Shown here: piece after piece, positions 1-57,044 of the stretch
Numbering within the stretch: position 1 is the first letter of the stretch
How the letters are laid out: each line of letters begins with the position of its first letter
IMG/VR virus record: IMGVR_UViG_3300009132_000008
Coordinates: 1-57,044 of that record
Direction: 5' to 3' (one strand)
Length of the DNA stretch: 57,044 nucleotides
Source: a virus
The notes under the pieces: model-generated
What the model was told of the DNA's origin: nothing
Seen by the model: only the letters and a program-made list of their open reading frames with translations
The model's database searches: none
Translations under genes and position numbers: made by a program

Positions 1-16
1 GTGGGGGTTTTTTTTG
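1..16 (+). terminator. 3' half of a possible terminator cut by the window edge
   Basis: A run of five G followed by eight T looks like the right arm and T-tract of a rho-independent terminator. The left arm would lie outside the window. The terminator at 3397-3432 also ends in five G and a T-run. Confidence 0.35.
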
Positions 17-43
17 TACAGGTTTTTCAGAAAAAGCTTGACA

Positions 44-119
44 CGCAAGTCTTTGATTATCAAGCACTTGCGCCGGCGGCAGCCGATGACCTAAGTCTTT
101 GATTACAAAGGGTTTAAGG
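44..119. repeat. R-element copy 1 (double-hairpin intergenic repeat)
   Basis: The left hairpin pairs CGCAAGT (44-50) with ACTTGCG around an inner TTTGA-TTA-TCAAG stem. A GC core (CCGGCGGCAGCCG) follows, then a weaker right hairpin starting CCTAAGT. The reverse complement of the left arm resembles the right arm, so the whole element is roughly palindromic. It lies just upstream of the first promoter. Confidence 0.85.
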
Positions 120-143
120 TGTTAATTTTATTAAACTTTTTTC

Positions 144-172
144 TTGCTTATATTCCAAAAGTAGTTTAGTGT
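144..172 (+). promoter_or_regulatory. Early promoter P1, leaderless type
   Basis: TTGCTT, 17-bp spacer, TAGTGT. The -10 box ends 6 nt before the ATG at 179, so the predicted transcript starts at or next to the start codon. A T-rich tract (CTTTTTTC) precedes the -35 box, as in most sister promoters. Confidence 0.8.
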
Positions 173-178
173 TATAAC

Positions 179-430
179 ATGAAACTATTAAAAGACATCA
201 TAGAACATTGGGGCTTCGTAGACTCAGAACAATTAAAAGAACTCCGTAAGGATTTTCCTAAAATGCCTTTGGTAATTAAATGGGGTATGAGAGAAAGAGA
301 AATCTGTCAGGCTTCTGATGTTGCTCAAAGAATTCATGAAGAGGAGCAGTTGGGAGATTGGGTGCGAGAAGTTTTTATTAACGCAGAAAATTTAGGAAAA
401 TTAAGAGAAGTATTGGGGGAAACAAAATGA
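179..430 (+). CDS. Small early phage protein, 83 aa
   Basis: First gene of the first early transcription unit, 6 nt after promoter P1 with no room for a ribosome binding site. The protein is charged and mostly helical (many Glu, Lys and Arg), with no signal peptide, membrane segment or recognised motif. Its last codons overlap the next start (ATGA at 427-430), so the two are probably co-translated. Function unknown. The gene is supported by promoter placement and tight coupling. Confidence 0.8.
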   Translation: MKLLKDIIEHWGFVDSEQLKELRKDFPKMPLVIKWGMREREICQASDVAQRIHEEEQLGDWVREVFINAENLGKLREVLGETK

Positions 431-663
431 ATAAAGTAATAGAAATTCACAAGAAAAAGTTGGAGGGTAGATGTTCAATCACAGATGCAATCAATGGGGT
501 TGCAGATGAAATCTATGAGAATAGAAAGAACGATGATGAAATTTTATTTCAATTAAAAAACATCGCGGGATCTCTCGACTTGGTAAGTCAGTACCTTTAT
601 GATATTAGTTGGGAGTTAAAGAAAAATAGAGAAAAAAACCTTGACTTATCTGAAAAAGTTTAG
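427..663 (+). CDS. Small early phage protein, 78 aa
   Basis: Overlaps the previous gene by four bases (ATGA). A GGGGGA stretch about 10 nt upstream may serve as its ribosome binding site. The product is an acidic/basic helical protein with no recognised domain. Its 3' end contains promoter P2: the -35 box TTGACT lies inside the last codons and the -10 box begins one base after the TAG stop. Function unknown. Confidence 0.75.
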   Translation: MNKVIEIHKKKLEGRCSITDAINGVADEIYENRKNDDEILFQLKNIAGSLDLVSQYLYDISWELKKNREKNLDLSEKV

Positions 664-669
664 TATTAT
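641..669 (+). promoter_or_regulatory. Early promoter P2, leaderless type, inside the previous gene
   Basis: TTGACT, 17-bp spacer, TATTAT, then 6 nt to the ATG at 676. The -35 box lies in the coding end of the 427-663 gene. Confidence 0.8.
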
Positions 670-675
670 TTTATC

Positions 676-879
676 ATGATTACATTAGACACACCCGAAC
701 AAATCGATATGTTTCGATTCCTCAGTCTCAAATCTGCACTCAAGCTAGAGTGTCTTGGAATGAATAGAAGAGGTCAATCAGCATACTCAATTATTAAAGC
801 CGAGTACGGATTCAAAGGTAACAAGAAATCCGTTCTTAAACAAATGGAACAAATTATAGAAGAAGTTAAAAATGACTAA
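676..879 (+). CDS. Conserved small phage protein, 67 aa
   Basis: I recognise the pattern of a small family seen in many phages: an N-terminal helix ending in LKLECLGM, then RRGQSAYSIIK and an FKGNK motif (about residues 24-55). Its function is not established. It has its own leaderless promoter (P2), and its 3' end overlaps the next gene by 8 bases. It is probably a cytoplasmic early protein. Confidence 0.8.
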   Translation: MITLDTPEQIDMFRFLSLKSALKLECLGMNRRGQSAYSIIKAEYGFKGNKKSVLKQMEQIIEEVKND

Positions 880-1093
880 AGCACAAATTGAATCAAGAGT
901 AGAAGGTTGGAATTGGAATATGAATATCTTTGAGATATATGACGAACTCAGAGATGGTCATTCAGCACAAGACCAAGAAGACCTTTTAACTTTCGCATAT
1001 ACTTATTTCAATAACGATGTAATGATTAAAGAGCTAGCGAGCCACTTTAATGTAAACATTGTAACAGACGAAGACTCACCAATTCCTTGCTAA
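872..1093 (+). CDS. Small acidic phage protein, 73 aa
   Basis: Overlaps the preceding gene by 8 bases, with no clear ribosome binding site, so translation is probably coupled. The protein is acidic with aromatic clusters (WNWN near residue 13, TYFNND near 45). No known domain is recognised. It is separated from the next gene by a single base. Confidence 0.7.
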   Translation: MTKAQIESRVEGWNWNMNIFEIYDELRDGHSAQDQEDLLTFAYTYFNNDVMIKELASHFNVNIVTDEDSPIPC

Positions 1094-1094
1094 C

Positions 1095-1277
1095 ATGAGA
1101 GAACAACTAAAAACAGAATTAGAACGATTAGTTAAAGAAGAATCATTCAATGTTCAGTATGCAAATGATATACTTGAACTATACGATGACGAGATTCAAG
1201 ACACTAGCGAATACACCGCTTATGATAAAGCGTTGCAAGACATTGACAATGTAAAAGCGGGGGAGTGGGATTTATGA
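1095..1277 (+). CDS. Small acidic helical protein, 60 aa
   Basis: Strongly acidic and probably helical throughout. It starts one base after the previous stop and its own stop overlaps the next start (ATGA at 1274-1277). No motif is recognised. It is supported by compact operon packing. Confidence 0.65.
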   Translation: MREQLKTELERLVKEESFNVQYANDILELYDDEIQDTSEYTAYDKALQDIDNVKAGEWDL

Positions 1278-1525
1278 ATAATTACATAGAAGCAGTATGC
1301 GTTGGCAAACCACTCGACTTGCCCGAATATAACGAAGATACCGAGCAATGGGAAGTTCACTTTGAGGAGTCGCCTACCCCTTGGCATCCTTATGATAACC
1401 CCGATTTAATTTCTTATAGTTGCGACTCAGCCGAGGAGGCTTGTGATCTATACAACTATTACAATCAACATCCAATATCTGACAAAGATGAAGAAACTAC
1501 TGAAGAAAATATTAAATCTGTTTAA
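1274..1525 (+). CDS. Small acidic protein, 83 aa
   Basis: I chose the ATG at 1274, which overlaps the previous TGA, over the in-frame GTG at 1265. The product is rich in Asp, Glu, Trp and Tyr with an ESPTPWHPYDNPD segment (about residues 33-45) and an acidic tail. No family is recognised. The 3' end overlaps the start of the next gene by 38 bases, in another frame. Confidence 0.65.
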   Translation: MNNYIEAVCVGKPLDLPEYNEDTEQWEVHFEESPTPWHPYDNPDLISYSCDSAEEACDLYNYYNQHPISDKDEETTEENIKSV

Positions 1526-1721
1526 TCCGTTGTATCAAGTTGTTTATACAACTGAAGATGGAAGAACAGAGTTATACACAATAACCAAGCCCAAATACGA
1601 AAACGAATTTGGCAATATAAAAGAAGGCAAAAAAGTTGTAGGCTTTAGAAGCTTTTGTATCAATCGAGACGGCATTCGCTCTTTTCGCTACGATAGAATC
1701 ACAGCTTTAAATAAAATATAA
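1488..1721 (+). CDS. WYL-like mini-protein, 77 aa
   Basis: The likely start is the ATG at 1488, giving a basic amphipathic N-terminus (MKKLLKKILNLFNP). The body ends in GFRSFCINRDGIRSFRYDRI (about residues 51-70), which resembles the core of WYL domains (GYR.YC...R.FR.DRI). WYL domains bind ligands or nucleic acid and regulate transcription or defence systems. This is a single minimal domain without an HTH. The assignment rests on motif resemblance only. Confidence 0.55.
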   Translation: MKKLLKKILNLFNPLYQVVYTTEDGRTELYTITKPKYENEFGNIKEGKKVVGFRSFCINRDGIRSFRYDRITALNKI

Positions 1722-1723
1722 AA

Positions 1724-1894
1724 ATGAAAACAGCAAATAAAAAATCAAAACCACCCCAAAACTCACTCCAAGAAAGCCTCAGAAGATTTGGTCACATGCT
1801 AGCTATTAGAGAAGAACGCGGGGACGAATCTGAAGAATACCAAATAAAGAAGGAGACTCACGAAAAGATGCTGCAGCGATTTTATAATCGATAA
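1724..1894 (+). CDS. Small basic protein, 56 aa
   Basis: Found by reading the gap. The ATG lies two bases after the previous stop and the frame is open for 56 codons to TAA at 1892-1894. The product is Lys/Arg/Gln-rich (starting MKTANKKSKPPQNS) and helical, with no known motif. It is the last gene before R-element 2 and fits the operon's packing. Confidence 0.6.
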   Translation: MKTANKKSKPPQNSLQESLRRFGHMLAIREERGDESEEYQIKKETHEKMLQRFYNR

Positions 1895-1910
1895 TTTTCC
1901 ACTCGCCGGC

Positions 1911-1986
1911 CCCTAAGTCTTTGATTATCAAGCACTTGGGGCGCCGGCTGCCGGCGACGCAAGTCGCTGATTACCATAGAGTTACG
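1911..1986. repeat. R-element copy 2
   Basis: The left hairpin pairs CCCTAAGT with ACTTGGGG around TTTGATTATCAAG. The core is GCCGGCTGCCGGC. The right arm is CGCAAGTCGCTGATTACCATAGAG followed by TTACG, an imperfect stem. It sits between one transcription unit and promoter P3. Confidence 0.85.
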
Positions 1987-2021
1987 AAACGATTTTTCTT
2001 TCATTTTTAATCACTTTTTTC

Positions 2022-2050
2022 TTGTGTATTTTTAAAAATTGGTTTACTAT
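2022..2050 (+). promoter_or_regulatory. Early promoter P3, leaderless type
   Basis: TTGTGT, 17-bp spacer, TACTAT, then ATATAT and the ATG at 2057. It is preceded by CACTTTTTTC. Confidence 0.8.
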
Positions 2051-2056
2051 ATATAT

Positions 2057-2173
2057 ATGAAAACGAGAGAGATAAAGATCAGAAAGCCGATTCTTTTCAC
2101 CAAGTCTCGCCCTCACAAAGATAAAAGCAAGTACAACAGAAAAACCAAACATCCTAAACGCTATGAATATTAA
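2057..2173 (+). CDS. Very small basic protein, 38 aa
   Basis: Begins 6 nt after promoter P3 and reads MKTREIKIRKPILFTKSR and on to TAA at 2171-2173. About 40% of residues are Lys, Arg or His, so it could bind nucleic acid or be a micro-inhibitor, but nothing in it proves a role. It overlaps the next gene by 11 bases. Its promoter position is the main support. Confidence 0.65.
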   Translation: MKTREIKIRKPILFTKSRPHKDKSKYNRKTKHPKRYEY

Positions 2174-2402
2174 TTCTGACTATCAAGAAAACGAACCAAA
2201 CGCAGAACAGATCATGGATCTTGCAATGAGTTACATTTGGGACAACTTTATTGAACCGAAGCAAAATGAACTTACTGACATAGATGCAGAAATGCTTGTA
2301 GTCATTGGATCATCCTTTAAGCACATTGCCAAACAAGCTAAAGAAATGGAAAAGCTCAAAGCTAGTTTGCCTTTTAACGAAGAAGACATTTCCTTAAATT
2401 AA
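2163..2402 (+). CDS. Small acidic helical protein, 79 aa
   Basis: Overlaps the 38-aa gene by 11 bases, so it is likely translated by coupling. Predicted all-helical, acidic N-terminus, no recognised domain. It ends four bases before the -35 box of promoter P4. Confidence 0.7.
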   Translation: MNINSDYQENEPNAEQIMDLAMSYIWDNFIEPKQNELTDIDAEMLVVIGSSFKHIAKQAKEMEKLKASLPFNEEDISLN

Positions 2403-2405
2403 TCG

Positions 2406-2434
2406 TTGACAAAACCTAAAAATTAAATTACTAT
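2406..2434 (+). promoter_or_regulatory. Early promoter P4, leaderless type
   Basis: TTGACA (perfect -35), 17-bp spacer, TACTAT, then 7 nt to the ATG at 2442. Confidence 0.85.
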
Positions 2435-2441
2435 TATAATT

Positions 2442-3371
2442 ATGAATAATCAAGAAAACAACATCGCTCCTCGCAAATCTGTTAACCTGCATATCTGTGG
2501 AGGCAATCGAACAATGGTAGATTACGAACTCGTTCAATCAGTTCCTACTCCTCCTGTTTCATATCGTAACAAACCTAACAAGAAAACAGGCGAACTTGCC
2601 GTTTCCCATCAACCTATCGCTCACCATGAATTGGTTAATCGAACCAAAGGTTTCTTGGATCAAAATGGATTTATCATTCAAGATGAGGTTCATTCTCTCG
2701 CAAGAGATAATCAACATTATTTTGGATTGTTCTCTGTTGATCATCCCAATCGAGCCGAATCTGATCGTGGTTGTGTTGTGGGACTTCGCAATTCTCACGA
2801 CAAGACTTTTCCTGCAGGACTTTGTGCAGGAGACGCTCCATTCGTATGCGACAATCTGATCTTTACCAATACTATTAAGTTGGCTCGCAGACATACTCGC
2901 AACATCTTAAACGACTTGGATCACACCATCAATCGAGCTTTGGGTAAATTGTTCGGCTTTTGGCATGGTCAAGATCAAAGAATTGATGCTTACAAAAACT
3001 TTGAGATTGGCAACTCTCAAGCTAATGACATTGTCATTAACGCTTGCAAGGCAGGAGCTATTCCAAAATCTAAAATTATGGATGTCGTCAATCAATGGGA
3101 ATCAAGCGACCATGTCGAATTTAGAGATCGCAATATCAATTCTCTTTATAATGCCTTTACTGAGGTTTACAAAGGTAATTTGATTGCTCTCCCTGCTCGC
3201 TCCGAGGCATTGCACTCTGTTTTGGATAGTCAAGTTGACTTCGATATGGATGAGCATTTCGATTTTAGCGATGAAGTTGTTGAGGAAGTAGCTGAAGCTA
3301 CTGAGGTTGAGCTTGTCGGCAATGTCAATGGAGAAGTCCCTGCCGATATGTACGGAGAAGACCCTTTCTAA
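2442..3371 (+). CDS. DUF932 family phage/plasmid protein, 309 aa
   Basis: The central region has the hallmarks of the DUF932 family found in phages and plasmids: GLRNSHDKTFPAGLCAGD (about residues 115-132), then FVCDNLIFTN and LARRHTRNI. The biochemical role of the family is not established. The C-terminus (from about 265) is strongly acidic. The gene has its own promoter (P4) and terminator (3397-3432), so it forms a one-gene unit. Its base composition is less AT-rich than its small neighbours, which suggests strong expression. Confidence 0.9.
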   Translation: MNNQENNIAPRKSVNLHICGGNRTMVDYELVQSVPTPPVSYRNKPNKKTGELAVSHQPIAHHELVNRTKGFLDQNGFIIQDEVHSLARDNQHYFGLFSVDHPNRAESDRGCVVGLRNSHDKTFPAGLCAGDAPFVCDNLIFTNTIKLARRHTRNILNDLDHTINRALGKLFGFWHGQDQRIDAYKNFEIGNSQANDIVINACKAGAIPKSKIMDVVNQWESSDHVEFRDRNINSLYNAFTEVYKGNLIALPARSEALHSVLDSQVDFDMDEHFDFSDEVVEEVAEATEVELVGNVNGEVPADMYGEDPF

Positions 3372-3396
3372 TCGAGAAAGGGAAATCTCAAAAACT

Positions 3397-3432
3397 CCCC
3401 CTCGCCCTTAGGAAAGGCGAGGGGGTTTTTTT
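3397..3432 (+). terminator. Rho-independent terminator after DUF932
   Basis: Perfect 10-bp stem, CCCCCTCGCC (3397-3406) with GGCGAGGGGG (3416-3425), a CTTAGGAAA loop and seven T. Confidence 0.95.
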
Positions 3433-3451
3433 GGTTTGATTAGGGGCGTTA

Positions 3452-3527
3452 CCTAAGTACTTCATAACCAAGCACTTAGGGCGCCGGCTGCCGGCCAGCC
3501 TAAAAGCTTGAGGTACAACGACTTATG
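3452..3527. repeat. R-element copy 3
   Basis: The left hairpin is CCTAAGT...ACTTAGG. The core is GCGCCGGCTGCCGGC. The right arm runs CCTAAAAGCTTGAGG to ACTTATG. From 3486 through the promoter -10 box, 96 bp match copy 5 and its promoter (5611-5706) with two substitutions. Confidence 0.9.
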
Positions 3528-3552
3528 AAACCATTTTTATTTAACTTTTTTC

Positions 3553-3581
3553 TTGCGTTAACTAGTAAAAGGGTTTAGTGT
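3553..3581 (+). promoter_or_regulatory. Early promoter P5, leaderless type
   Basis: TTGCGT, 17-bp spacer, TAGTGT, then ATATGT and the ATG at 3588. Confidence 0.85.
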
Positions 3582-3587
3582 ATATGT

Positions 3588-4304
3588 ATGATCAAAACTA
3601 CACTACTTACTACGGGAAATGCCAAAATCACAAAAGGCGAGGCATTTGGATATATTACAAAGGGAATTCATTTAGCTCCCGCAAATCTCTCAGGTTATGA
3701 GGTTTGCCAATGGCGTTCTAAAGGTTGCACAATGGCTTGTTTGAATACGGCAGGTCGTGGGCAAATGTCTTCGGTTCAAAACTCTCGCATTGCAAAGACA
3801 AAACTTTTCTTTGAGCAAAAGTTTGACTTTCTTGCGAAACTATCTAAGGAAATTACTTCTTCAATTAAGTCGGCAAGCAAGAAAGGTATGCAAGCCGTTT
3901 TCCGTCCTAACCTTACAAGCGACATCGCATGGGAAGATGTTATTGATGAGGACGGAGTCAATATTTTTGAGAAGCATAACTCAACTCAATTTTATGATTA
4001 TACAAAATCATTTAAAAGAATGAAGGCTTTTCTCAATGGCGAGTTGCCAAGCAACTACCATTTGACTTTCTCTTGCTCGGAGCATAACGAGAAAATTTGT
4101 CAACTTGTTTTGGGAATGGGTGGCAATGTAGCCGTAGTGTTCCGTAATCAATTACCTAAGACTTGGCACGGATACAAAGTTGTCAATGGTGACGAATCCG
4201 ACTTACGATTCCTCGATAAGGAAGGTGTGGTCGTTGGATTGATCGAAAAAGGGCTTGCCAAAAAAGATGAAACGGGTTTTGTAAAGGAAGGGGAAGATTC
4301 CTAA
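3588..4304 (+). CDS. Phage gp88-domain family protein, 238 aa
   Basis: Matches the pattern of the 'gene product 88' family of phage proteins. A Cys-containing stretch WRSKGCTMACLNTAGRGQ (about residues 43-60) is followed by a conserved ARIAKTKLFF-like segment, VFRPNLTSDIAWED (about 105-118) and QFYDYTK (about 134-140). Function unknown. Conserved polar residues suggest an enzyme or nucleic-acid-binding fold. It is a single-gene unit behind promoter P5. In many phages this family occurs near DUF932, as here. Confidence 0.85.
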   Translation: MIKTTLLTTGNAKITKGEAFGYITKGIHLAPANLSGYEVCQWRSKGCTMACLNTAGRGQMSSVQNSRIAKTKLFFEQKFDFLAKLSKEITSSIKSASKKGMQAVFRPNLTSDIAWEDVIDEDGVNIFEKHNSTQFYDYTKSFKRMKAFLNGELPSNYHLTFSCSEHNEKICQLVLGMGGNVAVVFRNQLPKTWHGYKVVNGDESDLRFLDKEGVVVGLIEKGLAKKDETGFVKEGEDS

Positions 4305-4336
4305 TGAAAAATTTGTTAGAATTAATTTGTATTTGC

Positions 4337-4365
4337 TTGCCTCCTATTATCATGTTTGTTATATT
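4337..4365 (+). promoter_or_regulatory. Early promoter P6, leaderless type
   Basis: TTGCCT, 17-bp spacer, TATATT, then TTTCCC and the ATG at 4372. It decides the start of the next gene against an upstream in-frame codon. Confidence 0.7.
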
Positions 4366-4371
4366 TTTCCC

Positions 4372-4752
4372 ATGAAAAGAACTAAAAAAGACAAAAGATA
4401 CGAAATAGATTTTTCAAAAAAAGTTTTTGTTTATAAAAACCTTCATAAAGATTGTTGGAGCATTAAACAAAACGGATTGGTAAAAGCTCACGCGAATTCA
4501 ATTCGTTTATGGGATTGCTCTTTCCAGGTAAATCAAAAAGGAAGAGAAAAAGTCTTGAAAGAAAAAAGAAAAAATGTTCATGCGGGCATAAAAGGTTTTA
4601 TAGACCAGGCTTGCGTACTAGATTTAAATGAGGCTCCTTCAATAACCTATAATCCTTACAAATATGAAACTTTTGTAAATAAAGAAACTGAAGAGCCGAT
4701 ATTTTACGCTATATTTGCTAAACTATTTGAAGGCGGGGTGGTCGCCTCGTAA
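4372..4752 (+). CDS. Conserved phage protein of unknown function, 126 aa
   Basis: The start at 4372 was chosen because promoter P6 would begin the transcript there. The open frame extends further upstream but with unlikely sequence. The pattern HKDCWSIKQNGLVKAHA (about residues 25-41), then LWDCSFQVNQKGR and KNVHAGIKGF, is one I recognise from uncharacterised phage/plasmid proteins. The stop lies inside R-element 4. Function unknown; probably soluble. Confidence 0.75.
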   Translation: MKRTKKDKRYEIDFSKKVFVYKNLHKDCWSIKQNGLVKAHANSIRLWDCSFQVNQKGREKVLKEKRKNVHAGIKGFIDQACVLDLNEAPSITYNPYKYETFVNKETEEPIFYAIFAKLFEGGVVAS

Positions 4753-4825
4753 AGCCTTGGTAGCCAGGCACTTAGGTGGCCGGCTGCCGGCCAGCTTAAG
4801 TGCTTAAGTGACAACAACTTAGGGG
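4745..4825. repeat. R-element copy 4
   Basis: The left hairpin is CCTCGTAAAGCCTTGG-TAG-CCAGGCACTTAGG. The core is GGCCGGCTGCCGGCC. The right arm runs TTAAGTGCTTAAG to CAACTTAG. The element overlaps the 3' end of the preceding gene by 8 bases. Confidence 0.8.
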
Positions 4826-4848
4826 ATCATTTTTATTGAACTTTTTCC

Positions 4849-4877
4849 TTGCGTTTATTAAGAAAAGGGTTTAATGT
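4849..4877 (+). promoter_or_regulatory. Early promoter P7
   Basis: TTGCGT, 17-bp spacer, TAATGT, then 9 nt to the ATG at 4887. This is the longest -10 to ATG gap in the plus-strand set, so the leader would be about 0-3 nt. Confidence 0.8.
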
Positions 4878-4886
4878 ATTCTTATT

Positions 4887-5159
4887 ATGGAAAAACTAAC
4901 AGAAGAACAACGCATTTCGGTTATCCGTCATGCTCACCAAAACTCAAAAACCTTTTCTCCAAAGGAGTCAGTTGAAGACTTTATCGCTAGCATAAAGCTA
5001 GAAGATATTGTTACTGAATTCGGAACGCTAGATGCAAAGCTAGAAGACTTGGAGGATGAATCTCAATTCTTGTTTTCGGATTCGGCAGAAGATATTGATG
5101 AAGAAGACGAAGACCTTGGACTCAGCGATGAGATGCAAGGAGTATACAAAAACAACTAA
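4887..5159 (+). CDS. Small acidic protein, 90 aa
   Basis: First gene after promoter P7. The C-terminal half is extremely acidic (EDIDEEDEDLG, about residues 70-80), a composition found in DNA-mimic and anti-defence proteins, but composition alone does not prove that. No family is recognised. Confidence 0.75.
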   Translation: MEKLTEEQRISVIRHAHQNSKTFSPKESVEDFIASIKLEDIVTEFGTLDAKLEDLEDESQFLFSDSAEDIDEEDEDLGLSDEMQGVYKNN

Positions 5160-5171
5160 ATTAAAAACATT

Positions 5172-5420
5172 ATGCAAACAGAATTCTCATTCACAAAACA
5201 GATTAACTCTCTTGAGAAATACAAACCTTTAAATGTCAACCGAAAGGAAGACAAGCTTTGGTTTTCTTATATTAACTCAGCAGGATCGATAATTACTGCT
5301 TATTATGATTTTGCATTAAGATCATTCAAGTCGGTGGTTGAAGGCGATCAGTATGGCGAAGGCGTAGCAATTAGAAGCGTGATTGCAAAGCCCGTGGTTG
5401 AATCAATGATACAAAAATAG
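5172..5420 (+). CDS. Small phage protein, 82 aa
   Basis: Second gene of the P7 unit, 12 nt downstream, without a clear ribosome binding site. The protein has alternating aromatic and charged residues that suggest a small mixed alpha/beta fold. No domain is recognised. Confidence 0.7.
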   Translation: MQTEFSFTKQINSLEKYKPLNVNRKEDKLWFSYINSAGSIITAYYDFALRSFKSVVEGDQYGEGVAIRSVIAKPVVESMIQK

Positions 5421-5425
5421 TAGTT

Positions 5426-5503
5426 ATGAATTGGGATGTACTTTTTCTTATTTTACCTTGGTCAGTAGTATTTTATATAATGTACCGAGATATATTTTGT
5501 TAA
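5426..5503 (+). CDS. Single-span membrane micropeptide, 25 aa
   Basis: ATG at 5426, TAA at 5501-5503. The peptide starts MNWDVLFLILPWSVVFYIMY, one hydrophobic helix followed by a short charged tail. It sits 5 nt after the previous gene and 1 nt before a second membrane micropeptide. Such a short frame can arise by chance; the pairing with a second hydrophobic frame is the main support. Confidence 0.45.
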   Translation: MNWDVLFLILPWSVVFYIMYRDIFC

Positions 5504-5504
5504 T

Positions 5505-5564
5505 ATGGAGTTATTAATGATTCTTATATTAGCTTTTATTTTATTTTATTATATATCTAGTTAG
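5505..5564 (+). CDS. Possible membrane micropeptide, 19 aa
   Basis: ATG at 5505, TAG at 5562-5564. The whole product (MELLMILILAFILFYYISS) is one hydrophobic helix. It directly follows the 25-aa micropeptide. It may be coupled to it, or may be a chance frame in AT-rich DNA. Confidence 0.35.
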   Translation: MELLMILILAFILFYYISS

Positions 5565-5575
5565 TTAAAGCCGAT

Positions 5576-5652
5576 CCCTAAGTCTTTGGTTTTCAAGGAC
5601 TTAGGCCGGCGGCTGCCGGCCAGCCTAAAAGCTTGAGGCACAACGACTTATG
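5576..5652. repeat. R-element copy 5
   Basis: The left hairpin is CCCTAAGTCTTTGG-TTT-TCAAGGACTTAGG. The core is GCCGGCGGCTGCCGGC. The right arm is the same as in copy 3 apart from one base. Confidence 0.9.
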
Positions 5653-5677
5653 AAACCATTTTTATTTAACTTTTTTC

Positions 5678-5706
5678 TTGCGTTAACTAGTAAAAGGGTT
5701 TAATGT
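5678..5706 (+). promoter_or_regulatory. Early promoter P8, leaderless type
   Basis: TTGCGT, 17-bp spacer, TAATGT, then GTTTAT and the ATG at 5713. Nearly identical to P5. Confidence 0.85.
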
Positions 5707-5712
5707 GTTTAT

Positions 5713-6084
5713 ATGATTAAGAACAATATACCAAACGACGAATTACTCAACTTTAACGATCTTGATTTTCAACCACATCGTGGTACTAATGATGCAGTTC
5801 AAGCAAGACTTGACTTACAAAACGGATTGGAAATCTCCGTTGTTGCAAACACAGGAGATGGTCAAGGATTATACGGAAATGTAGCCGATGATTTGTACGA
5901 AGTTGCAATCTTTAACGACGATGGAATGATTCCTCTTTCTGTATCTGACGATGTTTTAGGTTGGCAATCTCCTGCTCAAGTTAGCAAGCACATGAAAGAT
6001 GCACAAGTAAATGGAGATAATTGGGTTAATCTTCTAAAAAAGTTAAAAGATGATTTTCGCAAAGATTTAGATCTTGACGATTGA
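5713..6084 (+). CDS. Acidic phage protein, 123 aa
   Basis: First gene of the P8 unit. It has a glycine/aspartate-rich centre (ANTGDGQGLYGNVADDLYEVA, about residues 45-65) resembling small phage beta-rich proteins, and an acidic C-terminus. No function is known. Its stop overlaps an in-frame TTG (6081) of the next frame. Confidence 0.75.
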   Translation: MIKNNIPNDELLNFNDLDFQPHRGTNDAVQARLDLQNGLEISVVANTGDGQGLYGNVADDLYEVAIFNDDGMIPLSVSDDVLGWQSPAQVSKHMKDAQVNGDNWVNLLKKLKDDFRKDLDLDD

Positions 6085-6110
6085 GTCAAATTACTTCAGA
6101 ATATATAATT

Positions 6111-6281
6111 ATGGAAACAATAGACATCACACCAACTTGGGAGGCTTGTGTTAAGATATACATAGCAGTCCTTGAAAATGAAAACGCATCCTTTACAGGA
6201 AAAAGAGAAGCGAGAGCAGAACTTCTTCGTCTCGCTAAGATTGTTGACGATCAAAACACAAAAGCAAAAGAAAATGGATAA
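6111..6281 (+). CDS. Conserved small phage protein, 56 aa
   Basis: The motif TPTWEACVKIYIAVLENENA (about residues 6-25), then an A..EL.RLA segment, is a pattern I recognise from many phages; its function is unknown. I prefer the ATG at 6111 over a TTG at 6081, because the family begins only a few residues before the TPTWE motif. The 3' end overlaps the next start by 8 bases. Confidence 0.75.
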   Translation: METIDITPTWEACVKIYIAVLENENASFTGKREARAELLRLAKIVDDQNTKAKENG

Positions 6282-6447
6282 TTTAACTGAACAAGAATTA
6301 AAAGCAGTTTTTGATGTGGTTAATGTCTTTGAGCCCGAAGACATAAGCCATGTCTATCCTAAAATGGCAACTGAAGAATTCATGATGGATGTCTTATCTG
6401 CATGGAAAAAGATCTTGAAAAACCTTGACACCATCAAGCAAAACTGA
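6274..6447 (+). CDS. Small acidic protein, 57 aa
   Basis: The ATG at 6274 overlaps the previous stop. The same frame is open further upstream, but there it only shadows the preceding gene. The protein is helical and acidic with no recognised domain. Confidence 0.6.
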   Translation: MDNLTEQELKAVFDVVNVFEPEDISHVYPKMATEEFMMDVLSAWKKILKNLDTIKQN

Positions 6448-6459
6448 GAGAATACTATT

Positions 6460-6774
6460 ATGCACAAAAAAGTAGAACAACCCGTAAATTCCTACACCGA
6501 GTTTGAGAAACTAGCATGGGCATCAGATCGAGCCATACCTGCTGTAGGATCAGAAGTTAATGTCAAGATCAATGGGATTGGTCGATCAAAAGTTTTAAAG
6601 TATTTTGTGGAGTATGGCTTCATTGGAATGATTGTCCAACCTTTTGATCCACCTGCTTGGTACATTAAGCAAAATGGTGCTGAGGAACCTTGTCATGTTT
6701 TCCCTTCTGAGACTGAAGAACTAAGAGTGGCGAACAAAGGTTTCTACGAAAATATTCACAATTCAATGGCATAA
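6460..6774 (+). CDS. Small phage protein, possibly beta-barrel, 104 aa
   Basis: Fourth gene of the P8 unit. The centre (VGSEVNVKINGIGRSKVLKY, residues 28-47, then FIGMIVQP) has the alternating pattern of a small beta-barrel, ending in an SETEELRVA helix. Similar small barrels occur in phage accessory regions without assigned function. Confidence 0.7.
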   Translation: MHKKVEQPVNSYTEFEKLAWASDRAIPAVGSEVNVKINGIGRSKVLKYFVEYGFIGMIVQPFDPPAWYIKQNGAEEPCHVFPSETEELRVANKGFYENIHNSMA

Positions 6775-6790
6775 ACAACAAATAAAAATT

Positions 6791-6991
6791 ATGAACGAAA
6801 CGGTAAAAATTCTAGTATCCAGAGATGGGTTAAGTCGAAAAGAAGCAGTAGAGCAAGTTGTTAATTTTTTTAATAATATGCAAGCTGATATAACTGACGG
6901 AGGAGACCCATGGGAATGGGAAAACGACTTCGTTCAAGAATTCGGGCTTGAGCCTGATTACTTTGAAGATTTCCTCTTTAGATTAGCGTAA
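6791..6991 (+). CDS. Small acidic protein, 66 aa
   Basis: Last gene of the P8 unit. The sequence SRDGLSRKEAVEQVVNF is followed by an acidic, Trp-containing stretch (GGDPWEWENDF) and an EFGLEPDYFEDFL tail. The pattern recurs in phage small proteins but no function is known. Its stop codon lies at the edge of R-element 6. Confidence 0.7.
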   Translation: MNETVKILVSRDGLSRKEAVEQVVNFFNNMQADITDGGDPWEWENDFVQEFGLEPDYFEDFLFRLA

Positions 6992-7062
6992 ACCCTTGAT
7001 GGCCAGCCACTTATGTGGCCGGCAGCAGAGCGCGTAACTGCTTGATTGTGAAGGGCTTGCAG
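6986..7062. repeat. R-element copy 6
   Basis: The left arm is GCGTAAACCCTTGATGGCC to AGCCACTTATG. The core GGCCGGCAGCAG is degenerate. The right arm is CGTAACTGCTTGATTGTGAAG to GGCTTGC. This is the most diverged copy on the plus-strand side. Confidence 0.7.
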
Positions 7063-7085
7063 ATTCATTTTTTTTTATTTTTTTG

Positions 7086-7114
7086 TTGCATTATCGATAG
7101 AATAGAGCTATTGT
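7086..7114 (+). promoter_or_regulatory. Early promoter P9, leaderless type
   Basis: TTGCAT, 17-bp spacer, TATTGT, then GTTTTT and the ATG at 7121. Confidence 0.8.
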
Positions 7115-7120
7115 GTTTTT

Positions 7121-7429
7121 ATGACTACTAAAGGTAAAACCCAAACCAACTTGAATCCCGATCAATTAGCTGAGATTATCAGTAAAGTTGTCGATCAAGT
7201 TACAGCCTCTAACGCCAAGCCTTCTAAAAACAAGGCTCCTAAAGAAGACGACTTCCTTGAGCAAGCTATAGTGTTTGTGAATCTGATACTCGGTCAAGGA
7301 TATCACATTCGACATCATCAAGGAAAACATGACTTTCAAGAATCCGTAAGATCAACCAAAAGAAATGTAGTGAAGATTATGTCTCAATACGGATATTCTA
7401 AAGAAGATATTTTGGAAAAGTTGTCATAG
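7121..7429 (+). CDS. Small phage protein, 102 aa
   Basis: Single-gene unit between promoter P9 and the terminator at 7442. An N-terminal helical segment is followed by a Lys/Ala/Pro-rich linker (about residues 33-45), then a basic, His-containing domain (GYHIRHHQGKHDF, about 62-74) that could contact nucleic acid. No family is recognised. Confidence 0.75.
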   Translation: MTTKGKTQTNLNPDQLAEIISKVVDQVTASNAKPSKNKAPKEDDFLEQAIVFVNLILGQGYHIRHHQGKHDFQESVRSTKRNVVKIMSQYGYSKEDILEKLS

Positions 7430-7441
7430 TATTAAAGTTAA

Positions 7442-7472
7442 GCCCCTTTACCCTTAGGAAAGGTAAGGGGGC
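7442..7472 (+). terminator. Rho-independent terminator
   Basis: The stem GCCCCTTTACC pairs with GGTAAGGGGGC around the same CTTAGGAAA loop as the terminator at 3397. The T-tract is short and interrupted (TTCTCTTT). Confidence 0.85.
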
Positions 7473-7476
7473 TTCT

Positions 7477-7545
7477 CTTTGATAATCAACGACTTGCAAG
7501 TCTGGCCGCCGGCCAGCCTAAGTGCTTAAGCAGCAACGACTTAAG
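7477..7545. repeat. R-element copy 7
   Basis: TTTGATAATCAACGACTTGCAAG, the core GGCCGCCGGCC and the right hairpin CCTAAGTGCTTAAG to CGACTTAAG. The left arm is shortened where the terminator abuts it. Confidence 0.75.
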
Positions 7546-7569
7546 AGGTTAAAAAAGTTATTTTTTTTC

Positions 7570-7598
7570 TTGAAAGGTGGGTTTAACTGTGTTAGGTT
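7570..7598 (+). promoter_or_regulatory. Early promoter P10, leaderless type
   Basis: TTGAAA, 17-bp spacer, TAGGTT (weak), then GTTTGT and the ATG at 7605. Confidence 0.7.
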
Positions 7599-7604
7599 GT
7601 TTGT

Positions 7605-7784
7605 ATGATAACAGTAAGAAAGAATCCAAATTTTCCTCAATTTATTCAAGTTTTATCTTTTGGCAAATTATTCCAAGAGATACAAGGTAAAGCAAAAGCT
7701 TTGCGAATAGCAAAGAAGCAAGCTAAAGAGCTAGACCTTAATCAAATCGAATTTTTGGGGAAATTAGTTGACATTAACAAGTAA
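7605..7784 (+). CDS. Small basic helical protein, 59 aa
   Basis: Read directly from the sequence: ATG at 7605, TAA at 7782-7784, 6 nt after promoter P10. It starts MITVRKNPNFPQFIQVLSFG; the middle is Lys/Ala-rich and helical (GKAKALRIAKKQAKEL). No domain is recognised. Confidence 0.7.
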   Translation: MITVRKNPNFPQFIQVLSFGKLFQEIQGKAKALRIAKKQAKELDLNQIEFLGKLVDINK

Positions 7785-7802
7785 AACCATATTATCAAAA
7801 TC

Positions 7803-8009
7803 ATGAAACATTCAGAAAGCGGAATTAGGAAAGTAATCAAACAATTGAACAAATGTCCCGAAGTCAAAGAGATAAAGCAACTCACAAGAGGACATAAGAT
7901 CATTTTGCATTCAGGAGAGGAGAGAGTTACTCATTTCTGTGCAAAAGCGTTCCATCCTTTGAGAAGATGGTTAAAGCAAAGAACTTCCTTAAAAAACTTG
8001 AGATTTTAA
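7803..8009 (+). CDS. Small basic protein with HicA-like pattern, 68 aa
   Basis: The layout, an N-terminal helix then two beta-like strands ending in HKIILHSGEERVTHF and a basic tail (FHPLRRWLKQ, about residues 51-60), recalls HicA-type double-stranded-RNA-binding folds with one histidine in the strand. No antitoxin partner lies nearby, so a toxin role is not supported. It may be a nucleic-acid-binding early protein. Confidence 0.6.
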   Translation: MKHSESGIRKVIKQLNKCPEVKEIKQLTRGHKIILHSGEERVTHFCAKAFHPLRRWLKQRTSLKNLRF

Positions 8010-8019
8010 TTTTTTTTTC

Positions 8020-8048
8020 TTGCAATTATAATCAACCTTTGCTACTTT
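8020..8048 (+). promoter_or_regulatory. Early promoter P11, leaderless type
   Basis: TTGCAA, 17-bp spacer, TACTTT, then ATATAT and the ATG at 8055. Confidence 0.8.
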
Positions 8049-8054
8049 ATATAT

Positions 8055-8237
8055 ATGAACAACTTAGAAGCACTTCACGACAGAATAAACGAACTTCAGC
8101 AAATCATCGATCTTGAATCTGATGATGCAAACGAAGGTTGCATTCGTTCTCGTCAATTAGTAATTAACGCCCAAATGGAAATCGATAGCATTAAAGATTC
8201 CATTGATCAACTCGCAATCGCAAACTGCTTAGTATAA
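8055..8237 (+). CDS. Small helical protein, 60 aa
   Basis: First gene of the P11 unit. Predicted as two antiparallel helices (heptad-like leucine/isoleucine pattern), acidic, no known family. The stop overlaps the next start (TAATG). Confidence 0.7.
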   Translation: MNNLEALHDRINELQQIIDLESDDANEGCIRSRQLVINAQMEIDSIKDSIDQLAIANCLV

Positions 8238-8365
8238 TGTCAGACAACAATACAGAATTAGATGGACACGAACTTCTCTCATATCTTATGTGGAGATTTA
8301 ACATGACTCGCCAAGAAGCTCTTAACAGCATGAAAAGAGCAGGGCATAACACGGAGAACTTATAA
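8237..8365 (+). CDS. Small protein, 42 aa
   Basis: ATG at 8237 overlaps the previous TAA; it ends with TAA at 8363-8365, two bases before the next ATG. It contains ELLSYLMWRFNMTRQEALNS, a short helix-turn-helix-like pair, but it is too small to assign. Supported by perfect packing between neighbours. Confidence 0.6.
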   Translation: MSDNNTELDGHELLSYLMWRFNMTRQEALNSMKRAGHNTENL

Positions 8366-8367
8366 TC

Positions 8368-8604
8368 ATGGAAACTTATAACGGATGGAAAAATCACGCA
8401 ACCTGGAATGTCGCCCTTTGGATAGGTGGTGACGAAGGTCTTTACAACTTCGCTAAAGACTGCAATTCTTACGAAGTTTTTCGAGACTCTCTTCGCGAAG
8501 TGTCGGGAGATAGTGCAATCGGGCACGAAACCCCCGACGGAGTATCTTGGAAAGATTCCGCTCTTGATATTCCCGCACTTGACGAACTCATATCAGATTT
8601 GTAA
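8368..8604 (+). CDS. Conserved small phage protein (YNGWKNxATWNVALW family), 78 aa
   Basis: The N-terminal motif YNGWKNHATWNVALWIGGD (about residues 4-22) is one I recognise from a widespread family of small phage proteins of unknown function. The C-terminal half is acidic. It is the last gene of the P11 unit, followed by about 95 bases without features and R-element 8. Confidence 0.8.
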   Translation: METYNGWKNHATWNVALWIGGDEGLYNFAKDCNSYEVFRDSLREVSGDSAIGHETPDGVSWKDSALDIPALDELISDL

Positions 8605-8700
8605 TCTATCAAATACTGAAACAAATAGAAGCCAAATAGAAGCAAATATTATTATTTAAAAAAATTTTTCACCATATAGCCTCGTCAATCACCCGCATCA

Positions 8701-8779
8701 GTAAGTCATTGATTATCAAGCACTTACGGATCGGGCCGCCGCCGGCCTAAGTGCTTGATTAACAGCGACTTGCGTTACG
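8701..8779. repeat. R-element copy 8
   Basis: The left hairpin is GTAAGTCATTGATTATCAAG to CACTTAC. The core is GGGCCGCCGCCGGCC. The right arm is TAAGTGCTTGATTAACAGCG to ACTTGCG. It lies between the plus-strand block and the convergent minus-strand block. Confidence 0.85.
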
Positions 8780-8814
8780 AGAATTCCTGATAAAAAAAGA
8801 GTGCTAAACTGCAC

Positions 8815-8842
8815 AAAGCTATTAAGATCATAGCTTTTTTTT
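8815..8842 (+). terminator. Rho-independent terminator between convergent blocks
   Basis: Stem AAAGCTAT (8815-8822) with ATAGCTTT (8830-8837), loop TAAGATC, then T-run. A small GTGC-TAAACT-GCAC hairpin precedes it. It would stop plus-strand transcription before the minus-strand genes. Confidence 0.75.
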
Positions 8843-8886
8843 CTTTATTTTAAAAAGGATAAGGATTTTCTCTCTTTCTGTTAAAT

Positions 8887-9126
8887 TCATGACTTATTTG
8901 ATTTTACAGCTTCGTTTAAAACTTGATCAACTTTTTTTTCAATTTCTTTCATCCAATCTGCGAGATTGGAGCAATGTATTTTAGCCCATTGATCATCCTC
9001 GATTTTTTCTTCAGATATTTTTCTGATGCAACCTGCTTTTCTTTTTATATCTGAAAGAGCGAAAGCGAGAGAGCAACCCTCGGATTGAAAAGAAGGAATG
9101 TTATCTAGTATTTGTTTTGCGTCCAT
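8887..9126 (-). CDS. Small helical protein, 79 aa
   Basis: Second gene of a minus-strand pair, starting 11 nt after the 47-aa gene. It is Lys/Glu-rich with heptad-like spacing and two Cys (about residues 18 and 33). No family is recognised. No terminator is seen on its own strand. Confidence 0.7.
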   Translation of the reverse strand: MDAKQILDNIPSFQSEGCSLAFALSDIKRKAGCIRKISEEKIEDDQWAKIHCSNLADWMKEIEKKVDQVLNEAVKSNKS

Positions 9127-9137
9127 ATTTTAAGAAT

Positions 9138-9281
9138 TTATCCTCTAGCTAGCTTTTTGAGTTGCTCTTGCACATGCTGAAGATGCAGAACTCGGATGGA
9201 GCGGAGCGACTCCTTGCGTGAACGATTGACCTTGTCTTGCCAAAAGGCGAGGTCTTTGAGAAGTTGTTCTTTTGTTTTCAT
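9138..9281 (-). CDS. Small basic protein, 47 aa
   Basis: Read from the sequence: ATG at 9281-9279, TAA at 9140-9138, 7 nt after a leaderless-type promoter. It starts MKTKEQLLKDLAFWQDKVNR and continues as a charged amphipathic helix. Longer open frames across this stretch on both strands are shadows. Function unknown. Confidence 0.65.
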   Translation of the reverse strand: MKTKEQLLKDLAFWQDKVNRSRKESLRSIRVLHLQHVQEQLKKLARG

Positions 9282-9288
9282 ATATATA

Positions 9289-9317
9289 TTTATAAACTAT
9301 TATTTGAGAGATTACAA
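9289..9317 (-). promoter_or_regulatory. Early promoter P12, leaderless type
   Basis: On the minus strand: TTGTAA, 17-bp spacer, TATAAA, then 7 nt to the ATG at 9281. Confidence 0.75.
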
Positions 9318-9334
9318 GGAAAAAGTGAATTATT

Positions 9335-9526
9335 TTAAGCAACCCACTCGACAAGCTCAAACTTGCGAGGTAAGCCAAACTTTGCAAGATCTTTATTGAG
9401 ATCTTCGATGGATGCGTGATGTTCGCATTTCATCATTACATTTCTGTCGATGACTTCACCTGTTTTCCTGTCGATTATATTGACTTTGGCGATGAAGCCG
9501 TTAACTTTTTTATTATCTTTGATCAT
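9335..9526 (-). CDS. Small phage protein, 63 aa
   Basis: Single-gene unit 6 nt after promoter P13. An N-terminal beta-like stretch (GFIAKVNIIDRKTGEVIDRN, residues 10-29) with Cys34/His36/His37 is followed by a helix and strand. It resembles small phage proteins carrying a 'D..TGE..' hairpin, but no function is known. Confidence 0.7.
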   Translation of the reverse strand: MIKDNKKVNGFIAKVNIIDRKTGEVIDRNVMMKCEHHASIEDLNKDLAKFGLPRKFELVEWVA

Positions 9527-9532
9527 ATATAT

Positions 9533-9561
9533 AAATTAGCATAAGGAATTGAAAAACGCAA
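9533..9561 (-). promoter_or_regulatory. Early promoter P13, leaderless type
   Basis: On the minus strand: TTGCGT, 17-bp spacer, TAATTT, then ATATAT and the ATG at 9526. The upstream 14 bases match those of P14. Confidence 0.8.
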
Positions 9562-9573
9562 ATTTTTTCTCAA

Positions 9574-9822
9574 TTATTTTTCCCATATTTGGTTTATGTA
9601 GTAAGTGTAATCTTCTTTGAAAACTAAGTGAGACTGCAATTCACGAACACGCTTTGCAACTTGTCTTCTTACTTCATGCTTGTCTTTAGCTTGAAAAGTC
9701 AAAACATGGTTTGTGCTTTCCATTAGAATTTTCGTGTTTGTTTCCGTATTGAAAAATGGCAAGTGTTTTCCTCCGATAGAGTAAGCGTGAATGTTTGCAG
9801 TGAATGTTTTGTTCTTTATCAT
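9574..9822 (-). CDS. Small phage protein, 82 aa
   Basis: I shortened the frame to the ATG at 9822, because promoter P14 lies inside the longer version. It is a mixed alpha/beta protein (NKTFTANIHAYSIGGKHLPF, then a basic helix RRQVAKRVREL at about residues 53-63). Single-gene unit. No domain is recognised. Confidence 0.7.
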   Translation of the reverse strand: MIKNKTFTANIHAYSIGGKHLPFFNTETNTKILMESTNHVLTFQAKDKHEVRRQVAKRVRELQSHLVFKEDYTYYINQIWEK

Positions 9823-9830
9823 ATATATAC

Positions 9831-9859
9831 AAAGTAAACTAGTTTTTAACAAAAGTCAA
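9831..9859 (-). promoter_or_regulatory. Early promoter P14, leaderless type
   Basis: On the minus strand: TTGACT, 17-bp spacer, TACTTT, then 8 nt to the ATG at 9822. Confidence 0.8.
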
Positions 9860-9890
9860 ATTTTTTCTCAATTATTTCGCAATTATTTTT

Positions 9891-9927
9891 TTGCACAATC
9901 CTATTCGCCCATAGTCGAATTGTGCAA
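9891..9927. repeat. Inverted repeat in a 336-bp gene-free stretch
   Basis: TTGCACAAT (9891-9899) and ATTGTGCAA (9919-9927) form a perfect 9-bp inverted repeat with a further TTCG/CGAA pairing inside. No T-tract follows on either strand, so it fits an operator or structural element better than a terminator. The gene-free stretch 9823-10158 also holds promoter P14, the 9946 motif, R-element 9 and the 10048-10161 repeats. Confidence 0.6.
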
Positions 9928-9945
9928 CTTTTAAGTAGCCTTAAG

Positions 9946-9963
9946 TTGGCACGATTATTGTAC
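9946..9963 (+). repeat. 18-bp motif, copy 1 (TTGGCAYGRTTATTGTAC)
   Basis: TTGGCACGATTATTGTAC here recurs at 11022-11039 with two substitutions. Each copy lies 9-10 bases before an R-element and close to the direct-repeat arrays. It resembles a sigma-54 -24/-12 site except that the -12 GC is GT, so function is open. Confidence 0.5.
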
Positions 9964-9972
9964 GCCCTCCTT

Positions 9973-10045
9973 GTAAGTCGTTGAATACCAAGCACTTACA
10001 GCGCCGGCAGCCGCCGGCGTAAATGCTTGATTAACAAGTACTTAC
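9973..10045. repeat. R-element copy 9
   Basis: The left hairpin is TGTAAGTCGTTGAATACCAAGC to ACTTACA. The core is GCGCCGGCAGCCGCCGGC. The right hairpin is GTAAATGCTTGATTAACAAG to TACTTAC. Confidence 0.85.
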
Positions 10046-10047
10046 GA

Positions 10048-10161
10048 GGCGTTTATTAACTATACTTTTTCTTCACGAATTATATATATAGTAGAAAGAG
10101 AACTTTTATATATTGTAAACATAAACTTTTATATATTGTAAAAATTATTTTTTATATATTA
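10048..10161. repeat. Iteron-like unit and AT-rich 23-bp direct repeats
   Basis: GGCGTTTATTAACTATACT (10048-10066) is a diverged copy of the 24-bp unit repeated at 10923-11013. A 23-bp unit beginning AACTTTTATATATTGTAAA is repeated at 10101 and 10124 with a degenerate third copy to 10161. The stretch is extremely AT-rich. This could be an origin or operator array. It runs up to the stop of the 10159 gene. Confidence 0.6.
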
Positions 10162-10341
10162 TTTAAAGAATGGATGGAGACGAACATCACGAAGACGGAT
10201 GCCGTGAACGATATTGGTTCTATACTTGCGAACATTTGCACAAGCTCCCCAAGTTGGATGGTTAACGGGATCTTCCGTGAGTTGGTAGATTTTGTTGCAA
10301 CGAGTGACGACAACATCGCCTTTTTTGAATTTTGTTTTCAT
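10159..10341 (-). CDS. Small basic protein, 60 aa
   Basis: Second gene of a minus-strand pair. An AAAGGA ribosome binding site stands 13 nt before its ATG, unlike the leaderless first genes. The protein starts MKTKFKKGDVVVTRCNKIYQ, a small SH3-like beta-barrel pattern, and ends in a basic tail (RLRDVRLHPFFK). It may bind nucleic acid or protein. Not assigned. Confidence 0.7.
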   Translation of the reverse strand: MKTKFKKGDVVVTRCNKIYQLTEDPVNHPTWGACANVRKYRTNIVHGIRLRDVRLHPFFK

Positions 10342-10358
10342 CTTATTTATTCCTTTCG

Positions 10359-10547
10359 TTAGGAGTTTTTGAGTTCAGCAAGCTGAGACTCGATCTTTTT
10401 AAGCTCGGGCAGAGCGAGCATTTCAATTGCCATTTCAACATTGGCACGGGTTGCAGGAGTTGCGTCTTCACGCATCTTTGCAATGGCGTTATGGATTCCC
10501 TCGATCCGAGATTCGAGGATTTCTTTTCTTGTATCAATCATTTGCAT
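10359..10547 (-). CDS. Small helical protein, 62 aa
   Basis: First gene of the pair. Promoter P15 places the transcript start at the ATG at 10547, which decides the start over the in-frame ATG two codons on. It is an all-helical, coiled-coil-like protein (MQMIDTRKEILESRIEGIHN onward, ending AELKNS). Function unknown. Confidence 0.7.
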   Translation of the reverse strand: MQMIDTRKEILESRIEGIHNAIAKMREDATPATRANVEMAIEMLALPELKKIESQLAELKNS

Positions 10548-10553
10548 ATTATA

Positions 10554-10582
10554 AAACTAAACTATTTTTTGTGGAATTGCAA
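10554..10582 (-). promoter_or_regulatory. Early promoter P15, leaderless type
   Basis: On the minus strand: TTGCAA, 17-bp spacer, TAGTTT, then TATAAT and the ATG at 10547. Confidence 0.75.
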
Positions 10583-10607
10583 GCAAAAGTTATTCACAAT
10601 CGCCATT

Positions 10608-10841
10608 TTATTTTAGTAAATTCAAAAGATCGTGAACGCATGGTTCGGTGATCTTGCCATCGACTTTCATTGCATCGATGATTTCTTGGTTTGTAACATT
10701 CTTGGAAGTTTCGACTATCTGATCCCAAGTCCAAACATTATTTCCAACATCTTCCCAAAGGGAAATGCCCGACTTTTCGTCGCGTGAAAATTCAAGAAGT
10801 CCATTGACTCCTATAACATGATTAATCTTAATTTTATCCAT
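10608..10841 (-). CDS. Small acidic protein, 77 aa
   Basis: Single-gene unit 6 nt after promoter P16. The N-terminus is beta-like (KINHVIGVNGLLEFSRDEKSG), then a Trp-containing helix and an acidic helix. No family is recognised. Confidence 0.7.
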   Translation of the reverse strand: MDKIKINHVIGVNGLLEFSRDEKSGISLWEDVGNNVWTWDQIVETSKNVTNQEIIDAMKVDGKITEPCVHDLLNLLK

Positions 10842-10847
10842 ACCTAA

Positions 10848-10876
10848 AAGGTAGCAAAGAAATGTCTTTATTGCAA
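10848..10876 (-). promoter_or_regulatory. Early promoter P16, leaderless type
   Basis: On the minus strand: TTGCAA, 17-bp spacer, TACCTT, then TTAGGT and the ATG at 10841. CTTTTTTC precedes the -35 box. Confidence 0.8.
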
Positions 10877-10922
10877 GAAAAAAGCGATTAAGTTATTCGC
10901 AATTATTTTATATATAAAAGTA

Positions 10923-11013
10923 CGGCGTTTACTAACTATACATTTCCGGCGTTTACTAACTATACATTTCCGGCGTTTACTAACTATACATTTCCGGCGT
11001 TTACTAACTATAC
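10923..11013. repeat. Four tandem 24-bp repeats
   Basis: CGGCGTTTACTAACTATACA plus TTTC is repeated at 10923, 10947 and 10971 exactly, with a fourth copy from 10995 that diverges after TATAC. A fifth, diverged copy lies at 10048. There are no spacers, so it is not a CRISPR. The form is typical of iterons or tandem operators. Confidence 0.85.
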
Positions 11014-11021
11014 TTCTCAGA

Positions 11022-11039
11022 TTGGCATGGTTATTGTAC
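11022..11039 (+). repeat. 18-bp motif, copy 2
   Basis: TTGGCATGGTTATTGTAC; see the copy at 9946. It lies 8 bases after the tandem array and 9 before R-element 10. Confidence 0.5.
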
Positions 11040-11048
11040 TTGCGTTTT

Positions 11049-11123
11049 GTAAGTAGTTGATAGCCAGGCACTTACAGAGCCGGCGGCCCGCCGCCTAAGT
11101 GCTTAAGCACCAAGGCTTTAGGC
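11049..11123. repeat. R-element copy 10
   Basis: The left hairpin is TGTAAGTAGTTGATAGCCAGGC to ACTTACA. The core is GAGCCGGCGGCCCGCC. The right arm is GCCTAAGTGCTTAAGCACC to GGCTTTAGGC. Confidence 0.8.
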
Positions 11124-11140
11124 GATTGATTTTGGCTATA

Positions 11141-11203
11141 TTAGAACATCTCGTTGAATAGGTAAACAAAAAGAGAGCATAAGCCAATTGCTAAAACTTC
11201 CAT
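11141..11203 (-). CDS. Membrane micropeptide, 20 aa
   Basis: ATG at 11203-11201, TAA at 11143-11141; the product is MEVLAIGLCSLFVYLFNEMF, one hydrophobic segment. It starts 4 nt after the stop of the 52-aa gene, so coupled translation is plausible. As with all such short frames, chance cannot be excluded. Confidence 0.4.
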   Translation of the reverse strand: MEVLAIGLCSLFVYLFNEMF

Positions 11204-11207
11204 TTTA

Positions 11208-11366
11208 TTAACCTTTTGTTGCGGGGAATAGACCATAGCGACGGGTTCCGTCGTTGCGTAAGAGGCGAGAACGCAAGAGGCGTTCCGCGTCTTTTTTGTG
11301 CAACGCAATTGATTCGACTTGCCAAACGGCTCCCGCTTGGTTGAGAATAGATTTTAAGATAAACAT
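11208..11366 (-). CDS. Small basic protein, 52 aa
   Basis: ATG at 11366, TAA at 11210-11208. A GAAAGGAAAAATC stretch directly before the ATG is a good ribosome binding site. The product starts MFILKSILNQAGAVWQVESI, continues with a basic segment (LLRSRLLRNDGTRRYG) and is GC-richer than its surroundings. Second gene of the P17 unit. No family is recognised. Confidence 0.7.
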   Translation of the reverse strand: MFILKSILNQAGAVWQVESIALHKKDAERLLRSRLLRNDGTRRYGLFPATKG

Positions 11367-11388
11367 GATTTTTCCTTTCGTTGTGTTG

Positions 11389-11604
11389 TTATCGTGAAAA
11401 GTAAACCTTGACTTGCTCGGCGGTTGCCTTGCTAAGGTCAGAAATGTAAACTTCCGACTCGAACAAGTGATCTTGATTGTGGTGCTTTATAGTAGCAACC
11501 CTAAGACCACCTTCGATGCGATCAAGTGAGACGAGTCTCACGGCTTTATTGTTGGCTTTGGAGTGGTAGATCCCTCCGACTTTTAAACCTTTTTCAATCT
11601 TCAT
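11389..11604 (-). CDS. Small beta-rich protein, 71 aa
   Basis: First gene of the P17 unit. The pattern GLKVGGIYHSKANNKAVRLV (residues 5-24), then LRVATIKHHNQDHLFESEVY, suggests a small SH3-like barrel. Function unknown. Confidence 0.75.
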   Translation of the reverse strand: MKIEKGLKVGGIYHSKANNKAVRLVSLDRIEGGLRVATIKHHNQDHLFESEVYISDLSKATAEQVKVYFSR

Positions 11605-11610
11605 ATTATT

Positions 11611-11639
11611 ATACTAAAGCTGTTTTAAGATAATTGCAA
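11611..11639 (-). promoter_or_regulatory. Early promoter P17, leaderless type
   Basis: On the minus strand: TTGCAA, 17-bp spacer, TAGTAT, then AATAAT and the ATG at 11604. Confidence 0.8.
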
Positions 11640-11659
11640 ACTTTTTTTTTTACTTTTTT

Positions 11660-11848
11660 TCAGTCCCATTGGGAATGAAAACCGAAGTCGATATCTTCGC
11701 CTTCGTTGCGAAAGTCAAGAAGAGCAACCTTGTCTTGCAGGTCGCCAATCTCGTTGCGAATCGCAACCCTATCGGCAGGAGTAAGGTCGCAATCCTCGAG
11801 GGTTTCGCGAAGGATTGAGATTTCTTTGAGCATTTCGGACTTGTTCAT
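11660..11848 (-). CDS. Small acidic helical protein, 62 aa
   Basis: Outermost minus-strand gene, divergent from phoH. It is a charged coiled-coil-like helix (SEMLKEISILRETLEDCD, then VAIRNEIGDLQDKVALLDF) with an acidic tail. Its promoter sits 39 nt upstream, the only early gene of the set with a true leader. Function unknown. Confidence 0.7.
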   Translation of the reverse strand: MNKSEMLKEISILRETLEDCDLTPADRVAIRNEIGDLQDKVALLDFRNEGEDIDFGFHSQWD

Positions 11849-11887
11849 GATTTTTTAAGTTAGGTTATCGTTTTTGGTTATAGATAT

Positions 11888-11916
11888 AAGGTAGACTAGA
11901 ATCTCAGGAATTGCAA
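11888..11916 (-). promoter_or_regulatory. Early promoter P18, with leader
   Basis: On the minus strand: TTGCAA, 17-bp spacer, TACCTT. The ATG at 11848 is 39 nt downstream, so this transcript would have a leader of about 30 nt. It is the exception to the leaderless rule. Confidence 0.7.
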
Positions 11917-11945
11917 ACTTTTTTTCATCTTTTTTTTTAGGCAAG

Positions 11946-12016
11946 ACCCTCCCCCGTTTTTTGAATTTTTAAAAAACGGAGTTGCTCGCCAGCGGCGGGG
12001 GGGTGGTTTTTCTCAA
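11946..12016. other. GC-tract hairpin cluster in the divergent region
   Basis: CCGTTTTTT (11955-11963) pairs with AAAAAACGG (11971-11979). Outside it, ACCCTCCCCCG faces a run of seven G and TGGT ending at 12006, followed by five T. It lies between the divergent early and packaging blocks. It could be a terminator for read-through or a boundary element. The G7 run stands out in this AT-rich genome. Confidence 0.5.
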
Positions 12017-12101
12017 AATCAAAACCTTTTAACCGTCAGGGAAATAACGTTTTTTGAAAAAAAATCGGCGCATATATTAAAAATAACTGTATATATAATA
12101 T

Positions 12102-12839
12102 ATGCCTAAGCGCAAACTTAAAGAAATAGAGAATTCTTCCGAGATAGAAGAAATTATGAGTAGTATTGGTAAAACTAAAATAAAATTAAAAAAAGTTGAG
12201 TTTACCGAAAAACAAAAAGACTTGCTTAAAATACTTTTCGATAAAAATACAAAGATAGTATTCTTAAGTGGCCCAGCAGGTACAAGTAAGACATTTATGG
12301 CTATCTACGCTGCTTTGCAATTATTCAATATGGATAATAAATATAACATAAGTTATGTAAGAACCATAATAGAAAGCGCAGATAGAGGCATGGGAGCCTT
12401 ACCTGGGAATGTTGATGAAAAATTTTGTCCATTCATGATGCCTTTAGAGGATAAGCTTTTTGAATTATTATCTGCTTCCGATGCAAAAAAAATCATTGAT
12501 GATAAAATAGTTTCTGCAATGCCAATAAATTATCTTCGGGGAGCTAGCATTAACGATCAAATACTAATAGCTGACGAATCTCAAAATTTTAGCGAAAAAG
12601 AACTAGTTACTTTAATAACTAGAATAGGTAAAAACACTAAAATGATTATTTGCGGCGACCCAATGCAGAGCGATATAAACGGAAAGAGCGGGTTTAATAA
12701 GATTAAAGATATTTTTAAAGATGAAGCTAGCGAAGCTCAAGGGATATATAATTTTAATTTTGATTATAAAGATATTAAAAGAAGTGTAATATTAAAATAT
12801 ATAATTAAAAAAATAGAAAATCATGAAAAAGGAAACTAA
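12102..12839 (+). CDS. phoH: PhoH-like P-loop ATPase, 245 aa
   Basis: Walker A is SGPAGTSKT (residues 56-64). Walker B is QILIADESQ (about 154-162), followed by the family's TRIGKNTKMIICGDPMQ segment (about 174-190). The PhoH family comprises cytoplasmic ATPases related to superfamily 1 helicases, common in phages; the substrate is unknown, with RNA a suspect. The usual length of the ATPase domain is met. It starts the rightward block, two bases after a TATATAATA box, and overlaps the subtilase gene by 17 bases. Confidence 0.95.
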   Translation: MPKRKLKEIENSSEIEEIMSSIGKTKIKLKKVEFTEKQKDLLKILFDKNTKIVFLSGPAGTSKTFMAIYAALQLFNMDNKYNISYVRTIIESADRGMGALPGNVDEKFCPFMMPLEDKLFELLSASDAKKIIDDKIVSAMPINYLRGASINDQILIADESQNFSEKELVTLITRIGKNTKMIICGDPMQSDINGKSGFNKIKDIFKDEASEAQGIYNFNFDYKDIKRSVILKYIIKKIENHEKGN

Positions 12840-14073
12840 GCTTCCAGAATTTAAAGTTGAGCATAAAATAGCAAGCTTATCTCAAATTGTTGATTGGGGT
12901 TTAAATCAATTAAATATCCCTGAGACCTGGAAAGTTTCCCAAGGGGAAGGCATAACAGCTGTTGTTATTGACACAGGCCACCCAAATCACCCCGACTTAA
13001 ATAAAAATATAGTAAAAGGCATTAACTGCATTCAGGGAGAAACTATATTCGATGGGAACGGGCATCAAACTCATTGTACTGGCATTATATGCGCCGAAAA
13101 TAATGATATGGGTATGGTTGGGGTAGCGCCAAAAGCTACTTGTATATCTGTTAAAGCTTTATCTAATTCAGGTAGTGGATCTTACAAGGCTTTAGCTGAC
13201 GCCTTGGATTATGCAATTAACATTAGACCTCAAGTCGTATCTATGAGTTTAGGTGGATCTGTCCCTTCTGACATGATCAAGTCAAAAATTAAAAAACTTT
13301 ATGATTTAAATATTCCAGTAGTTTGTGCTGCGGGTAACGATGGAGAAGGCGGGGTTAATTATCCAGCTGCATATGACGAAACTATAGCCGTGGCTTCTTT
13401 CAATAAAGCTGGAAATATATCTATTTTTTCCTCGAGAGGGGAACAAGTTGAATGGGCTGCTCCTGGAGAAGGAATATATAGTACATATTTAAATAATAGA
13501 TACGCTTCGTTAAGCGGTACTTCTATGGCATGCCCTTTTATAACAGGCGTCATATGCTTAATGTTAGCTAAGCATAAAAAGCAAGCTAGAAGAACGGGAG
13601 AAAACGATTGTAGAACGGTAGACGAAATTAGAGAGCATTTGTTGAAATACACAATGGATAAAGGAAGAAAAGGAAAAGATAACTCTTGGGGTTACGGAGT
13701 TATAGATGTGGAGAAAATGATGCTAGATGGAGTTTTCGACCCTTTCCCTAAAGAACCTGAACCTGAACCTGAGCCCGAACCTGAACCAGAGCCTGAACCA
13801 GAGCCTGAGCCAGAGCCTGAACCAGAGCCTGAGCCAGATATACCTCACCCATATCCAGAATCACCAAAAAAAGATTCTAAAAAAAGCGTTTACATTTGGG
13901 CGGGGATATCATTATTAGTTTTAATTCCTTCAATTTGGTTTATATACAATTATATGTTTAAAAAAGAGGTTATTGAAGTTCCATATATAGATGAGAATGG
14001 AAATGTGGATTTTGATAAAAAACTAGAGTATGAATATGGTGGTGGAAAATGGCGAGAGAGGGAGAAAAAGTAG
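12823..14073 (+). CDS. Membrane-anchored subtilisin-like serine protease (S8), 416 aa
   Basis: The catalytic triad is intact: Asp50 in AVVIDTG, His81 in GHQTHCTG and Ser234 in LSGTSMACP. The oxyanion Asn lies in CAAGND (about 172). There is no signal peptide and no recognisable propeptide beyond about 40 residues. After the catalytic domain comes a run of about 13 Glu-Pro repeats (about 311-336), a membrane helix (about 354-376) and a 40-residue charged tail. It overlaps phoH (17 bases) and the next small gene (25 bases). The target is unknown: capsid maturation, host membrane proteins or exclusion are all possible. Confidence 0.92.
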   Translation: MKKETKLPEFKVEHKIASLSQIVDWGLNQLNIPETWKVSQGEGITAVVIDTGHPNHPDLNKNIVKGINCIQGETIFDGNGHQTHCTGIICAENNDMGMVGVAPKATCISVKALSNSGSGSYKALADALDYAINIRPQVVSMSLGGSVPSDMIKSKIKKLYDLNIPVVCAAGNDGEGGVNYPAAYDETIAVASFNKAGNISIFSSRGEQVEWAAPGEGIYSTYLNNRYASLSGTSMACPFITGVICLMLAKHKKQARRTGENDCRTVDEIREHLLKYTMDKGRKGKDNSWGYGVIDVEKMMLDGVFDPFPKEPEPEPEPEPEPEPEPEPEPEPEPEPEPDIPHPYPESPKKDSKKSVYIWAGISLLVLIPSIWFIYNYMFKKEVIEVPYIDENGNVDFDKKLEYEYGGGKWREREKK

Positions 14074-14240
14074 CTTTTGAATTCGAAGGGAAAATAATAA
14101 CTGGAAAATTAATTAAATTTTTTAAAAAAATAGGATTCGACGATCACGAGGAAATATATGCCGTAATTGTCCTAGATGAATGTAGATCAACATGTTTTGA
14201 TTGTGATATGGCGATAAATTCTAAAAAAATTATTGAATAA
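14049..14240 (+). CDS. Small protein, 63 aa
   Basis: Overlaps the end of the subtilase gene by 25 bases with a GGTGGT stretch just before the ATG. The pattern KVAFEFEGKIITGKLIKFF (residues 8-26), then EEIYAVIVLDE, suggests a small beta-barrel. It contains three Cys near residues 45-52. No family is recognised. It is probably co-translated with the protease. Confidence 0.65.
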   Translation: MAREGEKVAFEFEGKIITGKLIKFFKKIGFDDHEEIYAVIVLDECRSTCFDCDMAINSKKIIE

Positions 14241-14267
14241 TTAAAAAAAATATATAATATATATTTA

Positions 14268-14275
14268 TATAAATA
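14268..14275 (+). promoter_or_regulatory. Possible late promoter box TATAAATA
   Basis: TATAAATA, identical to the T4 late consensus, lies 25 nt before the TTG start at 14301. The whole gap (14241-14300) is A/T-only apart from a few bases, so chance matches are likely. Confidence 0.35.
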
Positions 14276-14300
14276 TTTTAATTAATAAGAAAGGAAAAAA

Positions 14301-14546
14301 TTGGAAACTATACTCGCTGCTTTAATAAGTTCTTTAGCTACTCTTATTGTAGCTTTTTTTCATAGAAAAAAGTATTTTAATAAAAAAGATGAAATAGTAG
14401 AAGACTTAAAGACAAAACTGTCGATACAAGATTCCAATGTAATTATAATTTCTAAAATTGAAGATGTGCCTAGAAGACTGCTTAAATCTGACGGGAACAC
14501 AGAATCTATCCAGAAACAAATCTCTAAAATTATTGTAGTAAAATGA
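14301..14546 (+). CDS. Small single-span membrane protein, 81 aa, TTG start
   Basis: The TTG start is decided by a strong AAGAAAGGAAAAAA ribosome binding site just before it. An N-terminal membrane helix (about residues 4-19, ILAALISSLATLIVAF) is followed by a basic stretch (HRKKYFNKK) and a cytoplasmic helical tail. It resembles no lysis gene I know. It overlaps the zinc-ribbon gene (ATGA). Confidence 0.7.
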   Translation: METILAALISSLATLIVAFFHRKKYFNKKDEIVEDLKTKLSIQDSNVIIISKIEDVPRRLLKSDGNTESIQKQISKIIVVK

Positions 14547-14854
14547 GTTTTAAATATTGTACAAAATGTGGCCATAAAAATTCTTTTCTGGCTATAGAGC
14601 CAAAATTTTGCTCCGCATGTGGAGCGCCTATGAACGAAGAAGTTTCTTCTCGAGCCTCCTCTCAAACACCCTCAAAAGGATTGAGGAAAAGAGCGGAGAA
14701 AAAGGAAACTTTATCTGAATACGAAAGCGATTCTGAATTTGTTCCTGATATAGGTAAATTGGAGTATGAGGTATCAGCTTTTGACAAAAAAACCTGGAAA
14801 GCTGAGGAATTGCTGAATTTACCTGAAGATGACAACCCCCAAGAAACGAGGTAG
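14543..14854 (+). CDS. Zinc-ribbon protein, 103 aa
   Basis: The N-terminal zinc ribbon has CTKC (residues 6-9) and CSAC (about 22-25), followed by a low-complexity charged middle and an acidic C-terminus. Such ribbons often mediate nucleic-acid or RNA-polymerase contacts. Lying directly before a sigma-like gene that it overlaps by 26 bases, it could be a partner in transcription control. That is an inference from position. Confidence 0.8.
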   Translation: MSFKYCTKCGHKNSFLAIEPKFCSACGAPMNEEVSSRASSQTPSKGLRKRAEKKETLSEYESDSEFVPDIGKLEYEVSAFDKKTWKAEELLNLPEDDNPQETR

Positions 14855-15557
14855 GCCAAAAAAGATAAAGTTCGAGGACAAAATAGATGTCATACAAAAA
14901 AACATTGAAAAAAGAAAAGGAAAATGGTTTTTAAAAGCAATATCATGGATTAGTTGGGATGATGTAGCTCAAATAATATTTTTTCATATATATAAAAAAT
15001 GGCATCTTTGGGATCAAAAAAGAGCTCTTGAGCCCTGGTTGAACAGAATAATAACAAATCAGATCAAAAATGTACTAAGAAACCATTATACTAACTTTAT
15101 AAGACCTTGCGTTCAATGTCCTTTTAACTGTTCAGGGACAATTAGTCAAAATGAAGAAGAAAATCTTTGTTCTTGGACTAAAACAAAAAAACAAGATGAA
15201 AACTGCCCTTTATTTAAAAAATGGAGTTCATCTAAAAAATACAGTCAAGATATTAATTTGGCGGGAAATATTGACGATATTGGTTATAAAGCTGCTGAGC
15301 CTGGCCATAGAAGTTTCGATATAGACAATTCTAAAGATAAATTAAATAAGCATATGAAAAATAATTTATCAGAAAAACAATACATGGTATATGAAATGTT
15401 ATATATAAATTCCATGACTATGGAAGAAGTTGCTAAAAAAATGGGTTACAAAAGCAATGAGAAGGGTAGAAGAGCAGGTTATAAACAAATTAAGAATTTT
15501 GAAAAATTATTTAAAACATTAGCTAAAAAGATTATTTCAGAGGAAGATATTATATGA
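14829..15557 (+). CDS. Sigma-70-like factor with AT-hook and Cys-rich insert, 242 aa
   Basis: An AT-hook (KKRGRPKK, residues 5-12) precedes a region-2-like segment, DDVAQIIFFHIYKKWHLWD (44-62) and EPWLNRIITNQIKNVLRNHY (68-87), matching the DL.Q..F...Y and PWL..I..N...D..R pattern of ECF-type factors. A Cys-rich insert follows (Cys94, 97, 101, 114, 126), probably zinc-binding. The C-terminal region 4 is LSEKQYMVYEMLYINSM...EVAKKMG (about 176-203). It likely directs host RNA polymerase to late promoters. Its stop overlaps the next start. Confidence 0.75.
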   Translation: MTTPKKRGRPKKIKFEDKIDVIQKNIEKRKGKWFLKAISWISWDDVAQIIFFHIYKKWHLWDQKRALEPWLNRIITNQIKNVLRNHYTNFIRPCVQCPFNCSGTISQNEEENLCSWTKTKKQDENCPLFKKWSSSKKYSQDINLAGNIDDIGYKAAEPGHRSFDIDNSKDKLNKHMKNNLSEKQYMVYEMLYINSMTMEEVAKKMGYKSNEKGRRAGYKQIKNFEKLFKTLAKKIISEEDII

Positions 15558-16609
15558 GCGATAAACTAACAGAAGAGCAAAAACAATTTATAAGAGATAA
15601 TCATTCTTTAATGTCTGATTTAATAGTATTAACTAGAGCTGTATTTAAAAATGAAGAATTAGACGGAAGAACTAAAGAGGGTAGAGCAGTAAGAGCTTTT
15701 TTGGTTGAAGAAAATATTGAATTCTCCACCACAAAGACGGAAAAGAAACCTAAAACCAAATTAACGGAAGAGCAAAAAGAGTTTATCGTTTCTCAGGCTA
15801 AAGATGGAGTTTCTGCTTATGATATAGCTAGAATTCTTTTTCCAAACGTAAATGTAACAAATTTGAGCAAGGAGGTTATTGATGTTGCTGAATTTATAAG
15901 GAATACTGATATAAAGTTATTATCAAACAATGAATCGGCAATGCTTTCTGAGTATTTCCCTCCCAAGTCTAAAACGCGGCTTATTAAAAAAATTAATGAA
16001 TATTGCCATATAGAAATAGATGAGCTAAAGATGACAAGGGACGAAATAGATAATGTTGAAAGTTGCTTAAGGTTTCTTGGCGCCCCTAGATTCATACAGG
16101 TTATTAATACTTATACTTCTATGGATGATAGAAAACTCTTTGAGGCGGAATATATAAGAGCTGTATGGGATAAACCAGACTTAACAAGTGATGAATTAAA
16201 TTTATATATAAATGTTTGTATGGATTATATACATTTAAAAAATATAAGTAAAGCAATTGATAAATTAAATAGAATGTTTGAAGATTGTGAAGATCAAAGA
16301 GATATGACTGTAAGACTGGCTGAGTTATTAAAAACAAAGAGTGAAGAATATAATCAATGTGAAAAAAGACAAGAAGCATTAATAGCTAGATTAAATGGAG
16401 ATAGAAAAGAAAGAATTAAAGATAAACATAAAAATAACGCATCCATATTATCCCTAGTGAAATTATTCCAGAATGAAGAAGATCGTAAGAGAATGGTGGA
16501 GATAGCCGAAAGGCAAAAGCTTTTAGTAAAAGAAGAGGTTGATTCAATAGAGAACATGGATATTTGGAAAGCAAGGGTATTAGGGATATCTAAAGATGAG
16601 GTACTGTAA
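15554..16609 (+). CDS. Candidate small terminase / DNA-binding protein, 351 aa
   Basis: Two similar N-terminal units each start LTEEQK (residues 5 and 70) and look like helix-turn-helix modules (second: DGVSAYDIARILFPN, about 84-98). The C-terminal part is a long helical, coiled-coil-like region. Its position two genes before the large terminase, with DNA-binding modules plus a helical oligomerisation region, fits a small terminase subunit. There is no direct family match, so this is inference. Confidence 0.5.
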   Translation: MSDKLTEEQKQFIRDNHSLMSDLIVLTRAVFKNEELDGRTKEGRAVRAFLVEENIEFSTTKTEKKPKTKLTEEQKEFIVSQAKDGVSAYDIARILFPNVNVTNLSKEVIDVAEFIRNTDIKLLSNNESAMLSEYFPPKSKTRLIKKINEYCHIEIDELKMTRDEIDNVESCLRFLGAPRFIQVINTYTSMDDRKLFEAEYIRAVWDKPDLTSDELNLYINVCMDYIHLKNISKAIDKLNRMFEDCEDQRDMTVRLAELLKTKSEEYNQCEKRQEALIARLNGDRKERIKDKHKNNASILSLVKLFQNEEDRKRMVEIAERQKLLVKEEVDSIENMDIWKARVLGISKDEVL

Positions 16610-16683
16610 AATTATTTTGGCGGCATTCAATACTTTCTTGTTGAAAACAACTTGAAAGGGATGAATAAATTATTTATCTTGAA

Positions 16684-17637
16684 ATGCTAAAGGAAACGGA
16701 GCCAGATTTAACCTGTAAGATTTGTGGGGAAACCTTTAAGTCAGAAAGGTCGTTACATGCCCATATAAAGGCCCACAACATCTTTGTAATGGATTACTAT
16801 GTTACCTTCTACCCCAGGAAGAATCTCCTCACAGGCGAGCCTATAGAGTTTAAAGATAAAAAACAGTATTTTTCTACTTATTTTTCAAATAGAGCTGAAA
16901 TAAGAGAATGGGCAAATAAAACAAAAAATAAAGAAGAAGTAAAAGAAGTATTTATAAAAATGTTGAGAAATAGGGTTATTGGTAAGAACTTACAGTACGG
17001 ACCAAATCATTTAGAATTAAAATTATATAATTTACCTTCCATAAGTATGTTCAAAGAATACTTTGGATCATATAATGAAGCATGCTCCATGCTTCAAGTT
17101 GAGCCAATATATAATAAAATTATAAAAAACAAATTTTTAAATAATAATAAAAATTTAGATGATATGGAGATTTTGATAGATACTAGAGAGCAAAAGCCTT
17201 TAAATTTTAATAATGCAAAATTACATAAATTAGATTATGGAGACTATACAGCATCAGGCAAATATTACAATAAAACCTATGTAGATAGAAAAAGCGAACA
17301 AGACTTCAAGGGAACTATGACAACAGGATTTAGCAGATTCATAAAAGAAATGGAAAGAGCTATATCCTTTGACTCCTATTTATATATCGTAATAGAAAGC
17401 TCTATAGAAAAAATAATAAAAAATAACCCTTTTGCATATCACGAGTCTAATTTAAAGTTCATATGGCATAGAATGAGGAAAATTACTCATATGTTTCCAA
17501 GAAAATGTCAATTCGTCTTTTCTGGAGGAAGGAATAGATCTCAAAACTTAATACCTATATTACTAGAAGGTGGAGAAGACTTATGGCAATCAGATATTCA
17601 ATATTACATAGACTCTAAAAAACTTTTAATACAATGA
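16684..17637 (+). CDS. ERCC4-type nuclease with N-terminal C2H2 zinc finger, 317 aa
   Basis: The C2H2 finger has Cys11, Cys14, His27 and His31, then the HNIFVMDYYVTFYPR extension typical of phage zinc-finger nucleases. A helical middle (about 60-140) leads to an ERCC4/XPF-type nuclease core: ILIDTREQ (163-170), LDYGDY (183-188) and VDRKSEQDF (200-208), matching the GDx(n)ERKx3D signature with Asp for Glu. The gene overlaps the terminase start (ATGA). It may cut branched or terminal DNA during packaging or recombination, or act as a homing-like endonuclease. Confidence 0.82.
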   Translation: MLKETEPDLTCKICGETFKSERSLHAHIKAHNIFVMDYYVTFYPRKNLLTGEPIEFKDKKQYFSTYFSNRAEIREWANKTKNKEEVKEVFIKMLRNRVIGKNLQYGPNHLELKLYNLPSISMFKEYFGSYNEACSMLQVEPIYNKIIKNKFLNNNKNLDDMEILIDTREQKPLNFNNAKLHKLDYGDYTASGKYYNKTYVDRKSEQDFKGTMTTGFSRFIKEMERAISFDSYLYIVIESSIEKIIKNNPFAYHESNLKFIWHRMRKITHMFPRKCQFVFSGGRNRSQNLIPILLEGGEDLWQSDIQYYIDSKKLLIQ

Positions 17638-19496
17638 CTTGGGAAGAAGGAAATCAAAAAAGAAATTTAAAGACAAGAGATATAAATGAGATCTTGAAAA
17701 ATAAAGACGGCTTCCTAGAAGAAAAAGAAGCTAAGCTTTTATTGTATGAATTCTTAAGAGAAAATACTACTTTCGCTGCAAATTTAATAGCTGGAGTAGA
17801 TTTATTTCCTTTTCAGCACATGGCAATCAAATCTATGTTTGAAAGCGATTATTTTTTAGGAATATGGTCTCGAGGAATGTCTAAATCATGGACTACTGGA
17901 ATTTTCGCTTTTATGGATGCCTTATTGAATCAAGGCGTGGATATAGGGATATTGTCAAAATCATTTAGACAGTCTAAGATGATATTCAAAAAAATTGAAG
18001 ACATTGTAGCTAAACCTGAAGCTGAATATTTATCTCAATGCATAAAAAGAATTTCAAAGGCTAACGATGAATGGGTTATGGAAATAGGAAATAGTTCAAT
18101 TAGAGCTTTGCCTTTGGGTGATGGTTCAAAGTTGAGAGGTTTTAGGTTTCATAGGATTATTATCGACGAAATGTTACTTATGCCAGAAAGGATATACAAT
18201 GAGGTTGTAGTTCCGTTCTTGTCTGTTGTTCAAAACCCTAAAGAAAGAGAAAATCTATACAACTTAGAAACAGACTTGATAAAACAAGGAAAAATGAAAG
18301 AAGAAGATAGGTATGTATGGCAAAACAATAAATTAATAATGCTATCTTCAGCTTCTTATAAATTTGAATATTTATACAAACTTTACGAAAGCTTTGAATC
18401 TCTTATCAAGTCAGATAATTCAGACAATAAAGCTTCAAGAACTATAATGCATTTCTCCTATGACTGCGCCCCTAAACAGCTTTTTGACCAAAACTTGATA
18501 GATCAGGCTAAATCAACAATGAGTCAAAGTCAATACGATAGGGAGTTTGGAGCGGTTTTTACAGACGATAGTTCTGGATATTTTAAGATATCTAAGATGA
18601 TCGAATGCACTGTAGAGGAAGGTTCAAATCCCTGCGTAGAAGTTAAAGGTGAAGATGGATACGAATACATACTCTCTTTTGACCCTAGCTGGGCCGAGAA
18701 CGAAGGTTCTGACGACTTCGCTATGCAGGTATTTAAATTAAACAAAGAAACAGGAAATGGCACCCTTGTCCATGTCTACGCTATGGCAGGAGAAAGTTTA
18801 AAAAATCATATTAATTATTTTAATTATTTAATTAATAATTTTAATATTGTATCTATGATAGGCGATTATAATGGTGGAGTACAATTTATTAATGCATTTA
18901 AGGAAAGTTCTTTATATAAAAACTCGGGTAAAACCATAAATATAGTCCAGACAGAATTTGATAATGCAGAAGAATATCAAAAATCATTAAGACTAGCTAA
19001 GAAAGAATTTTCAGCTACTGGAATACCATGTATATTAAGAAAGCCTACTTCAGACTGGATCAGAAGGGCTAACGAGCTCCTACAGGGCAATTTCGATCAT
19101 AAAAGAATCTGGTTTGCGTCTCAAGCTATGGACGATAATTACCAAAAGCAAAGAAAAAAGAAAATCCCGATTAAGTCTTTAAAATTCTTAAATTCCAACG
19201 AAGATGAGTTAAGGCAATCTGATGGAGCTAAAATGATAGATTTAGTTGAACATCTTCATGATATGATTAATTATACAAAAGGTCAATGCGCCTTAATAGA
19301 AGTTAAATCTTCTCCTCAAGGCATTCAAACTTTTGATTTACCATTAAACTTGAAAAAAACTACTGGAGCTGGAAAAGCAAGAAAGGACTGCTACTCAGCT
19401 TTAGTGCTTGGCAGTTGGATGATTAAAATTCATAATGATGTCTATAGCTATAAGGACGAAGTGGTATCTTCCTTTGTACCTATGTTCATAAAGTAA
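17634..19496 (+). CDS. terL: Terminase large subunit, 620 aa
   Basis: Packaging motor ATPase-nuclease. The ATPase has a Walker-A-like loop WSRGMSKSW (78-86), Walker B RIIIDEM (174-180) and coupling motif LSSASYK (about 237-243). The RNase-H-like nuclease has Asp350 in LSFDPSW, Asp411 in MIGDYNG and an acidic cluster MIDLVEHLHDM near 540. Length matches the gp17-like group. It sits in the standard order before the portal and overlaps the nuclease gene by four bases. Confidence 0.95.
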   Translation: MTWEEGNQKRNLKTRDINEILKNKDGFLEEKEAKLLLYEFLRENTTFAANLIAGVDLFPFQHMAIKSMFESDYFLGIWSRGMSKSWTTGIFAFMDALLNQGVDIGILSKSFRQSKMIFKKIEDIVAKPEAEYLSQCIKRISKANDEWVMEIGNSSIRALPLGDGSKLRGFRFHRIIIDEMLLMPERIYNEVVVPFLSVVQNPKERENLYNLETDLIKQGKMKEEDRYVWQNNKLIMLSSASYKFEYLYKLYESFESLIKSDNSDNKASRTIMHFSYDCAPKQLFDQNLIDQAKSTMSQSQYDREFGAVFTDDSSGYFKISKMIECTVEEGSNPCVEVKGEDGYEYILSFDPSWAENEGSDDFAMQVFKLNKETGNGTLVHVYAMAGESLKNHINYFNYLINNFNIVSMIGDYNGGVQFINAFKESSLYKNSGKTINIVQTEFDNAEEYQKSLRLAKKEFSATGIPCILRKPTSDWIRRANELLQGNFDHKRIWFASQAMDDNYQKQRKKKIPIKSLKFLNSNEDELRQSDGAKMIDLVEHLHDMINYTKGQCALIEVKSSPQGIQTFDLPLNLKKTTGAGKARKDCYSALVLGSWMIKIHNDVYSYKDEVVSSFVPMFIK

Positions 19497-19527
19497 GAAA
19501 GTTAACTTTTAAAGTGACTTTTTCACT

Positions 19528-19541
19528 TTTTTGTGTATAAT
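19528..19541 (+). promoter_or_regulatory. Late-type promoter before the portal gene
   Basis: TTTTTGTG followed by TATAAT, ending 7 nt before the ATG at 19549. No -35 at a 17-bp distance is convincing. The same TTTTTTGTGTATAA context recurs at 21606-21622. Confidence 0.5.
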
Positions 19542-19548
19542 ACATTAT

Positions 19549-21582
19549 ATGGAAAGAAAGAATAAAAGAAAATACACTAAGAAGTCTCCGTACTGGGATA
19601 ACTTATCAAAGTCTCCAAAACCAACTATTGAAAGTACGGCTTCTGTATCAGAGCCCGTTATATGCGGGGAAAGCTATTACGACTTTTCAACCAAAGCTTC
19701 TTGCGTTACGGAAGTGGGATCGAGAACAGCTGGAAACTCAACAACCCAAAGAAGATCTAATATTTCTCATAGAAATTCAAAAGATAATAAATATTTTAAT
19801 ATACAATCTTCATCTTTACCTTATAAAACTTCCGAAGCGGGAGTGGATAGTAGAGATTCTATAGAGTTATGTCAAAAAGCTTATGCCAACATACCTATAT
19901 TTAGAAACGCTATAGATGTAATGTCTGAGTTTTCAAACTCTGAAATATACCTAGAAGGGGGAAGTGAAAGCGCAAGAAATTTTATATATAAATGGTTTGA
20001 AAAAATAAATTTATGGAAATTAAAAGATCAATTTTTTAGAGAATATTATAGATCTGGAAATATTTTTTTATATAGAATAGATGGTAATTTTTCTACAGAT
20101 GATTTTAGAAATTTAAATAAAATCTATGGATCTTCGTTAACTCCAGGAAGAATCCCAATAAGGTATATACTACTCAACCCGTATGACATTGTATCAACAA
20201 GCGCCACCTCTTTCGACAAAGGAATTTACAAAAAAATATTATCTCAATACGAATTAGAAAGATTAAGAAATCCTAAAACAGATGAAGATAAAGAACTGTT
20301 CAAAGCTTTGACTCCAGAATCTAAGGAAGCTGTTGAAAAAGGGTCTTTTACTTTATCAGGTTTAAAGGTTGAGCTTGATCCTGATAAACTCATTTATTCT
20401 TTTTATAAAAAACAAGATTATGAACCTTTCGCAATTCCTTTTGGATTTCCTGTTTTGGATGATTTAAATTGGAAAATAGAATTGAAGAAAATTGATCAAG
20501 CTATTAGCCGAACTATTGAAAACGTAGTTCTTTTAATAACTATGGGAACAGAACCAGATAAGGGTGGTATAAATCCTCATAGTTTAAATGCAATGCAATG
20601 CTTGTTTCAAAATGAAAGCGTTGGAAGAGTTTTGGTTAGTGATTATACTACTAAAGCTGATTTTGTAATTCCTGATATTAATAAAATCCTTGGACCAAAT
20701 AAATACGAGATAGTAAATCAAGATATTAGAGAAGGGCTTCAAAACATTATAGTAGGAAAAGAAAATTATTCTAGTACTCAAATAAAAGCTCAAATATTCT
20801 TAGAGAGACTTCAGGAAGCTAGAAATTGTTTTGTAAATGATTTTATCATGCCTCAAGTTAAGATGGTTTGCAAAAGCCTTGGGTTTAGAAAATATCCTAC
20901 AGTTAAATTTCAAGAGGTGGATATTAAGGATGAAGTTCAATTCCAAAGAGTTATAACTAGATTACTGGAGATAGGTATTATATCTCCAGAACAGGGTGTG
21001 CAAGCCATTAGAACAGGTTTATTCCCTCATCCCGACTCACTAAAAGAAGCTCAAGAAAAATATATTGAAGAAAGAGCTGATGGATTATATAATCCGTTAG
21101 TAGGAGGAGTTCCTTCTGTGGAAGCTCCTGGTTCGGAAGAAGAGAGAGAATTAAAAGAGATGCAGATAGAAAAAAACTCTAAAAACTCAACTTCTCCACC
21201 TCAAAATAATACTCAACAAAAAAATACCCCTAATGAACCTGGAAGACCAACAGGGGCAACCGCAAAAGATTTGTACTCTAGAAAAAATATTCAATCTATA
21301 GTTTATGATATAGAAAAGTTAAGAACTTTAGCTTCAAAAGAAGTAAGAAAAAAATTCTCCGTTAAGAAATTAAATAAAGAGCAAAACGAAATTGTAGATA
21401 AATTGATAGAATCTATAATAACATCAAAAGAAAAAAAATACTGGGAAGAAAGCTTAGCTAATTGCATTAAAGATTCTGAAAATATGGCTTCCTTGCAGAC
21501 TTTAGATCAAATTTTAAATATATCATCTGAACATCAATTACCCGATTACCCTTCTGCTATTTTATACCATAGTAAAAAATAA
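19549..21582 (+). CDS. Portal protein, 677 aa
   Basis: Portal by position (immediately after the large terminase), size and pattern. It has a Lys-rich, disordered N-terminus, then a portal-type core with FIYKWFEKINLWKLKDQFFR (about 145-165), repeated Tyr-rich strands and the long helical stretch IDQAISRTIENVVLLI. The C-terminal third is a charged, coiled-coil tail. I use the ATG at 19549; an in-frame TTG at 19531 would lie inside the promoter box. It forms the dodecameric vertex ring through which DNA passes. Confidence 0.85.
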   Translation: MERKNKRKYTKKSPYWDNLSKSPKPTIESTASVSEPVICGESYYDFSTKASCVTEVGSRTAGNSTTQRRSNISHRNSKDNKYFNIQSSSLPYKTSEAGVDSRDSIELCQKAYANIPIFRNAIDVMSEFSNSEIYLEGGSESARNFIYKWFEKINLWKLKDQFFREYYRSGNIFLYRIDGNFSTDDFRNLNKIYGSSLTPGRIPIRYILLNPYDIVSTSATSFDKGIYKKILSQYELERLRNPKTDEDKELFKALTPESKEAVEKGSFTLSGLKVELDPDKLIYSFYKKQDYEPFAIPFGFPVLDDLNWKIELKKIDQAISRTIENVVLLITMGTEPDKGGINPHSLNAMQCLFQNESVGRVLVSDYTTKADFVIPDINKILGPNKYEIVNQDIREGLQNIIVGKENYSSTQIKAQIFLERLQEARNCFVNDFIMPQVKMVCKSLGFRKYPTVKFQEVDIKDEVQFQRVITRLLEIGIISPEQGVQAIRTGLFPHPDSLKEAQEKYIEERADGLYNPLVGGVPSVEAPGSEEERELKEMQIEKNSKNSTSPPQNNTQQKNTPNEPGRPTGATAKDLYSRKNIQSIVYDIEKLRTLASKEVRKKFSVKKLNKEQNEIVDKLIESIITSKEKKYWEESLANCIKDSENMASLQTLDQILNISSEHQLPDYPSAILYHSKK

Positions 21583-21605
21583 TTTATTTTTAATGTAAAT
21601 TTAAT

Positions 21606-21622
21606 TTTTTTTTGTGTATAAA
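21606..21622 (+). promoter_or_regulatory. Late-type promoter before the 21628 gene
   Basis: TTTTTTTTGTGTATAAA, 5 nt before the ATG at 21628. It would give a leaderless or nearly leaderless transcript, as in the early set. Confidence 0.5.
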
Positions 21623-21627
21623 TTTTT

Positions 21628-22218
21628 ATGCAAAAATTAATTGTTGACTTATCTAGTAAAATTAATAGCTCAGATCTTTTTTGCGAAGATTGCGATTCTG
21701 GAGAAGAGTTTGAAATCTCAATGGAGTCTTGGGCTGAAGAAAAAAATAAAGGGAAAAAACTAAACAAACCTTTCAGGACTCCTAGTGGGCCAAAAAAGTT
21801 TTCTGTATACGTAAAAAACGAAAAGGGGAATATCGTAAAAGTAAACTTTGGCGATCCCAATATGGAAATAAAACGAGACGACCCAAATAGAAGGAAGAGT
21901 TTTAGAGCAAGGCATAATTGCGCAAACCCAGGTCCAAAGACAAAAGCTAGATACTGGTCTTGCAGACAATGGAGGGCAGGGAAAAAAGTCCAAGCCTCTA
22001 TTGAAGGAGAAATTAAAACGGAAAAAATCGAAGAGCTAATTCTAGAAGAAATTGACGAGTCTAAGGCAAAAGGAAAAGGTCTGTGGCATAATATCAGAGA
22101 AAAGAAAAAAAGAATGGGGAAAAATTATCGTCCAGCAAAACCTGGAAGTAAAGACTATCCAGATGAAAAATCTTTAAAGAAAGCTCAAGAGTCATCAAAT
22201 AAAAAGAAGAAGAAATGA
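21628..22218 (+). CDS. Conserved phage head-module protein with two basic boxes, 196 aa
   Basis: Box 1 (about residues 51-112) runs from KFSVYVKNEKGNIVKVNFGD through RDDPNRRKSFRARHNC to ARYWSCRQW. Box 2 (about 148-182) contains KAKGKGLWHNIREKKKR and PAKPGSKDYPD. Both are short conserved boxes I recognise from phage head modules, often next to portal or protease genes; their function is not known. The protein is strongly basic and ends in a poly-Lys tail, so DNA contact inside the head is plausible. Confidence 0.75.
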   Translation: MQKLIVDLSSKINSSDLFCEDCDSGEEFEISMESWAEEKNKGKKLNKPFRTPSGPKKFSVYVKNEKGNIVKVNFGDPNMEIKRDDPNRRKSFRARHNCANPGPKTKARYWSCRQWRAGKKVQASIEGEIKTEKIEELILEEIDESKAKGKGLWHNIREKKKRMGKNYRPAKPGSKDYPDEKSLKKAQESSNKKKKK

Positions 22219-23825
22219 ATTATAAGTATTCTACAGTTTTTTCCAACCCTATATTGAAATCTGAAGAAATTGAATCTAGGTTCAAGCTTGAATCATCCGC
22301 TTCTTTAGATAATTTAAAAGATTTAATTCCTGAAGAAATAGATTTTGACAAAAATATTGATTTACTAGGAGTCGCATTTAACGCCGCCTTAATTAATGTC
22401 TTTAATAGAAATGGAGATGGAATATCTTCGGAGACAGCTTTAAAAATAAAAGATTATTTTATTCATAAGCCTACAAATATAGAACACGATAAGAAAAAAA
22501 TTGTAGGGCATATTGTATCTTCTGCTTTTTCAGATTTAAACGATAGTAATATTTTAGAAGAATTAGACCCTGACGACCTAAATCCAGTTAATCTATCTTT
22601 AGGGGCTGTTATATATGCAGCTGCAAATAAATCCTTTGCCGCATTAGCGGAGGATTCCGTTGATCCTGATAGCGAAAAATATATGAAGGTTTCCGCAAGT
22701 TGGGAATTAGGGTTTAATAAATATTTTATTGCTGCTGGAAGTGAAAATTTAAAGGATGCAGAAATTATTTCTGAAGAAAAACATATCAAAGAATTATCTC
22801 AATATTTAAAGCCTTTTGATGGGGAAGGAAAGCTTAAAGATGGTACTCCTGTTTATAGGCTTGTTGTAGGAGAGGTTTTCCCACTAGGTATCGGTTTTAC
22901 AGCTAATCCAGCTGCAAAAGTGAAAGGTATTTATTTAGATAATGATAAAAAAAAAGATCTAAAAGCTTCGGTACAAGGTACGGAACATTATCCTCTTGTA
23001 AACACAGCAAAAAAAGAAAAAAATAAAAAAAATGAAAATAAAATTTCACAAAAGTGTAATTTACATGTAATAGATTCTATAACTAATATTTCTACTATGG
23101 AAAAACAAGATTTAATTGAAGATTTTAAAACTATTCTTGACGAAAAGATTCCTAATCATGGATTCAGTGAAGAAGCAGTTGCTAATGTTGGTCGCGTTAT
23201 TGGAGAAGCTATCAAATCCAAGAGCGAGCAGTATGAGAAAGAGTTAGCCTCTCTTGAAGAAGAGAAGGTAAAAGTTTCCGAAGCGGAAGAGCAAATGAAA
23301 GAAGACATTTCCTCTCTTAAGGAAAAATTAGAAGCTTCCGAAAAAGAACTTGCTGAGATTAAAGCTGAAGTTCAAAAAGCTAAAGAAGAAGAAGCTTTTA
23401 ATTCCAGAATGGAAAACATTAATTCAGAATATGAGTTGTCTGATGAAGATAGAACTTTATTAGCTTCTGAAATTAAAACTATCGGCTTATCAGAGGAAGA
23501 TTTCGAATCTTATAAATCTAAAATTTCCATCATGTGGGCTCACAAGAACAAAGAGTACATTTTGGAACAAGAAAAACTTTTTCAAGAAAAAGTTGAAGCC
23601 GAAGTTCAAAAAAGAGCCTCCGAAGAAAAAGGTGAAGAAAAAATTGAAGAATCCGAAGCTTCTCAAGAAGAGGTTGAAGAGTCTATTGAGCAAGCTTTAG
23701 AAAAAATCGAGCCTGAGCAAGAAGTTGTATCTAACAACAATTCTTCAACAGCTACCGAAGAGGAAGATCTTAGAGAAAAATTCGCTAAAGCTTTTTCTAA
23801 AGAAAATATAACCATTAAAATTTAA
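22215..23825 (+). CDS. Prohead protease fused to scaffold, 536 aa
   Basis: The N-terminal half (1-250) resembles herpes/phage-type prohead proteases: KPTNIEHDKKKIVGHI places a candidate catalytic His at 91, and MKVSASWEL gives candidate Ser160 or Ser162. From about 295 onward the protein is an acidic, Glu/Lys-rich coiled coil (about 295-400 and 430-510) of scaffold type. The fusion would both template head assembly and cleave it. An internal in-frame ATG at 23097 marks the start of the scaffold half. Protease class is inferred from motifs and position. Confidence 0.78.
   Translation: MNYKYSTVFSNPILKSEEIESRFKLESSASLDNLKDLIPEEIDFDKNIDLLGVAFNAALINVFNRNGDGISSETALKIKDYFIHKPTNIEHDKKKIVGHIVSSAFSDLNDSNILEELDPDDLNPVNLSLGAVIYAAANKSFAALAEDSVDPDSEKYMKVSASWELGFNKYFIAAGSENLKDAEIISEEKHIKELSQYLKPFDGEGKLKDGTPVYRLVVGEVFPLGIGFTANPAAKVKGIYLDNDKKKDLKASVQGTEHYPLVNTAKKEKNKKNENKISQKCNLHVIDSITNISTMEKQDLIEDFKTILDEKIPNHGFSEEAVANVGRVIGEAIKSKSEQYEKELASLEEEKVKVSEAEEQMKEDISSLKEKLEASEKELAEIKAEVQKAKEEEAFNSRMENINSEYELSDEDRTLLASEIKTIGLSEEDFESYKSKISIMWAHKNKEYILEQEKLFQEKVEAEVQKRASEEKGEEKIEESEASQEEVEESIEQALEKIEPEQEVVSNNNSSTATEEEDLREKFAKAFSKENITIKI
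23097..23825 (+). other. Possible nested scaffold start, 242 aa
   Basis: ATG at codon 295 of the protease-scaffold gene (MEKQDLIEDFKTILDEK) begins exactly where the coiled coil starts. Codon use also becomes less AT-rich from here. Upstream lies TCTATAACTAATATTTCTACT, which could hold a promoter box. Lambda C/Nu3 is the precedent for a nested scaffold. Confidence 0.4.
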
Positions 23826-23837
23826 TCTAAAAAAACC

Positions 23838-24530
23838 ATGCATAAATTATTACCATTTAGACAATATGACGAAAAGGACGTTATCAATCTGTTCAAGCTT
23901 GACTTGGGCTCAGGTGCGAACTTTCAAGAGTTAGTTCCAGGCGGTTCAAGAACCTCTTCGAACTTAAAAGATTTTTATAGCGGAACGCTTGTTAAGCCTT
24001 CTTCTTCAAACGATTGGACTGCTGCTGATCCTGCTGGATTGCATGGAACCGCTGCTGTTAACCAACCTTACTTAGGTGCTATTGGAAGCGGAGATCAAGG
24101 ACAATCCACCCAGTGGGGGTCAATTTATCCTGAATCTCCTTTATCCGTACAAACTACACAGGCTTCGACTGATCAAGAAAAAGTTTTAGGTATTTCCTTA
24201 AAACCTACATTAGCTTATGACGAGAACGGAGAGAAGCTTCTTTATTATAGCGTAAAGAAGGATGAGCTTCAATGCTCTATTCCTGGAGAAACAGTTCCTG
24301 TTGCGACAAAGGGTTTCTTTACTCTTAATACAGACAGTGGACTTGCTGACAAAGATGCTCCTGGTCATCTTTTAACTCTTGGAAACAACGGCACATTTGA
24401 AGCTGCTACTACAAACAGAGGCTCCGGAAATGCAAAAACAACTCTTGGAGTTATTTTAGCGGCTGGAGACAGAAGTGGAGACGGTAGCGACGACACATTC
24501 TTTGTAATGTTTAGTAACTCTGGCCTATAA
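23838..24530 (+). CDS. Probable capsid decoration/head protein, 230 aa
   Basis: It lies between scaffold and capsid genes, 12 nt after the former. The N-terminal segment MHKLLPFRQYDEKDVINLFK (1-20) resembles conserved phage head proteins. The rest is Gly/Ser/Thr-rich and beta-like, and codon use is less AT-rich, as in the capsid gene, suggesting high expression. Decoration or head-fibre protein is the best guess from position and composition; no catalytic motif is seen. Confidence 0.6.
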   Translation: MHKLLPFRQYDEKDVINLFKLDLGSGANFQELVPGGSRTSSNLKDFYSGTLVKPSSSNDWTAADPAGLHGTAAVNQPYLGAIGSGDQGQSTQWGSIYPESPLSVQTTQASTDQEKVLGISLKPTLAYDENGEKLLYYSVKKDELQCSIPGETVPVATKGFFTLNTDSGLADKDAPGHLLTLGNNGTFEAATTNRGSGNAKTTLGVILAAGDRSGDGSDDTFFVMFSNSGL

Positions 24531-24561
24531 TCTTGTAAAAAAAGAAAGGAAATTTAAGAAA

Positions 24562-25710
24562 ATGAATATTACATTAAAACGCACTGAAGAACAAGTAGAA
24601 CTTGTAAAAGCAATGGCTTCCAAGAACAGGAATGTAGCTTATGAAGCCCAAGCAGCTGCCGCTGAATTTATCGGACCTGTATTGTCTGAGGTAATGAACA
24701 ACGCTCCGACATTGAGCAATATGTTCAATAGCTTTCAGTTTAACGATGATGACAATCCTTCAATTCCATTGGATCTTTACCATGATGTAACAGATGCTGA
24801 TTACCTTGAAGTGTATAGCCAGTCTGGCCCTGGAGGACTTCCTTCTAATACAGTTATCCCAACGCATAGCGAACTTAAGTTCACTACTTACCGCATGGAA
24901 ACTGCAGTTGAGTTTGATCGTCGTTATGCTGCTCGTTCCCGACTTGATGTTGTAAGTAAAACTTTCTCAAGAATCGCTCAAGAGCTTCTTTTAAAACAAG
25001 AGCATACTTCTGCAAATCTTCTTTTGGGAGTTCTTGCTAATGCAAAAACTAACAACTTGGCTCATGTTGTAAAGTCTGCAACAGCAAATCAATTCCTTAT
25101 TGACGATGTTAATACTCTTATCACGAGAGCTAAAAGGTTGAATACCGCTTGGACTGGAGGAACTCCTGTTACTGGTTCTCGTGGAGTTACAGACCTTATT
25201 GTTTCTCCTGAAGTTATGGGGCAAATCAGAGCTATGGCTTATAACCCCATCAACACCAAGGATGCTACTGGAACATCTCCTTCCGCTTCTAACGCTGTTG
25301 TTCCTGGAACAGAAGAGTTTAGAAATTCTATATATAAAAACGCAGGTCTTTCCGAGATTTACGGAATTAATATCACAGAGCTTAATGAGTTCGGTAACGG
25401 CCAGAGATTTAACGCTGTTTACGACACCCTTATCGGTGTTACTACCACTAAGGGTGGTGACGTTGGTCACGGTACAGGTGATTCCTGGGGAGGCAACGGA
25501 ACTTCTGGAGATGAAATCATCTTAGGTATTGATCGCACTAAGGAAGCTATCCTTAAGGCGGTTGCCGTTGATTCGGACACCGGAGCTGAGCTTCGATTGG
25601 TTGCTGATGATCAGTATTCTGTTCGCCAGCAAAAAGTCGGATATTACGGTTCTATCGAAGAGGGTCGAATGGTCCTCGACAAGAGAGCTTTAACCGGCAT
25701 AGTGGTTTAA
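24562..25710 (+). CDS. Major capsid protein, 382 aa
   Basis: Position after scaffold, size and pattern fit an HK97-fold capsid protein: an N-terminal helix with Ala-rich stretch (YEAQAAAAEFIGPVLSEVMN, about 29-48), an extended E-loop-like region rich in Ser/Pro/Gly (85-100), a long spine helix (FSRIAQELLLKQEHTSANLL, about 134-153) and a beta-rich C-terminus. AGGAAA upstream is the ribosome binding site. Codon use is the least AT-rich of the late genes. A terminator follows at 25741. Confidence 0.88.
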   Translation: MNITLKRTEEQVELVKAMASKNRNVAYEAQAAAAEFIGPVLSEVMNNAPTLSNMFNSFQFNDDDNPSIPLDLYHDVTDADYLEVYSQSGPGGLPSNTVIPTHSELKFTTYRMETAVEFDRRYAARSRLDVVSKTFSRIAQELLLKQEHTSANLLLGVLANAKTNNLAHVVKSATANQFLIDDVNTLITRAKRLNTAWTGGTPVTGSRGVTDLIVSPEVMGQIRAMAYNPINTKDATGTSPSASNAVVPGTEEFRNSIYKNAGLSEIYGINITELNEFGNGQRFNAVYDTLIGVTTTKGGDVGHGTGDSWGGNGTSGDEIILGIDRTKEAILKAVAVDSDTGAELRLVADDQYSVRQQKVGYYGSIEEGRMVLDKRALTGIVV

Positions 25711-25740
25711 TTTTTTTAAAAAAATCCACTAAACAAAAAA

Positions 25741-25768
25741 ATCCACTCTTCGGGGTGGATTTTTTTTG
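25741..25768 (+). terminator. Rho-independent terminator after the capsid gene
   Basis: ATCCACTC-TTCG-GGGTGGAT stem with a UUCG tetraloop and eight T. An A-run precedes the stem, so it could act in both directions. Confidence 0.95.
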
Positions 25769-25778
25769 TTCCCAAGGG

Positions 25779-25785
25779 TATAATA
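25779..25785 (+). promoter_or_regulatory. Late-type promoter box TATAATA
   Basis: GGGTATAATAAAAG lies 11 bases after the capsid terminator and 30 nt before the ATG at 25815. It would restart transcription for the connector genes. No clear -35 is present. Confidence 0.45.
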
Positions 25786-25814
25786 AAAGTGTAATTAATT
25801 TTAATTCTATACAT

Positions 25815-26204
25815 ATGAAAACAAAAAAAACTCAATCCAGTAAAAAACAAAGCAAAAAGCAAGAGCCAATGATTTTTGCCGACGGTCAATTAGCCGAAGA
25901 AAAAGAAAAACTCCAATCTTTGGAAGAAATTTTAAATCCAAATGTAGGGCACAACCCTTTTAAGACTAATAAAGAGGATGAGTTTGAAAAAAATGTAGCT
26001 GACATGAGCATTCCAGAAATGCAATCTTTAGCTGTTGAGTTGGGAGTTTTTCCTTCTGGCAATAAAACTACTTTAAAAAATAAACTTAAAAAGGAGTTTA
26101 AGAAAAGGTTTTTGCAAGGAAAGGGGAATGTCATAGAAACAACTTCTCCAATTATGGACTTAAGTCAAATGACTGAAGAACAGAAAAAACTTTTTGATCT
26201 TTGA
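25815..26204 (+). CDS. SAP-domain-like small protein, 129 aa
   Basis: The ATG at 25815 was chosen because the longer frame runs back into the terminator and promoter box. A Lys/Gln-rich N-terminus is followed at about residues 76-105 by MSIPEMQSLAVELGVFPSGN and KTTLKNKLKKEF, the helix-extended-helix pattern of SAP domains, which bind DNA. It sits between the capsid and connector genes, so a role at the head-DNA interface is possible. Confidence 0.7.
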   Translation: MKTKKTQSSKKQSKKQEPMIFADGQLAEEKEKLQSLEEILNPNVGHNPFKTNKEDEFEKNVADMSIPEMQSLAVELGVFPSGNKTTLKNKLKKEFKKRFLQGKGNVIETTSPIMDLSQMTEEQKKLFDL

Positions 26205-26208
26205 TTAA

Positions 26209-26772
26209 ATGGGGAAAATTGATGACATTGCAGAAGATATTTTTGCAACGGAATTCTATGATGAGGTGGGAACGCCCCAATACATAGCTCAAAGAAAAGC
26301 TCAAATATCAGCTTGGCTTGAAACAAACATAGGCCATCTAAATGTATTAATTAATACCGAATTCAGGGTGGATTCAAGCAATGATGTTCTTCCTGATTTA
26401 AATGAAGAAGAAATAGCTATATTTATTCAATTATACTTAATTCATTATTATAAAAGAGAAGCCCAATCTCTTCTTAAAAAAATTGTATCAACCACAACAA
26501 CAGTATCAACTCCAATATCCACTCCTTCTATGTCAGATTGGACGGAATTGAGAGAAGGAGACTCTTATATAAAAAGAGTCGCTCAAAACGCGTCTGCACA
26601 ACAAAAAGTTCAAATATCTCAAGCTTTTAAATCTATATCTCAAGAAGCTGAAATAAAATTAAATGAATTAGTTCATTCCTACAATATGTATAAATCTCCT
26701 CCGCGTCAGGTTGCAGGAAAAGATGCTATAGGTAAAGATTGCTGTAGAACTCCGATAACGCCGACCCCTTAA
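26209..26772 (+). CDS. Putative head-tail connector/adaptor, 187 aa
   Basis: First of four tightly packed genes between capsid and tail tube, the usual place of adaptor and neck proteins. Mostly helical, with a Thr/Ser/Pro linker (TTTTVSTPISTPSM, about 94-107) and a C-terminus CCRTPITPTP. That PTP ending recurs in other structural proteins here. No sequence family is recognised; the role is inferred from order. Confidence 0.55.
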   Translation: MGKIDDIAEDIFATEFYDEVGTPQYIAQRKAQISAWLETNIGHLNVLINTEFRVDSSNDVLPDLNEEEIAIFIQLYLIHYYKREAQSLLKKIVSTTTTVSTPISTPSMSDWTELREGDSYIKRVAQNASAQQKVQISQAFKSISQEAEIKLNELVHSYNMYKSPPRQVAGKDAIGKDCCRTPITPTP

Positions 26773-26775
26773 GTT

Positions 26776-27216
26776 ATGGCGGATTTAATTCCAGGACCAG
26801 ACAAACAAAGGTTTGATAACGTATTTAATGATATACACGATACTTTTGCAAGAGATATAACAATTTACAAAAGCGAAAAGCAAGCTTTTGTAGCTACAAA
26901 TAATACTTACAACGCCTTATACTCTAGGGTATTAAATCAAAAAGGTAATGAAAAAAAAGTAGAGCCTGTAATAGTAAAAGCGAGAATATCTTACTTCAAC
27001 GGGAACTCAAAAGAAGATGGTTTCAATCAAGATACGGGGATTTCAGTTCCAGGAGATTCCATAAGGATAAAAATTGATGAAAATGGATATGCTATCCTAA
27101 AACAATCAACAGATATTGAAGTTGATGGAGAGCTCTTTGATGTCGTTTCCGACGCTTCTAAATCAGGAATGTTTTCCGTAAAGTACTATCAAATATTTTT
27201 AAAAAGAAAAGGGTGA
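26776..27216 (+). CDS. Putative head-completion/stopper protein, 146 aa
   Basis: Beta-rich protein with an internal barrel-like run (VKARISYFNGNSK, ISVPGDSIRIKI, DIEVDGELFDVVSDAS) that resembles small neck or stopper proteins. It starts 3 nt after the previous gene and overlaps the next. The assignment is by position and fold pattern only. Confidence 0.5.
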   Translation: MADLIPGPDKQRFDNVFNDIHDTFARDITIYKSEKQAFVATNNTYNALYSRVLNQKGNEKKVEPVIVKARISYFNGNSKEDGFNQDTGISVPGDSIRIKIDENGYAILKQSTDIEVDGELFDVVSDASKSGMFSVKYYQIFLKRKG

Positions 27217-27827
27217 TGAAAAAGCCTATTATCAACTTTAGGGCATTAGAAAGAGTTTCTTCTGGAAAAATAAAACCAATCATACAAAAAGAAGCTTTAA
27301 GAAGAATAAGAGATCAAGTTAATGAAGCTCAAAGAGAAATGCTTATGGATTTTGAAAACCATCCTATAACCAGAGAGATTAATTCTGGACCGGAAGCTAA
27401 CAATGAAAGTGGAACTCTAGGAGGTTATGGAAATTTATTTTCTTTTATCGGTTTTGAATATGGATCTGATCCAATAGCTCCTGTAAGAAAAATTTTACAA
27501 AAAGCTCTTAAGATAAAGACTCTTCCTAGTTCTCATAGATCTATCTTATTAAAATTTCAAGTTGAACTTCCATCTAAAGAAGATATATTTAAAAACACGC
27601 CAATGCCATGGGCAGATGGAAGAAGTTGGGTGGAGGGAATAGAGAGGGGCATATCTGGACTAGGAAAATATTTGAATGTTAACTCAAGAAAATATGGAAA
27701 CGCAAGTAGATCTGAAACCGGATTGCAAGTAAAAAATGGACCAATGTCAGGATCTTTTAGAAATGTTAAATATTTAAGTCAAATTCTAAATGATTTAAAA
27801 TCAAATATATTAAGGAAAACAAAATGA
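27216..27827 (+). CDS. Putative neck/tail-completion protein, 203 aa
   Basis: The ATG at 27216 overlaps the previous TGA; AAAAGAAAAGGG serves as ribosome binding site. A helical basic N-terminus (ALRRIRDQVNEAQREMLMDF, about 28-47) is followed by a Gly-rich middle and a basic C-terminus. Position and the long N-terminal helix recall HK97-gp10-like completion proteins, without a firm match. Confidence 0.5.
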   Translation: MKKPIINFRALERVSSGKIKPIIQKEALRRIRDQVNEAQREMLMDFENHPITREINSGPEANNESGTLGGYGNLFSFIGFEYGSDPIAPVRKILQKALKIKTLPSSHRSILLKFQVELPSKEDIFKNTPMPWADGRSWVEGIERGISGLGKYLNVNSRKYGNASRSETGLQVKNGPMSGSFRNVKYLSQILNDLKSNILRKTK

Positions 27828-28708
27828 ATATAGGTTTTGATCATGAATTGTTATCTAGTTTTTATCTGTGGGTAGATGATAGATTGAATTATTTCGGAGA
27901 AGCTACAATGCCTTCAATTAATCATACTTTTGAATATGTTGATTCCCCAAATATCCCAACTAATTATGATGCTTATTATAGCCCTTATAGACAATTAGTG
28001 TGGGCTTCTGATAAAAACTTAGTAAATAATTTCGTGGAAATTGGAGGAGTTCAAAAATTTGACAAAACAGATGATTTATTTATAGACTATAATAATGGAA
28101 GAGTTCTTATTAAGCATGCCACTCATGATCCAGCTCGGAATAAAAACTTAGTCATTAAAGGAGATTTTGCTTATAAAACAGTAAATGTTTATATAACAGA
28201 CGAAACAGAAGAAAATGTTATTTTAAATAACGATTTTATTATCTCTCCTATAAATCAAACTTTTTTACAGCAGAATGGGGGATTTAGCGATAAGATTTAT
28301 ACTGTTCCAGCTATATTTTTAACTTTAGAAAATTCTCAAAATGAACCTTTTGCTTTTGGAGGTTTAGATAATACAAAGTCAAATATAAGAGCTGTGGTTA
28401 TAGCTGATTCGAATTACACTTTAGATGGTGTTTTATCTTTATTTAGAGATTCTGCTAGATCGTGTTTTTCTTTAATTAATTATACTGATTTCCCTTTTGG
28501 AGAGTTTAATCATGTAAAAAGTCATCCTTATAAATATGATACTTTATCCAATTCTTCTAGTAAGAATTGCTTTATAGAAAGTTCTAGAGTATCTAAAATT
28601 ACAGATAGAGCAGCGGAAAGAATTACTTCAACCAAAGACTTTAAAGTGGGATTTATAGATTTTGAGATATCTAAACCAAGAAATCCAAGACAAAAATTTA
28701 AAAGATAA
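27824..28708 (+). CDS. Putative tail-terminator or neck protein, 294 aa
   Basis: Last gene before the tail tube, overlapping its predecessor by four bases. It is a beta-rich, aromatic-rich protein (many Tyr/Phe/Asn) with a basic C-terminus (KPRNPRQKFKR). No family is recognised. A tail-terminator or neck role is suggested only by order. Confidence 0.45.
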   Translation: MNIGFDHELLSSFYLWVDDRLNYFGEATMPSINHTFEYVDSPNIPTNYDAYYSPYRQLVWASDKNLVNNFVEIGGVQKFDKTDDLFIDYNNGRVLIKHATHDPARNKNLVIKGDFAYKTVNVYITDETEENVILNNDFIISPINQTFLQQNGGFSDKIYTVPAIFLTLENSQNEPFAFGGLDNTKSNIRAVVIADSNYTLDGVLSLFRDSARSCFSLINYTDFPFGEFNHVKSHPYKYDTLSNSSSKNCFIESSRVSKITDRAAERITSTKDFKVGFIDFEISKPRNPRQKFKR

Positions 28709-28766
28709 AAGTTCCCATTTACACATTTTTACTGTATTATGTATTAACACCTAAATTTTTAAAAAT

Positions 28767-30059
28767 ATGGCCAGAGATAGAATAATTTACCAAAGCGAGA
28801 ATATCTTTACAAGTAAGATTGGAGGAAATAATACCAATATTAATGATACAGATATCAAAGAGATTAATCGTGTCCAAGACATGAGTTATAACCTTGAGGT
28901 TTCAAGAACTGACGTTAATGAGTTCGGCCAACTAGCAGCTCTTTCCAGAGAAGTTACTGATCCTCCTACAGTCAGTTTGGATTTCAGCTATTTAATTACA
29001 AACGGAACTCAAGAAAAGAATCTCGGGTTTGAAATTAATGGTGGAAGCTTACCTAATTCTTCCGCCGTTCCAATGACAAAAAGTTTAATGGATCCAACTT
29101 CAACTGGTTCTAGCCATAATTCGAATGCTGACGAGTTAAACTATTACATTATTACAACAAAAGAAGGTGATGATCTTCATAGCGACACCAAAACTTTAAA
29201 ACACGCTGATAACGGAGTTATTGCAATTGGAAATGGTTTTATCACTAGTTATTCAATTAGCGCTTCTGTAGGAGAATTTGCAACAGCTAGTGTTTCTGTT
29301 GAGGCTTCAAATATGCTTTTCAAGGATAATATCTCTAGTGGATTTGATAATCCAGCTATTGACATCAATTCTACAACTGGATCTAAATTCACAAGTAGTA
29401 CGGTTTTTCACGGCGGTTCAACTCTAAAATCAAGCGATGGAGATATTAAAGTAAATAATAACGAAATTTTTGCTATTCGCCCTGGAGATATTGAAGTTGA
29501 TTTTGACGCTAGTGGATATTTCTCATCCTCAAGCACCCCCGCTGGAGCTTTAGGCGTTGGAGGGCCAACTCTTCCTGGACAAGGATTTGGAGCAGGCAGC
29601 AAAACAACAGCTCATCTTCAAAGTGTTTCTCTTGATATTCCAGTATCCAGAACTCCAATGACAAGACTTGGATCTCATTTTCCATTTGCAAGAAAAATTG
29701 ATTTTCCTGTAAATATGAGTCTTTCTGTTTCTGCTCTTATGGCTGATATGGAAAATGGATCTCTCGACGCATTAATTTGCGGAGGCGAACAAAAAAGAGA
29801 TATCGCAATTAGAATGAAAGATCGCTGCGGATCAAACCAAGTGATTACATATGTCATAAGAAATGCTATTCTTGATACAGAAGCTTTTTCTGCTTCTATT
29901 GGAGACAATAAAACAGTTGATTTAACTTTCTCCGCTCAGGTTGGAGGAGCCAGTGATACCAACAATGGAATTTTCGCATTTGCTGGAGTAGCCAAAACCG
30001 CAATTCCAGATTCTTTCGATACTCCTACTGAAACAGAATCTGTCACACCAACTCCATAA
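28767..30059 (+). CDS. Major tail tube protein, 430 aa
   Basis: Single-gene unit ending in its own terminator, with non-AT-rich codon use typical of highly expressed virion proteins. The pattern of beta strands (DMSYNLEVSRTDVNEFGQLA, about 37-56; PPTVSLDFSYLITNG; VSVSVEASN-like repeats) fits a tail-tube fold, and its location just before chaperones and tape measure is standard. It is larger than typical tube proteins, so it may carry an extra surface domain. The C-terminus ends SVTPTP. Confidence 0.72.
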   Translation: MARDRIIYQSENIFTSKIGGNNTNINDTDIKEINRVQDMSYNLEVSRTDVNEFGQLAALSREVTDPPTVSLDFSYLITNGTQEKNLGFEINGGSLPNSSAVPMTKSLMDPTSTGSSHNSNADELNYYIITTKEGDDLHSDTKTLKHADNGVIAIGNGFITSYSISASVGEFATASVSVEASNMLFKDNISSGFDNPAIDINSTTGSKFTSSTVFHGGSTLKSSDGDIKVNNNEIFAIRPGDIEVDFDASGYFSSSSTPAGALGVGGPTLPGQGFGAGSKTTAHLQSVSLDIPVSRTPMTRLGSHFPFARKIDFPVNMSLSVSALMADMENGSLDALICGGEQKRDIAIRMKDRCGSNQVITYVIRNAILDTEAFSASIGDNKTVDLTFSAQVGGASDTNNGIFAFAGVAKTAIPDSFDTPTETESVTPTP

Positions 30060-30082
30060 GAATAAATTTTCTTATTCAAAAA

Positions 30083-30111
30083 ACCTCAGATTTCCCATCT
30101 GAGGTTTTTTT
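30083..30111 (+). terminator. Rho-independent terminator after the tube gene
   Basis: ACCTCAGAT (30083-30091) with ATCTGAGGT (30097-30105), loop TTCCC, seven T, and A-run in front. Confidence 0.95.
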
Positions 30112-30144
30112 GTGTATTTACACATAAGGTAAAAGGTAAAGTTT

Positions 30145-30429
30145 ATGAAATCAGAAAGAGAATTGCTAGAATTCCAAGTTCTTCGCTCAATAACAAATTT
30201 ATATAAATCGTTTCTTGCGACAGTAGAAGATTTAAGCGAAGAGCATCAACGACAATTTGAAAAGCTTAAAAAAGCTCTTCCTAATGATGTTGATATTTTA
30301 AACCAGGCTGAATACTTAGATGAAGCTCATCTAAATCATATAAGAAAAAAAATACTAGATTCAGGCAATGACGTTAGAAGAGAATTATTTTCTTGTATGG
30401 AAAATTTTGAAATAAACTTTAAAAAATAA
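30145..30429 (+). CDS. Small helical protein, 94 aa
   Basis: Starts after GGTAAAAGGTAAAG, a ribosome binding site also found before the 30465 gene. All-helical, charged, no recognised domain. Its place between tube and chaperones suggests a minor assembly role. An overlapping palindrome GTGTATTTACAC lies at 30112-30123. Confidence 0.65.
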   Translation: MKSERELLEFQVLRSITNLYKSFLATVEDLSEEHQRQFEKLKKALPNDVDILNQAEYLDEAHLNHIRKKILDSGNDVRRELFSCMENFEINFKK

Positions 30430-30439
30430 TATTTTTTGT

Positions 30440-30447
30440 TATAATAA
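30440..30447 (+). promoter_or_regulatory. Late-type promoter box TATAATAA
   Basis: TTTTTTGTTATAATAATA, 18 nt before the ATG at 30465. Confidence 0.45.
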
Positions 30448-30464
30448 TATAAAAGGTAAAAGGC

Positions 30465-31307
30465 ATGAAAATTGAAGAAAAAAAAATACTATATTCTTTT
30501 AGCGTAGATCTTGAAAAAGAGGTTGAAGAAGTTATCGAGAAAAAATCTAAAAGAAAAAATAAAGAAACTGGGAAAATGGAAACCGTTTCTACAACAGAAA
30601 CGATAAAAACAAAAAAACAAATTCCCTTCAATATTGTGATAAAAAAACCCTCCAGAACTCAACTGGAAGATGGAGATATGTTTTACAGCTTAGAGTTAAA
30701 CAAATTCATCAAAATGGGTTTACTGACGAAAGCTATGCTTGCAAAGCAGTATGGAGCAAACGGAGGAGTTTGGACGGAAAAAGAACAAAAGATGTATGCG
30801 GATTTAGTTTTTAAAATGCATCAAAAACAACTAGAAGTTCAAGGCTTTTCAATTTTTTCGGAAAACGGAAAACTTTCAAAAAGACAACAAGAAAAACTTG
30901 ACACAGCCATTCAGGAAATGTCTGAAATAAGAAAAGATTTAACAGAGTACGAAATGCTTCAAAATTCATTGTTCGATCACACTGCAGATATTAAAGCTAG
31001 AAACAGAGCTATCATGTGGTACTTGTTGCACTTATCTTATTTCGCGGAAGGAGATTCGGAAGAAGTTCCTTTCGAAGAGATGTTTGAAGGGGAAGATTTT
31101 GATCAAAAATATTCATCTTACGAAGCTAAAGAAGAGCAAGGAGATGAACTTTACGAAAAAGTTATAGATAAAATATCTTCTATAATTACAATTTGGTATG
31201 TTAGTGGTTCCCAAGAAAAAGAAAGCTTAGATAGTTACTTAGATGCTATGAAAAAGGAGCAAGAAGAAACTGAAGAAGATTTCGAATTAGAGGGTTCAGA
31301 TGCCTAG
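30465..31307 (+). CDS. Probable tail assembly chaperone 1, 280 aa
   Basis: Highly charged, helical protein with a long acidic C-terminus (EQEETEEDFELEGSDA). Two such genes between tube and tape measure are the standard place for tail assembly chaperones (lambda G/GT type). Its stop overlaps the next start by 8 bases, coupling translation. No slippery sequence is seen in the overlap, so the second protein is probably made by reinitiation rather than frameshift. Confidence 0.6.
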   Translation: MKIEEKKILYSFSVDLEKEVEEVIEKKSKRKNKETGKMETVSTTETIKTKKQIPFNIVIKKPSRTQLEDGDMFYSLELNKFIKMGLLTKAMLAKQYGANGGVWTEKEQKMYADLVFKMHQKQLEVQGFSIFSENGKLSKRQQEKLDTAIQEMSEIRKDLTEYEMLQNSLFDHTADIKARNRAIMWYLLHLSYFAEGDSEEVPFEEMFEGEDFDQKYSSYEAKEEQGDELYEKVIDKISSIITIWYVSGSQEKESLDSYLDAMKKEQEETEEDFELEGSDA

Positions 31308-32289
31308 TGATGATTTAGAAAAAATTTTTACAGAAATAATCCAGGGGTTCACAGAGGTAAATATCTTTGGAACCCCTGTTTTTATTAAACATGTTGACTT
31401 AAAAGATGTAATTTTTTTAAAGAAAACTCGAGAAGAATACTTAAATAAAGCTATAGATCTTGGGGTAATGAAAGAAAAAGATTTACTTGACTTTTTAAAC
31501 AAGGAAGGAACTTGGTTAGAAGAAGAGGAAAATTTTGTAGAAAAAAAAGAAATAGAAATAAGAAACCTAAAAAAGACTCTAGAGAAAAGCATCATTAAAA
31601 AACAAAAAAAAGCTCTAGAAGAAAGAATAAAAGACTTAGAAGAGAGAGTTGAATCAAATAGAAAAAAAAGAAATGCTCTTATTAGAAATACCGCCGAAGA
31701 GTATGCAGATAAAAGATCTAACGAAAGTTTTATTCAAAAAGGAATTTATAAAGATAAAAATTTAGAAGAGCTTTATTTTTCTAAAGAAGATTTTGATGAG
31801 TTAAGCGTAGAGGATTTATCAAAAATTTATTTAATTTATAATATGGAAGTTAATAAATTTAATAATGATAATTTAAAACAAATTTCCATAGAACCTTTCT
31901 TTACTTCTATATATAATTTATTCGGAAAAGACTTATCTCGTTTTTTTGAAAAAAGCCATTTCGATTTAAGTCATTATCAAGTTAATTTATTGAATTTTGC
32001 CAAAATGTTTTCTTCTATATTTCAAAATTATGAAATACCAGAAGATAAAATAAAAGACGCAGGCAAAATACTAGATTTTATTGAAGATTCTAAGAATAAA
32101 AAGAAAACGATTGAAGATTCTAAAAAAATGATAGCAAATTCAAGTGGTTATAGCCATGCTGGAGCCACTAGAGAGGATATGAAGGAAGCTGGCTTAGATG
32201 TAGAAGGTTCTGTAGATATACATAAATTAGCAGAAAAAAATGGGGGAGAATTAAGTATGGAAGATTTTGTTCGCTTTCATAAAAAATAA
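31300..32289 (+). CDS. Probable tail assembly chaperone 2, 329 aa
   Basis: Coiled-coil protein (about residues 60-130, EERIKDLEERVESNRKKRNA) with an acidic N-terminus and a helical C-terminal part. It lies directly before the tape measure gene and starts inside the end of chaperone 1. It could bind the tape measure during assembly. The assignment is positional. Confidence 0.55.
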   Translation: MPSDDLEKIFTEIIQGFTEVNIFGTPVFIKHVDLKDVIFLKKTREEYLNKAIDLGVMKEKDLLDFLNKEGTWLEEEENFVEKKEIEIRNLKKTLEKSIIKKQKKALEERIKDLEERVESNRKKRNALIRNTAEEYADKRSNESFIQKGIYKDKNLEELYFSKEDFDELSVEDLSKIYLIYNMEVNKFNNDNLKQISIEPFFTSIYNLFGKDLSRFFEKSHFDLSHYQVNLLNFAKMFSSIFQNYEIPEDKIKDAGKILDFIEDSKNKKKTIEDSKKMIANSSGYSHAGATREDMKEAGLDVEGSVDIHKLAEKNGGELSMEDFVRFHKK

Positions 32290-32318
32290 GTGTATACTAT
32301 ATGTAGGTATAAGGTTTT

Positions 32319-35300
32319 ATGAGTGTAGTTAATATTCCAACTTCTGCTAGTGGCTATCATCAGAGTATAGTTAGCCAAGCTGCGTCTGCTCAAAGAGTTG
32401 TGAATAGAATGCAGATGAGCCCAAAGTTAAACCCTAATGGATTCATTCAACCTTTAGGAAGAATAACTAACTCAGCTAGCGAATTCCAGAAATCTATGGA
32501 CGCTTCTGCAGCCCGTGTTTTTGCTTTCGGAGCTGCCGTAGGAGTCATAAATGGAATATCAGACGCCTTTGCATCTGTCGTATCTTCCGCTGTGGAAGTC
32601 GAAAAAGCCTTAAAGGATGTACAAGTAGTTATGGAAGCTACCGATCAAGAAATGAGGAAGTTTGGTAGGGGCATATTTGATGTAGCAAAAAATACAGCTC
32701 AAAGTTTTGAAACCGTTTCTCAATCAGCTATAGAGTTAGCTAGGCAAGGTTTGGGAGCAGAAGAAACTTTAGCTAGGGTAAATTCAGCGCTTATATTATC
32801 TCGATTGTCTGGTTTGAGCGCTGTAAAGTCTACGGAAACTTTAACAGCTGCAATAAACTCTTTTAATAAAGAAGGTATAACTCACGAACAAATTATTAAT
32901 AGAATGGCTAATGTTGATGCGGCTTTTGCGGTTTCATCTTCGGATTTAGCGGAAGCTATATCTAGAGCTGGAGCTGTAGCTCAATCCTCTGGAGTTTCTT
33001 TTAATGAATTAGCTGCAATAGTAACTGCGGTTCAACAAAGAACTGCTAGAGGTGGATCTGTAATAGGAAATGGTTTTAAAAGTATATTCACGAGAATTAA
33101 AAGAAGTGGAGTGAGAGACGCTCTGGAAGAAATCGGTGTAGCTACTAAAAACAACGATGGATCTTTTCGTTCTTCAATATCTATATTAAAAGATTACGCT
33201 AATATATATAAAAATTTGTCTGACGCCCAAAAGGCTTACACCTCAGAACAAATAGCTGGAGTATTCCAGATACAAAACTTACAAGCTTTAATTCAAGATT
33301 TGAATGATGATGTATCTATTTACAACAAAGCTCTCGGGGTAGCTAATAACACAACTAATCAAGCTACGATGAGGAATGAAGAGTTGAATAAAACTTTGTC
33401 AGCGTTATTTAGTCAAGCTTCTTCAGAGGTAAAAGAATTTGCGGCAAGACTTGGCGAATTAGGTCTTTCGGGGTCTTTCAAAAATATAATCAAAGCTGTA
33501 GGAAGTTTAGCTGAATTTTTAAATGATTTACTAGACGAAGAAAAGGGTAATAGTTTGGCCAAAAGCTTCGTTAAAGGATTTGGGTCTTTTTTAACTGGAC
33601 CTGGATTGGTAATATTAGGGGCAGCTTTCCTTAAAATATTTAAATTAGTATCTGGTTTTGCCGTTACAGCTTTTGCCGACATGATGGGCATAAATAAAGA
33701 AGCTAAAAGACAACAAGGGCTTCAAGCAGCTATAGGTCAAGCACTAGCTAATAACAATGGGTTATATCAAAAAATTCTTGCAGCAGGAAGTAATACGGCA
33801 AAACAAGAAGCTATAATATTAAATTTAATCAAGCAAGAAACAGCTGAAAGATTAAAGCAAGAATCCATAGTAAGAAGGCTTGCTTCGAGTGGAGCTTTAT
33901 ATGGGATAGGAGCAAAAGAAACTGGATATGCAGCTGTAGGGGGAAAATTTTCTAGATCTAGAAGTATGGGAAATAAAGCTCTGGGTCTTTCTGGAGGATT
34001 TTTACCTTCAATGATGCAAGAGCAAAGAGATATTAACATGGGTATAGGCGGAGCCAGAAAAGGAGATAGACCCGTTGTTTTAAGAAACCATAAAATGGGA
34101 TCAGGTAAAACTCAAAATGTTGTTGCCCATACTGGAGAGTGGATGGTTCCTAATTTTGCTGGAACAGGTGGAGATGCTATATTTAATAGGTCTATGGTAA
34201 AATCTTTTGGATTGCCGAAGGGAGCGAGAAAAATAACTGCGTCTTCAGGTTTTGTACCTAACTACTCAAGGGGAAAATCTATTTCAGCTACATCTTTGGA
34301 GCTAGGATTTAAGGAAGGTGGAAACAGTTTAATATCTAAAAAATCAGATTACTTCGATTCTTTTTCATCAACTATAAATTTAATTAAAAATTCTTTAGGG
34401 ACAAAACAAATAGGTACGGCAGCACAAAAAGATTATCAAAAAATATTAAAACCTGTTTTTTTTGATGACAATAATAATATTATTAAAAACCCTACTAAAG
34501 ACCAAAAAGAAGTTTTATCTAGAAGATATCAATTAAGTAAAAAAGAATATAGAAAGTTCTTAAAAAAGGGAGTTGATGGAGTAACTTACGGAGAGTTAAT
34601 GAAAAGCTCCCCTTACAACGGTTTTAAAACTGGAATAAGAAATCTACTAAGCATGTCCTATAAAGGAAGGAAGCAACCTATTGAAATAGAAAAACAATTT
34701 TCATCTTTAACTAATATAACAAAAGGCGCAAGAGGAGAAATAGAGGGAGTAAAAACATTAAAAGCTTTAGGATATACTAATATAAAACCTATAGCTAAAT
34801 CAGGAAGCTTTGACAAGCAAGCTATATCCCCCTCAGGAAAAAAAGTTTTAGCGGAAGATAAATCTGGAAAATTTGTCAATAAGTATGGAATTTTAAAAAA
34901 AGGAGTAACTCAATATTTAGGTACTTTACCAGGAGAAGGACTTAAAGACCAAAAGAAAGATCACATTAATTTAAACGCTGTTAAAGCGGGGAGAAGTTTA
35001 ATGTTTCCTGGGGGATTAAATTTAATTTCTGCATCTGATACGAAAATAGGAGCAAATAAGATTACTCACGAAAAATACGCAAAAGAGTCTAAAGGTAGAA
35101 AAGAATATTTAAAAATGGCAAAAAACTCTTTTAAAGAAGATACGGGTCTTGAGCATGTAAGCACACCCGACCTTAAGAAGCTCACAGAAGTATTAAAAAA
35201 TTACTCATCATTTGCGTCTGGATATATTCCCAATTTTGCAAAAGCGGGAGTTCAAACTTCTTTAGGGTTCGTATCTACACAAAGAATTAACAGACTTAAA

Positions 35301-38300
35301 GATGGACAATCAGCAAATATAGGAGGAGGAAAAGTTTATTTAGATAAGTTTTCTGTAGAGGATCAAGCTAAAATAAAATCTTTTGAAGCTGAAAATTCAA
35401 AGCAGAAAATAGCTATAGCAGCAGAGAGCAGAAAAAAAGCTAGAAATGAAATGCCTACTATAGATGCTTCTAGGCAAGCGACCATGTTGGTGGCCACCAA
35501 TAATTTCAGAAAGAAAATTGATTCGAATTATAAACATGGAGATAAAACTTATAGGTTAAAATATAGAGTGGAGGGGTTAAAACCGTCTAAACTTAAAAAT
35601 ACTGAAAAAAATATAAGATCTCGAATTGAAGATTTAATGATTCAAGAATCTTCTGGGCTTGCGAGAACCTTATCTGGGACAGGTCAGTTTGCAGCCAATA
35701 ACCCAATCATAAAAAAATTGTCTAACGCTGGAAGCGCCGGATCAGCAGCGGGATCTATTTTTGAAACTGCATTACAGGCAATAGGTAAAAACAAATTATT
35801 TACAAGTAATAACGCGGGTTTTGATATAGCTGGTATGCCCGATGCTAGGCTGCAAAAACTTTTTGGATATTACACGCCTTTTGCTGATGCAAAAATAGGA
35901 TTAACATCAGATACCAAAAGAGATTTTCATCAAAAATTAATGAATCTTCAAGGGCAAACAAGAAAGATTTCAGGAAAAGAAAGAAAAGCTCAAGGAAAAA
36001 TGGCCTTAGACACAAGAAAGAAATATGGGGCTCCTCAAAGAGCTTCTGTAGGCTTCGTTCCAAATTTTGGCAGATTTAATTTATTCGAAGGGGTTAGAAC
36101 TACAAAAGGCGGAAAAGATTATATATGGGAAAACGAATTGGCTCAAGCAAAACACCAGTTACCAGAAGGGACAAAGTTTACTCCATGGGCAAAAAATCCC
36201 AAAATGCTTTTTGTCTCTGGGCATAAAAATAGAAACCAGATGACAAAAGATAAAATTTCTTTTGAATCTTCTGAAGACTTAAGAATGTTTGGAAAATTTG
36301 CAGCTAACGAAGGTTATCCAGAAGTTATGGCAGCAATAGTTAAAGCTTCCTCAGTAAAAGAAAGATCTAAGATTTTAACAGGTAATGCCAGAACTCAAAG
36401 AGTTTACGATAGGAAAGCTGGAAAAAACCAAATCGAAAAGATTCCAAATGAAATAAGTATTGAAGATATTAAAAAGATGGGAATATCTGATTTTAAAAAT
36501 TTCGAACTGGGAAGAATTGGAGCCAAGCTTGAAGATTTGTATACAGCTAGATCATTTGATAAAGTTGAAAATGAAAAGTTTATTCAAAAGCCAATAGGTC
36601 AGAAAGAGTATATGCCGCTTGGTGGAGCAACTGAGCCAAAAATGGCTGACGTTTATGACTCCAGGGAAAATATATTTAAGAATATACAAAAAACCAGAGG
36701 GAAAGATTTTGTTGAAGATGCAACTGTTCAAGATTTATACAAACGGTTTTCCGAAGAGCAAAAATTAAAATCTAATTACAATTACTCAAAAGGATTCATT
36801 CCTAATTTTATGGCGTGGGGTCTTACTAAGCGATCTGGGTTTGGTAAAGACGGATCAGTTTTTGAGCGGTCAGAAGGGAAAAAAAGAGTTTTACATGTTT
36901 CTCATATTAGAAGCGGGAGCGGAGAGTTTGGCTCTTCCATATATAAAAGATTACTTCAGGAAATTCAAGATGCAGCAAAAAGGGGAAAGCCTTATACCAA
37001 AATTGACGCTGGATCTATTGTAGGGCCAAGAATACCAAGAGCCTTACTTGCAGCAAAAAAAGTATTAGATAAGAAAAGATTAAAACAGAATATTCCAAAA
37101 ATGCAATTGGAGGGCATGTTTATACCAAAGCAATTAAGAGCGAGGGTTGAAAAATTTAGACAAGACAACTATTTTAGTAAAGATGGTAAATTTCAAACAA
37201 AAGACTCGTCTGAATATTTACCTGGGGAAGAAAGAAAGTTGATAAAATCTTTGCGAAGTTTTGGATTAGGTAGAAACGCTCATAAGCAAAAGGGGTTTGT
37301 AAATTTAGAAGATCTACCTATGGGAAAAAGTTTTTCAACAGGTTTTGTACCTAACTTTTCCAAGGTTAACATGAATTGGGGAAAGTTAAAAAGTGGGGAA
37401 AAAATGTTAAGTATCCCAGAAACTCTTTCTAGCCTAAGGTATTCAAAGCAATCCGGAAAAACAACAGCAATAGATTTTATATCTTCAATGAGAAAAGGAG
37501 ATGGGTCGAAATTATTTGAAACTCTTTTGAAAAAAGAAAAAGCCTTAAAAAGCACTCATTTGTCTCCAGTTAGAGTGTGGAAACAAAACTCTAAAACAAA
37601 TTTTGAAGATCTAATGTATGCATTTCCTCAATTACAATATAGGTTAAAAAAGGGAATGGAAACAACAGGAAGAATTAATTTAGGGGGAGGGAAAACTTTT
37701 AGATTTCAAAGCTTAAAAGATCTTAAAGAAATTGTTAACAAAAATTTTAAAAGAAATGAATTTCAAGGTCTTATAGAAGGTAAGTCAGTTCAAGTAGGTT
37801 CGGGAACAATCAGGCAAAATAGACTAGCGGTAGAAGATTTAACTACGGTATTTAATAAAAATAGAGTTGGGGATGATATATATAAAAAATACTCCAAAGG
37901 TTTTATTCCTAATTTTGCTCGTCCAGGAAGAAAGTTTAAAAGATTCAAAAAGGATAAATTTTTAAGAGATATTGGAAAGCGTCGAGAATCAAACAAACGT
38001 AGCAACGAAGAAAGTTATATTTGGGCTGCCGATAAATCTTTAAAGCTTCAAAAAATTTCAAAGCAATTACATTTAGATAAAATAGATGATGTGTTTCAGG
38101 GTTTAGGTTTTTTCTCCAAAGGGTTTATCCCTAATTTTGCTGATCAAGTTAATATTTCTAAAGCTTTGGAAGATATGTTTAAGAGGTATGGGAATTCTTT
38201 ATATAAAGACGGAAAATTTCCTGGGCAAGATTTTGGAGCAATAGACAAAAACTCATTTAAAAAACTGGATAAAATTCATCAGCAAATGTCTGTTTCTAAG

Positions 38301-41300
38301 ATATTAAAACCAGCAGAAGCTGTAAAACTACAACACAGGATGTTTAAGTATGACGATGAAAAATATCGAGGCCAAACTGGAAAATACATAGACCCATCTG
38401 CAGATAATTTCAAAAAACTTAGCTCTTTGGAAATGGCCGCTCTCGGTATGTCTGCAAAAAGAATGTCTGAATTACTTAATCAAAGAGCTTCTTCTACGGA
38501 AGGTAAGAAAATAGTTGAGTCAGATAGATTAAAATTAAAAGAGCTAATAAAAAAAGAGCAAGCTGACTTAAATAATTTAAGGGTTTATGGAACGAGAGTT
38601 GGAGGGGAAGATATTTTAATGCAAGACAAAGGGGTTAGGAAAGTCCCAATAGGTAGCGAGTCGCCCCACAGGCAGCTTAGGTTTCCAGATGTCATTCAAC
38701 AAAGAAAAGATCAATTAAGAGCTTCTATGAAAAGAGGAGGTCACCTTAGAAATTCTTTATCTCCTGTTTCTACAACATCAATGCTTGATAGAAGTATAAA
38801 TCAAGTTAAGTATTTAGAGATTGAACAGTCTCAAAAAAGATTAGCCCAATTAAAATATGAAATGGCATTGATTAGCGGGAAAGGGCATTTAGATACAGTA
38901 AGAGCTATTAAAAAAATTCCTTCTGATATTTATTCTTCTGGAGAAAAAAGAAAATCTATTAAAAAACTTTTGGATTTAGATTCCCACTTGGTAAGAAATT
39001 CTAAAACTGATGGAGTATCCCAACAGTCAAGAGTGGATAGAGCTAAATATTTAAACTCTTTAATAGAAGAAATAGAAGAAAATAAGAAAAATAAATTTTT
39101 ATATAGAAATACTTATGGTAGACTCGAATCAATTCGCTCTGGTGTTTCAGATATTTATTCAGGAGCTAAAGAGAAGTCTAGATCATTAACTCCAAAATTA
39201 AGGAGGTTTGGCAGGTTTTTTGTTAGAGGTTCAACTGGTTTTATTCCTTCTTTAAAAGAGTCTTTCGCAAGAGAAAAAAAGTCTTTGAAACAAAGAGGTT
39301 TGAGTAGTAAGGGTATAAGATTAGAGCAAAGCGATAAGTTAAAGAATCAAAAAAATCCAGAAGGTTTTGCTATTACTAATATTTGGGATGAACCACTAGG
39401 AGTAAACCAAGGAATATTAAGGTCTGAAAGAATGGGTATTGATCCAAAAAAACATGGAGCAATAAACTCATCTAAAGGCTTTATTCCTAATTATAGGCTA
39501 TCAGCTTTAAAGAGGTCGCCTAAACCCGCAAAAAAACCAAAAAAAGATATGACTCCTGAAGAGTTAGCTCAGGCTAAAGCTGCATCTCAACAAGCGTGGA
39601 TGACCAGGGGAATAGTAGCGTCAATGGCCGCGCCAATGATAGCAGATCAAATAAGCAGAGGAGACAAATATAATACAAGCATAATGGGAAATGCAAGCGC
39701 TCAAGCTCTTCAATTCGGATCTTACGGATTAATGTTTGGAGGAAAAGGAGGACTTATTGGAGCGGGGCTTGGAGGAATATATGGAGCAGTAGATGCTGGT
39801 AGAAACACAACATCAAAGGGCGCTTTAAAAGATATGGCTTCATCAATGAGAAATCAGCAGCAAAAATTACTTGAAGAAACTAAAAATATAGAATCTTTAA
39901 GAGATTATGCTGAAGGAATTAGATCTTTAAATGACGCGATAGCTTCAGGAGATCAAGATTCAATAAGGAATCATAGAAAACAGTTAGAACAGGGATTAAG
40001 GGGAATAACTGATGATGCTATTTTAAATGCTTTGAAAAACACCTCCGATGGTGCTGAAGGGTTAAGGGATAAAATGCTCATACTTGATGAAGCTCTAGAA
40101 AAATCAACTAGACAAGCGGAATCAATGAAAACAGTTCTTGAGGCTACAAGTGCTGTATTCGCCTCAATAGAAAACAATCAACCTGATTGGGGGGATATGT
40201 TTGGAAGTTACTTTACTGATATAGATCCTAAAGTAGATCTTTCTGAGTCAAGAAACTTAGCTCGTAAAATGCGTCCAATAATTGATTCATCAAGACGAAC
40301 AGATGTTGATGCGATTTTGAGATCTCAATATAAAGATTACTCAAATAGTCTCAAAGAAGGAGATGAAAAAATGTCGTATCAAGAGTTTTCTAATGAAAAA
40401 AGAGGAGGGGTCCAAATCAAAACTTTCGAAAATGAAATAAAAATACTTGAAGGCGACGTAAAGAAAATTAATCGTTTTTCAGAATTATTTGATACAGCTA
40501 TGGCTGAAAAATTTTCGGATAATGATTTATTACCTGAGAATCATACAAAAAGGTTAATTAAACCAGCGGATCCAGTTGCCTTTCAAGGTGGTGTTAAAAA
40601 TGTATTTGGAGGTGACGGAAAAGATGGAAAGACTGGATTAATAGCAAATCAAAGAGCTGTAGCCTCAATGATGCTAGGAGACAAAAGAATGTTAGATCTT
40701 TTCTCTGAAAATGGAAATTTAGGAGATTTCCTTAAATATGCTTCATTAGCCTCTGGATCGAAAATAACCGAGTTAAGTAAAGATGATTATAATAATAAAG
40801 ACGTTGGATTTGATAACAAATTTCAGACTGGAGGTCACTTTTTCGGAATAAATGATGGAGATGATGGGCAATCTATAAACGTAGATATGGTGAGGGAATA
40901 TTTCAAGATATTTCCCGAATTATTAAGCGATCTAAGGAAAAAGCTTGAAGCTGCTAAAGCTGGAGAAAAAGATATTGATACAAGTTTAACAGCCGTATAC
41001 AATATAGACGAAGAGCTGAAAAAAGCCATAAGAAACGCTCAAAGTCTGACAAGGAATTTAGAACTTTTTTCAAAAATTTTCGAACAATCTCAAAAAGCTT
41101 GGGGTCAATATATAGAAAATGCAACATCAGAAAGAATGGGAAAAAACCAAGATCTTTTTTCTGTTGGAGCTTTATCTAGAGAGGAATTTACTGAAAGAAG
41201 ATTTAGAATTGAAAGAGCTAACGCCATTGATCAAAACACTTTAAATAAAGAAAGTGCAATAATGCAAGTTTTATCAAAAAGGTTTGACCCCGATTCAACT

Positions 41301-42584
41301 TACGACTTAAAAGAGATGCAGAGAATGGCTAAAACGGTAGTTTCAGAAAATAAAGGGGGACACATTCGAAAGGTTACTCAAGATATAGCTGACGAAGATA
41401 GGCCTGGAAGGTCTAATTTTACAAATCTTTTAAACGACTTTATGTCTCGAATGAGAGCGGGAACAGATGAAGGTGGAATATCAGGATTTTTACAAAGTTT
41501 AAACGCAAACTCAAAATTGACTAATGAAATTCTAGAAGAAATAGCCGTATCTAACATGGGGATACAAAATGATCTAGAAGCAAGAATGGAAGCTATAAGA
41601 GTTCAAGAAAATCAACAGATTAGAGCGCAGGCTATAGATGTTATAGCTAAAAACGCTTCTTCATTAATTTCAAATGAAGATCAGTCTAATATATTACAAC
41701 TGTTTAAATTGGGAGGAGCAAAAAGTTCTCGAGGGCTGTCTCAATTTGGAATTGAGCAAGCCTCCTCTATTTCAAATGCAGATAGAGATTCTTTTGGAAA
41801 AATGGATTTAGCTAGACAGTCCATGGCTCAAGCAAGTCTAGAGAAAAGATTTGGAGTTTCTCTAGCAAGTCAAACTGGAAGAGATGGATTACAAAATAAA
41901 AGAAACATTTTTGATTTTAACAAAGGAATTTTAAAAGATTTAGGGGGAGGTCTCCCTGGAATGGACAGAATAATATCAAATATAGAAAACGCATTTGATA
42001 TAATGGAAAACTCAAGAGACGAACAACACGCTATATTTAAACAATTAGATTTAACTCATTTAGGTTATGGGACTGACGATGAAAAACTAGTGGGATTGCA
42101 ATTGAAATACCTTCCTGAATTAAAAACAATTAGTTCTGGCATTCAAACTATAGCTAGCAATTACACGCTAAAAACAAATGTATCCCCCGCTTCTATTGAT
42201 CAAAATGTTGTCAAAAATACATTAGCTACTCAAGGTCAAGCTGTAAGCCCAGAAAACGAGAATTTCTTATCTAAAGTTTTTGATGATTTTACCTCTAAGA
42301 TAGAAAGCTCAAATCAAGCTTTAGCTGCGGGAAATAACCTATTGTCTGAAGCTTTGGCGGTTATCCCGAATCAAATAAAAAATGAAATTTCCAATGCAGT
42401 ATTTCATCATGCTATAAATGGTAATGTGAAAATAGATTTTAACACAGAAGAGTTAAAACAAGCTTTGGGATCAGAATTAAGCTCTAAATTAGAAGAAATT
42501 TTTGCTAGTGGAACAACAGCTATGGTTGTAGCTAAAGCTGTACAAGGGTTAATAGAGATAAAGCCTAATCAAATAAAAAATTAA
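32319..42584 (+). CDS. Tape measure protein with embedded domains, 3421 aa
   Basis: Residues 1-400 match the phage tail tape-measure domain (VINGISDAFASVVSSAVEVE at about 75-94, then the SALILSRLSGLSAVKSTETL segment). Residues 600-2400 contain ten [FYM][IV]PNF-type motifs, at about 608, 644, 968, 1245, 1492, 1675, 1861, 1935, 2307 and 2387, separating distinct inserts. Insert 644-968 carries E807, D832 and E846-D-K848; insert 968-1245 carries E1149, D1169 and D1190-A-K1192. Both fit PD-(D/E)XK nuclease cores. A Gly/Ala-rich hydrophobic part near 2480 and long helices follow. It sets tail length and probably enters the host envelope with the DNA. Confidence 0.93.
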   Translation: MSVVNIPTSASGYHQSIVSQAASAQRVVNRMQMSPKLNPNGFIQPLGRITNSASEFQKSMDASAARVFAFGAAVGVINGISDAFASVVSSAVEVEKALKDVQVVMEATDQEMRKFGRGIFDVAKNTAQSFETVSQSAIELARQGLGAEETLARVNSALILSRLSGLSAVKSTETLTAAINSFNKEGITHEQIINRMANVDAAFAVSSSDLAEAISRAGAVAQSSGVSFNELAAIVTAVQQRTARGGSVIGNGFKSIFTRIKRSGVRDALEEIGVATKNNDGSFRSSISILKDYANIYKNLSDAQKAYTSEQIAGVFQIQNLQALIQDLNDDVSIYNKALGVANNTTNQATMRNEELNKTLSALFSQASSEVKEFAARLGELGLSGSFKNIIKAVGSLAEFLNDLLDEEKGNSLAKSFVKGFGSFLTGPGLVILGAAFLKIFKLVSGFAVTAFADMMGINKEAKRQQGLQAAIGQALANNNGLYQKILAAGSNTAKQEAIILNLIKQETAERLKQESIVRRLASSGALYGIGAKETGYAAVGGKFSRSRSMGNKALGLSGGFLPSMMQEQRDINMGIGGARKGDRPVVLRNHKMGSGKTQNVVAHTGEWMVPNFAGTGGDAIFNRSMVKSFGLPKGARKITASSGFVPNYSRGKSISATSLELGFKEGGNSLISKKSDYFDSFSSTINLIKNSLGTKQIGTAAQKDYQKILKPVFFDDNNNIIKNPTKDQKEVLSRRYQLSKKEYRKFLKKGVDGVTYGELMKSSPYNGFKTGIRNLLSMSYKGRKQPIEIEKQFSSLTNITKGARGEIEGVKTLKALGYTNIKPIAKSGSFDKQAISPSGKKVLAEDKSGKFVNKYGILKKGVTQYLGTLPGEGLKDQKKDHINLNAVKAGRSLMFPGGLNLISASDTKIGANKITHEKYAKESKGRKEYLKMAKNSFKEDTGLEHVSTPDLKKLTEVLKNYSSFASGYIPNFAKAGVQTSLGFVSTQRINRLKDGQSANIGGGKVYLDKFSVEDQAKIKSFEAENSKQKIAIAAESRKKARNEMPTIDASRQATMLVATNNFRKKIDSNYKHGDKTYRLKYRVEGLKPSKLKNTEKNIRSRIEDLMIQESSGLARTLSGTGQFAANNPIIKKLSNAGSAGSAAGSIFETALQAIGKNKLFTSNNAGFDIAGMPDARLQKLFGYYTPFADAKIGLTSDTKRDFHQKLMNLQGQTRKISGKERKAQGKMALDTRKKYGAPQRASVGFVPNFGRFNLFEGVRTTKGGKDYIWENELAQAKHQLPEGTKFTPWAKNPKMLFVSGHKNRNQMTKDKISFESSEDLRMFGKFAANEGYPEVMAAIVKASSVKERSKILTGNARTQRVYDRKAGKNQIEKIPNEISIEDIKKMGISDFKNFELGRIGAKLEDLYTARSFDKVENEKFIQKPIGQKEYMPLGGATEPKMADVYDSRENIFKNIQKTRGKDFVEDATVQDLYKRFSEEQKLKSNYNYSKGFIPNFMAWGLTKRSGFGKDGSVFERSEGKKRVLHVSHIRSGSGEFGSSIYKRLLQEIQDAAKRGKPYTKIDAGSIVGPRIPRALLAAKKVLDKKRLKQNIPKMQLEGMFIPKQLRARVEKFRQDNYFSKDGKFQTKDSSEYLPGEERKLIKSLRSFGLGRNAHKQKGFVNLEDLPMGKSFSTGFVPNFSKVNMNWGKLKSGEKMLSIPETLSSLRYSKQSGKTTAIDFISSMRKGDGSKLFETLLKKEKALKSTHLSPVRVWKQNSKTNFEDLMYAFPQLQYRLKKGMETTGRINLGGGKTFRFQSLKDLKEIVNKNFKRNEFQGLIEGKSVQVGSGTIRQNRLAVEDLTTVFNKNRVGDDIYKKYSKGFIPNFARPGRKFKRFKKDKFLRDIGKRRESNKRSNEESYIWAADKSLKLQKISKQLHLDKIDDVFQGLGFFSKGFIPNFADQVNISKALEDMFKRYGNSLYKDGKFPGQDFGAIDKNSFKKLDKIHQQMSVSKILKPAEAVKLQHRMFKYDDEKYRGQTGKYIDPSADNFKKLSSLEMAALGMSAKRMSELLNQRASSTEGKKIVESDRLKLKELIKKEQADLNNLRVYGTRVGGEDILMQDKGVRKVPIGSESPHRQLRFPDVIQQRKDQLRASMKRGGHLRNSLSPVSTTSMLDRSINQVKYLEIEQSQKRLAQLKYEMALISGKGHLDTVRAIKKIPSDIYSSGEKRKSIKKLLDLDSHLVRNSKTDGVSQQSRVDRAKYLNSLIEEIEENKKNKFLYRNTYGRLESIRSGVSDIYSGAKEKSRSLTPKLRRFGRFFVRGSTGFIPSLKESFAREKKSLKQRGLSSKGIRLEQSDKLKNQKNPEGFAITNIWDEPLGVNQGILRSERMGIDPKKHGAINSSKGFIPNYRLSALKRSPKPAKKPKKDMTPEELAQAKAASQQAWMTRGIVASMAAPMIADQISRGDKYNTSIMGNASAQALQFGSYGLMFGGKGGLIGAGLGGIYGAVDAGRNTTSKGALKDMASSMRNQQQKLLEETKNIESLRDYAEGIRSLNDAIASGDQDSIRNHRKQLEQGLRGITDDAILNALKNTSDGAEGLRDKMLILDEALEKSTRQAESMKTVLEATSAVFASIENNQPDWGDMFGSYFTDIDPKVDLSESRNLARKMRPIIDSSRRTDVDAILRSQYKDYSNSLKEGDEKMSYQEFSNEKRGGVQIKTFENEIKILEGDVKKINRFSELFDTAMAEKFSDNDLLPENHTKRLIKPADPVAFQGGVKNVFGGDGKDGKTGLIANQRAVASMMLGDKRMLDLFSENGNLGDFLKYASLASGSKITELSKDDYNNKDVGFDNKFQTGGHFFGINDGDDGQSINVDMVREYFKIFPELLSDLRKKLEAAKAGEKDIDTSLTAVYNIDEELKKAIRNAQSLTRNLELFSKIFEQSQKAWGQYIENATSERMGKNQDLFSVGALSREEFTERRFRIERANAIDQNTLNKESAIMQVLSKRFDPDSTYDLKEMQRMAKTVVSENKGGHIRKVTQDIADEDRPGRSNFTNLLNDFMSRMRAGTDEGGISGFLQSLNANSKLTNEILEEIAVSNMGIQNDLEARMEAIRVQENQQIRAQAIDVIAKNASSLISNEDQSNILQLFKLGGAKSSRGLSQFGIEQASSISNADRDSFGKMDLARQSMAQASLEKRFGVSLASQTGRDGLQNKRNIFDFNKGILKDLGGGLPGMDRIISNIENAFDIMENSRDEQHAIFKQLDLTHLGYGTDDEKLVGLQLKYLPELKTISSGIQTIASNYTLKTNVSPASIDQNVVKNTLATQGQAVSPENENFLSKVFDDFTSKIESSNQALAAGNNLLSEALAVIPNQIKNEISNAVFHHAINGNVKIDFNTEELKQALGSELSSKLEEIFASGTTAMVVAKAVQGLIEIKPNQIKN
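34140..39494 (+). repeat. Ten G[FY][IV]PNF-type motifs inside the tape measure gene
   Basis: Protein-level repeats, most of the form (S/A)-x-G-F-(I/V)-P-N-(F/Y): WMVPNF 608-613, GFVPNY 644-649, GYIPNF 968-973, GFVPNF 1245-1250, GFIPNF 1492-1497, GFVPNF 1675-1680, GFIPNF 1861-1866 and 1935-1940, GFIPS 2307-2311, GFIPNY 2387-2392. Gaps vary from 36 to 372 residues. They look like hinge or docking linkers between domain cassettes. Confidence 0.9.
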
Positions 42585-42585
42585 A

Positions 42586-44910
42586 ATGTCTGTAGATTTT
42601 TCAAACGCAAGTTTACTTTCTTTAAGTTTAGACAACTCAAGGTTTTCTGAGGAAAGCTTAATGTTTAAAAGAAAGAGGAGTATCTCCATTAAAGGTTTTT
42701 TAACAGATCTTGCTAATTCTAATGGAGTAGAAAAAAACATTAAAGATTCGGAATCTTTTTTAGAATCTTTAATTGAAAACAATCAAGAGATAATTTTAAA
42801 AGGAGAAGTTCTTGGAGAGGGTTTTGTAAAATCCTTTTCAATAAGCGGCGAGTTTATAAGGGATGCTGAATACTCCGCAGATCTTGAAATATTTGAAGCT
42901 GTAAATTTATCAGAATTAAAGTTTTCGGGAAATGGCAATGATTTAGATTTTAACTCTCAGAGTCAAGTAACTAAAGAGGATTTAAGATTATTAAATTCAT
43001 TTTCAGAAAAAATAAATATATCAGGATCTGAAAGTTCCGAAGTTTCAATAAGCCATGAAATAAACTGCTCTTTTTTGAAATCAAAAAGTTTAATATCAAG
43101 AAATTTAAGCGTATGGAATAATGGAACTATTCAAAATAATAAATTAGTAAATTTAAACAATAAAGGGAAAAACTCATTAAAAGTTCAAGGTGGAGCAGGG
43201 AGTCCCGATTTTTCGTTTTTAACTTTGAATAACTTGAATGTAGGATCGGAGTATGTGTTAGAGTTTGAGTTTTTGGGTATTAACGAAGTTAATTCAACTG
43301 AAGAAACGAAAGCAGAAGTAGTTTGGTCAGGAGGATTAAAAAGTAAGGAGTTTTCAGTGCCTGGTTTTAAGAAAATATTTTTTACGCCTTCAAATTCTTC
43401 TGTTGACATAAGGTTGTATTCTCCTTCTTCTAAAAATTCTTTTTATAAAAGCATAACTTTATATAAAAAAAGAAATACTCCTATAGAGAGATCCAGATCT
43501 ATTTCAAATCTATTTTTATCTAGCAACCCAATATTTGGTTTTTCGAAAAAGGGTTACGGTGGAATTTTTCAACACTTATCGTCTTGGAATGAAGATGTAG
43601 TTCAAGAATCTTTTGACGAAGTCTCTTCTAGTTATTCTGTTAATAAAGAAGTGTCTTTTTTTAAAATTGACGGAATTTATTCAGATTCATTTATCACTCC
43701 AACTCCAAACGAAAAAAAATACTCTTTAAATAGAAATACTAATTTAAATTTTGATGCAAACGGGGTGGTTTCCGTAGATGAAAACTCATCCATTAAAATG
43801 TTGGAAAACTCATCCTCTTTAGAATTTAATGAAGTTATAGAGAATATAATAAATGGATCAAAACAAAGATGTTTGGATAAGCTATCTAGTTATTCTAATA
43901 GGTTTGAATATGGATGTTCTGGCCAAACCCCGATATCTACAAATACGTTTTTAAAGTTTGTAAACAAAAGTATAAATAAAAATTTATTTGAAAATTCTTG
44001 CGAAGTATCCATATCTTTTTCTAATGATTTATCTATAGAAAGCCCAGATTATACTCACGAAGAAAGCGCGGAGATAAACTATATAGGAAAAAACTATTCT
44101 ATAGCATATTCAGGAACTGTTTCTGGAACGGAAGGCACTCCTTCTCAAAGATATGAAAATGCTAAAACAGCTTTTAATGCATCTATATCTAACAATATTA
44201 GTCAAAAAATAAATAAAATTAAAAATAGAATCATATCTAAAATAGATTCTAACGCTAATCAAGCTTTTTTCGAAAAACAAAGAGGGTTGTCTTTAGATAA
44301 AGCAGAGGGAATAGTGTCTTACACTTACGTTTATACAAACGAAGAATCTGGAGAAGAGTCCGAAAATGGAGTTTTAAAAAGTTTTGAAATATCTGTAAAC
44401 GAATCAAAAAGAACTCCTAGATTTAATAATTTTAAATTTGGTTGTACCTCAGTAGCTCAAATGTTAGGATTTTCAGATAATCCAAAACAAAAAACAGTAT
44501 CTATAAAAAGTATAGGCTATGAAGGACAAAGTCCAAATTCAATATATAAAAAATCCATAGAAAAATTAAACCAAAAAGGTCTTTTTTTGGGAGAAGATTC
44601 AAAGTTGTCTAGCCCTCCAGCTAACCAAGAGGTTTTTATAGTTGGGGAAAATTTTTCTTTTTCCAGGGAAGAGAATTCTATATCTTATACTAGGGATGTT
44701 TTAGATTTGTCGGAATGTATGAATAGTTCCCCAAGACCAACTCCAACTCCAGATTTTGGACTCTGGTTATCGGGTTTAGATCCTAACGAATTGCATTACC
44801 CAACTCCAACAAAAAATCCAGACTTTGATGATTTTATTCCTTTAACTCCTTATGTAATGACTCCAACCCCATTTAGGAGGTCTGTATATCCAACCCCAAC
44901 CCCTGAATAA
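42586..44910 (+). CDS. Distal tail/baseplate protein, 774 aa
   Basis: It starts one base after the tape measure stop, the usual place for distal tail proteins. The protein is Ser/Asn-rich and beta-rich. It shares a layout with the next protein: a [KE]GF-[TL]-type N-terminal part, an SYSVNKE / SYSVNQE segment, and a (YSIAYSGTVSG) / (KISVSGKVLSRG) segment followed by a (SNANQ) stretch. The C-terminus carries repeated PTPTP stretches. Role inferred from order and paralogy. Confidence 0.6.
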   Translation: MSVDFSNASLLSLSLDNSRFSEESLMFKRKRSISIKGFLTDLANSNGVEKNIKDSESFLESLIENNQEIILKGEVLGEGFVKSFSISGEFIRDAEYSADLEIFEAVNLSELKFSGNGNDLDFNSQSQVTKEDLRLLNSFSEKINISGSESSEVSISHEINCSFLKSKSLISRNLSVWNNGTIQNNKLVNLNNKGKNSLKVQGGAGSPDFSFLTLNNLNVGSEYVLEFEFLGINEVNSTEETKAEVVWSGGLKSKEFSVPGFKKIFFTPSNSSVDIRLYSPSSKNSFYKSITLYKKRNTPIERSRSISNLFLSSNPIFGFSKKGYGGIFQHLSSWNEDVVQESFDEVSSSYSVNKEVSFFKIDGIYSDSFITPTPNEKKYSLNRNTNLNFDANGVVSVDENSSIKMLENSSSLEFNEVIENIINGSKQRCLDKLSSYSNRFEYGCSGQTPISTNTFLKFVNKSINKNLFENSCEVSISFSNDLSIESPDYTHEESAEINYIGKNYSIAYSGTVSGTEGTPSQRYENAKTAFNASISNNISQKINKIKNRIISKIDSNANQAFFEKQRGLSLDKAEGIVSYTYVYTNEESGEESENGVLKSFEISVNESKRTPRFNNFKFGCTSVAQMLGFSDNPKQKTVSIKSIGYEGQSPNSIYKKSIEKLNQKGLFLGEDSKLSSPPANQEVFIVGENFSFSREENSISYTRDVLDLSECMNSSPRPTPTPDFGLWLSGLDPNELHYPTPTKNPDFDDFIPLTPYVMTPTPFRRSVYPTPTPE

Positions 44911-44911
44911 T

Positions 44912-46612
44912 ATGTCTGTTGAAATAAAATTTAATGGGTCTGAGTTTTTTAAGAAACATGAAATCCCAACTCCTTTTGTCGAAAGAGAAGCTTCTTCAAT
45001 AGGGGTTGAATCTGAAAACAGAGGTTTTCTAGAAGGTTTTACTTTATCAGGTCAAATATTTAACCCTAAAGATTGTAATGATTTTGCTGAGATTAGATTA
45101 AAGCAAGAAGCTATAATTAATGGGTTTGGACAAGGGTTTGGTAATTTTCAAATTTTAGAAGACAACGCTATTATATTAGAAAAAGATTTTGTAAAAGTTT
45201 TAGCTATTAATTTTTCGGAATCTCAATATGTTGGCACTGTAGATTTTTCTATAAGCCTAGAAGTTATAGATGAGAAGAATCATAATAACTTTTTTGGAGT
45301 TAAAGATCCTAAAATTGAAACTAATATTCAAACATTAAAAGATGGTTTAGTTTCTGTATCTAGATCTGTAAGTTCCGTAGGCATAAACACTCAAGATGGC
45401 TCTTTATCTGGAGGAAGTAACAACTCTTTAAGTTCCGCTTTAAGTAATTCAATAAACTTTGCTAAAGGATATTTATCAAAAGATTCTATAATTCTTCCCG
45501 TCGGCCTAAGTAGTGATAATTTAATTTTAAAATCTGAAAGCGAAAACATAGATAGAGTTTCTGAAAGTTATTCTGTTAACCAAGAATATGTAATAGACTC
45601 TTCTTCTTTAAAAAACGAATTTGGAATATTAAGGTATAAAGTTGAAAGAAATTCTACTATAGCATCTCTTGAAGAAATTTCTATCTCAGGGACTTATTAT
45701 TGGGGTAACGACAGGAATTTCAGCGAAGCTAGAGAAAAATTTTCTGAAATAGATTTCTTCCAGATAGCTAAAGACGGATCTGGAAATAATAATTTAGTAA
45801 AATTTCCTACCGCAGAAAAAATATCAGAAAATATAAATGAAGGGTTAATAGACTTTTCTTTTTCTTATGATAATGATAAGGAATATAATAACTGTGGTAT
45901 AGCCAATAAAGTTAATTATTCAATAGAAGAAATAGGTGGAAAAATAAAAATATCAGTAAGTGGAAAGGTTTTATCTAGAGGTCCTTTAGAAAAAAGGTTT
46001 GAATTGGTTAAAAATGAATTTTATGATAATGTAAAGAATAATATATATTCAAACGCTAATCAAGAATTAGAAAACTACTTTCCTCCCGAAACGCCGACTC
46101 CTCAAACAGCTTCTAGTTGCAATAACGGTTATTTTGTAAGAAAGGTTAGAGAGACCCCAGAAACTTTCTCTATTGTAGAAAATGAAAAAACAGGGGAAAT
46201 ATCTTATGAGTATCAATTTGTTACTTCTTCCGCTCCTGAAGGTTTTAATTTTTTTAATATAAGTTCTCAAGCTTCTTTTCCTATACCAAGATATCTAATA
46301 TCCATAAATGCAGGAGGAGGAATGGATAAATTTATAGTTTCTAGATCTGGTTTTGATAAAGCTTCAATTTCAGTGTCTTGTACAGCTGTTTACGATAACT
46401 CAATTTCAAAAACTACAGCTTTAGATAGAATAGAAGAACAGATGGAAAGTCACTTTCAGGATATTGAATGTTCTATTATGAGAGATTCAATACCTGTAGA
46501 AGCGAGAAAAAAAGGCAACCCTATAATTGTAGACAATACAATTAGAGAAGACGAAGATAAGAATTCAATTGAAATAATAATTAAAAAAGATTATTATGAT
46601 TATATAGTATGA
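44912..46612 (+). CDS. Paralogous distal tail protein, 566 aa
   Basis: Starts one base after its neighbour and repeats its plan in shorter form: N-terminal SGQIF domain (about 45-125), SYSVNQEYVI (about 215-224), then EARERKFS-like helix and SVSGKVLSRG (about 345-354) with FYDNVKNNIYSNANQ. Tandem duplication is likely. It contains two PTP motifs (IPTPF near residue 20, TPTPQ near 395). Beta-rich, with no enzyme motif seen. Confidence 0.6.
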   Translation: MSVEIKFNGSEFFKKHEIPTPFVEREASSIGVESENRGFLEGFTLSGQIFNPKDCNDFAEIRLKQEAIINGFGQGFGNFQILEDNAIILEKDFVKVLAINFSESQYVGTVDFSISLEVIDEKNHNNFFGVKDPKIETNIQTLKDGLVSVSRSVSSVGINTQDGSLSGGSNNSLSSALSNSINFAKGYLSKDSIILPVGLSSDNLILKSESENIDRVSESYSVNQEYVIDSSSLKNEFGILRYKVERNSTIASLEEISISGTYYWGNDRNFSEAREKFSEIDFFQIAKDGSGNNNLVKFPTAEKISENINEGLIDFSFSYDNDKEYNNCGIANKVNYSIEEIGGKIKISVSGKVLSRGPLEKRFELVKNEFYDNVKNNIYSNANQELENYFPPETPTPQTASSCNNGYFVRKVRETPETFSIVENEKTGEISYEYQFVTSSAPEGFNFFNISSQASFPIPRYLISINAGGGMDKFIVSRSGFDKASISVSCTAVYDNSISKTTALDRIEEQMESHFQDIECSIMRDSIPVEARKKGNPIIVDNTIREDEDKNSIEIIIKKDYYDYIV

Positions 46613-49233
46613 GTGAAGATTGTATAGTAAGAAATATAGATAAGTTTTGTCAAACTTTTGTATCGATATCTATGAATTCAGGCTCGTTCAATAATACTAA
46701 GGTAGACATAGAGATCCTCGGGGAAGTGGATCCACAATTAAATTATGGACCTTTATTATCTTTAAAAGAACAGTTTAAAAATGTTCTTCCTTTTTTCTCG
46801 GAGGAAAATTGGAAAGTTGTTAACGCTTCGTGTTCTAAATCAGAATCTGGGGTAATTTCAAAGTATTCGTTGCAAGATCTATATTCTTTAGACGCTAATA
46901 ATCATATGGTTGGTCTATATAATAGAGTAGGGGGAGACAGCGTACTAGGTCAAGAGTATTACTCTGTGAGTGGAGTTCCTGATCCTAGCTCTAATTCGGT
47001 TCCAATAGATCTGCTTATATCTAGGTCAAAATTAATGTCTTGGCATAATTTTTTAAAAAATGGAAAGTATTTTATAAATTCTTCAGGAAACTTATCTTTA
47101 AATATAGAACATTATTTAAACAAACCAAAAACAGATTTGAATTCTTTATCTGCTAAAGGAGGAATGGTAGGCAGTTATCCCAATCCATATTTTGACTTTG
47201 GGGTTATGTTATATAGGTTTTCAGATTTATTTAAAATTTCAAAACATCCCATAGGGGGAGAGCCAGATTGGAGCTTGAATATTGATGGTTTATTTAATGA
47301 TACAGGAAGCTTTTTTTCCGTAATTAACTCTATTATTTCTCCATATGGAAAAGTTTTTGTAGCAAATCCTTTTTTAGGGGGTTATTACGTTCATTCTCCA
47401 AGCTCAGATTTTGGAAAACTTAGCGTTTTAAATAATGCTGGAATTAAAGCTCCTGAAAGTTCTATATCTTCTTCTATAACTAGAGATTATTATTCAGGTT
47501 ACTCAACGGGAGCATTTTTAAGAACTTTTAGAGAAGGTTACGCAGAAACACCTCCAGAAGAAGATGATATAGCTGGTTCTTCAGCCATAACTTATGATAA
47601 CTATGAACTTCATTCTGATCAACAGCAGTCTGATTTGCTTGATTTAAATAAAGCAATGCAAAATATAGACCCTCCTGATGAATGGGGTAGTTGGACTCAA
47701 TCCAATGGCCTTACTAATGCCTTAGCTGATCAAATGGCGGCGTCAAGAATATTAAATACTGAATTATGTTTAGATTATCATATATACGCAACTGTTTCAG
47801 ATTCTTTGGAAGAAGTTGGGGAAGAAGAAAAAAAACTTATACTAAATAGAAGAAGTGATAGATTAAATTTTGGAACAAACCCTAATAATTATTTTGTTTT
47901 TAAAGACTCTACTATTTTAGGATTAATTCAAAACGCTAGAGATTCATATTCGGAATTACCTTCATCAACAGACAATAATCTTTTCTTTAGGGATATTGTG
48001 CCTGCAGGATCAATAGGTCTTGATCATCCAAGAATTCATCCTGAAATGATAGACTATTATATTAGGAAAAAAAATACTTTTAGATATATTGAAAAATTTC
48101 AGAATAAAAAAATAACAAGAAATGGCCATCCTACATCTTCAGCTGTTTTAGGTACAGATACAATTGGTTTTGAAAATTTTGGCACAGCAAATGATGTTAG
48201 AGGAAGAAGAAGTTGGTTTTCTGATAGTGGACATGAAGTTCAATTTTTACCTCATTCTTTACCTCTTAATGGCAGTCCGTTTTCTTGGTTTTCCTCTTGG
48301 TCTACTAGTGGAAAAAATGGGAACGATATGGATGTTAAAGATTTTTATAATAATTTCCTCAATAGAGTGTTTACAGAATCTTTCGCTAATAACATAGAGG
48401 GTTCCATATTGGTAGATAAAGGAGAATCAGATATAAGTCATGTAGAAAAAACAATAGACTCTATACTAAGTACAGAAGTTGAAAAATCCACAGTATTAAT
48501 TGATGTTGATGCGATTGAGGATGTGAGCGCAGAAAATACGAAACAGGGAGTTCTTATTGTCCCAGCGGTAGGAGCTCAAACTAGAATAGGTTGGTTATTT
48601 AATCAAATTTCCAATTCCATTAAAACAGCTATAGATGATGCAGAATTTGATGATGGAAAGTGGAATGGATCGAACACTGAATACGTATGGTTTTATGGGC
48701 AAGTGAAAAATGGAAGCTCTATATATAATTCATATAATTCAATTCAAGGAAATAATTCTAGATCTGGATATTTAGCGAACAGACATAGCATAGGAAATAT
48801 TGTTAGCGCAGAAAGAGCTAATGTTGATAGATTTGAATCTTTCATAGGAGACCCTGGACAACCTCACCCTAATAGGTCTATTAGGACTTACGAAAAAGAA
48901 TTTTCTAATTATGCTGGAGCCAATGGTCAAAAAATTATATATGTAACAACCGCAGGCAAAGTAGGACAAGCGGCATACTTTAACGATCTTAAAAACATGG
49001 TTGATGTAGAAAGCTTATCTAAAATATCTTTCACTTTAATGAATGAACTTATTGATTTTGAAGTCGGAGAAGCGAAAGATAAAAATTGGAAAAAATATTT
49101 AGAAAGTTTTGATATTTCTATATCAGGAGGAAATTTAACGGCTTCTTACGTCTTTTCTCAAAAAATATTAATGCCTGATTATTTATCTATAGAAAATTCA
49201 AAAGCTTCTTTACAATCTTTAATTAAAGGATAA
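46609..49233 (+). CDS. Putative tail hub protein, 874 aa
   Basis: Overlaps the previous gene by four bases. The N-terminal region has the strand pattern of tail-hub proteins, with SPYGKVFVANPFLGGYYV (about 245-262) recalling the hub core. The rest is Ser/Asn-rich and beta-rich with a helical part at 430-490. No lysozyme or peptidase motif is visible. It probably closes the distal tube. Inference from position and pattern. Confidence 0.5.
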   Translation: MSEDCIVRNIDKFCQTFVSISMNSGSFNNTKVDIEILGEVDPQLNYGPLLSLKEQFKNVLPFFSEENWKVVNASCSKSESGVISKYSLQDLYSLDANNHMVGLYNRVGGDSVLGQEYYSVSGVPDPSSNSVPIDLLISRSKLMSWHNFLKNGKYFINSSGNLSLNIEHYLNKPKTDLNSLSAKGGMVGSYPNPYFDFGVMLYRFSDLFKISKHPIGGEPDWSLNIDGLFNDTGSFFSVINSIISPYGKVFVANPFLGGYYVHSPSSDFGKLSVLNNAGIKAPESSISSSITRDYYSGYSTGAFLRTFREGYAETPPEEDDIAGSSAITYDNYELHSDQQQSDLLDLNKAMQNIDPPDEWGSWTQSNGLTNALADQMAASRILNTELCLDYHIYATVSDSLEEVGEEEKKLILNRRSDRLNFGTNPNNYFVFKDSTILGLIQNARDSYSELPSSTDNNLFFRDIVPAGSIGLDHPRIHPEMIDYYIRKKNTFRYIEKFQNKKITRNGHPTSSAVLGTDTIGFENFGTANDVRGRRSWFSDSGHEVQFLPHSLPLNGSPFSWFSSWSTSGKNGNDMDVKDFYNNFLNRVFTESFANNIEGSILVDKGESDISHVEKTIDSILSTEVEKSTVLIDVDAIEDVSAENTKQGVLIVPAVGAQTRIGWLFNQISNSIKTAIDDAEFDDGKWNGSNTEYVWFYGQVKNGSSIYNSYNSIQGNNSRSGYLANRHSIGNIVSAERANVDRFESFIGDPGQPHPNRSIRTYEKEFSNYAGANGQKIIYVTTAGKVGQAAYFNDLKNMVDVESLSKISFTLMNELIDFEVGEAKDKNWKKYLESFDISISGGNLTASYVFSQKILMPDYLSIENSKASLQSLIKG

Positions 49234-49236
49234 AAA

Positions 49237-49641
49237 ATGCCAAAAGAAATAAAAATAAATGATGCCCATACTCACACCTTTTCTAAAATTGACGTTCCTG
49301 GAGAAGATCCTATAGATAAAAAGGGAATATTAATAGGTAAATACTCTGCAGACGGTAAGGATGTAGGCAGAATAGGTTTGTTTTGCGACGATAAGCACGA
49401 TTCAACAAATAACTCAACTGGTTTAAATATAAAAATAGAGTTAGATTCAAGTAAAATCTTAGATTTTGAAGGAACGGATATAACAAATGACTTTAAATTT
49501 CAAAATGGGAAACAAACCAAACAAAGAAATGAGGGAAACGTAATAACAATGACCTTGAAAGAGTTAGATTATTGCGATACAAACGGAAATCAAAAAAAAA
49601 TCCTTGTTCTAGCTAGCGAACCTTATGATGTAGAGTCGTAA
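49237..49641 (+). CDS. Small beta-rich tail protein, 134 aa
   Basis: Starts 3 nt after the putative hub. It begins MPKEIKINDAHTHTFSKIDV, with a His cluster (HTHTF, 11-15), and continues as alternating beta strands rich in Asp/Lys. No family is recognised. Its stop overlaps the next start (TAATG). Confidence 0.65.
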   Translation: MPKEIKINDAHTHTFSKIDVPGEDPIDKKGILIGKYSADGKDVGRIGLFCDDKHDSTNNSTGLNIKIELDSSKILDFEGTDITNDFKFQNGKQTKQRNEGNVITMTLKELDYCDTNGNQKKILVLASEPYDVES

Positions 49642-51521
49642 TGGGTTTAGGAAATTGTTGCTGTTTAGGTGGAGACTTCTATTTAAGGAGTCATTGTGGA
49701 ACGAGTCCGTTAAGTTCATCGAAATTTAATGATAGCACAAAGGGAACTGATTTGCAAAACCCAATTAACTTTAATTTCGCTGGGACTAACACTGAAAAGT
49801 TTCATTCAAATGCTTTTCAATTAAATTCGGAAAATGTTGGGATTTATTCCTACGACATAACCGCTGAAAATGATGGGTCTTATGTTTATGTAGCTTCAGG
49901 AGATTTTGGTTTAGAAGTTTTTAAAAATAATTCTGGAATATTATCTAAAGAAAGAACTATAAGCCTTGGAATAAATCGAAGGTTTTCAGATGAGACTATT
50001 GGATCTGGGCTGGTGATAGGCGGGAGTAGAGGCTCTTTATATGGTTACGAAAGAGATCCTTTTAATGGAGCTTACGCTGTTTGCATGTCTAAAAATAAAA
50101 GGTTTGTTTATGTAGCTGTAGGTAACGAAGGAATTTACTATGTAGACACTAAAACCTCAAACAGTTTCAGCCTTGTTTTAAGTTCTGTTTCAGAAGGCTT
50201 AGGAAATTCAATAATTAATTCTCTGATTCTTTTTGATAATTTTTTATATTTTGGAACAACTGGATATAGCACACCAACAGATAATTTAAAATTTCATAGG
50301 CACGATAATGATTTTGATTATTTGGAAAGTTTTGAATTCCCTCAGGCCTCTGGTGTTTTTGTTTATAGGTTAGAAGAGTTTGATGATTTTAGAAATCAAA
50401 ATCCAAACCCAATTGACCCTACATCTCCACTTTCTTTAACATATCAAACTGAATTTAATCAAGGATCATTAACATTAGGAGTTAATGATTTATTTGTTCA
50501 TAAAAAATCTTTTATAAATGAACAAGGTGTTGAAGCTGGAAATACGGGTTTATATATAGCTTTAGGAAAAAATATATATACAGAAGTAAATGGAGAGCAT
50601 ATTTTTAATCAATACGGGGGAGCTGTAAGAGTAATATTAGATATTAAAACGAGTCAAGACGCAGGTAGTGAAAATTTTAAAAAAAAGGTTATAGAATCAA
50701 CTGAAGTTTCTAACGATATAACCGCAACAGGTTTTACCGGTGACGATTATGAAAATAAAAAATTCAGACAACCTATAAAAACTATAACAGCTGATGAAGA
50801 TAAAATTTACTTATCAACTGCTACGAGATATGGGAAAGTAGAAGGTAGTGTTCATTTTCCAACTAATTGGGATAACGCCGAATCTAATGTTGAAAGTTGT
50901 ACTTTTTTAAATAATTGGACTATATCAAATTCAACAGATGAAATTGGAATGAAAAGGGAAAGAGATTATTGCGAAGATAAAGGGGTCTTAGCTTTTTTTC
51001 AAACAAGAGCTTGGGAGCTTGATCCATCAAGCGAATTAATTAGTTTAAAAAAGCACGGCAAGGATTATTTAAATAATCCGTTTGTATCTAATGTTGCCGA
51101 ATCTTTTGTTTCTGATATAAAATTTTTTGGGAAAACAAAGGTTTCTTGTTATAAAGGTTTAGGATTAATCATAGGAGATAAGAATGATTTTGATAAACAA
51201 ATTTTCAAAACAAAAACTATGAGAGAAAATTACGATACCTGCGAACCTTACTGGCAGTCGGGCTCAGGAATGTGGGCGTATCAAGGAGGTTTTGTTAATT
51301 TAACTCACTCTTGGAGTCCTATAAAATCTTTTAAAGCTGGTAATTATATTTTTGTATTAAATAGCATGCAGTGTGTGGCAAACGAATCTGGGCCAGGTTA
51401 TTTTTTTGTATATAATGAGGATAATAAAGAATTGTTCGTTGGTTCAGCGTGGGAAACAAAGCCGTCTTCAGATTTATCAAGAGCTTGTGGGGTAACCGTA
51501 CTTCAGCAAGAAAAAAAATAA
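49641..51521 (+). CDS. Beta-propeller-like tail-tip protein, 626 aa
   Basis: Repeated units resemble LVIVD/WD-type propeller blades: IYSYDITAENDGSYVYVASG (about 67-86, ending FGLEVF), YAVCMSKNKRFVYVAVG (about 145-161, ending IYYVD), and later VSEGLGNSIIN and LFVHKKSF units. The N-terminus GLGNCCCLGG is Cys-rich (possible metal or disulfide site). It is the last large gene of the tail block, the usual place of receptor-binding or tip proteins. Blade count is not certain. Confidence 0.6.
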   Translation: MGLGNCCCLGGDFYLRSHCGTSPLSSSKFNDSTKGTDLQNPINFNFAGTNTEKFHSNAFQLNSENVGIYSYDITAENDGSYVYVASGDFGLEVFKNNSGILSKERTISLGINRRFSDETIGSGLVIGGSRGSLYGYERDPFNGAYAVCMSKNKRFVYVAVGNEGIYYVDTKTSNSFSLVLSSVSEGLGNSIINSLILFDNFLYFGTTGYSTPTDNLKFHRHDNDFDYLESFEFPQASGVFVYRLEEFDDFRNQNPNPIDPTSPLSLTYQTEFNQGSLTLGVNDLFVHKKSFINEQGVEAGNTGLYIALGKNIYTEVNGEHIFNQYGGAVRVILDIKTSQDAGSENFKKKVIESTEVSNDITATGFTGDDYENKKFRQPIKTITADEDKIYLSTATRYGKVEGSVHFPTNWDNAESNVESCTFLNNWTISNSTDEIGMKRERDYCEDKGVLAFFQTRAWELDPSSELISLKKHGKDYLNNPFVSNVAESFVSDIKFFGKTKVSCYKGLGLIIGDKNDFDKQIFKTKTMRENYDTCEPYWQSGSGMWAYQGGFVNLTHSWSPIKSFKAGNYIFVLNSMQCVANESGPGYFFVYNEDNKELFVGSAWETKPSSDLSRACGVTVLQQEKK

Positions 51522-51559
51522 TTTTACATTTTTGTTTTGATTTTTTATTAAGTTCTTAG

Positions 51560-51567
51560 TATAATAA
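51560..51567 (+). promoter_or_regulatory. Late-type promoter box TATAATAA
   Basis: CTTAGTATAATAAATAT lies 9 nt before the ATG at 51575, downstream of a T-rich tract. Confidence 0.5.
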
Positions 51568-51574
51568 ATATATT

Positions 51575-51937
51575 ATGGAAACAGATAAATTTAAAATATT
51601 GAATAATTTTCTAGACGACAAGTCTCAACTACTAGATTCTCAATATAGAGAAGATTTCATTCCTTTAAGGCAAGCTTATGAAGAAGAACTCTCTCAACCA
51701 GGGTGTACTCAATGTATTCGAAACGCATGCAGGAATAAATATACCCAAAGAATAATGGGTATTCTAAATGGAGAAATAGATCCCAAAGCTCCTCCGCCAA
51801 AACCAAAAGTTTCTAATAATAAAAATACTCCGCCTTCTCCAAAAGTAATACCACCTAAACAAAATCAACCAGAAGGAGGCTCTTTACCACCTCCACCCCA
51901 AAAGCAAACAGACCCTACTTTGGACCCCTTTAGTTGA
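51575..51937 (+). CDS. Cys- and Pro-rich small protein, 120 aa
   Basis: The N-terminal helical domain holds CTQCIRNACRNKY (about residues 44-56), a CxxC...C pattern recurring in phage proteins near tail genes. The C-terminal third is Pro/Lys-rich and disordered (APPPKPK, PPPPQK). Its stop overlaps the next start. Function unknown. Confidence 0.7.
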   Translation: METDKFKILNNFLDDKSQLLDSQYREDFIPLRQAYEEELSQPGCTQCIRNACRNKYTQRIMGILNGEIDPKAPPPKPKVSNNKNTPPSPKVIPPKQNQPEGGSLPPPPQKQTDPTLDPFS

Positions 51938-52284
51938 CCTTAAGTATTTTAGAGTTTTATATTTGGGGATTGTTAATATCCTTGAATTGGATGCTTGCAT
52001 GGCAAGCAACCACATTAAAAGTAAAGTTTTTAAAAATTTGGCTTTTTCTTAGAAGAAAAAAAGCAGAAGTTTATACTCCTATGGATTTTGATGATTACGT
52101 AGGATTTAATTGGGGCATTTTTGGAGAGCTTTTATCTTGCTCTATATGTTTCTCTCACTGGGTTGGAGGAATAGTTGCTTGTTTTTTTGTTTATTTTTGT
52201 GGAATTGAAGTTTATTTAATTCCTTTAAGCTTTTTTTCTTACCCTGTATTAATCCACGTAGTACTTAAAAAAATAATCAATTAG
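51934..52284 (+). CDS. Membrane protein, 116 aa, TTG start
   Basis: The TTG start overlaps the previous TGA (TTGA), so it is likely translated by coupling. Two or three membrane segments: about 5-25 (YIWGLLISLNWMLAWQ), 65-88 (SCSICFSHWVGGIVACFFVY) and 93-110. The CSICFSHWVG stretch resembles a CxxC..WVG motif in uncharacterised phage membrane proteins. Its last 8 bases overlap the convergent Rad52-like gene. It could be a holin-like or envelope protein, but nothing shows this. Confidence 0.65.
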   Translation: MTLSILEFYIWGLLISLNWMLAWQATTLKVKFLKIWLFLRRKKAEVYTPMDFDDYVGFNWGIFGELLSCSICFSHWVGGIVACFFVYFCGIEVYLIPLSFFSYPVLIHVVLKKIIN

Positions 52285-53050
52285 ATTTATCTTTTATTAT
52301 TTTTAGAAGAATTCTAGCTTCTTTAGATGGAATATCTGAAAATGAACTCCATGATTCTACATCTTTACAAATGTAAGTTTTAGAATCTTTTAAGTTTTTA
52401 AGATAGTCTCTAAAATCTTCAAAACTTGAGCAATCTAATATTTCTTTAGAATTTTTTTCAAGGCTAGACTGTATACTTAGAGAGCTTTGACCTGCAGCCG
52501 AAGAACTGATTTGGTTTTGAGATTGAGGGTCAGAAGTATCCATTTCATCAAGACCAACAATATGGATATTCAAAAAATTTCTAATCGCTCTAACGAAAGA
52601 TCTATTACAAGCTATTGTTTCTAAAAACTTAACTGCAAAACTACTGCAGTTATTTATACTAGCATTAGCCATGTCTTCATAGAGAACAGCTCTACCACCT
52701 GTTTCGTAATTAGGTATAAAAGTAACAGAACATTTTACAGCTACGTGATCCGCTTCGCATTTTACTGTTTCAAAAAAAACAGATTCAAAACCTCTTATTC
52801 TAGCTAACTCTTTAATTCCTGATAATTTAATTAAGAGTTGATGGTCTTTTAAGCCATCTATGGATTTTGGAGTAGGCTTATTAAATCTATCAAACCAAGC
52901 TTTATTGGGGAACAGATGCTCTTCTTTAACTAAAGCTCTCCAATTAATAGATCCATCTTCATTAAATGTATATTGAACATTTTTTAATAACCCATCTTTA
53001 TCTCTCTGAAAAAGGGATGGCCCGAAACTATTGTCTATTTTGTTTTCCAT
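52277..53050 (-). CDS. Putative Rad52-like single-strand annealing protein, 257 aa
   Basis: The N-terminus INWRALVKEEHLFPN (about 34-48) leads to a beta sheet (CEADHVAVKCSVTFIPNYET, about 103-122) and the helix AVKFLETIACNRSFVRAIRN (about 148-167). That ETIACNRSFVRAIR stretch matches the T.A.nRA..R pattern of Rad52/Sak-type phage annealing proteins. The C-terminus is Ser-rich and disordered. A perfect consensus promoter drives it. It would anneal ssDNA during recombination-dependent replication together with the SSB at 55362. Confidence 0.6.
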   Translation of the reverse strand: MENKIDNSFGPSLFQRDKDGLLKNVQYTFNEDGSINWRALVKEEHLFPNKAWFDRFNKPTPKSIDGLKDHQLLIKLSGIKELARIRGFESVFFETVKCEADHVAVKCSVTFIPNYETGGRAVLYEDMANASINNCSSFAVKFLETIACNRSFVRAIRNFLNIHIVGLDEMDTSDPQSQNQISSSAAGQSSLSIQSSLEKNSKEILDCSSFEDFRDYLKNLKDSKTYICKDVESWSSFSDIPSKEARILLKIIKDKSN

Positions 53051-53061
53051 ATTAAGTGGTT

Positions 53062-53090
53062 ATTATACCACAATATATTGAGTATGTCAA
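53062..53090 (-). promoter_or_regulatory. Perfect consensus sigma-70 promoter
   Basis: On the minus strand: TTGACA, 17-bp spacer ending in TGTGG, TATAAT, then 11 nt to the ATG at 53050. The -35 box overlaps the last bases of the upstream gene. It would allow immediate early expression of the annealing protein. Confidence 0.9.
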
Positions 53091-53620
53091 GAATTTTTAA
53101 TTTTTTCTATCTGAGCCTTTATTCTAAAATCTATAGTTTTCTTTATTATAGATCTAATAAACTCAGATACAACCTCTACCTCCCCTGGTTCTAGAGATAT
53201 TTTAAAGCTATCAGCTCCATTTCTAGTGATAGATATTCCAAAGGCGGGAATTATTTGTTTTCTTTCTTCAATTTTTTTGGTATTTGGATTAAGTGAAGAT
53301 ATTTTTATTTCTTTATCCCAAGGGGAAATTTTAATGGTAGTTTTATTATCTTCAAAAGTGTGGAAAGTATTGTACTCATATCTTCTCTTAAAGCAGCTGA
53401 TTATAGATCCACATTCAAACTCATTAAATTTTATTTTAAGGTTTTTGGATGGAGTATTAGCATTAGAAGAAAAATTACCAGTTTTTGAGTTTGAGTCCCA
53501 GCTGTATTGCTGTATTGCGCTAACATAAAGACAGGGTTCTTTATTATCTTGAATACCGTACCTAAAGCTAAATGCGCAGCCTGAGTTTTTCGAGTTGGGT
53601 TTGTATATTGATATGCTCAT
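53087..53620 (-). CDS. Protein of unknown function, 177 aa
   Basis: The ATG at 53620 sits one base after the previous stop; a TTG three codons earlier is less likely. It is a beta-rich protein: SGCAFSFRYGIQDNKEPCLY (about 13-32), NLKIKFNEFECGSIISCFKR (about 63-82), TTIKISPW and FGISITRNGADSFKISLEPG (about 127-146). The strand pattern with conserved Phe/Trp suggests an ssDNA/RNA-binding sheet (Whirly- or PC4-like), but I cannot name a family. It is adjacent to recombination genes. Confidence 0.65.
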   Translation of the reverse strand: MSISIYKPNSKNSGCAFSFRYGIQDNKEPCLYVSAIQQYSWDSNSKTGNFSSNANTPSKNLKIKFNEFECGSIISCFKRRYEYNTFHTFEDNKTTIKISPWDKEIKISSLNPNTKKIEERKQIIPAFGISITRNGADSFKISLEPGEVEVVSEFIRSIIKKTIDFRIKAQIEKIKNS

Positions 53621-53621
53621 A

Positions 53622-54008
53622 TTAGTCAAATGTTATTTTTACGTTTTTATTTTCAAAACCTTGTTTTAGTTGATCTGGATGCTTTGCTCCATTTCTTTCT
53701 TTTGAGTATTTTTTATAATAAGATTCTTTTACTGGATCGACCCCTCCATTGGATTCTTTTCTTTTTTCTGACATTTCTTTTGATAAATCCATCATGTCTC
53801 CATAGGTCCCTTTCATGCTTCCAGTTTTCTCAACAAAACTTTTATTACAAAAGGGATCTATATTAGAAGAGCAACTTAATTGAGGGTTGGTAAAAACCCT
53901 TTTCCATTCAATCCCTTTTTCGTCAATATAAGAGTGTTCTTCATTCATAGATTGAAGAATTTCTATATACTCTTCTTTTTCAGGGTGTTTAAAAATATAA
54001 ATTGGCAT
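53622..54008 (-). CDS. FmdB-like small protein, 128 aa
   Basis: MPIYIFKHPEKEEYIEIL is the N-terminal signature of FmdB-type phage/bacterial regulatory proteins, here lacking the zinc-ribbon Cys pairs (F-K-H-P instead of C..C). The ATG at 54008 was preferred over an upstream frame that runs into the divergent gene. The C-terminal part is charged and disordered. It heads a minus-strand unit of three genes, divergent from the 54031 gene. Confidence 0.65.
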   Translation of the reverse strand: MPIYIFKHPEKEEYIEILQSMNEEHSYIDEKGIEWKRVFTNPQLSCSSNIDPFCNKSFVEKTGSMKGTYGDMMDLSKEMSEKRKESNGGVDPVKESYYKKYSKERNGAKHPDQLKQGFENKNVKITFD

Positions 54009-54030
54009 TTTATATATAATAACATTTATA
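54009..54030. promoter_or_regulatory. 22-bp divergent promoter gap
   Basis: The gap between two divergent ATGs is A/T apart from a single C and contains TATATATAATAA on the plus strand and TTATAAATG / TATATATAAAATG on the minus strand. It fits overlapping late-type boxes with no room for leaders. Confidence 0.4.
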
Positions 54031-55365
54031 ATGAAGAATGTCAATATTATTATTTTTAGTGTAATAACTTTTATTATGTTTTCGTTTTTAACAACTTTAC
54101 TTTCAGCTTTATCTATATCAGTAATTGCTGCCTATTTTAGTATTATAGGCTTAGCCACAATATTTCCAGGAGCAAAAAGCTCTATCATTATAATGGGAAT
54201 TGTTTTAGAAATTGGTAAAATTATAACCATATTGTGGTTGCACAGAAATTGGGATAAAACAAAATGGCTAATTAAATCTTACTTCGTTTTCGCAGTATTA
54301 GTTTTAATGGCTATAACAAGCTTAGGGATATTTGGTTTTCTTAGTAAATCTCACATAGAACACCAAAACTCAGCTAATAACGAACTAGTATTAATAGAAA
54401 ATATTGAAACTAATATAATAAAAGAAGAAGGCTTTTTAACTCAATATGAAAAAAATATAGAAAATTTAAAGTTAAATTCAGAGAATTCTGGATCTAAATA
54501 TAGTAATGAGATAACTAGAGAAGAAAATAAAATAAAAAATTTATCAAATAAACTTAAAGAAGATATTAAGATAGAAACTGATAGGATTGATTCGTTAAAT
54601 AAAAGAAAGCTAATATTAGATGAAGAGATGGACACTCTTAAGAAATCTTCTGGAGGTCTATTTTCTAACAAAAAGAAAAAGATAGAAGATTTAGAAAAAT
54701 CTCAAGCCCAAGAGAGATTAGATATTAAAAGTAAAGTTCAAGAATACAATGAAAATATAGAATCTTTTAGGGGGGAATTTAATAAAGAATATAAAAAATC
54801 CAGCGAATTGATAGAAAGTTTTAGAAATAAAGATTCTTTTTCGGGGGAGGAAAATCAAAAATCCATAGATTTGTATAATGATAAAATCAGAGAATCTATG
54901 GATAGAATTCAAGAACTGAAGATAGAAAAAACAAAGTACGGTCAAAAAATAAGGGCTTTAGAAGTTGAAATTGGACCTTTAAAATATTTCATAGGATTTA
55001 TGAAAGATTTTTTCGGAATTCAATTAAATACAGATCAAGCCGTCACTATAATGGTTTTGATTATAATGAGTGTGTTTGACCCCTTAGCTGTTCTATTGGT
55101 AGTTGCAGCTCAGATAACTTTCATGAGAATGAAAGACCCTTTAAAAACTTATAGATTACTTTCAGATCGGATAAAAGAATTTCTTAGAGATAAAGCTCAT
55201 AGAAAAACAATAAAAAATATAAGCGAAGCTAGAAAGAAGAACGAAAAGATAATATCCAAACCTCCTTCTATAACAATAAAAAGGGAAGCTCCAAAAGCAG
55301 TTAAGCACGAAGAGGAAAGTTTCGTGCAAAAGATTAACGTGAAATTACCCAAAAAGGGGAATTAA
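54031..55365 (+). CDS. Membrane protein with long coiled coil, 444 aa
   Basis: Three N-terminal membrane segments (about 5-40 as one or two helices, 48-70, 85-107) are followed by a charged coiled coil (about 115-310, with the basic SNKKKKIEDLEKSQAQERL break near 210), then one or two membrane segments (about 340-372) and a basic cytoplasmic tail. The plan recalls phage membrane proteins of unknown role; superinfection exclusion or membrane-linked replication are possibilities. Its end overlaps the convergent ssb stop by four bases. Confidence 0.8.
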   Translation: MKNVNIIIFSVITFIMFSFLTTLLSALSISVIAAYFSIIGLATIFPGAKSSIIIMGIVLEIGKIITILWLHRNWDKTKWLIKSYFVFAVLVLMAITSLGIFGFLSKSHIEHQNSANNELVLIENIETNIIKEEGFLTQYEKNIENLKLNSENSGSKYSNEITREENKIKNLSNKLKEDIKIETDRIDSLNKRKLILDEEMDTLKKSSGGLFSNKKKKIEDLEKSQAQERLDIKSKVQEYNENIESFRGEFNKEYKKSSELIESFRNKDSFSGEENQKSIDLYNDKIRESMDRIQELKIEKTKYGQKIRALEVEIGPLKYFIGFMKDFFGIQLNTDQAVTIMVLIIMSVFDPLAVLLVVAAQITFMRMKDPLKTYRLLSDRIKEFLRDKAHRKTIKNISEARKKNEKIISKPPSITIKREAPKAVKHEEESFVQKINVKLPKKGN

Positions 55366-55814
55366 AACTCAAACCCCTCTTCAAAGGAAGACACTTCTTC
55401 TTTTGATTCTTCTTTACTTTCTTCTTTTACTGGAAATCCTTTATTGTTGGGAATCTTTTCTTTTGAAGAAGAGTCTTGATTCTTGGGTCCAAATTGAACC
55501 TTCCCGCAGTATCCATCAACATTTACGGTAAAAGTGTTTATCTTAACCTCTTCACCGCATGAAGTTTTCTTACTATATGTTTTAGGTAAAATAGAGGCGT
55601 TAGTAATAAAAACTTGAGAACCCTTTTTTAACAAATTGCATTTTTCTCCTTCCTTTCCCCATACATCCACAGACATAAAAGCTGCGTTTTCGTTATGGGG
55701 ATTATTAACTGCAATTCTAAATTTGCAAACTTTTTTATCATTCCCTAGATTTTTAATTTCAGGGTCTGCAACTAAATTTCCCATTACGTGATATTGATTT
55801 AAATAGAATGCCAT
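55362..55814 (-). CDS. ssb: Single-stranded DNA-binding protein, 150 aa
   Basis: OB-fold pattern of bacterial-type SSB: MGNLVADPEIKNLGNDKKVC (about 11-30), KFRIAVNN, the F-M-S-V-D-V-W core (about 46-52) and FTVNVDGYCG (about 94-103). A disordered tail ends in SSFEEGFEF, an analogue of the acidic DDDIPF tip that recruits repair proteins. AGAAAGGATTAAT before the ATG is a clear ribosome binding site. It is in the order kinase, sigma, ssb. Confidence 0.92.
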   Translation of the reverse strand: MAFYLNQYHVMGNLVADPEIKNLGNDKKVCKFRIAVNNPHNENAAFMSVDVWGKEGEKCNLLKKGSQVFITNASILPKTYSKKTSCGEEVKINTFTVNVDGYCGKVQFGPKNQDSSSKEKIPNNKGFPVKEESKEESKEEVSSFEEGFEF

Positions 55815-55815
55815 A

Positions 55816-56406
55816 TTAATCCTTTCTTCTTTTTGATATTTTTTTTAAAAAATTATTGTGAACATCAATACAACCTTGTATTGATAAATCAACTTTCTTG
55901 CAAACTTGATGCCATGGCATAAGTTTATTACCCGAACCATTTAAGTATCTTAATGTAAATATTTTTAATATTCTTTCGTCTTTCTGTTTTTTAATGAAAT
56001 CCATAGCCTGGTCAACTTCAGAGGAGATGTTGCTTAAATTTTCTTTATATTCAAAATCTTTTTTGTTTTCTATTTCGTTTGTTATTTCAACTTGATTTAA
56101 GAATTTTTTCTTAAATATTTGATAATCTTTTATTAAGATCCATTTTAATCTATTATAAAAAAATGTAGTGAATTTTGATTTTTTATCACATTTAAAATCT
56201 AAGCAAATGTTATAAAAAAGTAAATTTTTATCTTTTATAAAATCGTTTCTGCATTCTTTCGTTCTAAAGTATGTATATTTATGAATTATTTTATAAAAAA
56301 GTTTTTCATGCCTAGAGGTTATTTCTTCCAAGCATCCTTCTACGTTTTTACCTTTTTTTATTAAAGATATTAATTCATTATCTTCGTAGTCTTTTAAGCT
56401 TTTCAT
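55816..56406 (-). CDS. Second sigma-70-like factor, 196 aa
   Basis: The N-terminus NELISLIKKGKNVEGCLEEI (about 8-27) and the DKNLLFYNICLDFKCDKKSK segment (about 60-79) with FTTFFYNRLKWILIKDYQ (about 80-97) match sigma region 2 (core binding and -10 recognition). A helical C-terminal part with IKKQKDERILKIFTLRYL (about 135-152) resembles region 4. The ATG at 56406 was preferred over a TTG at 56412. It overlaps the kinase gene by 29 bases. Confidence 0.72.
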   Translation of the reverse strand: MKSLKDYEDNELISLIKKGKNVEGCLEEITSRHEKLFYKIIHKYTYFRTKECRNDFIKDKNLLFYNICLDFKCDKKSKFTTFFYNRLKWILIKDYQIFKKKFLNQVEITNEIENKKDFEYKENLSNISSEVDQAMDFIKKQKDERILKIFTLRYLNGSGNKLMPWHQVCKKVDLSIQGCIDVHNNFLKKISKRRKD

Positions 56407-56932
56407 TAACAAAATCTTCGATAAAAGGCAAGCCTTCGTCTATGGTTTTATCAAAAGTTTTCCATTCTATTAAGTAATCTGAGTTATTTTTTAAAATAGG
56501 TTCGTTTTCTTCTTCTTCTTCGTTTATAGGCGGGAAGCCCTCTCTGCATATATGAACATTAATACATTCTTCAAAGTGACTCTTAAGGTATCTTTGTTCG
56601 TTTAAATATCTGACGTCTGTTATAACAGGAATTTTTAAATTTTTAAAAGGAAGGATTTTATCCATTAATCTTTGAATCCAATAATCTTCGTTTATATTTC
56701 TAGCTAATTTGCCGTAAGAAACCATAAGTGGTCTTATCAGCTCTTTTTCCTCGTCTGAGCAACTTGATATTTTTATATCAAATTTTCTAGAAATTAATCT
56801 TTTTAAATCATTCTTTAACTCATCTGCAAAAGCAAATCTTTGAAAAAACTTAGTAGATCCGTGGTACTTGGATAAAAGTTTAAAAAAAGTATCTTTTCCT
56901 GATCGGGCTGAACCTGAGACTCCTATAATCAT
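56378..56932 (-). CDS. Deoxynucleoside monophosphate kinase, 184 aa
   Basis: The P-loop is GVSGSARSGKDTF (residues 4-16). FQRFAFADELKNDLKRLI (about 30-47) and the IPVITDVRYLNEQRYLK (about 99-115) Walker-B-like segment are typical of T4-gene-1-like dNMP kinases, which phosphorylate dNMPs including modified ones. Its ATG overlaps the upstream stop (ATGA). A kinase here supports either a large nucleotide demand or a modified base. Confidence 0.9.
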   Translation of the reverse strand: MIIGVSGSARSGKDTFFKLLSKYHGSTKFFQRFAFADELKNDLKRLISRKFDIKISSCSDEEKELIRPLMVSYGKLARNINEDYWIQRLMDKILPFKNLKIPVITDVRYLNEQRYLKSHFEECINVHICREGFPPINEEEEENEPILKNNSDYLIEWKTFDKTIDEGLPFIEDFVNEKLKRLRR

Positions 56933-57044
56933 TTTGTTATATTTTTAAATTTTTTAGATAAATCGTGCTTACCTATATCGGCCAACACGGCTGATGTATT
57001 GAATACCTTTGTGTGTTTTTCAGAAAAATTTAAAGAAAAATTCG
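56929..57044 (-). CDS. C-terminal fragment of a gene cut by the window edge
   Basis: The minus-strand frame is open from the edge and ends with TGA at 56931-56929, overlapping the kinase start. The visible 37 residues include TSAVLADIGKHDLSKKF. It is too short to identify. The overlap suggests it is the upstream member of the same operon. Confidence 0.6.
   Translation of the reverse strand, partial: NFSLNFSEKHTKVFNTSAVLADIGKHDLSKKFKNITK

Follow-up and report, generated by a model that had tools for sequence, protein, structure and literature searches.

What might a phage do with a subtilisin-like protease that is made without an export signal and ends in a membrane anchor? Phage cytoplasmic proteases beyond the head proteases are poorly understood, and the gene considered here (Table 1) lies in a 57-kb virus record, described as a marine-type phage; its full 57,044 nucleotides are referred to below as the window. 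A search with TerL recovered more than 400 related loci in IMG/VR, the relatives reach 205 kb in length, and no isolate match was found for the candidate major capsid protein of the window. The subtilase matches Pfam Peptidase_S8 (PF00082; E = 1.2e-45, residues 41-292) and the PHROG protease family phrog_3677 (E = 7.8e-75), its start codon is consistent with the relatives, and it carries both the Asp-His-Ser triad in subtilase motifs and the oxyanion Asn that characterize S8 subtilases. D50, H81, N172 and S234 do not vary across a 61-sequence alignment of its relatives, and a dN/dS of about 0.05-0.11 (pairs with dS < 0.4) indicates purifying selection on the S8 domain. The profile match, the invariant residues and the lack of an N-terminal hydrophobic segment confirm the initial annotation of this DNA, which had described an intact S8 triad without a signal peptide.

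Table 1. Coordinates of the subtilase gene, its elements and neighbours in the window, and of its papain-family counterparts in other phages
Feature	Position	Strand	Basis or remark
S8 subtilase gene, 416 aa, predicted to be membrane-tethered	12823..14073	+	open ORF, profile match
LPEF motif (residues 7-10), placed by alignment opposite the inhibitory LIPY/F pro-peptide of intracellular subtilisins	12841..12852	+	sequence and model alignment
Catalytic Asp50	12970..12972	+	invariant in alignment
Catalytic His81	13063..13065	+	invariant in alignment
Oxyanion Asn172	13336..13338	+	invariant in alignment
Catalytic Ser234	13522..13524	+	invariant in alignment
Glu-Pro stalk, 14 repeats (residues 311-338)	13753..13836	+	sequence
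Single transmembrane helix (residues 355-375)	13885..13947	+	4 K/R in the preceding 12 residues, 2 in the following 12
Conserved C-terminal tail YIDENGNVDFDKKLEYE (residues 388-404)	13984..14034	+	predicted outside the inner membrane; also in some C1 proteases
phoH, upstream neighbour; one of several insertion slots, outside the mechanism	12102..12839	+	profile match
63-aa ORF, next after phoH where the subtilase is missing; downstream edge of the slot	14049..14240	+	comparison with L012 and L013
Papain-family proteases with the stalk-anchor design, in subtilase slots	L040 2491-3567; L259 5974-7173; L264 5995-7197		

A subtilase profile search yielded 66 loci, of which 41 non-redundant close relatives were analysed for their layout. 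All 41 combine a proline-rich spacer of 46-125 residues with one C-terminal transmembrane (TM) helix; the stalk-anchor layout that was to be sought in other phages is therefore present throughout this set, and loss of the anchor in close relatives, named beforehand as evidence that would speak against it, does not occur. In the window protein the annotated stalk and single membrane helix both hold, and only the repeat number, given as about 13, changes (Table 1). The composition of the spacer varies widely among the 41 relatives (EP, KP, TP/TTT-KP), which indicates that what is conserved is length and extension, as in a tether, and not sequence. Between 0 and 41 residues follow the helix, and the short conserved C-terminal tail of the subtilase relatives has the consensus PYIDENGNVDWDKKFE.

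The side of the membrane on which the protease resides was assessed by counting K+R within 12 residues either side of the helix. Positive charges are more numerous on the N-terminal side in 37 of the 41 relatives, with four ties and no reversal (3.7 N-side vs 1.0 C-side), and the N-terminus carries no hydrophobic segment in any of the 41 (over the first 40 residues, the highest Kyte-Doolittle mean of a 19-residue stretch is ≤0.85). By the positive-inside rule, which is a statistical one, this bias predicts a catalytic domain on the cytoplasmic side, held by a C-terminal tether with its tail outside, and so supports, as a prediction, the earlier proposal of a cytoplasmic, membrane-tethered protease domain. 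In the reverse topology the catalytic domain would be exported to the periplasm, with the stalk spanning that compartment as in TonB or the mycosins. Glu-Pro and Lys-Pro stalks are known from TonB and S8-linker-TM layouts from mycosins, both of which we count in favor of this arrangement, as we do an NCBIfam mycosin match to the window subtilase, though it falls below the cut-off. However, the signal peptide is absent in 41/41, the 37:0 charge bias favors N-in, and the N-terminal peptide resembles that of intracellular subtilisins, making an exported catalytic domain highly improbable.

The layout is also rare outside the protease genes. A charged proline-rich stalk followed by a C-terminal TM helix is found in 38/50 S8 ORFs, in 7/15 ORFs of the papain family (C1, see below) and in only 2/1833 other distinct ORFs (≥150 aa). 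Of these two, one is the L264 C1 protein, which the motif filter did not catch, and the other is a repetitive ORF on the minus strand. This enrichment, together with the purifying selection on the S8 domain, argues that the layout is more than chance. The anchored S8 proteins form one clade on one side of a branch with an SH-aLRT of 99, and the anchor is absent from more distant phage subtilases at ≤41% identity (L137-L154). A host origin of the anchored subtilase was considered and rejected, as the stalk-anchor is missing from its best matches among cellular proteins (MAGs of Planctomycetota and Verrucomicrobia, 37-42%). Two records additionally encode a degenerate subtilase paralogue, a pseudoprotease without the Asp/His/Ser motifs (L133 6650-7738, L134 6635-7711), two genes upstream of a predicted active anchored subtilase and separated from it by a small FmdB-like gene.

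An AlphaFold2 model of residues 1-308, with 61 relatives in the alignment, predicts a subtilisin fold for the S8 domain (pLDDT 95.8), the structural matches being subtilisins at Z about 42-45; a full-length model built from 10 sequences had a pLDDT of 53 and was set aside. The top-scoring structural matches are uncleaved pro-subtilisins, with model residue 1 aligned to the end of their propeptide. Among intracellular subtilisins (ISPs), the precursor 2x8j is aligned with the model from residue 2; in the sequence alignment, 7xr8 is matched from residue 5, which places LPEFK opposite LIPFK. In ISPs the LIPY/F peptide lies across the active site, which it inhibits, and their pro-peptides follow the pattern [LVI]-[IFLV]-P-[YFH] (PMC6220982). 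The window motif is an LP-x-(F/I/Y) variant that does not match this pattern exactly, and its LP is invariant across ten close relatives. In the model the N-terminal peptide probably occupies the active-site cleft, from where it is predicted to be autoinhibitory.

The initial annotation had taken the overlap of the subtilase gene with phoH to mean that the two proteins are made together. The overlap itself is real (17 nt, with a further 25 nt shared with the next ORF at 14049) but is not conserved, as in relatives the two genes overlap by up to about 25 nt or stand up to 223 nt apart. Nearer relatives have in common the order phoH - 63-aa ORF - TM protein - Zn ribbon - sigma-like - TerL - portal - candidate protease/scaffold - MCP, in which the subtilase follows phoH in some members and is missing in others; in L013 the 63-aa ORF begins 2 nt past phoH. 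Other slots for the anchored subtilase lie between an ERCC4-type nuclease gene and TerL, between nrdA and nrdB, and between SSB and an FmdB-like gene, so that at least four unrelated operons host it. On account of these several unrelated slots phoH was rejected as a functional partner, and a meaningful link to it is not supported. Six gains or losses of the subtilase are required on the TerL tree, and S8 is absent throughout the 205.9-kb relative G007. The gene is missing from G007 and from sister phages that have this operon, and it occurs in unrelated slots, which marks it as accessory, exchangeable cargo and probably not a part of virion assembly.

A virion maturation protease for proteins of the head or tail, one that would also cut the tape measure at its GF(I/V)PNF repeats, would fit the position of the window gene, which shares its strand with TerL and the head genes and precedes them by about 3.5 kb, as well as the repeat-rich 3421-aa tape measure. 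However, a prohead maturation protease should accompany the head cassette in every relative, whereas relatives without S8 keep the same cassette. The same repeat-rich tape measure occurs in S8-negative relatives (G004, G005, G007), on which grounds its dedicated processing by the subtilase was rejected, a separate candidate head protease is found in phages with and without S8 alike, and a membrane tether would be unusual for a head protease. Because the S8-less relatives retain the same head cassette we consider a maturation role improbable, in agreement with the earlier remark that head maturation need not be the job of this enzyme.

The candidate head protease of the window (22215-23825) is fused to a coiled-coil scaffold and has an H...SASWE motif and a conserved NNN near its C-terminus. 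Its position and the H...SASWE motif fit a head protease; no profile or profile-profile match was found, and hhalign against T4 gp21 and HK97 gp4, with a weak profile, gave no support. The tape-measure protein (32319-42584, PF10145) contains at least eight GF(I/V)PNF/Y repeats between unrelated inserted segments, and these repeats are clade-wide, with or without the subtilase. Further downstream, 54031-55365 encodes a 444-aa protein in which N- and C-terminal membrane segments flank a long coiled coil, with a weak tetraspanin match.

Our main new result, which with the intracellular-subtilisin-like N-terminal peptide goes beyond the initial annotation, is that other phages carry, in the same two slots and on the same kind of stalk and anchor, a predicted protease of the unrelated papain family (C1). 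The clearest case is the pair L002 and L040, whose TerL proteins are 93% identical. Next to phoH, in the slot that follows it, L040 encodes a protease of the papain family (PF00112, E = 3.7e-19) that has a KPEP linker and a helix at its C-terminus, and the flanks of the two loci (L002 7806-9999 and 11144-20900 vs L040 488-2684 and 3578-13367) align at 73-77% nucleotide identity up to the gene ends, while the genes between them are unrelated. The subtilase and C1 genes are precisely swapped between homologous flanks. A further C1 search gave 22 loci, mostly after phoH or in the slot between nrdA-NUDIX and f17-nrdB, which in L126 is occupied by S8. The C1 counterparts (L040 and relatives) belong to Peptidase_C1 by their PF00112 match and their NQGxxGSC, GGHA and QNSWG motifs. 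A clear TM helix is present in 9/14 distinct C1 proteins, all nine with the same charge bias as the S8 proteins, and in 5/14 the C-terminal helix is amphipathic and not clearly transmembrane. In L264 the C1 protein shares homology with the S8 proteins in its TM helix and tail (47% identity across 57 aa, PPYIDENGNIDWDKK among them; E = 4e-14 within a small set).

The two proteases were not found together, as S8 occurs in 0/21 C1 records and C1 in 0/29 S8 records; most records are fragments (the largest 204.9-211 kb), so that the two might still co-occur beyond the ends of a fragment. A search of the phoH- and nrdB-neighbourhood loci for a third catalytic class on this chassis found none. What is conserved thus seems to be the attachment of a protease to the cytoplasmic side of the membrane, with a replaceable catalytic chemistry, and two unrelated proteases on one tether, in the same slots and without co-occurrence in the tested records, point to a specific job on that side.

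Sequence comparison establishes the architecture and its conservation, the accessory status, the catalytic-domain exchange and the lack of co-occurrence in these records; the activity and substrate class that we propose are inferred. We give roughly even odds to an exchangeable, membrane-tethered cytoplasmic protease that acts on host or rival-phage proteins. An intracellular-subtilisin-type protease would be made without export and tied to the inner face of the host cytoplasmic membrane, its single C-terminal helix inserting in tail-anchor fashion (N-in, C-out). The stiff, length-variable proline-rich stalk would keep the catalytic domain off the membrane, and the short N-terminal peptide in the substrate cleft would probably hold the protease inactive until its removal. 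The tether would be a reusable chassis, onto which sister phages load a papain-family protease at the same slot on a like stalk, helix and tail. The most likely targets of the protease would be host proteins associated with the membrane, or proteins with which defence systems or competing phages act on its cytoplasmic side.

A gene that is accessory, occupies changing slots and exchanges its catalytic domain shows traits typical of genes used against hosts or other phages. We therefore favor host or rival proteins at the membrane as what the protease cuts; superinfection exclusion and lysis are close alternatives. None of the neighbouring genes was recognized as acting in defence or counter-defence, so that it is the accessory, exchangeable pattern that carries the argument for a conflict role. 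A defence-system component was considered and rejected, the only matches being a generic PADLOC subtilase and a weak IetS. A more far-reaching proposal, to which we give somewhat less than an even chance, is a modular phage weapon, in which a conserved tether (proline-rich stalk, TM helix and WD tail) would receive interchangeable subtilisin and papain cartridges at fixed slots, with protease inhibitors of the host or shifting substrates as the force behind the swaps in an inner-membrane arms race, phage-host or phage-phage.

In superinfection exclusion, the tethered protease would degrade proteins that competing phages inject, during their passage through the inner membrane. It would be positioned at the entry site, and an accessory gene with exchangeable catalytic domains suits phage-phage competition, but any substrate would need to be accessible from the cytoplasm, and we hold this role to be unlikely on the whole. 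We view a lysis or release factor, cutting membrane-associated proteins late in infection and so weakening the envelope or timing lysis, as rather unlikely too: the predicted membrane location would suit it, as would the small membrane proteins that adjoin the slot in L002, L003 and L040 (in L002 and L040 also a lipoprotein), but these proteins match no holin or spanin family, the slot varies between phages and the gene is dispensable. A holin/spanin cassette beside S8 was likewise rejected, as the candidates at L002 11325-12025 are without a match to such families. The lipoprotein (88 aa; L002 11759-12025, L040 4193-4459) has a single EF-hand-like loop and a TM helix at its C-terminus; its neighbours are a small membrane protein and a membrane protein with a GAF domain.

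A search of the literature available to us found no description of a membrane-tethered phage subtilase, and the protein is best placed by comparison with known systems. Like the ISPs (B. clausii 2X8J/2WV7, Planococcus ISP; PMC6220982) it has an S8 fold and no signal peptide, and in both a short N-terminal peptide replaces the chaperone pro-domain. The ISPs, however, are soluble, whereas the window protein adds a stalk, a TM helix and a tail, and their exact LIPY/F is LP-x-(F/I/Y) in the anchored phage clade. The papain-family phage peptidases of phrog_16701 (L040, L259, L264) share slots and stalk-anchor design and differ in their unrelated catalytic domain. The mycosins (MycP) of type VII secretion share the subtilase domain, proline-rich linker and single C-terminal TM helix, but have a signal peptide and face the periplasm; the window protein does not reach the cut-off of the mycosin equivalog TIGR03921 (169.6 vs 278.75 bits), and no ESX genes were seen near it. 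In TonB, as in the window stalk, EP/KP repeats form a stiff, extended spacer beside one TM helix, but that spacer is periplasmic, the helix is N-terminal and there is no protease domain. Of the same protease family are the phrog_3677 subtilases of MTATph1, SP-15, BcoS-136 and Goe3/Goe8-type Bacillus phages (35-39% identity to the window protein), which fall outside the anchored clade and are without the long TM plus tail. The subtilases of SP-15, MTATph1 and PJN02 have no anchor, and in SP-15 (L157 4007-5134) a proline-rich linker leads to a small, SPOR-like-looking C-terminal domain in place of a membrane helix. Those of Goe3, Goe7, Goe20, Goe25 and Goe8 have a proline-containing linker and a short terminal hydrophobic helix, a rudimentary anchor, and this simpler stalk-and-hydrophobic-tail version in cultured Bacillus phages (Goe3 and Goe8 types) opens the question to testing in laboratory strains.

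What the first reader, a model, noticed from the sequence alone, without database searches (positions are those of the whole stretch)
32319..42584. Tape measure protein with embedded nuclease-like domain cassettes
Between residues 600 and 2400 ten [IV]PNF-type linkers separate inserts of very different length. Insert 2 carries GARGEIEG, SGSFDKQ and LAEDKSGK, giving E807, D832 and E846-D-K848. Insert 3 carries GSIFETA, GFDIAG and FADAKIG, giving E1149, D1169 and D1190-A-K1192. Both orders match the PD-(D/E)XK nuclease core. Tape measures enter or cross the envelope at infection, so this could be a way to deliver enzymes with the genome, built like polymorphic toxins with a constant linker and swappable payloads.
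Basis: partly seen in the sequence, partly recalled or inferred. Interest (0 to 1): 0.88.

Follow-up and report, generated by a model that had tools for sequence, protein, structure and literature searches.

The report
Phage tape measure carrying swappable enzymes
The long protein that sets tail length in this uncultivated phage carries a string of enzyme-like modules (two look like DNA- or RNA-cutting nucleases), and related phages swap these modules exactly at a short repeated peptide, which suggests that phage tails may inject exchangeable sets of enzymes together with their DNA.

Summary
The 3421-aa ORF is a tape measure protein (PF10145, E 3e-27). A slot after residue ~600 holds cassettes separated by G[FY][IV]PN[FY] linkers. 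The listed catalytic residues are invariant in relatives: insert 2 11/11, insert 3 54/54 (first acid of DxK is D or E). Insert 2 is supported as PD-(D/E)XK by profile comparison (UPF0102, 85.5%, catalytic residues in register) and by weak but consistent fold hits. Insert 3 has the signature and a confident model, but fold searches matched nothing useful; its fold is unproven.

In related uncultivated phages the part before the slot is constant (595 ± 5 aa) while the slot spans 262-2129 aa. I found 246 cassettes in 80 families: nuclease-like, GNAT, SNase, P-loop, HSP90-type ATPase, kinase-like, HAD-like. Two phages with identical N-domains share no cassette, and DNA homology breaks at the linkers (58 of 87 breakpoints within 5 aa; 5.7 expected). 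No immunity gene swapped along in the pair examined.

I infer a tail-borne, exchangeable effector array delivered at infection. Delivery and activity are untested. Closest precedents: tape-measure-related effectors of contractile injection systems (Tme, Sle1) and phage polyvalent proteins.

The parts
32319..34133 (+). Constant N-terminal tape measure part (residues 1-605, PhageMin_Tail at 122-314)
   Evidence: PF10145 E 3.1e-27, PHROG tape measure families; 595 +/- 5 aa in 32 complete relatives
34134..34253 (+). Start cap of the cassette slot (residues 606-645)
   Evidence: Conserved in 42 ORFs of relatives
34248..34265 (+). Linker GFVPNY (residue 644)
34266..35219 (+). Insert 2 (residues 650-967): PD-(D/E)XK nuclease domain related to UPF0102/Hjc, E807, D832, E846, K848
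   Evidence: Residues invariant 11/11; AF2 pLDDT 83; hhalign to UPF0102 85.5% with catalytic residues aligned; PD-(D/E)XK structures recur among weak fold matches
35220..35237 (+). Linker GYIPNF (residue 968)
35238..36050 (+). Insert 3 (residues 974-1244): cassette with PD-(D/E)XK signature E1149, D1169, D1190-x-K1192; fold unproven
   Evidence: Residues conserved in 54/54 distinct copies; AF2 pLDDT 90; fold searches inconclusive
36051..36068 (+). Linker GFVPNF (residue 1245)
36069..36791 (+). Cassette 1251-1491, no relatives found
   Evidence: Only itself matched
36792..36809 (+). Linker GFIPNF (residue 1492)
36810..37340 (+). Cassette 1498-1674 (family f8), shared with other tape measures in different positions, function unknown
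   Evidence: 10 copies in 9 ORFs; order relative to insert 3 reversed in L005/L188
37341..37358 (+). Linker GFVPNF (residue 1675)
37359..37898 (+). Cassette 1681-1860 (family f6), shared with other tape measures
37899..37916 (+). Linker GFIPNF (residue 1861)
37917..38120 (+). Short segment 1867-1934, in 7 relatives
38121..38138 (+). Linker GFIPNF (residue 1935)
38139..39236 (+). Cassette 1941-2306, no relatives found
   Evidence: Only itself matched
39237..39254 (+). Degenerate linker GFIPSL (residue 2307)
39255..39476 (+). End cap of the slot (NP-G-V-N--DEP-G motif)
   Evidence: 83 copies in 82 ORFs; precedes the last linker in 52 of 54; at least 420 viral stretches encode it
39477..39494 (+). 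Last linker GFIPNY (residue 2387)
39495..42584 (+). C-terminal part of the tape measure; GxxxG-rich stretch at residues 2470-2489
   Evidence: GxxxGxxxG at 2470, 2477, 2481; enriched after the end cap in relatives, 74 of 123 against 35 by shuffling

Best explanation
The gene encodes a tape measure protein whose middle is an exchangeable array of enzyme modules. Shown: a constant N-terminal tape-measure part, a start cap, a variable number of cassettes bounded by the peptide GFIPNF, an end cap, and a C-terminal part often with a glycine-zipper-like stretch; cassettes move between phages with joints at the linker codons; many cassettes keep catalytic signatures under purifying selection. Inferred: the array travels in the tail as part of the tape measure (probably unfolded or extended while in the narrow tube), leaves with it at infection, and the cassettes act on host molecules (nucleic acids, proteins) early in infection. 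The linker probably acts at the protein level as a spacer or recognised motif (cleavage or chaperone binding) that lets each cassette fold or be released on its own; this step is a guess. In this window the array holds one PD-(D/E)XK domain related to UPF0102 and a second cassette with the same catalytic signature.
For: Tape measure identity. Fixed slot position, variable slot length. 246 cassettes, 80 families; 53 arrangements in 61 tape measures, six family pairs in both orders. L204/L207: identical N-domain, no shared cassette, DNA breakpoints at linkers; 58 of 87 breakpoints within 5 aa of a linker against 5.7 expected, 21 of 36 against 2.3 when each locus is used once. Catalytic residues conserved 11/11 and 54/54. 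Insert 2 aligned to UPF0102. Enzyme families in other cassettes: SNase and GNAT over Pfam cut-offs, weaker HSP90-type ATPase, P-loop, ParB-like. dN/dS medians about 0.1-0.23. Linker conserved as peptide, not as DNA. Precedent that tape-measure-related proteins deliver enzymes: Tme (PMC11126660), Sle1 (PMC13277306). Glycine-zipper enrichment after the array (role in translocation in a T6SS DNase, PMC10240207).
Against: No experiment shows delivery, folding or activity. Folded 20-30 kDa domains are hard to fit in a tail tube. Two window cassettes have no relatives and most cassette families no recognised function. Insert 3 has no structural match. All relatives are metagenomic contigs.
Confidence: 0.6

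Rival explanations
1. The nuclease cassettes are selfish elements of homing-endonuclease or intein type that invade the tape measure gene and spread by cutting cassette-free alleles; the linkers are in-frame insertion scars.
For: Nuclease-like cassettes are the most frequent kind (at least 87 of 246); known homing endonucleases of PD-(D/E)XK fold exist, and one (2ost, I-Ssp6803I) is among the weak fold matches of insert 2.
Against: Other cassettes in the same slots are not nucleases (GNAT, kinase-like, HAD-like, ATPases). Non-nuclease cassettes are exchanged with the same joints (P-loop family 98% identical between 54% identical backbones). Slot and caps are constant.
Confidence: 0.1
2. The array is a tail-length device: cassettes are filler that lengthens or shortens the tape, with former enzyme domains kept as convenient folded or unfolded spacers.
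For: Tape measure length is known to set tail length (established knowledge); array length varies from 262 to 2129 aa.
Against: Catalytic signature residues are nearly the only invariant positions in the two largest families, which filler would not keep; purifying selection on cassettes.
Confidence: 0.08
3. The cassettes act in the producing cell or inside the virion (for example during assembly or genome packaging, or against competing phages in the same cell) rather than in the next host.
For: Nothing here shows delivery; no immunity gene swaps along in the pair tested, which is compatible with harmless targets in the producing cell.
Against: Fusion to a protein that leaves with the genome gives no advantage for an action in the producing cell; tape-measure-related effectors of injection systems act after ejection (PMC11126660, PMC13277306).
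Confidence: 0.15

Closest known systems
Tape-measure-related effectors of actinobacterial contractile injection systems: Tme (PMC11126660) and Sle1 (PMC13277306)
   Same: Tape-measure-related delivery protein with an enzymatic payload (Tme has an active endonuclease domain); payload differs between relatives and can be exchanged (Sle1)
   Different: There the payload is a C-terminal domain in an injection system of a bacterium; here several payloads form an internal array in tape measures of phages, bounded by a shared peptide linker and caps, and the nuclease is of another fold than the EndA-like one of Tme
Phage polyvalent proteins (PMC5512222)
   Same: Several unrelated enzymatic domains in one large phage protein, thought to be delivered early to counter or take over the host
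   Different: Those described are not tape measures (the paper's text contains no 'tape measure') and no common linker or recombination joint was reported there in the passages read
Polymorphic toxin systems (PMC3482391)
   Same: Constant delivery part, variable enzymatic payloads exchanged by recombination
   Different: Several internal payloads instead of one C-terminal toxin; no immunity gene swaps along in the pair examined
Tape measure proteins with built-in peptidoglycan hydrolase motifs (mycobacteriophage TM4, PMC1796659)
   Same: Enzymatic module inside a phage tape measure
   Different: One cell-wall enzyme that helps entry, not an exchangeable array of diverse enzymes
UPF0102 (YraN) and other PD-(D/E)XK nucleases
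   Same: Insert 2 aligns with catalytic residues in register
   Different: Embedded in a tape measure, with a long additional N-terminal part of its own

Membership tests
Tape measure protein | Phage minor tail / tape measure N-terminal domain | tested here: met
   PF10145 E 3.1e-27, over cut-off; PHROG tape measure families
Tape measure protein | Largest ORF in a tail gene cluster, upstream of tail-tip genes | tested here: met
   3421 aa, by far the largest ORF, followed by large same-strand ORFs in the late cluster; the downstream genes have no PHROG match, so their tail-tip role is inferred
Tape measure protein | Protein length sets tail length | not testable with these tools
   Needs virions
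PD-(D/E)XK superfamily (insert 2) | Acid - D - (D/E)xK catalytic residues conserved in homologues | tested here: met
   E807, D832, E846, K848 in 11/11 distinct relatives
PD-(D/E)XK superfamily (insert 2) | Homology to a known member | tested here: met
   hhalign to UPF0102: 85.5%, score 42, against about 20 or less for other cassette families; catalytic residues aligned
PD-(D/E)XK superfamily (insert 2) | Alpha/beta core of the fold | tested here: inconclusive
   Model pLDDT 83 with the expected order helix(E)-strand-strand(D)-strand(ExK)-helix; many PD-(D/E)XK structures among matches, but all Z below 5
PD-(D/E)XK superfamily (insert 3) | Acid - D - (D/E)xK catalytic residues conserved in homologues | tested here: met
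   54/54 distinct copies
PD-(D/E)XK superfamily (insert 3) | Alpha/beta core of the fold | tested here: inconclusive
   Model pLDDT 90 but no useful match in PDB or viral structures
PD-(D/E)XK superfamily (insert 3) | Homology to a known member | tested here: inconclusive
   No profile match to VRR_NUC, UPF0102, Mrr or PDDEXK_1, but these mostly fail to find each other as well
PD-(D/E)XK superfamily | Metal-dependent nuclease activity | not testable with these tools
   Needs purified protein
Polymorphic toxin systems | Constant delivery part with recombining payloads | tested here: met
Polymorphic toxin systems | Payload accompanied by a cognate immunity gene | tested here: not met
   L204/L207 exchange the whole array while about 6 kb upstream and 2.3 kb downstream of the ORF stay colinear at about 97%; one pair only, so an immunity gene further away is not excluded
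Phage polyvalent proteins | Several unrelated enzymatic domains in one virion-associated polypeptide | tested here: inconclusive
   Diverse families in relatives; in the window only nuclease-type signatures are recognised; virion association follows only from tape measure identity
Tape-measure-related CIS effectors (Tme/Sle1) | Encoded in a contractile injection system cluster of a bacterium | tested here: not met
   The window is a virus record with terminase

The most novel reading that the evidence does not exclude
Tape measure proteins of a large, so far uncultivated group of tailed phages are general delivery platforms: a fixed slot holds a linear array of up to seven enzymatic effectors, exchanged as linker-bounded cassettes between phages and without immunity genes, so that a phage can change what its tail injects while keeping the tail.
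Probability: 0.5. Interest if true: 0.93.

Novelty: new variant of a known kind. Interest (0 to 1): 0.86.

Why it matters
A survey of protein modularity in phages reported that tape measure proteins look mosaic but that no genuine recent mosaicism could be confirmed (PMC10684548); here are cases with identical N-domains and breakpoints at the linkers. If the cassettes are delivered, tailed phages inject exchangeable enzyme sets with their DNA, which would tie phage tails to the tape-measure-related effectors of contractile injection systems. The linker-and-cap grammar offers a way to find many unrecognised phage effector domains in metagenomes, and makes the question whether tape measures carry cargo directly testable.

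Tried and rejected
tblastn of the cassette region against 50,697 phage records: none; tape measures of three relatives match isolates in the N-domain only. Single-protein scans with inserts 2 and 3 in viral contigs: none. Pfam and PHROG scans of insert 3 members: chance-level hits only. Sequence profiles of inserts 2, 3 and of four other cassette families against PDB sequences: nothing credible. Foldseek and VIA for insert 3: no nuclease among the matches, mostly weak Ras-like ones. Linker DNA as a recombination site: rejected, synonymous codons are as alike as codon usage predicts. GNAT fold for the cassettes at 1498-1674 and 1681-1860: suspected by eye, profile probability to the GNAT family only about 1-7%, not claimed. 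ADP-ribosyltransferase-like (L060, L020) and zinc-peptidase-like (L083) cassettes: seen by eye, no Pfam support, left as leads. A literature search for the linker peptide found nothing. Breakpoint counts overlap between related pairs, hence the one-pair-per-locus control.

Full report
The observation. The ORF at 32319-42584 encodes 3421 aa. Its N-terminal part is a tape measure protein (PF10145, E 3.1e-27; PHROG tape measure families down to 1.8e-49). The window is a whole IMG/VR record of 57,044 bases.

Relatives. A scan with the N-domain gave 22 viral contigs, 45-81% identical there. A conserved end cap, the segment before the last linker, has at least 420 relatives in IMG/VR by one pattern, seven in bacterial genome assemblies, all metagenome-assembled, and none in 50,697 phage records at E 0.01. 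The group is therefore large and essentially uncultivated.

Architecture. In 32 complete tape measures the part before the slot has 595 ± 5 aa and the slot 262 to 2129 aa. The slot starts with a cap (GE-VPNFAG-GG-AIFN-MV-GLP-GAKKI), continues with cassettes each bounded by linkers, and ends with a cap; the linker after this cap is the last of the ORF in 52 of 54 cases. GxxxGxxxG lies within 220 aa after the end cap in 74 of 123 tape measures against 35 by shuffling; a glycine zipper serves membrane translocation in a T6SS DNase and was also noted in tape measures (PMC10240207).

Swapping. 246 cassettes of 85 aa or more from 114 tape measures form 80 families, 45 of them singletons. 61 tape measures with two or more cassettes show 53 arrangements, and six family pairs occur in both orders. 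The window's insert 3 family precedes the family of cassette 1498-1674 here and follows it in L005. L204 and L207 have identical N-domains over 500 aa and no cassette family in common. Their DNA is about 97% identical up to residue 633, one residue past the first linker (627-632), and homology returns at residue 1056/1323, at the linker (1057/1324) that opens the end-cap segment. L207 and L220 differ by one cassette exchanged exactly between two linkers. One P-loop cassette is 98% identical between tape measures whose N-domains are 54% identical. Over all pairs 58 of 87 homology ends lie within 5 aa of a linker, 5.7 expected, median distance 1.3 against 66 aa; with each locus used in one pair only, 21 of 36 against 2.3. 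Linker codons are no more alike than codon usage predicts (0.494 against 0.474), so it is the peptide that is conserved; the joints are probably kept because only recombinants with intact linkers and frame survive (inference).

Insert 2. E807, D832, E846 and K848 are invariant in 11 distinct relatives. The model has pLDDT 83. The second-look aligner lists FAN1, VRR_NUC, Hjc, EndoMS, Card1, SPARDA, DdmD, EcoRV, EcoO109I and arenavirus endonucleases, which I know as PD-(D/E)XK or cap-snatching relatives of that fold, with Z from 2.5 to 4.7 among unrelated rows; each value alone is weak, the recurrence of one superfamily is the argument. A profile of UPF0102 proteins fetched for the purpose aligns at 85.5% with the four catalytic positions in register, score 42 against about 20 or less for other cassette families.

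Insert 3. Its family has 57 copies in 53 ORFs. E1149, D1169, D/E1190 and K1192 are conserved in all 54 distinct copies although identity is often 15-25%; apart from the G and F of GxxFE and one F they are the only columns above 90% in that family. Family f1 (31 members) has the invariant pattern GxxFE-FDF-[DE]AK and is linked to it by profile comparison, as are f16 and more weakly f20; together 87 of 246 cassettes. The model is confident (pLDDT 90), but no PDB or viral structure matched usefully. The fold of insert 3 is therefore unproven and its assignment rests on the signature.

Other cassettes in relatives. Over the Pfam cut-off: SNase and GNAT. Weaker: HSP90-type ATPase, P-loop ATPase, ParB-like. 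By motifs in alignments: a kinase-like family (GxG, VGVKKF, DLHGSN, DPG) and a HAD-like family (YDWDGT, T-RP, K, VDD). Another group of nuclease-like families has a conserved E, VD-I and EVKSG. Cassettes are under purifying selection, median dN/dS about 0.1-0.23 in seven families, 0.44 in one single-pair family.

Mechanism. A tape measure sits in the tail tube and leaves it when the phage infects (established for several siphophages; from general knowledge, not tested here). Covalent placement in it would deliver the cassettes with the genome. Tme of Streptomyces davawensis, a tape-measure-related effector with an active endonuclease domain, and Sle1, packaged in a tail-like particle and changed in effect by domain exchange, show that this works in contractile injection systems (PMC11126660; PMC13277306). 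Delivery, activity and targets in the present phages are inferred. About 6 kb upstream and 2.3 kb downstream of the L204/L207 ORFs are colinear, so no nearby immunity gene swaps along; this differs from polymorphic toxins and suggests that the enzymes are inert in the producing cell or aimed at targets whose loss does no harm at that stage.

Verdict. Novelty is rated a new variant of a known kind because effectors on tape-measure-related proteins and polyvalent phage proteins are known; the linker-bounded internal array in phage tape measures and its exchange at the linkers were not found in the literature searched here, which covers open-licence papers only.

Noticed in passing
window 12823-14073 (+): Subtilisin-like protease (PHROG protease family, E 7.8e-75) with an acidic Pro/Glu repeat and a predicted membrane segment near its C terminus by eye; a possible processing enzyme, no link to the linkers shown.
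   Followed up: no
window 12102-12839 (+): PhoH-like ATPase by eye (Walker A GPAGTSKT).
   Followed up: no
window 17634-19496 (+) and 56378-56932 (-): Terminase large subunit and deoxynucleoside monophosphate kinase; nearly all other tail genes have no PHROG match.
   Followed up: no
L204 and L207, tape measure residues 1285-1541/1552-1875 and 1900-2228/2234-2641: The C-terminal part of the tape measure, outside the linker array, is also mosaic between these two near-identical phages.
   Followed up: no
L060:7921-8550, L020:13727-14374, L008:14552-16015, L083:428-1393: Cassettes that look by eye like ADP-ribosyltransferases (first three) and a zinc peptidase (L083); Pfam gave no support for the ones scanned.
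   Followed up: partly
L144, L145 (Halobacteriovorax MAG), L147-L149 (Flavobacteriales MAGs), L150 (Verrucomicrobiales MAG): The only bacterial-genome contigs with the end cap; L145 is the same length and range as IMG/VR contig L184, so these may be binned phage contigs and hint at hosts only weakly.
   Followed up: no
window 34266-35219 and L002, L005, L007-L009, L011-L013, L015: Insert 2 always sits in the first slot in the window's own clade and was not found outside it, unlike insert 3, which moves between positions and backbones.
   Followed up: partly
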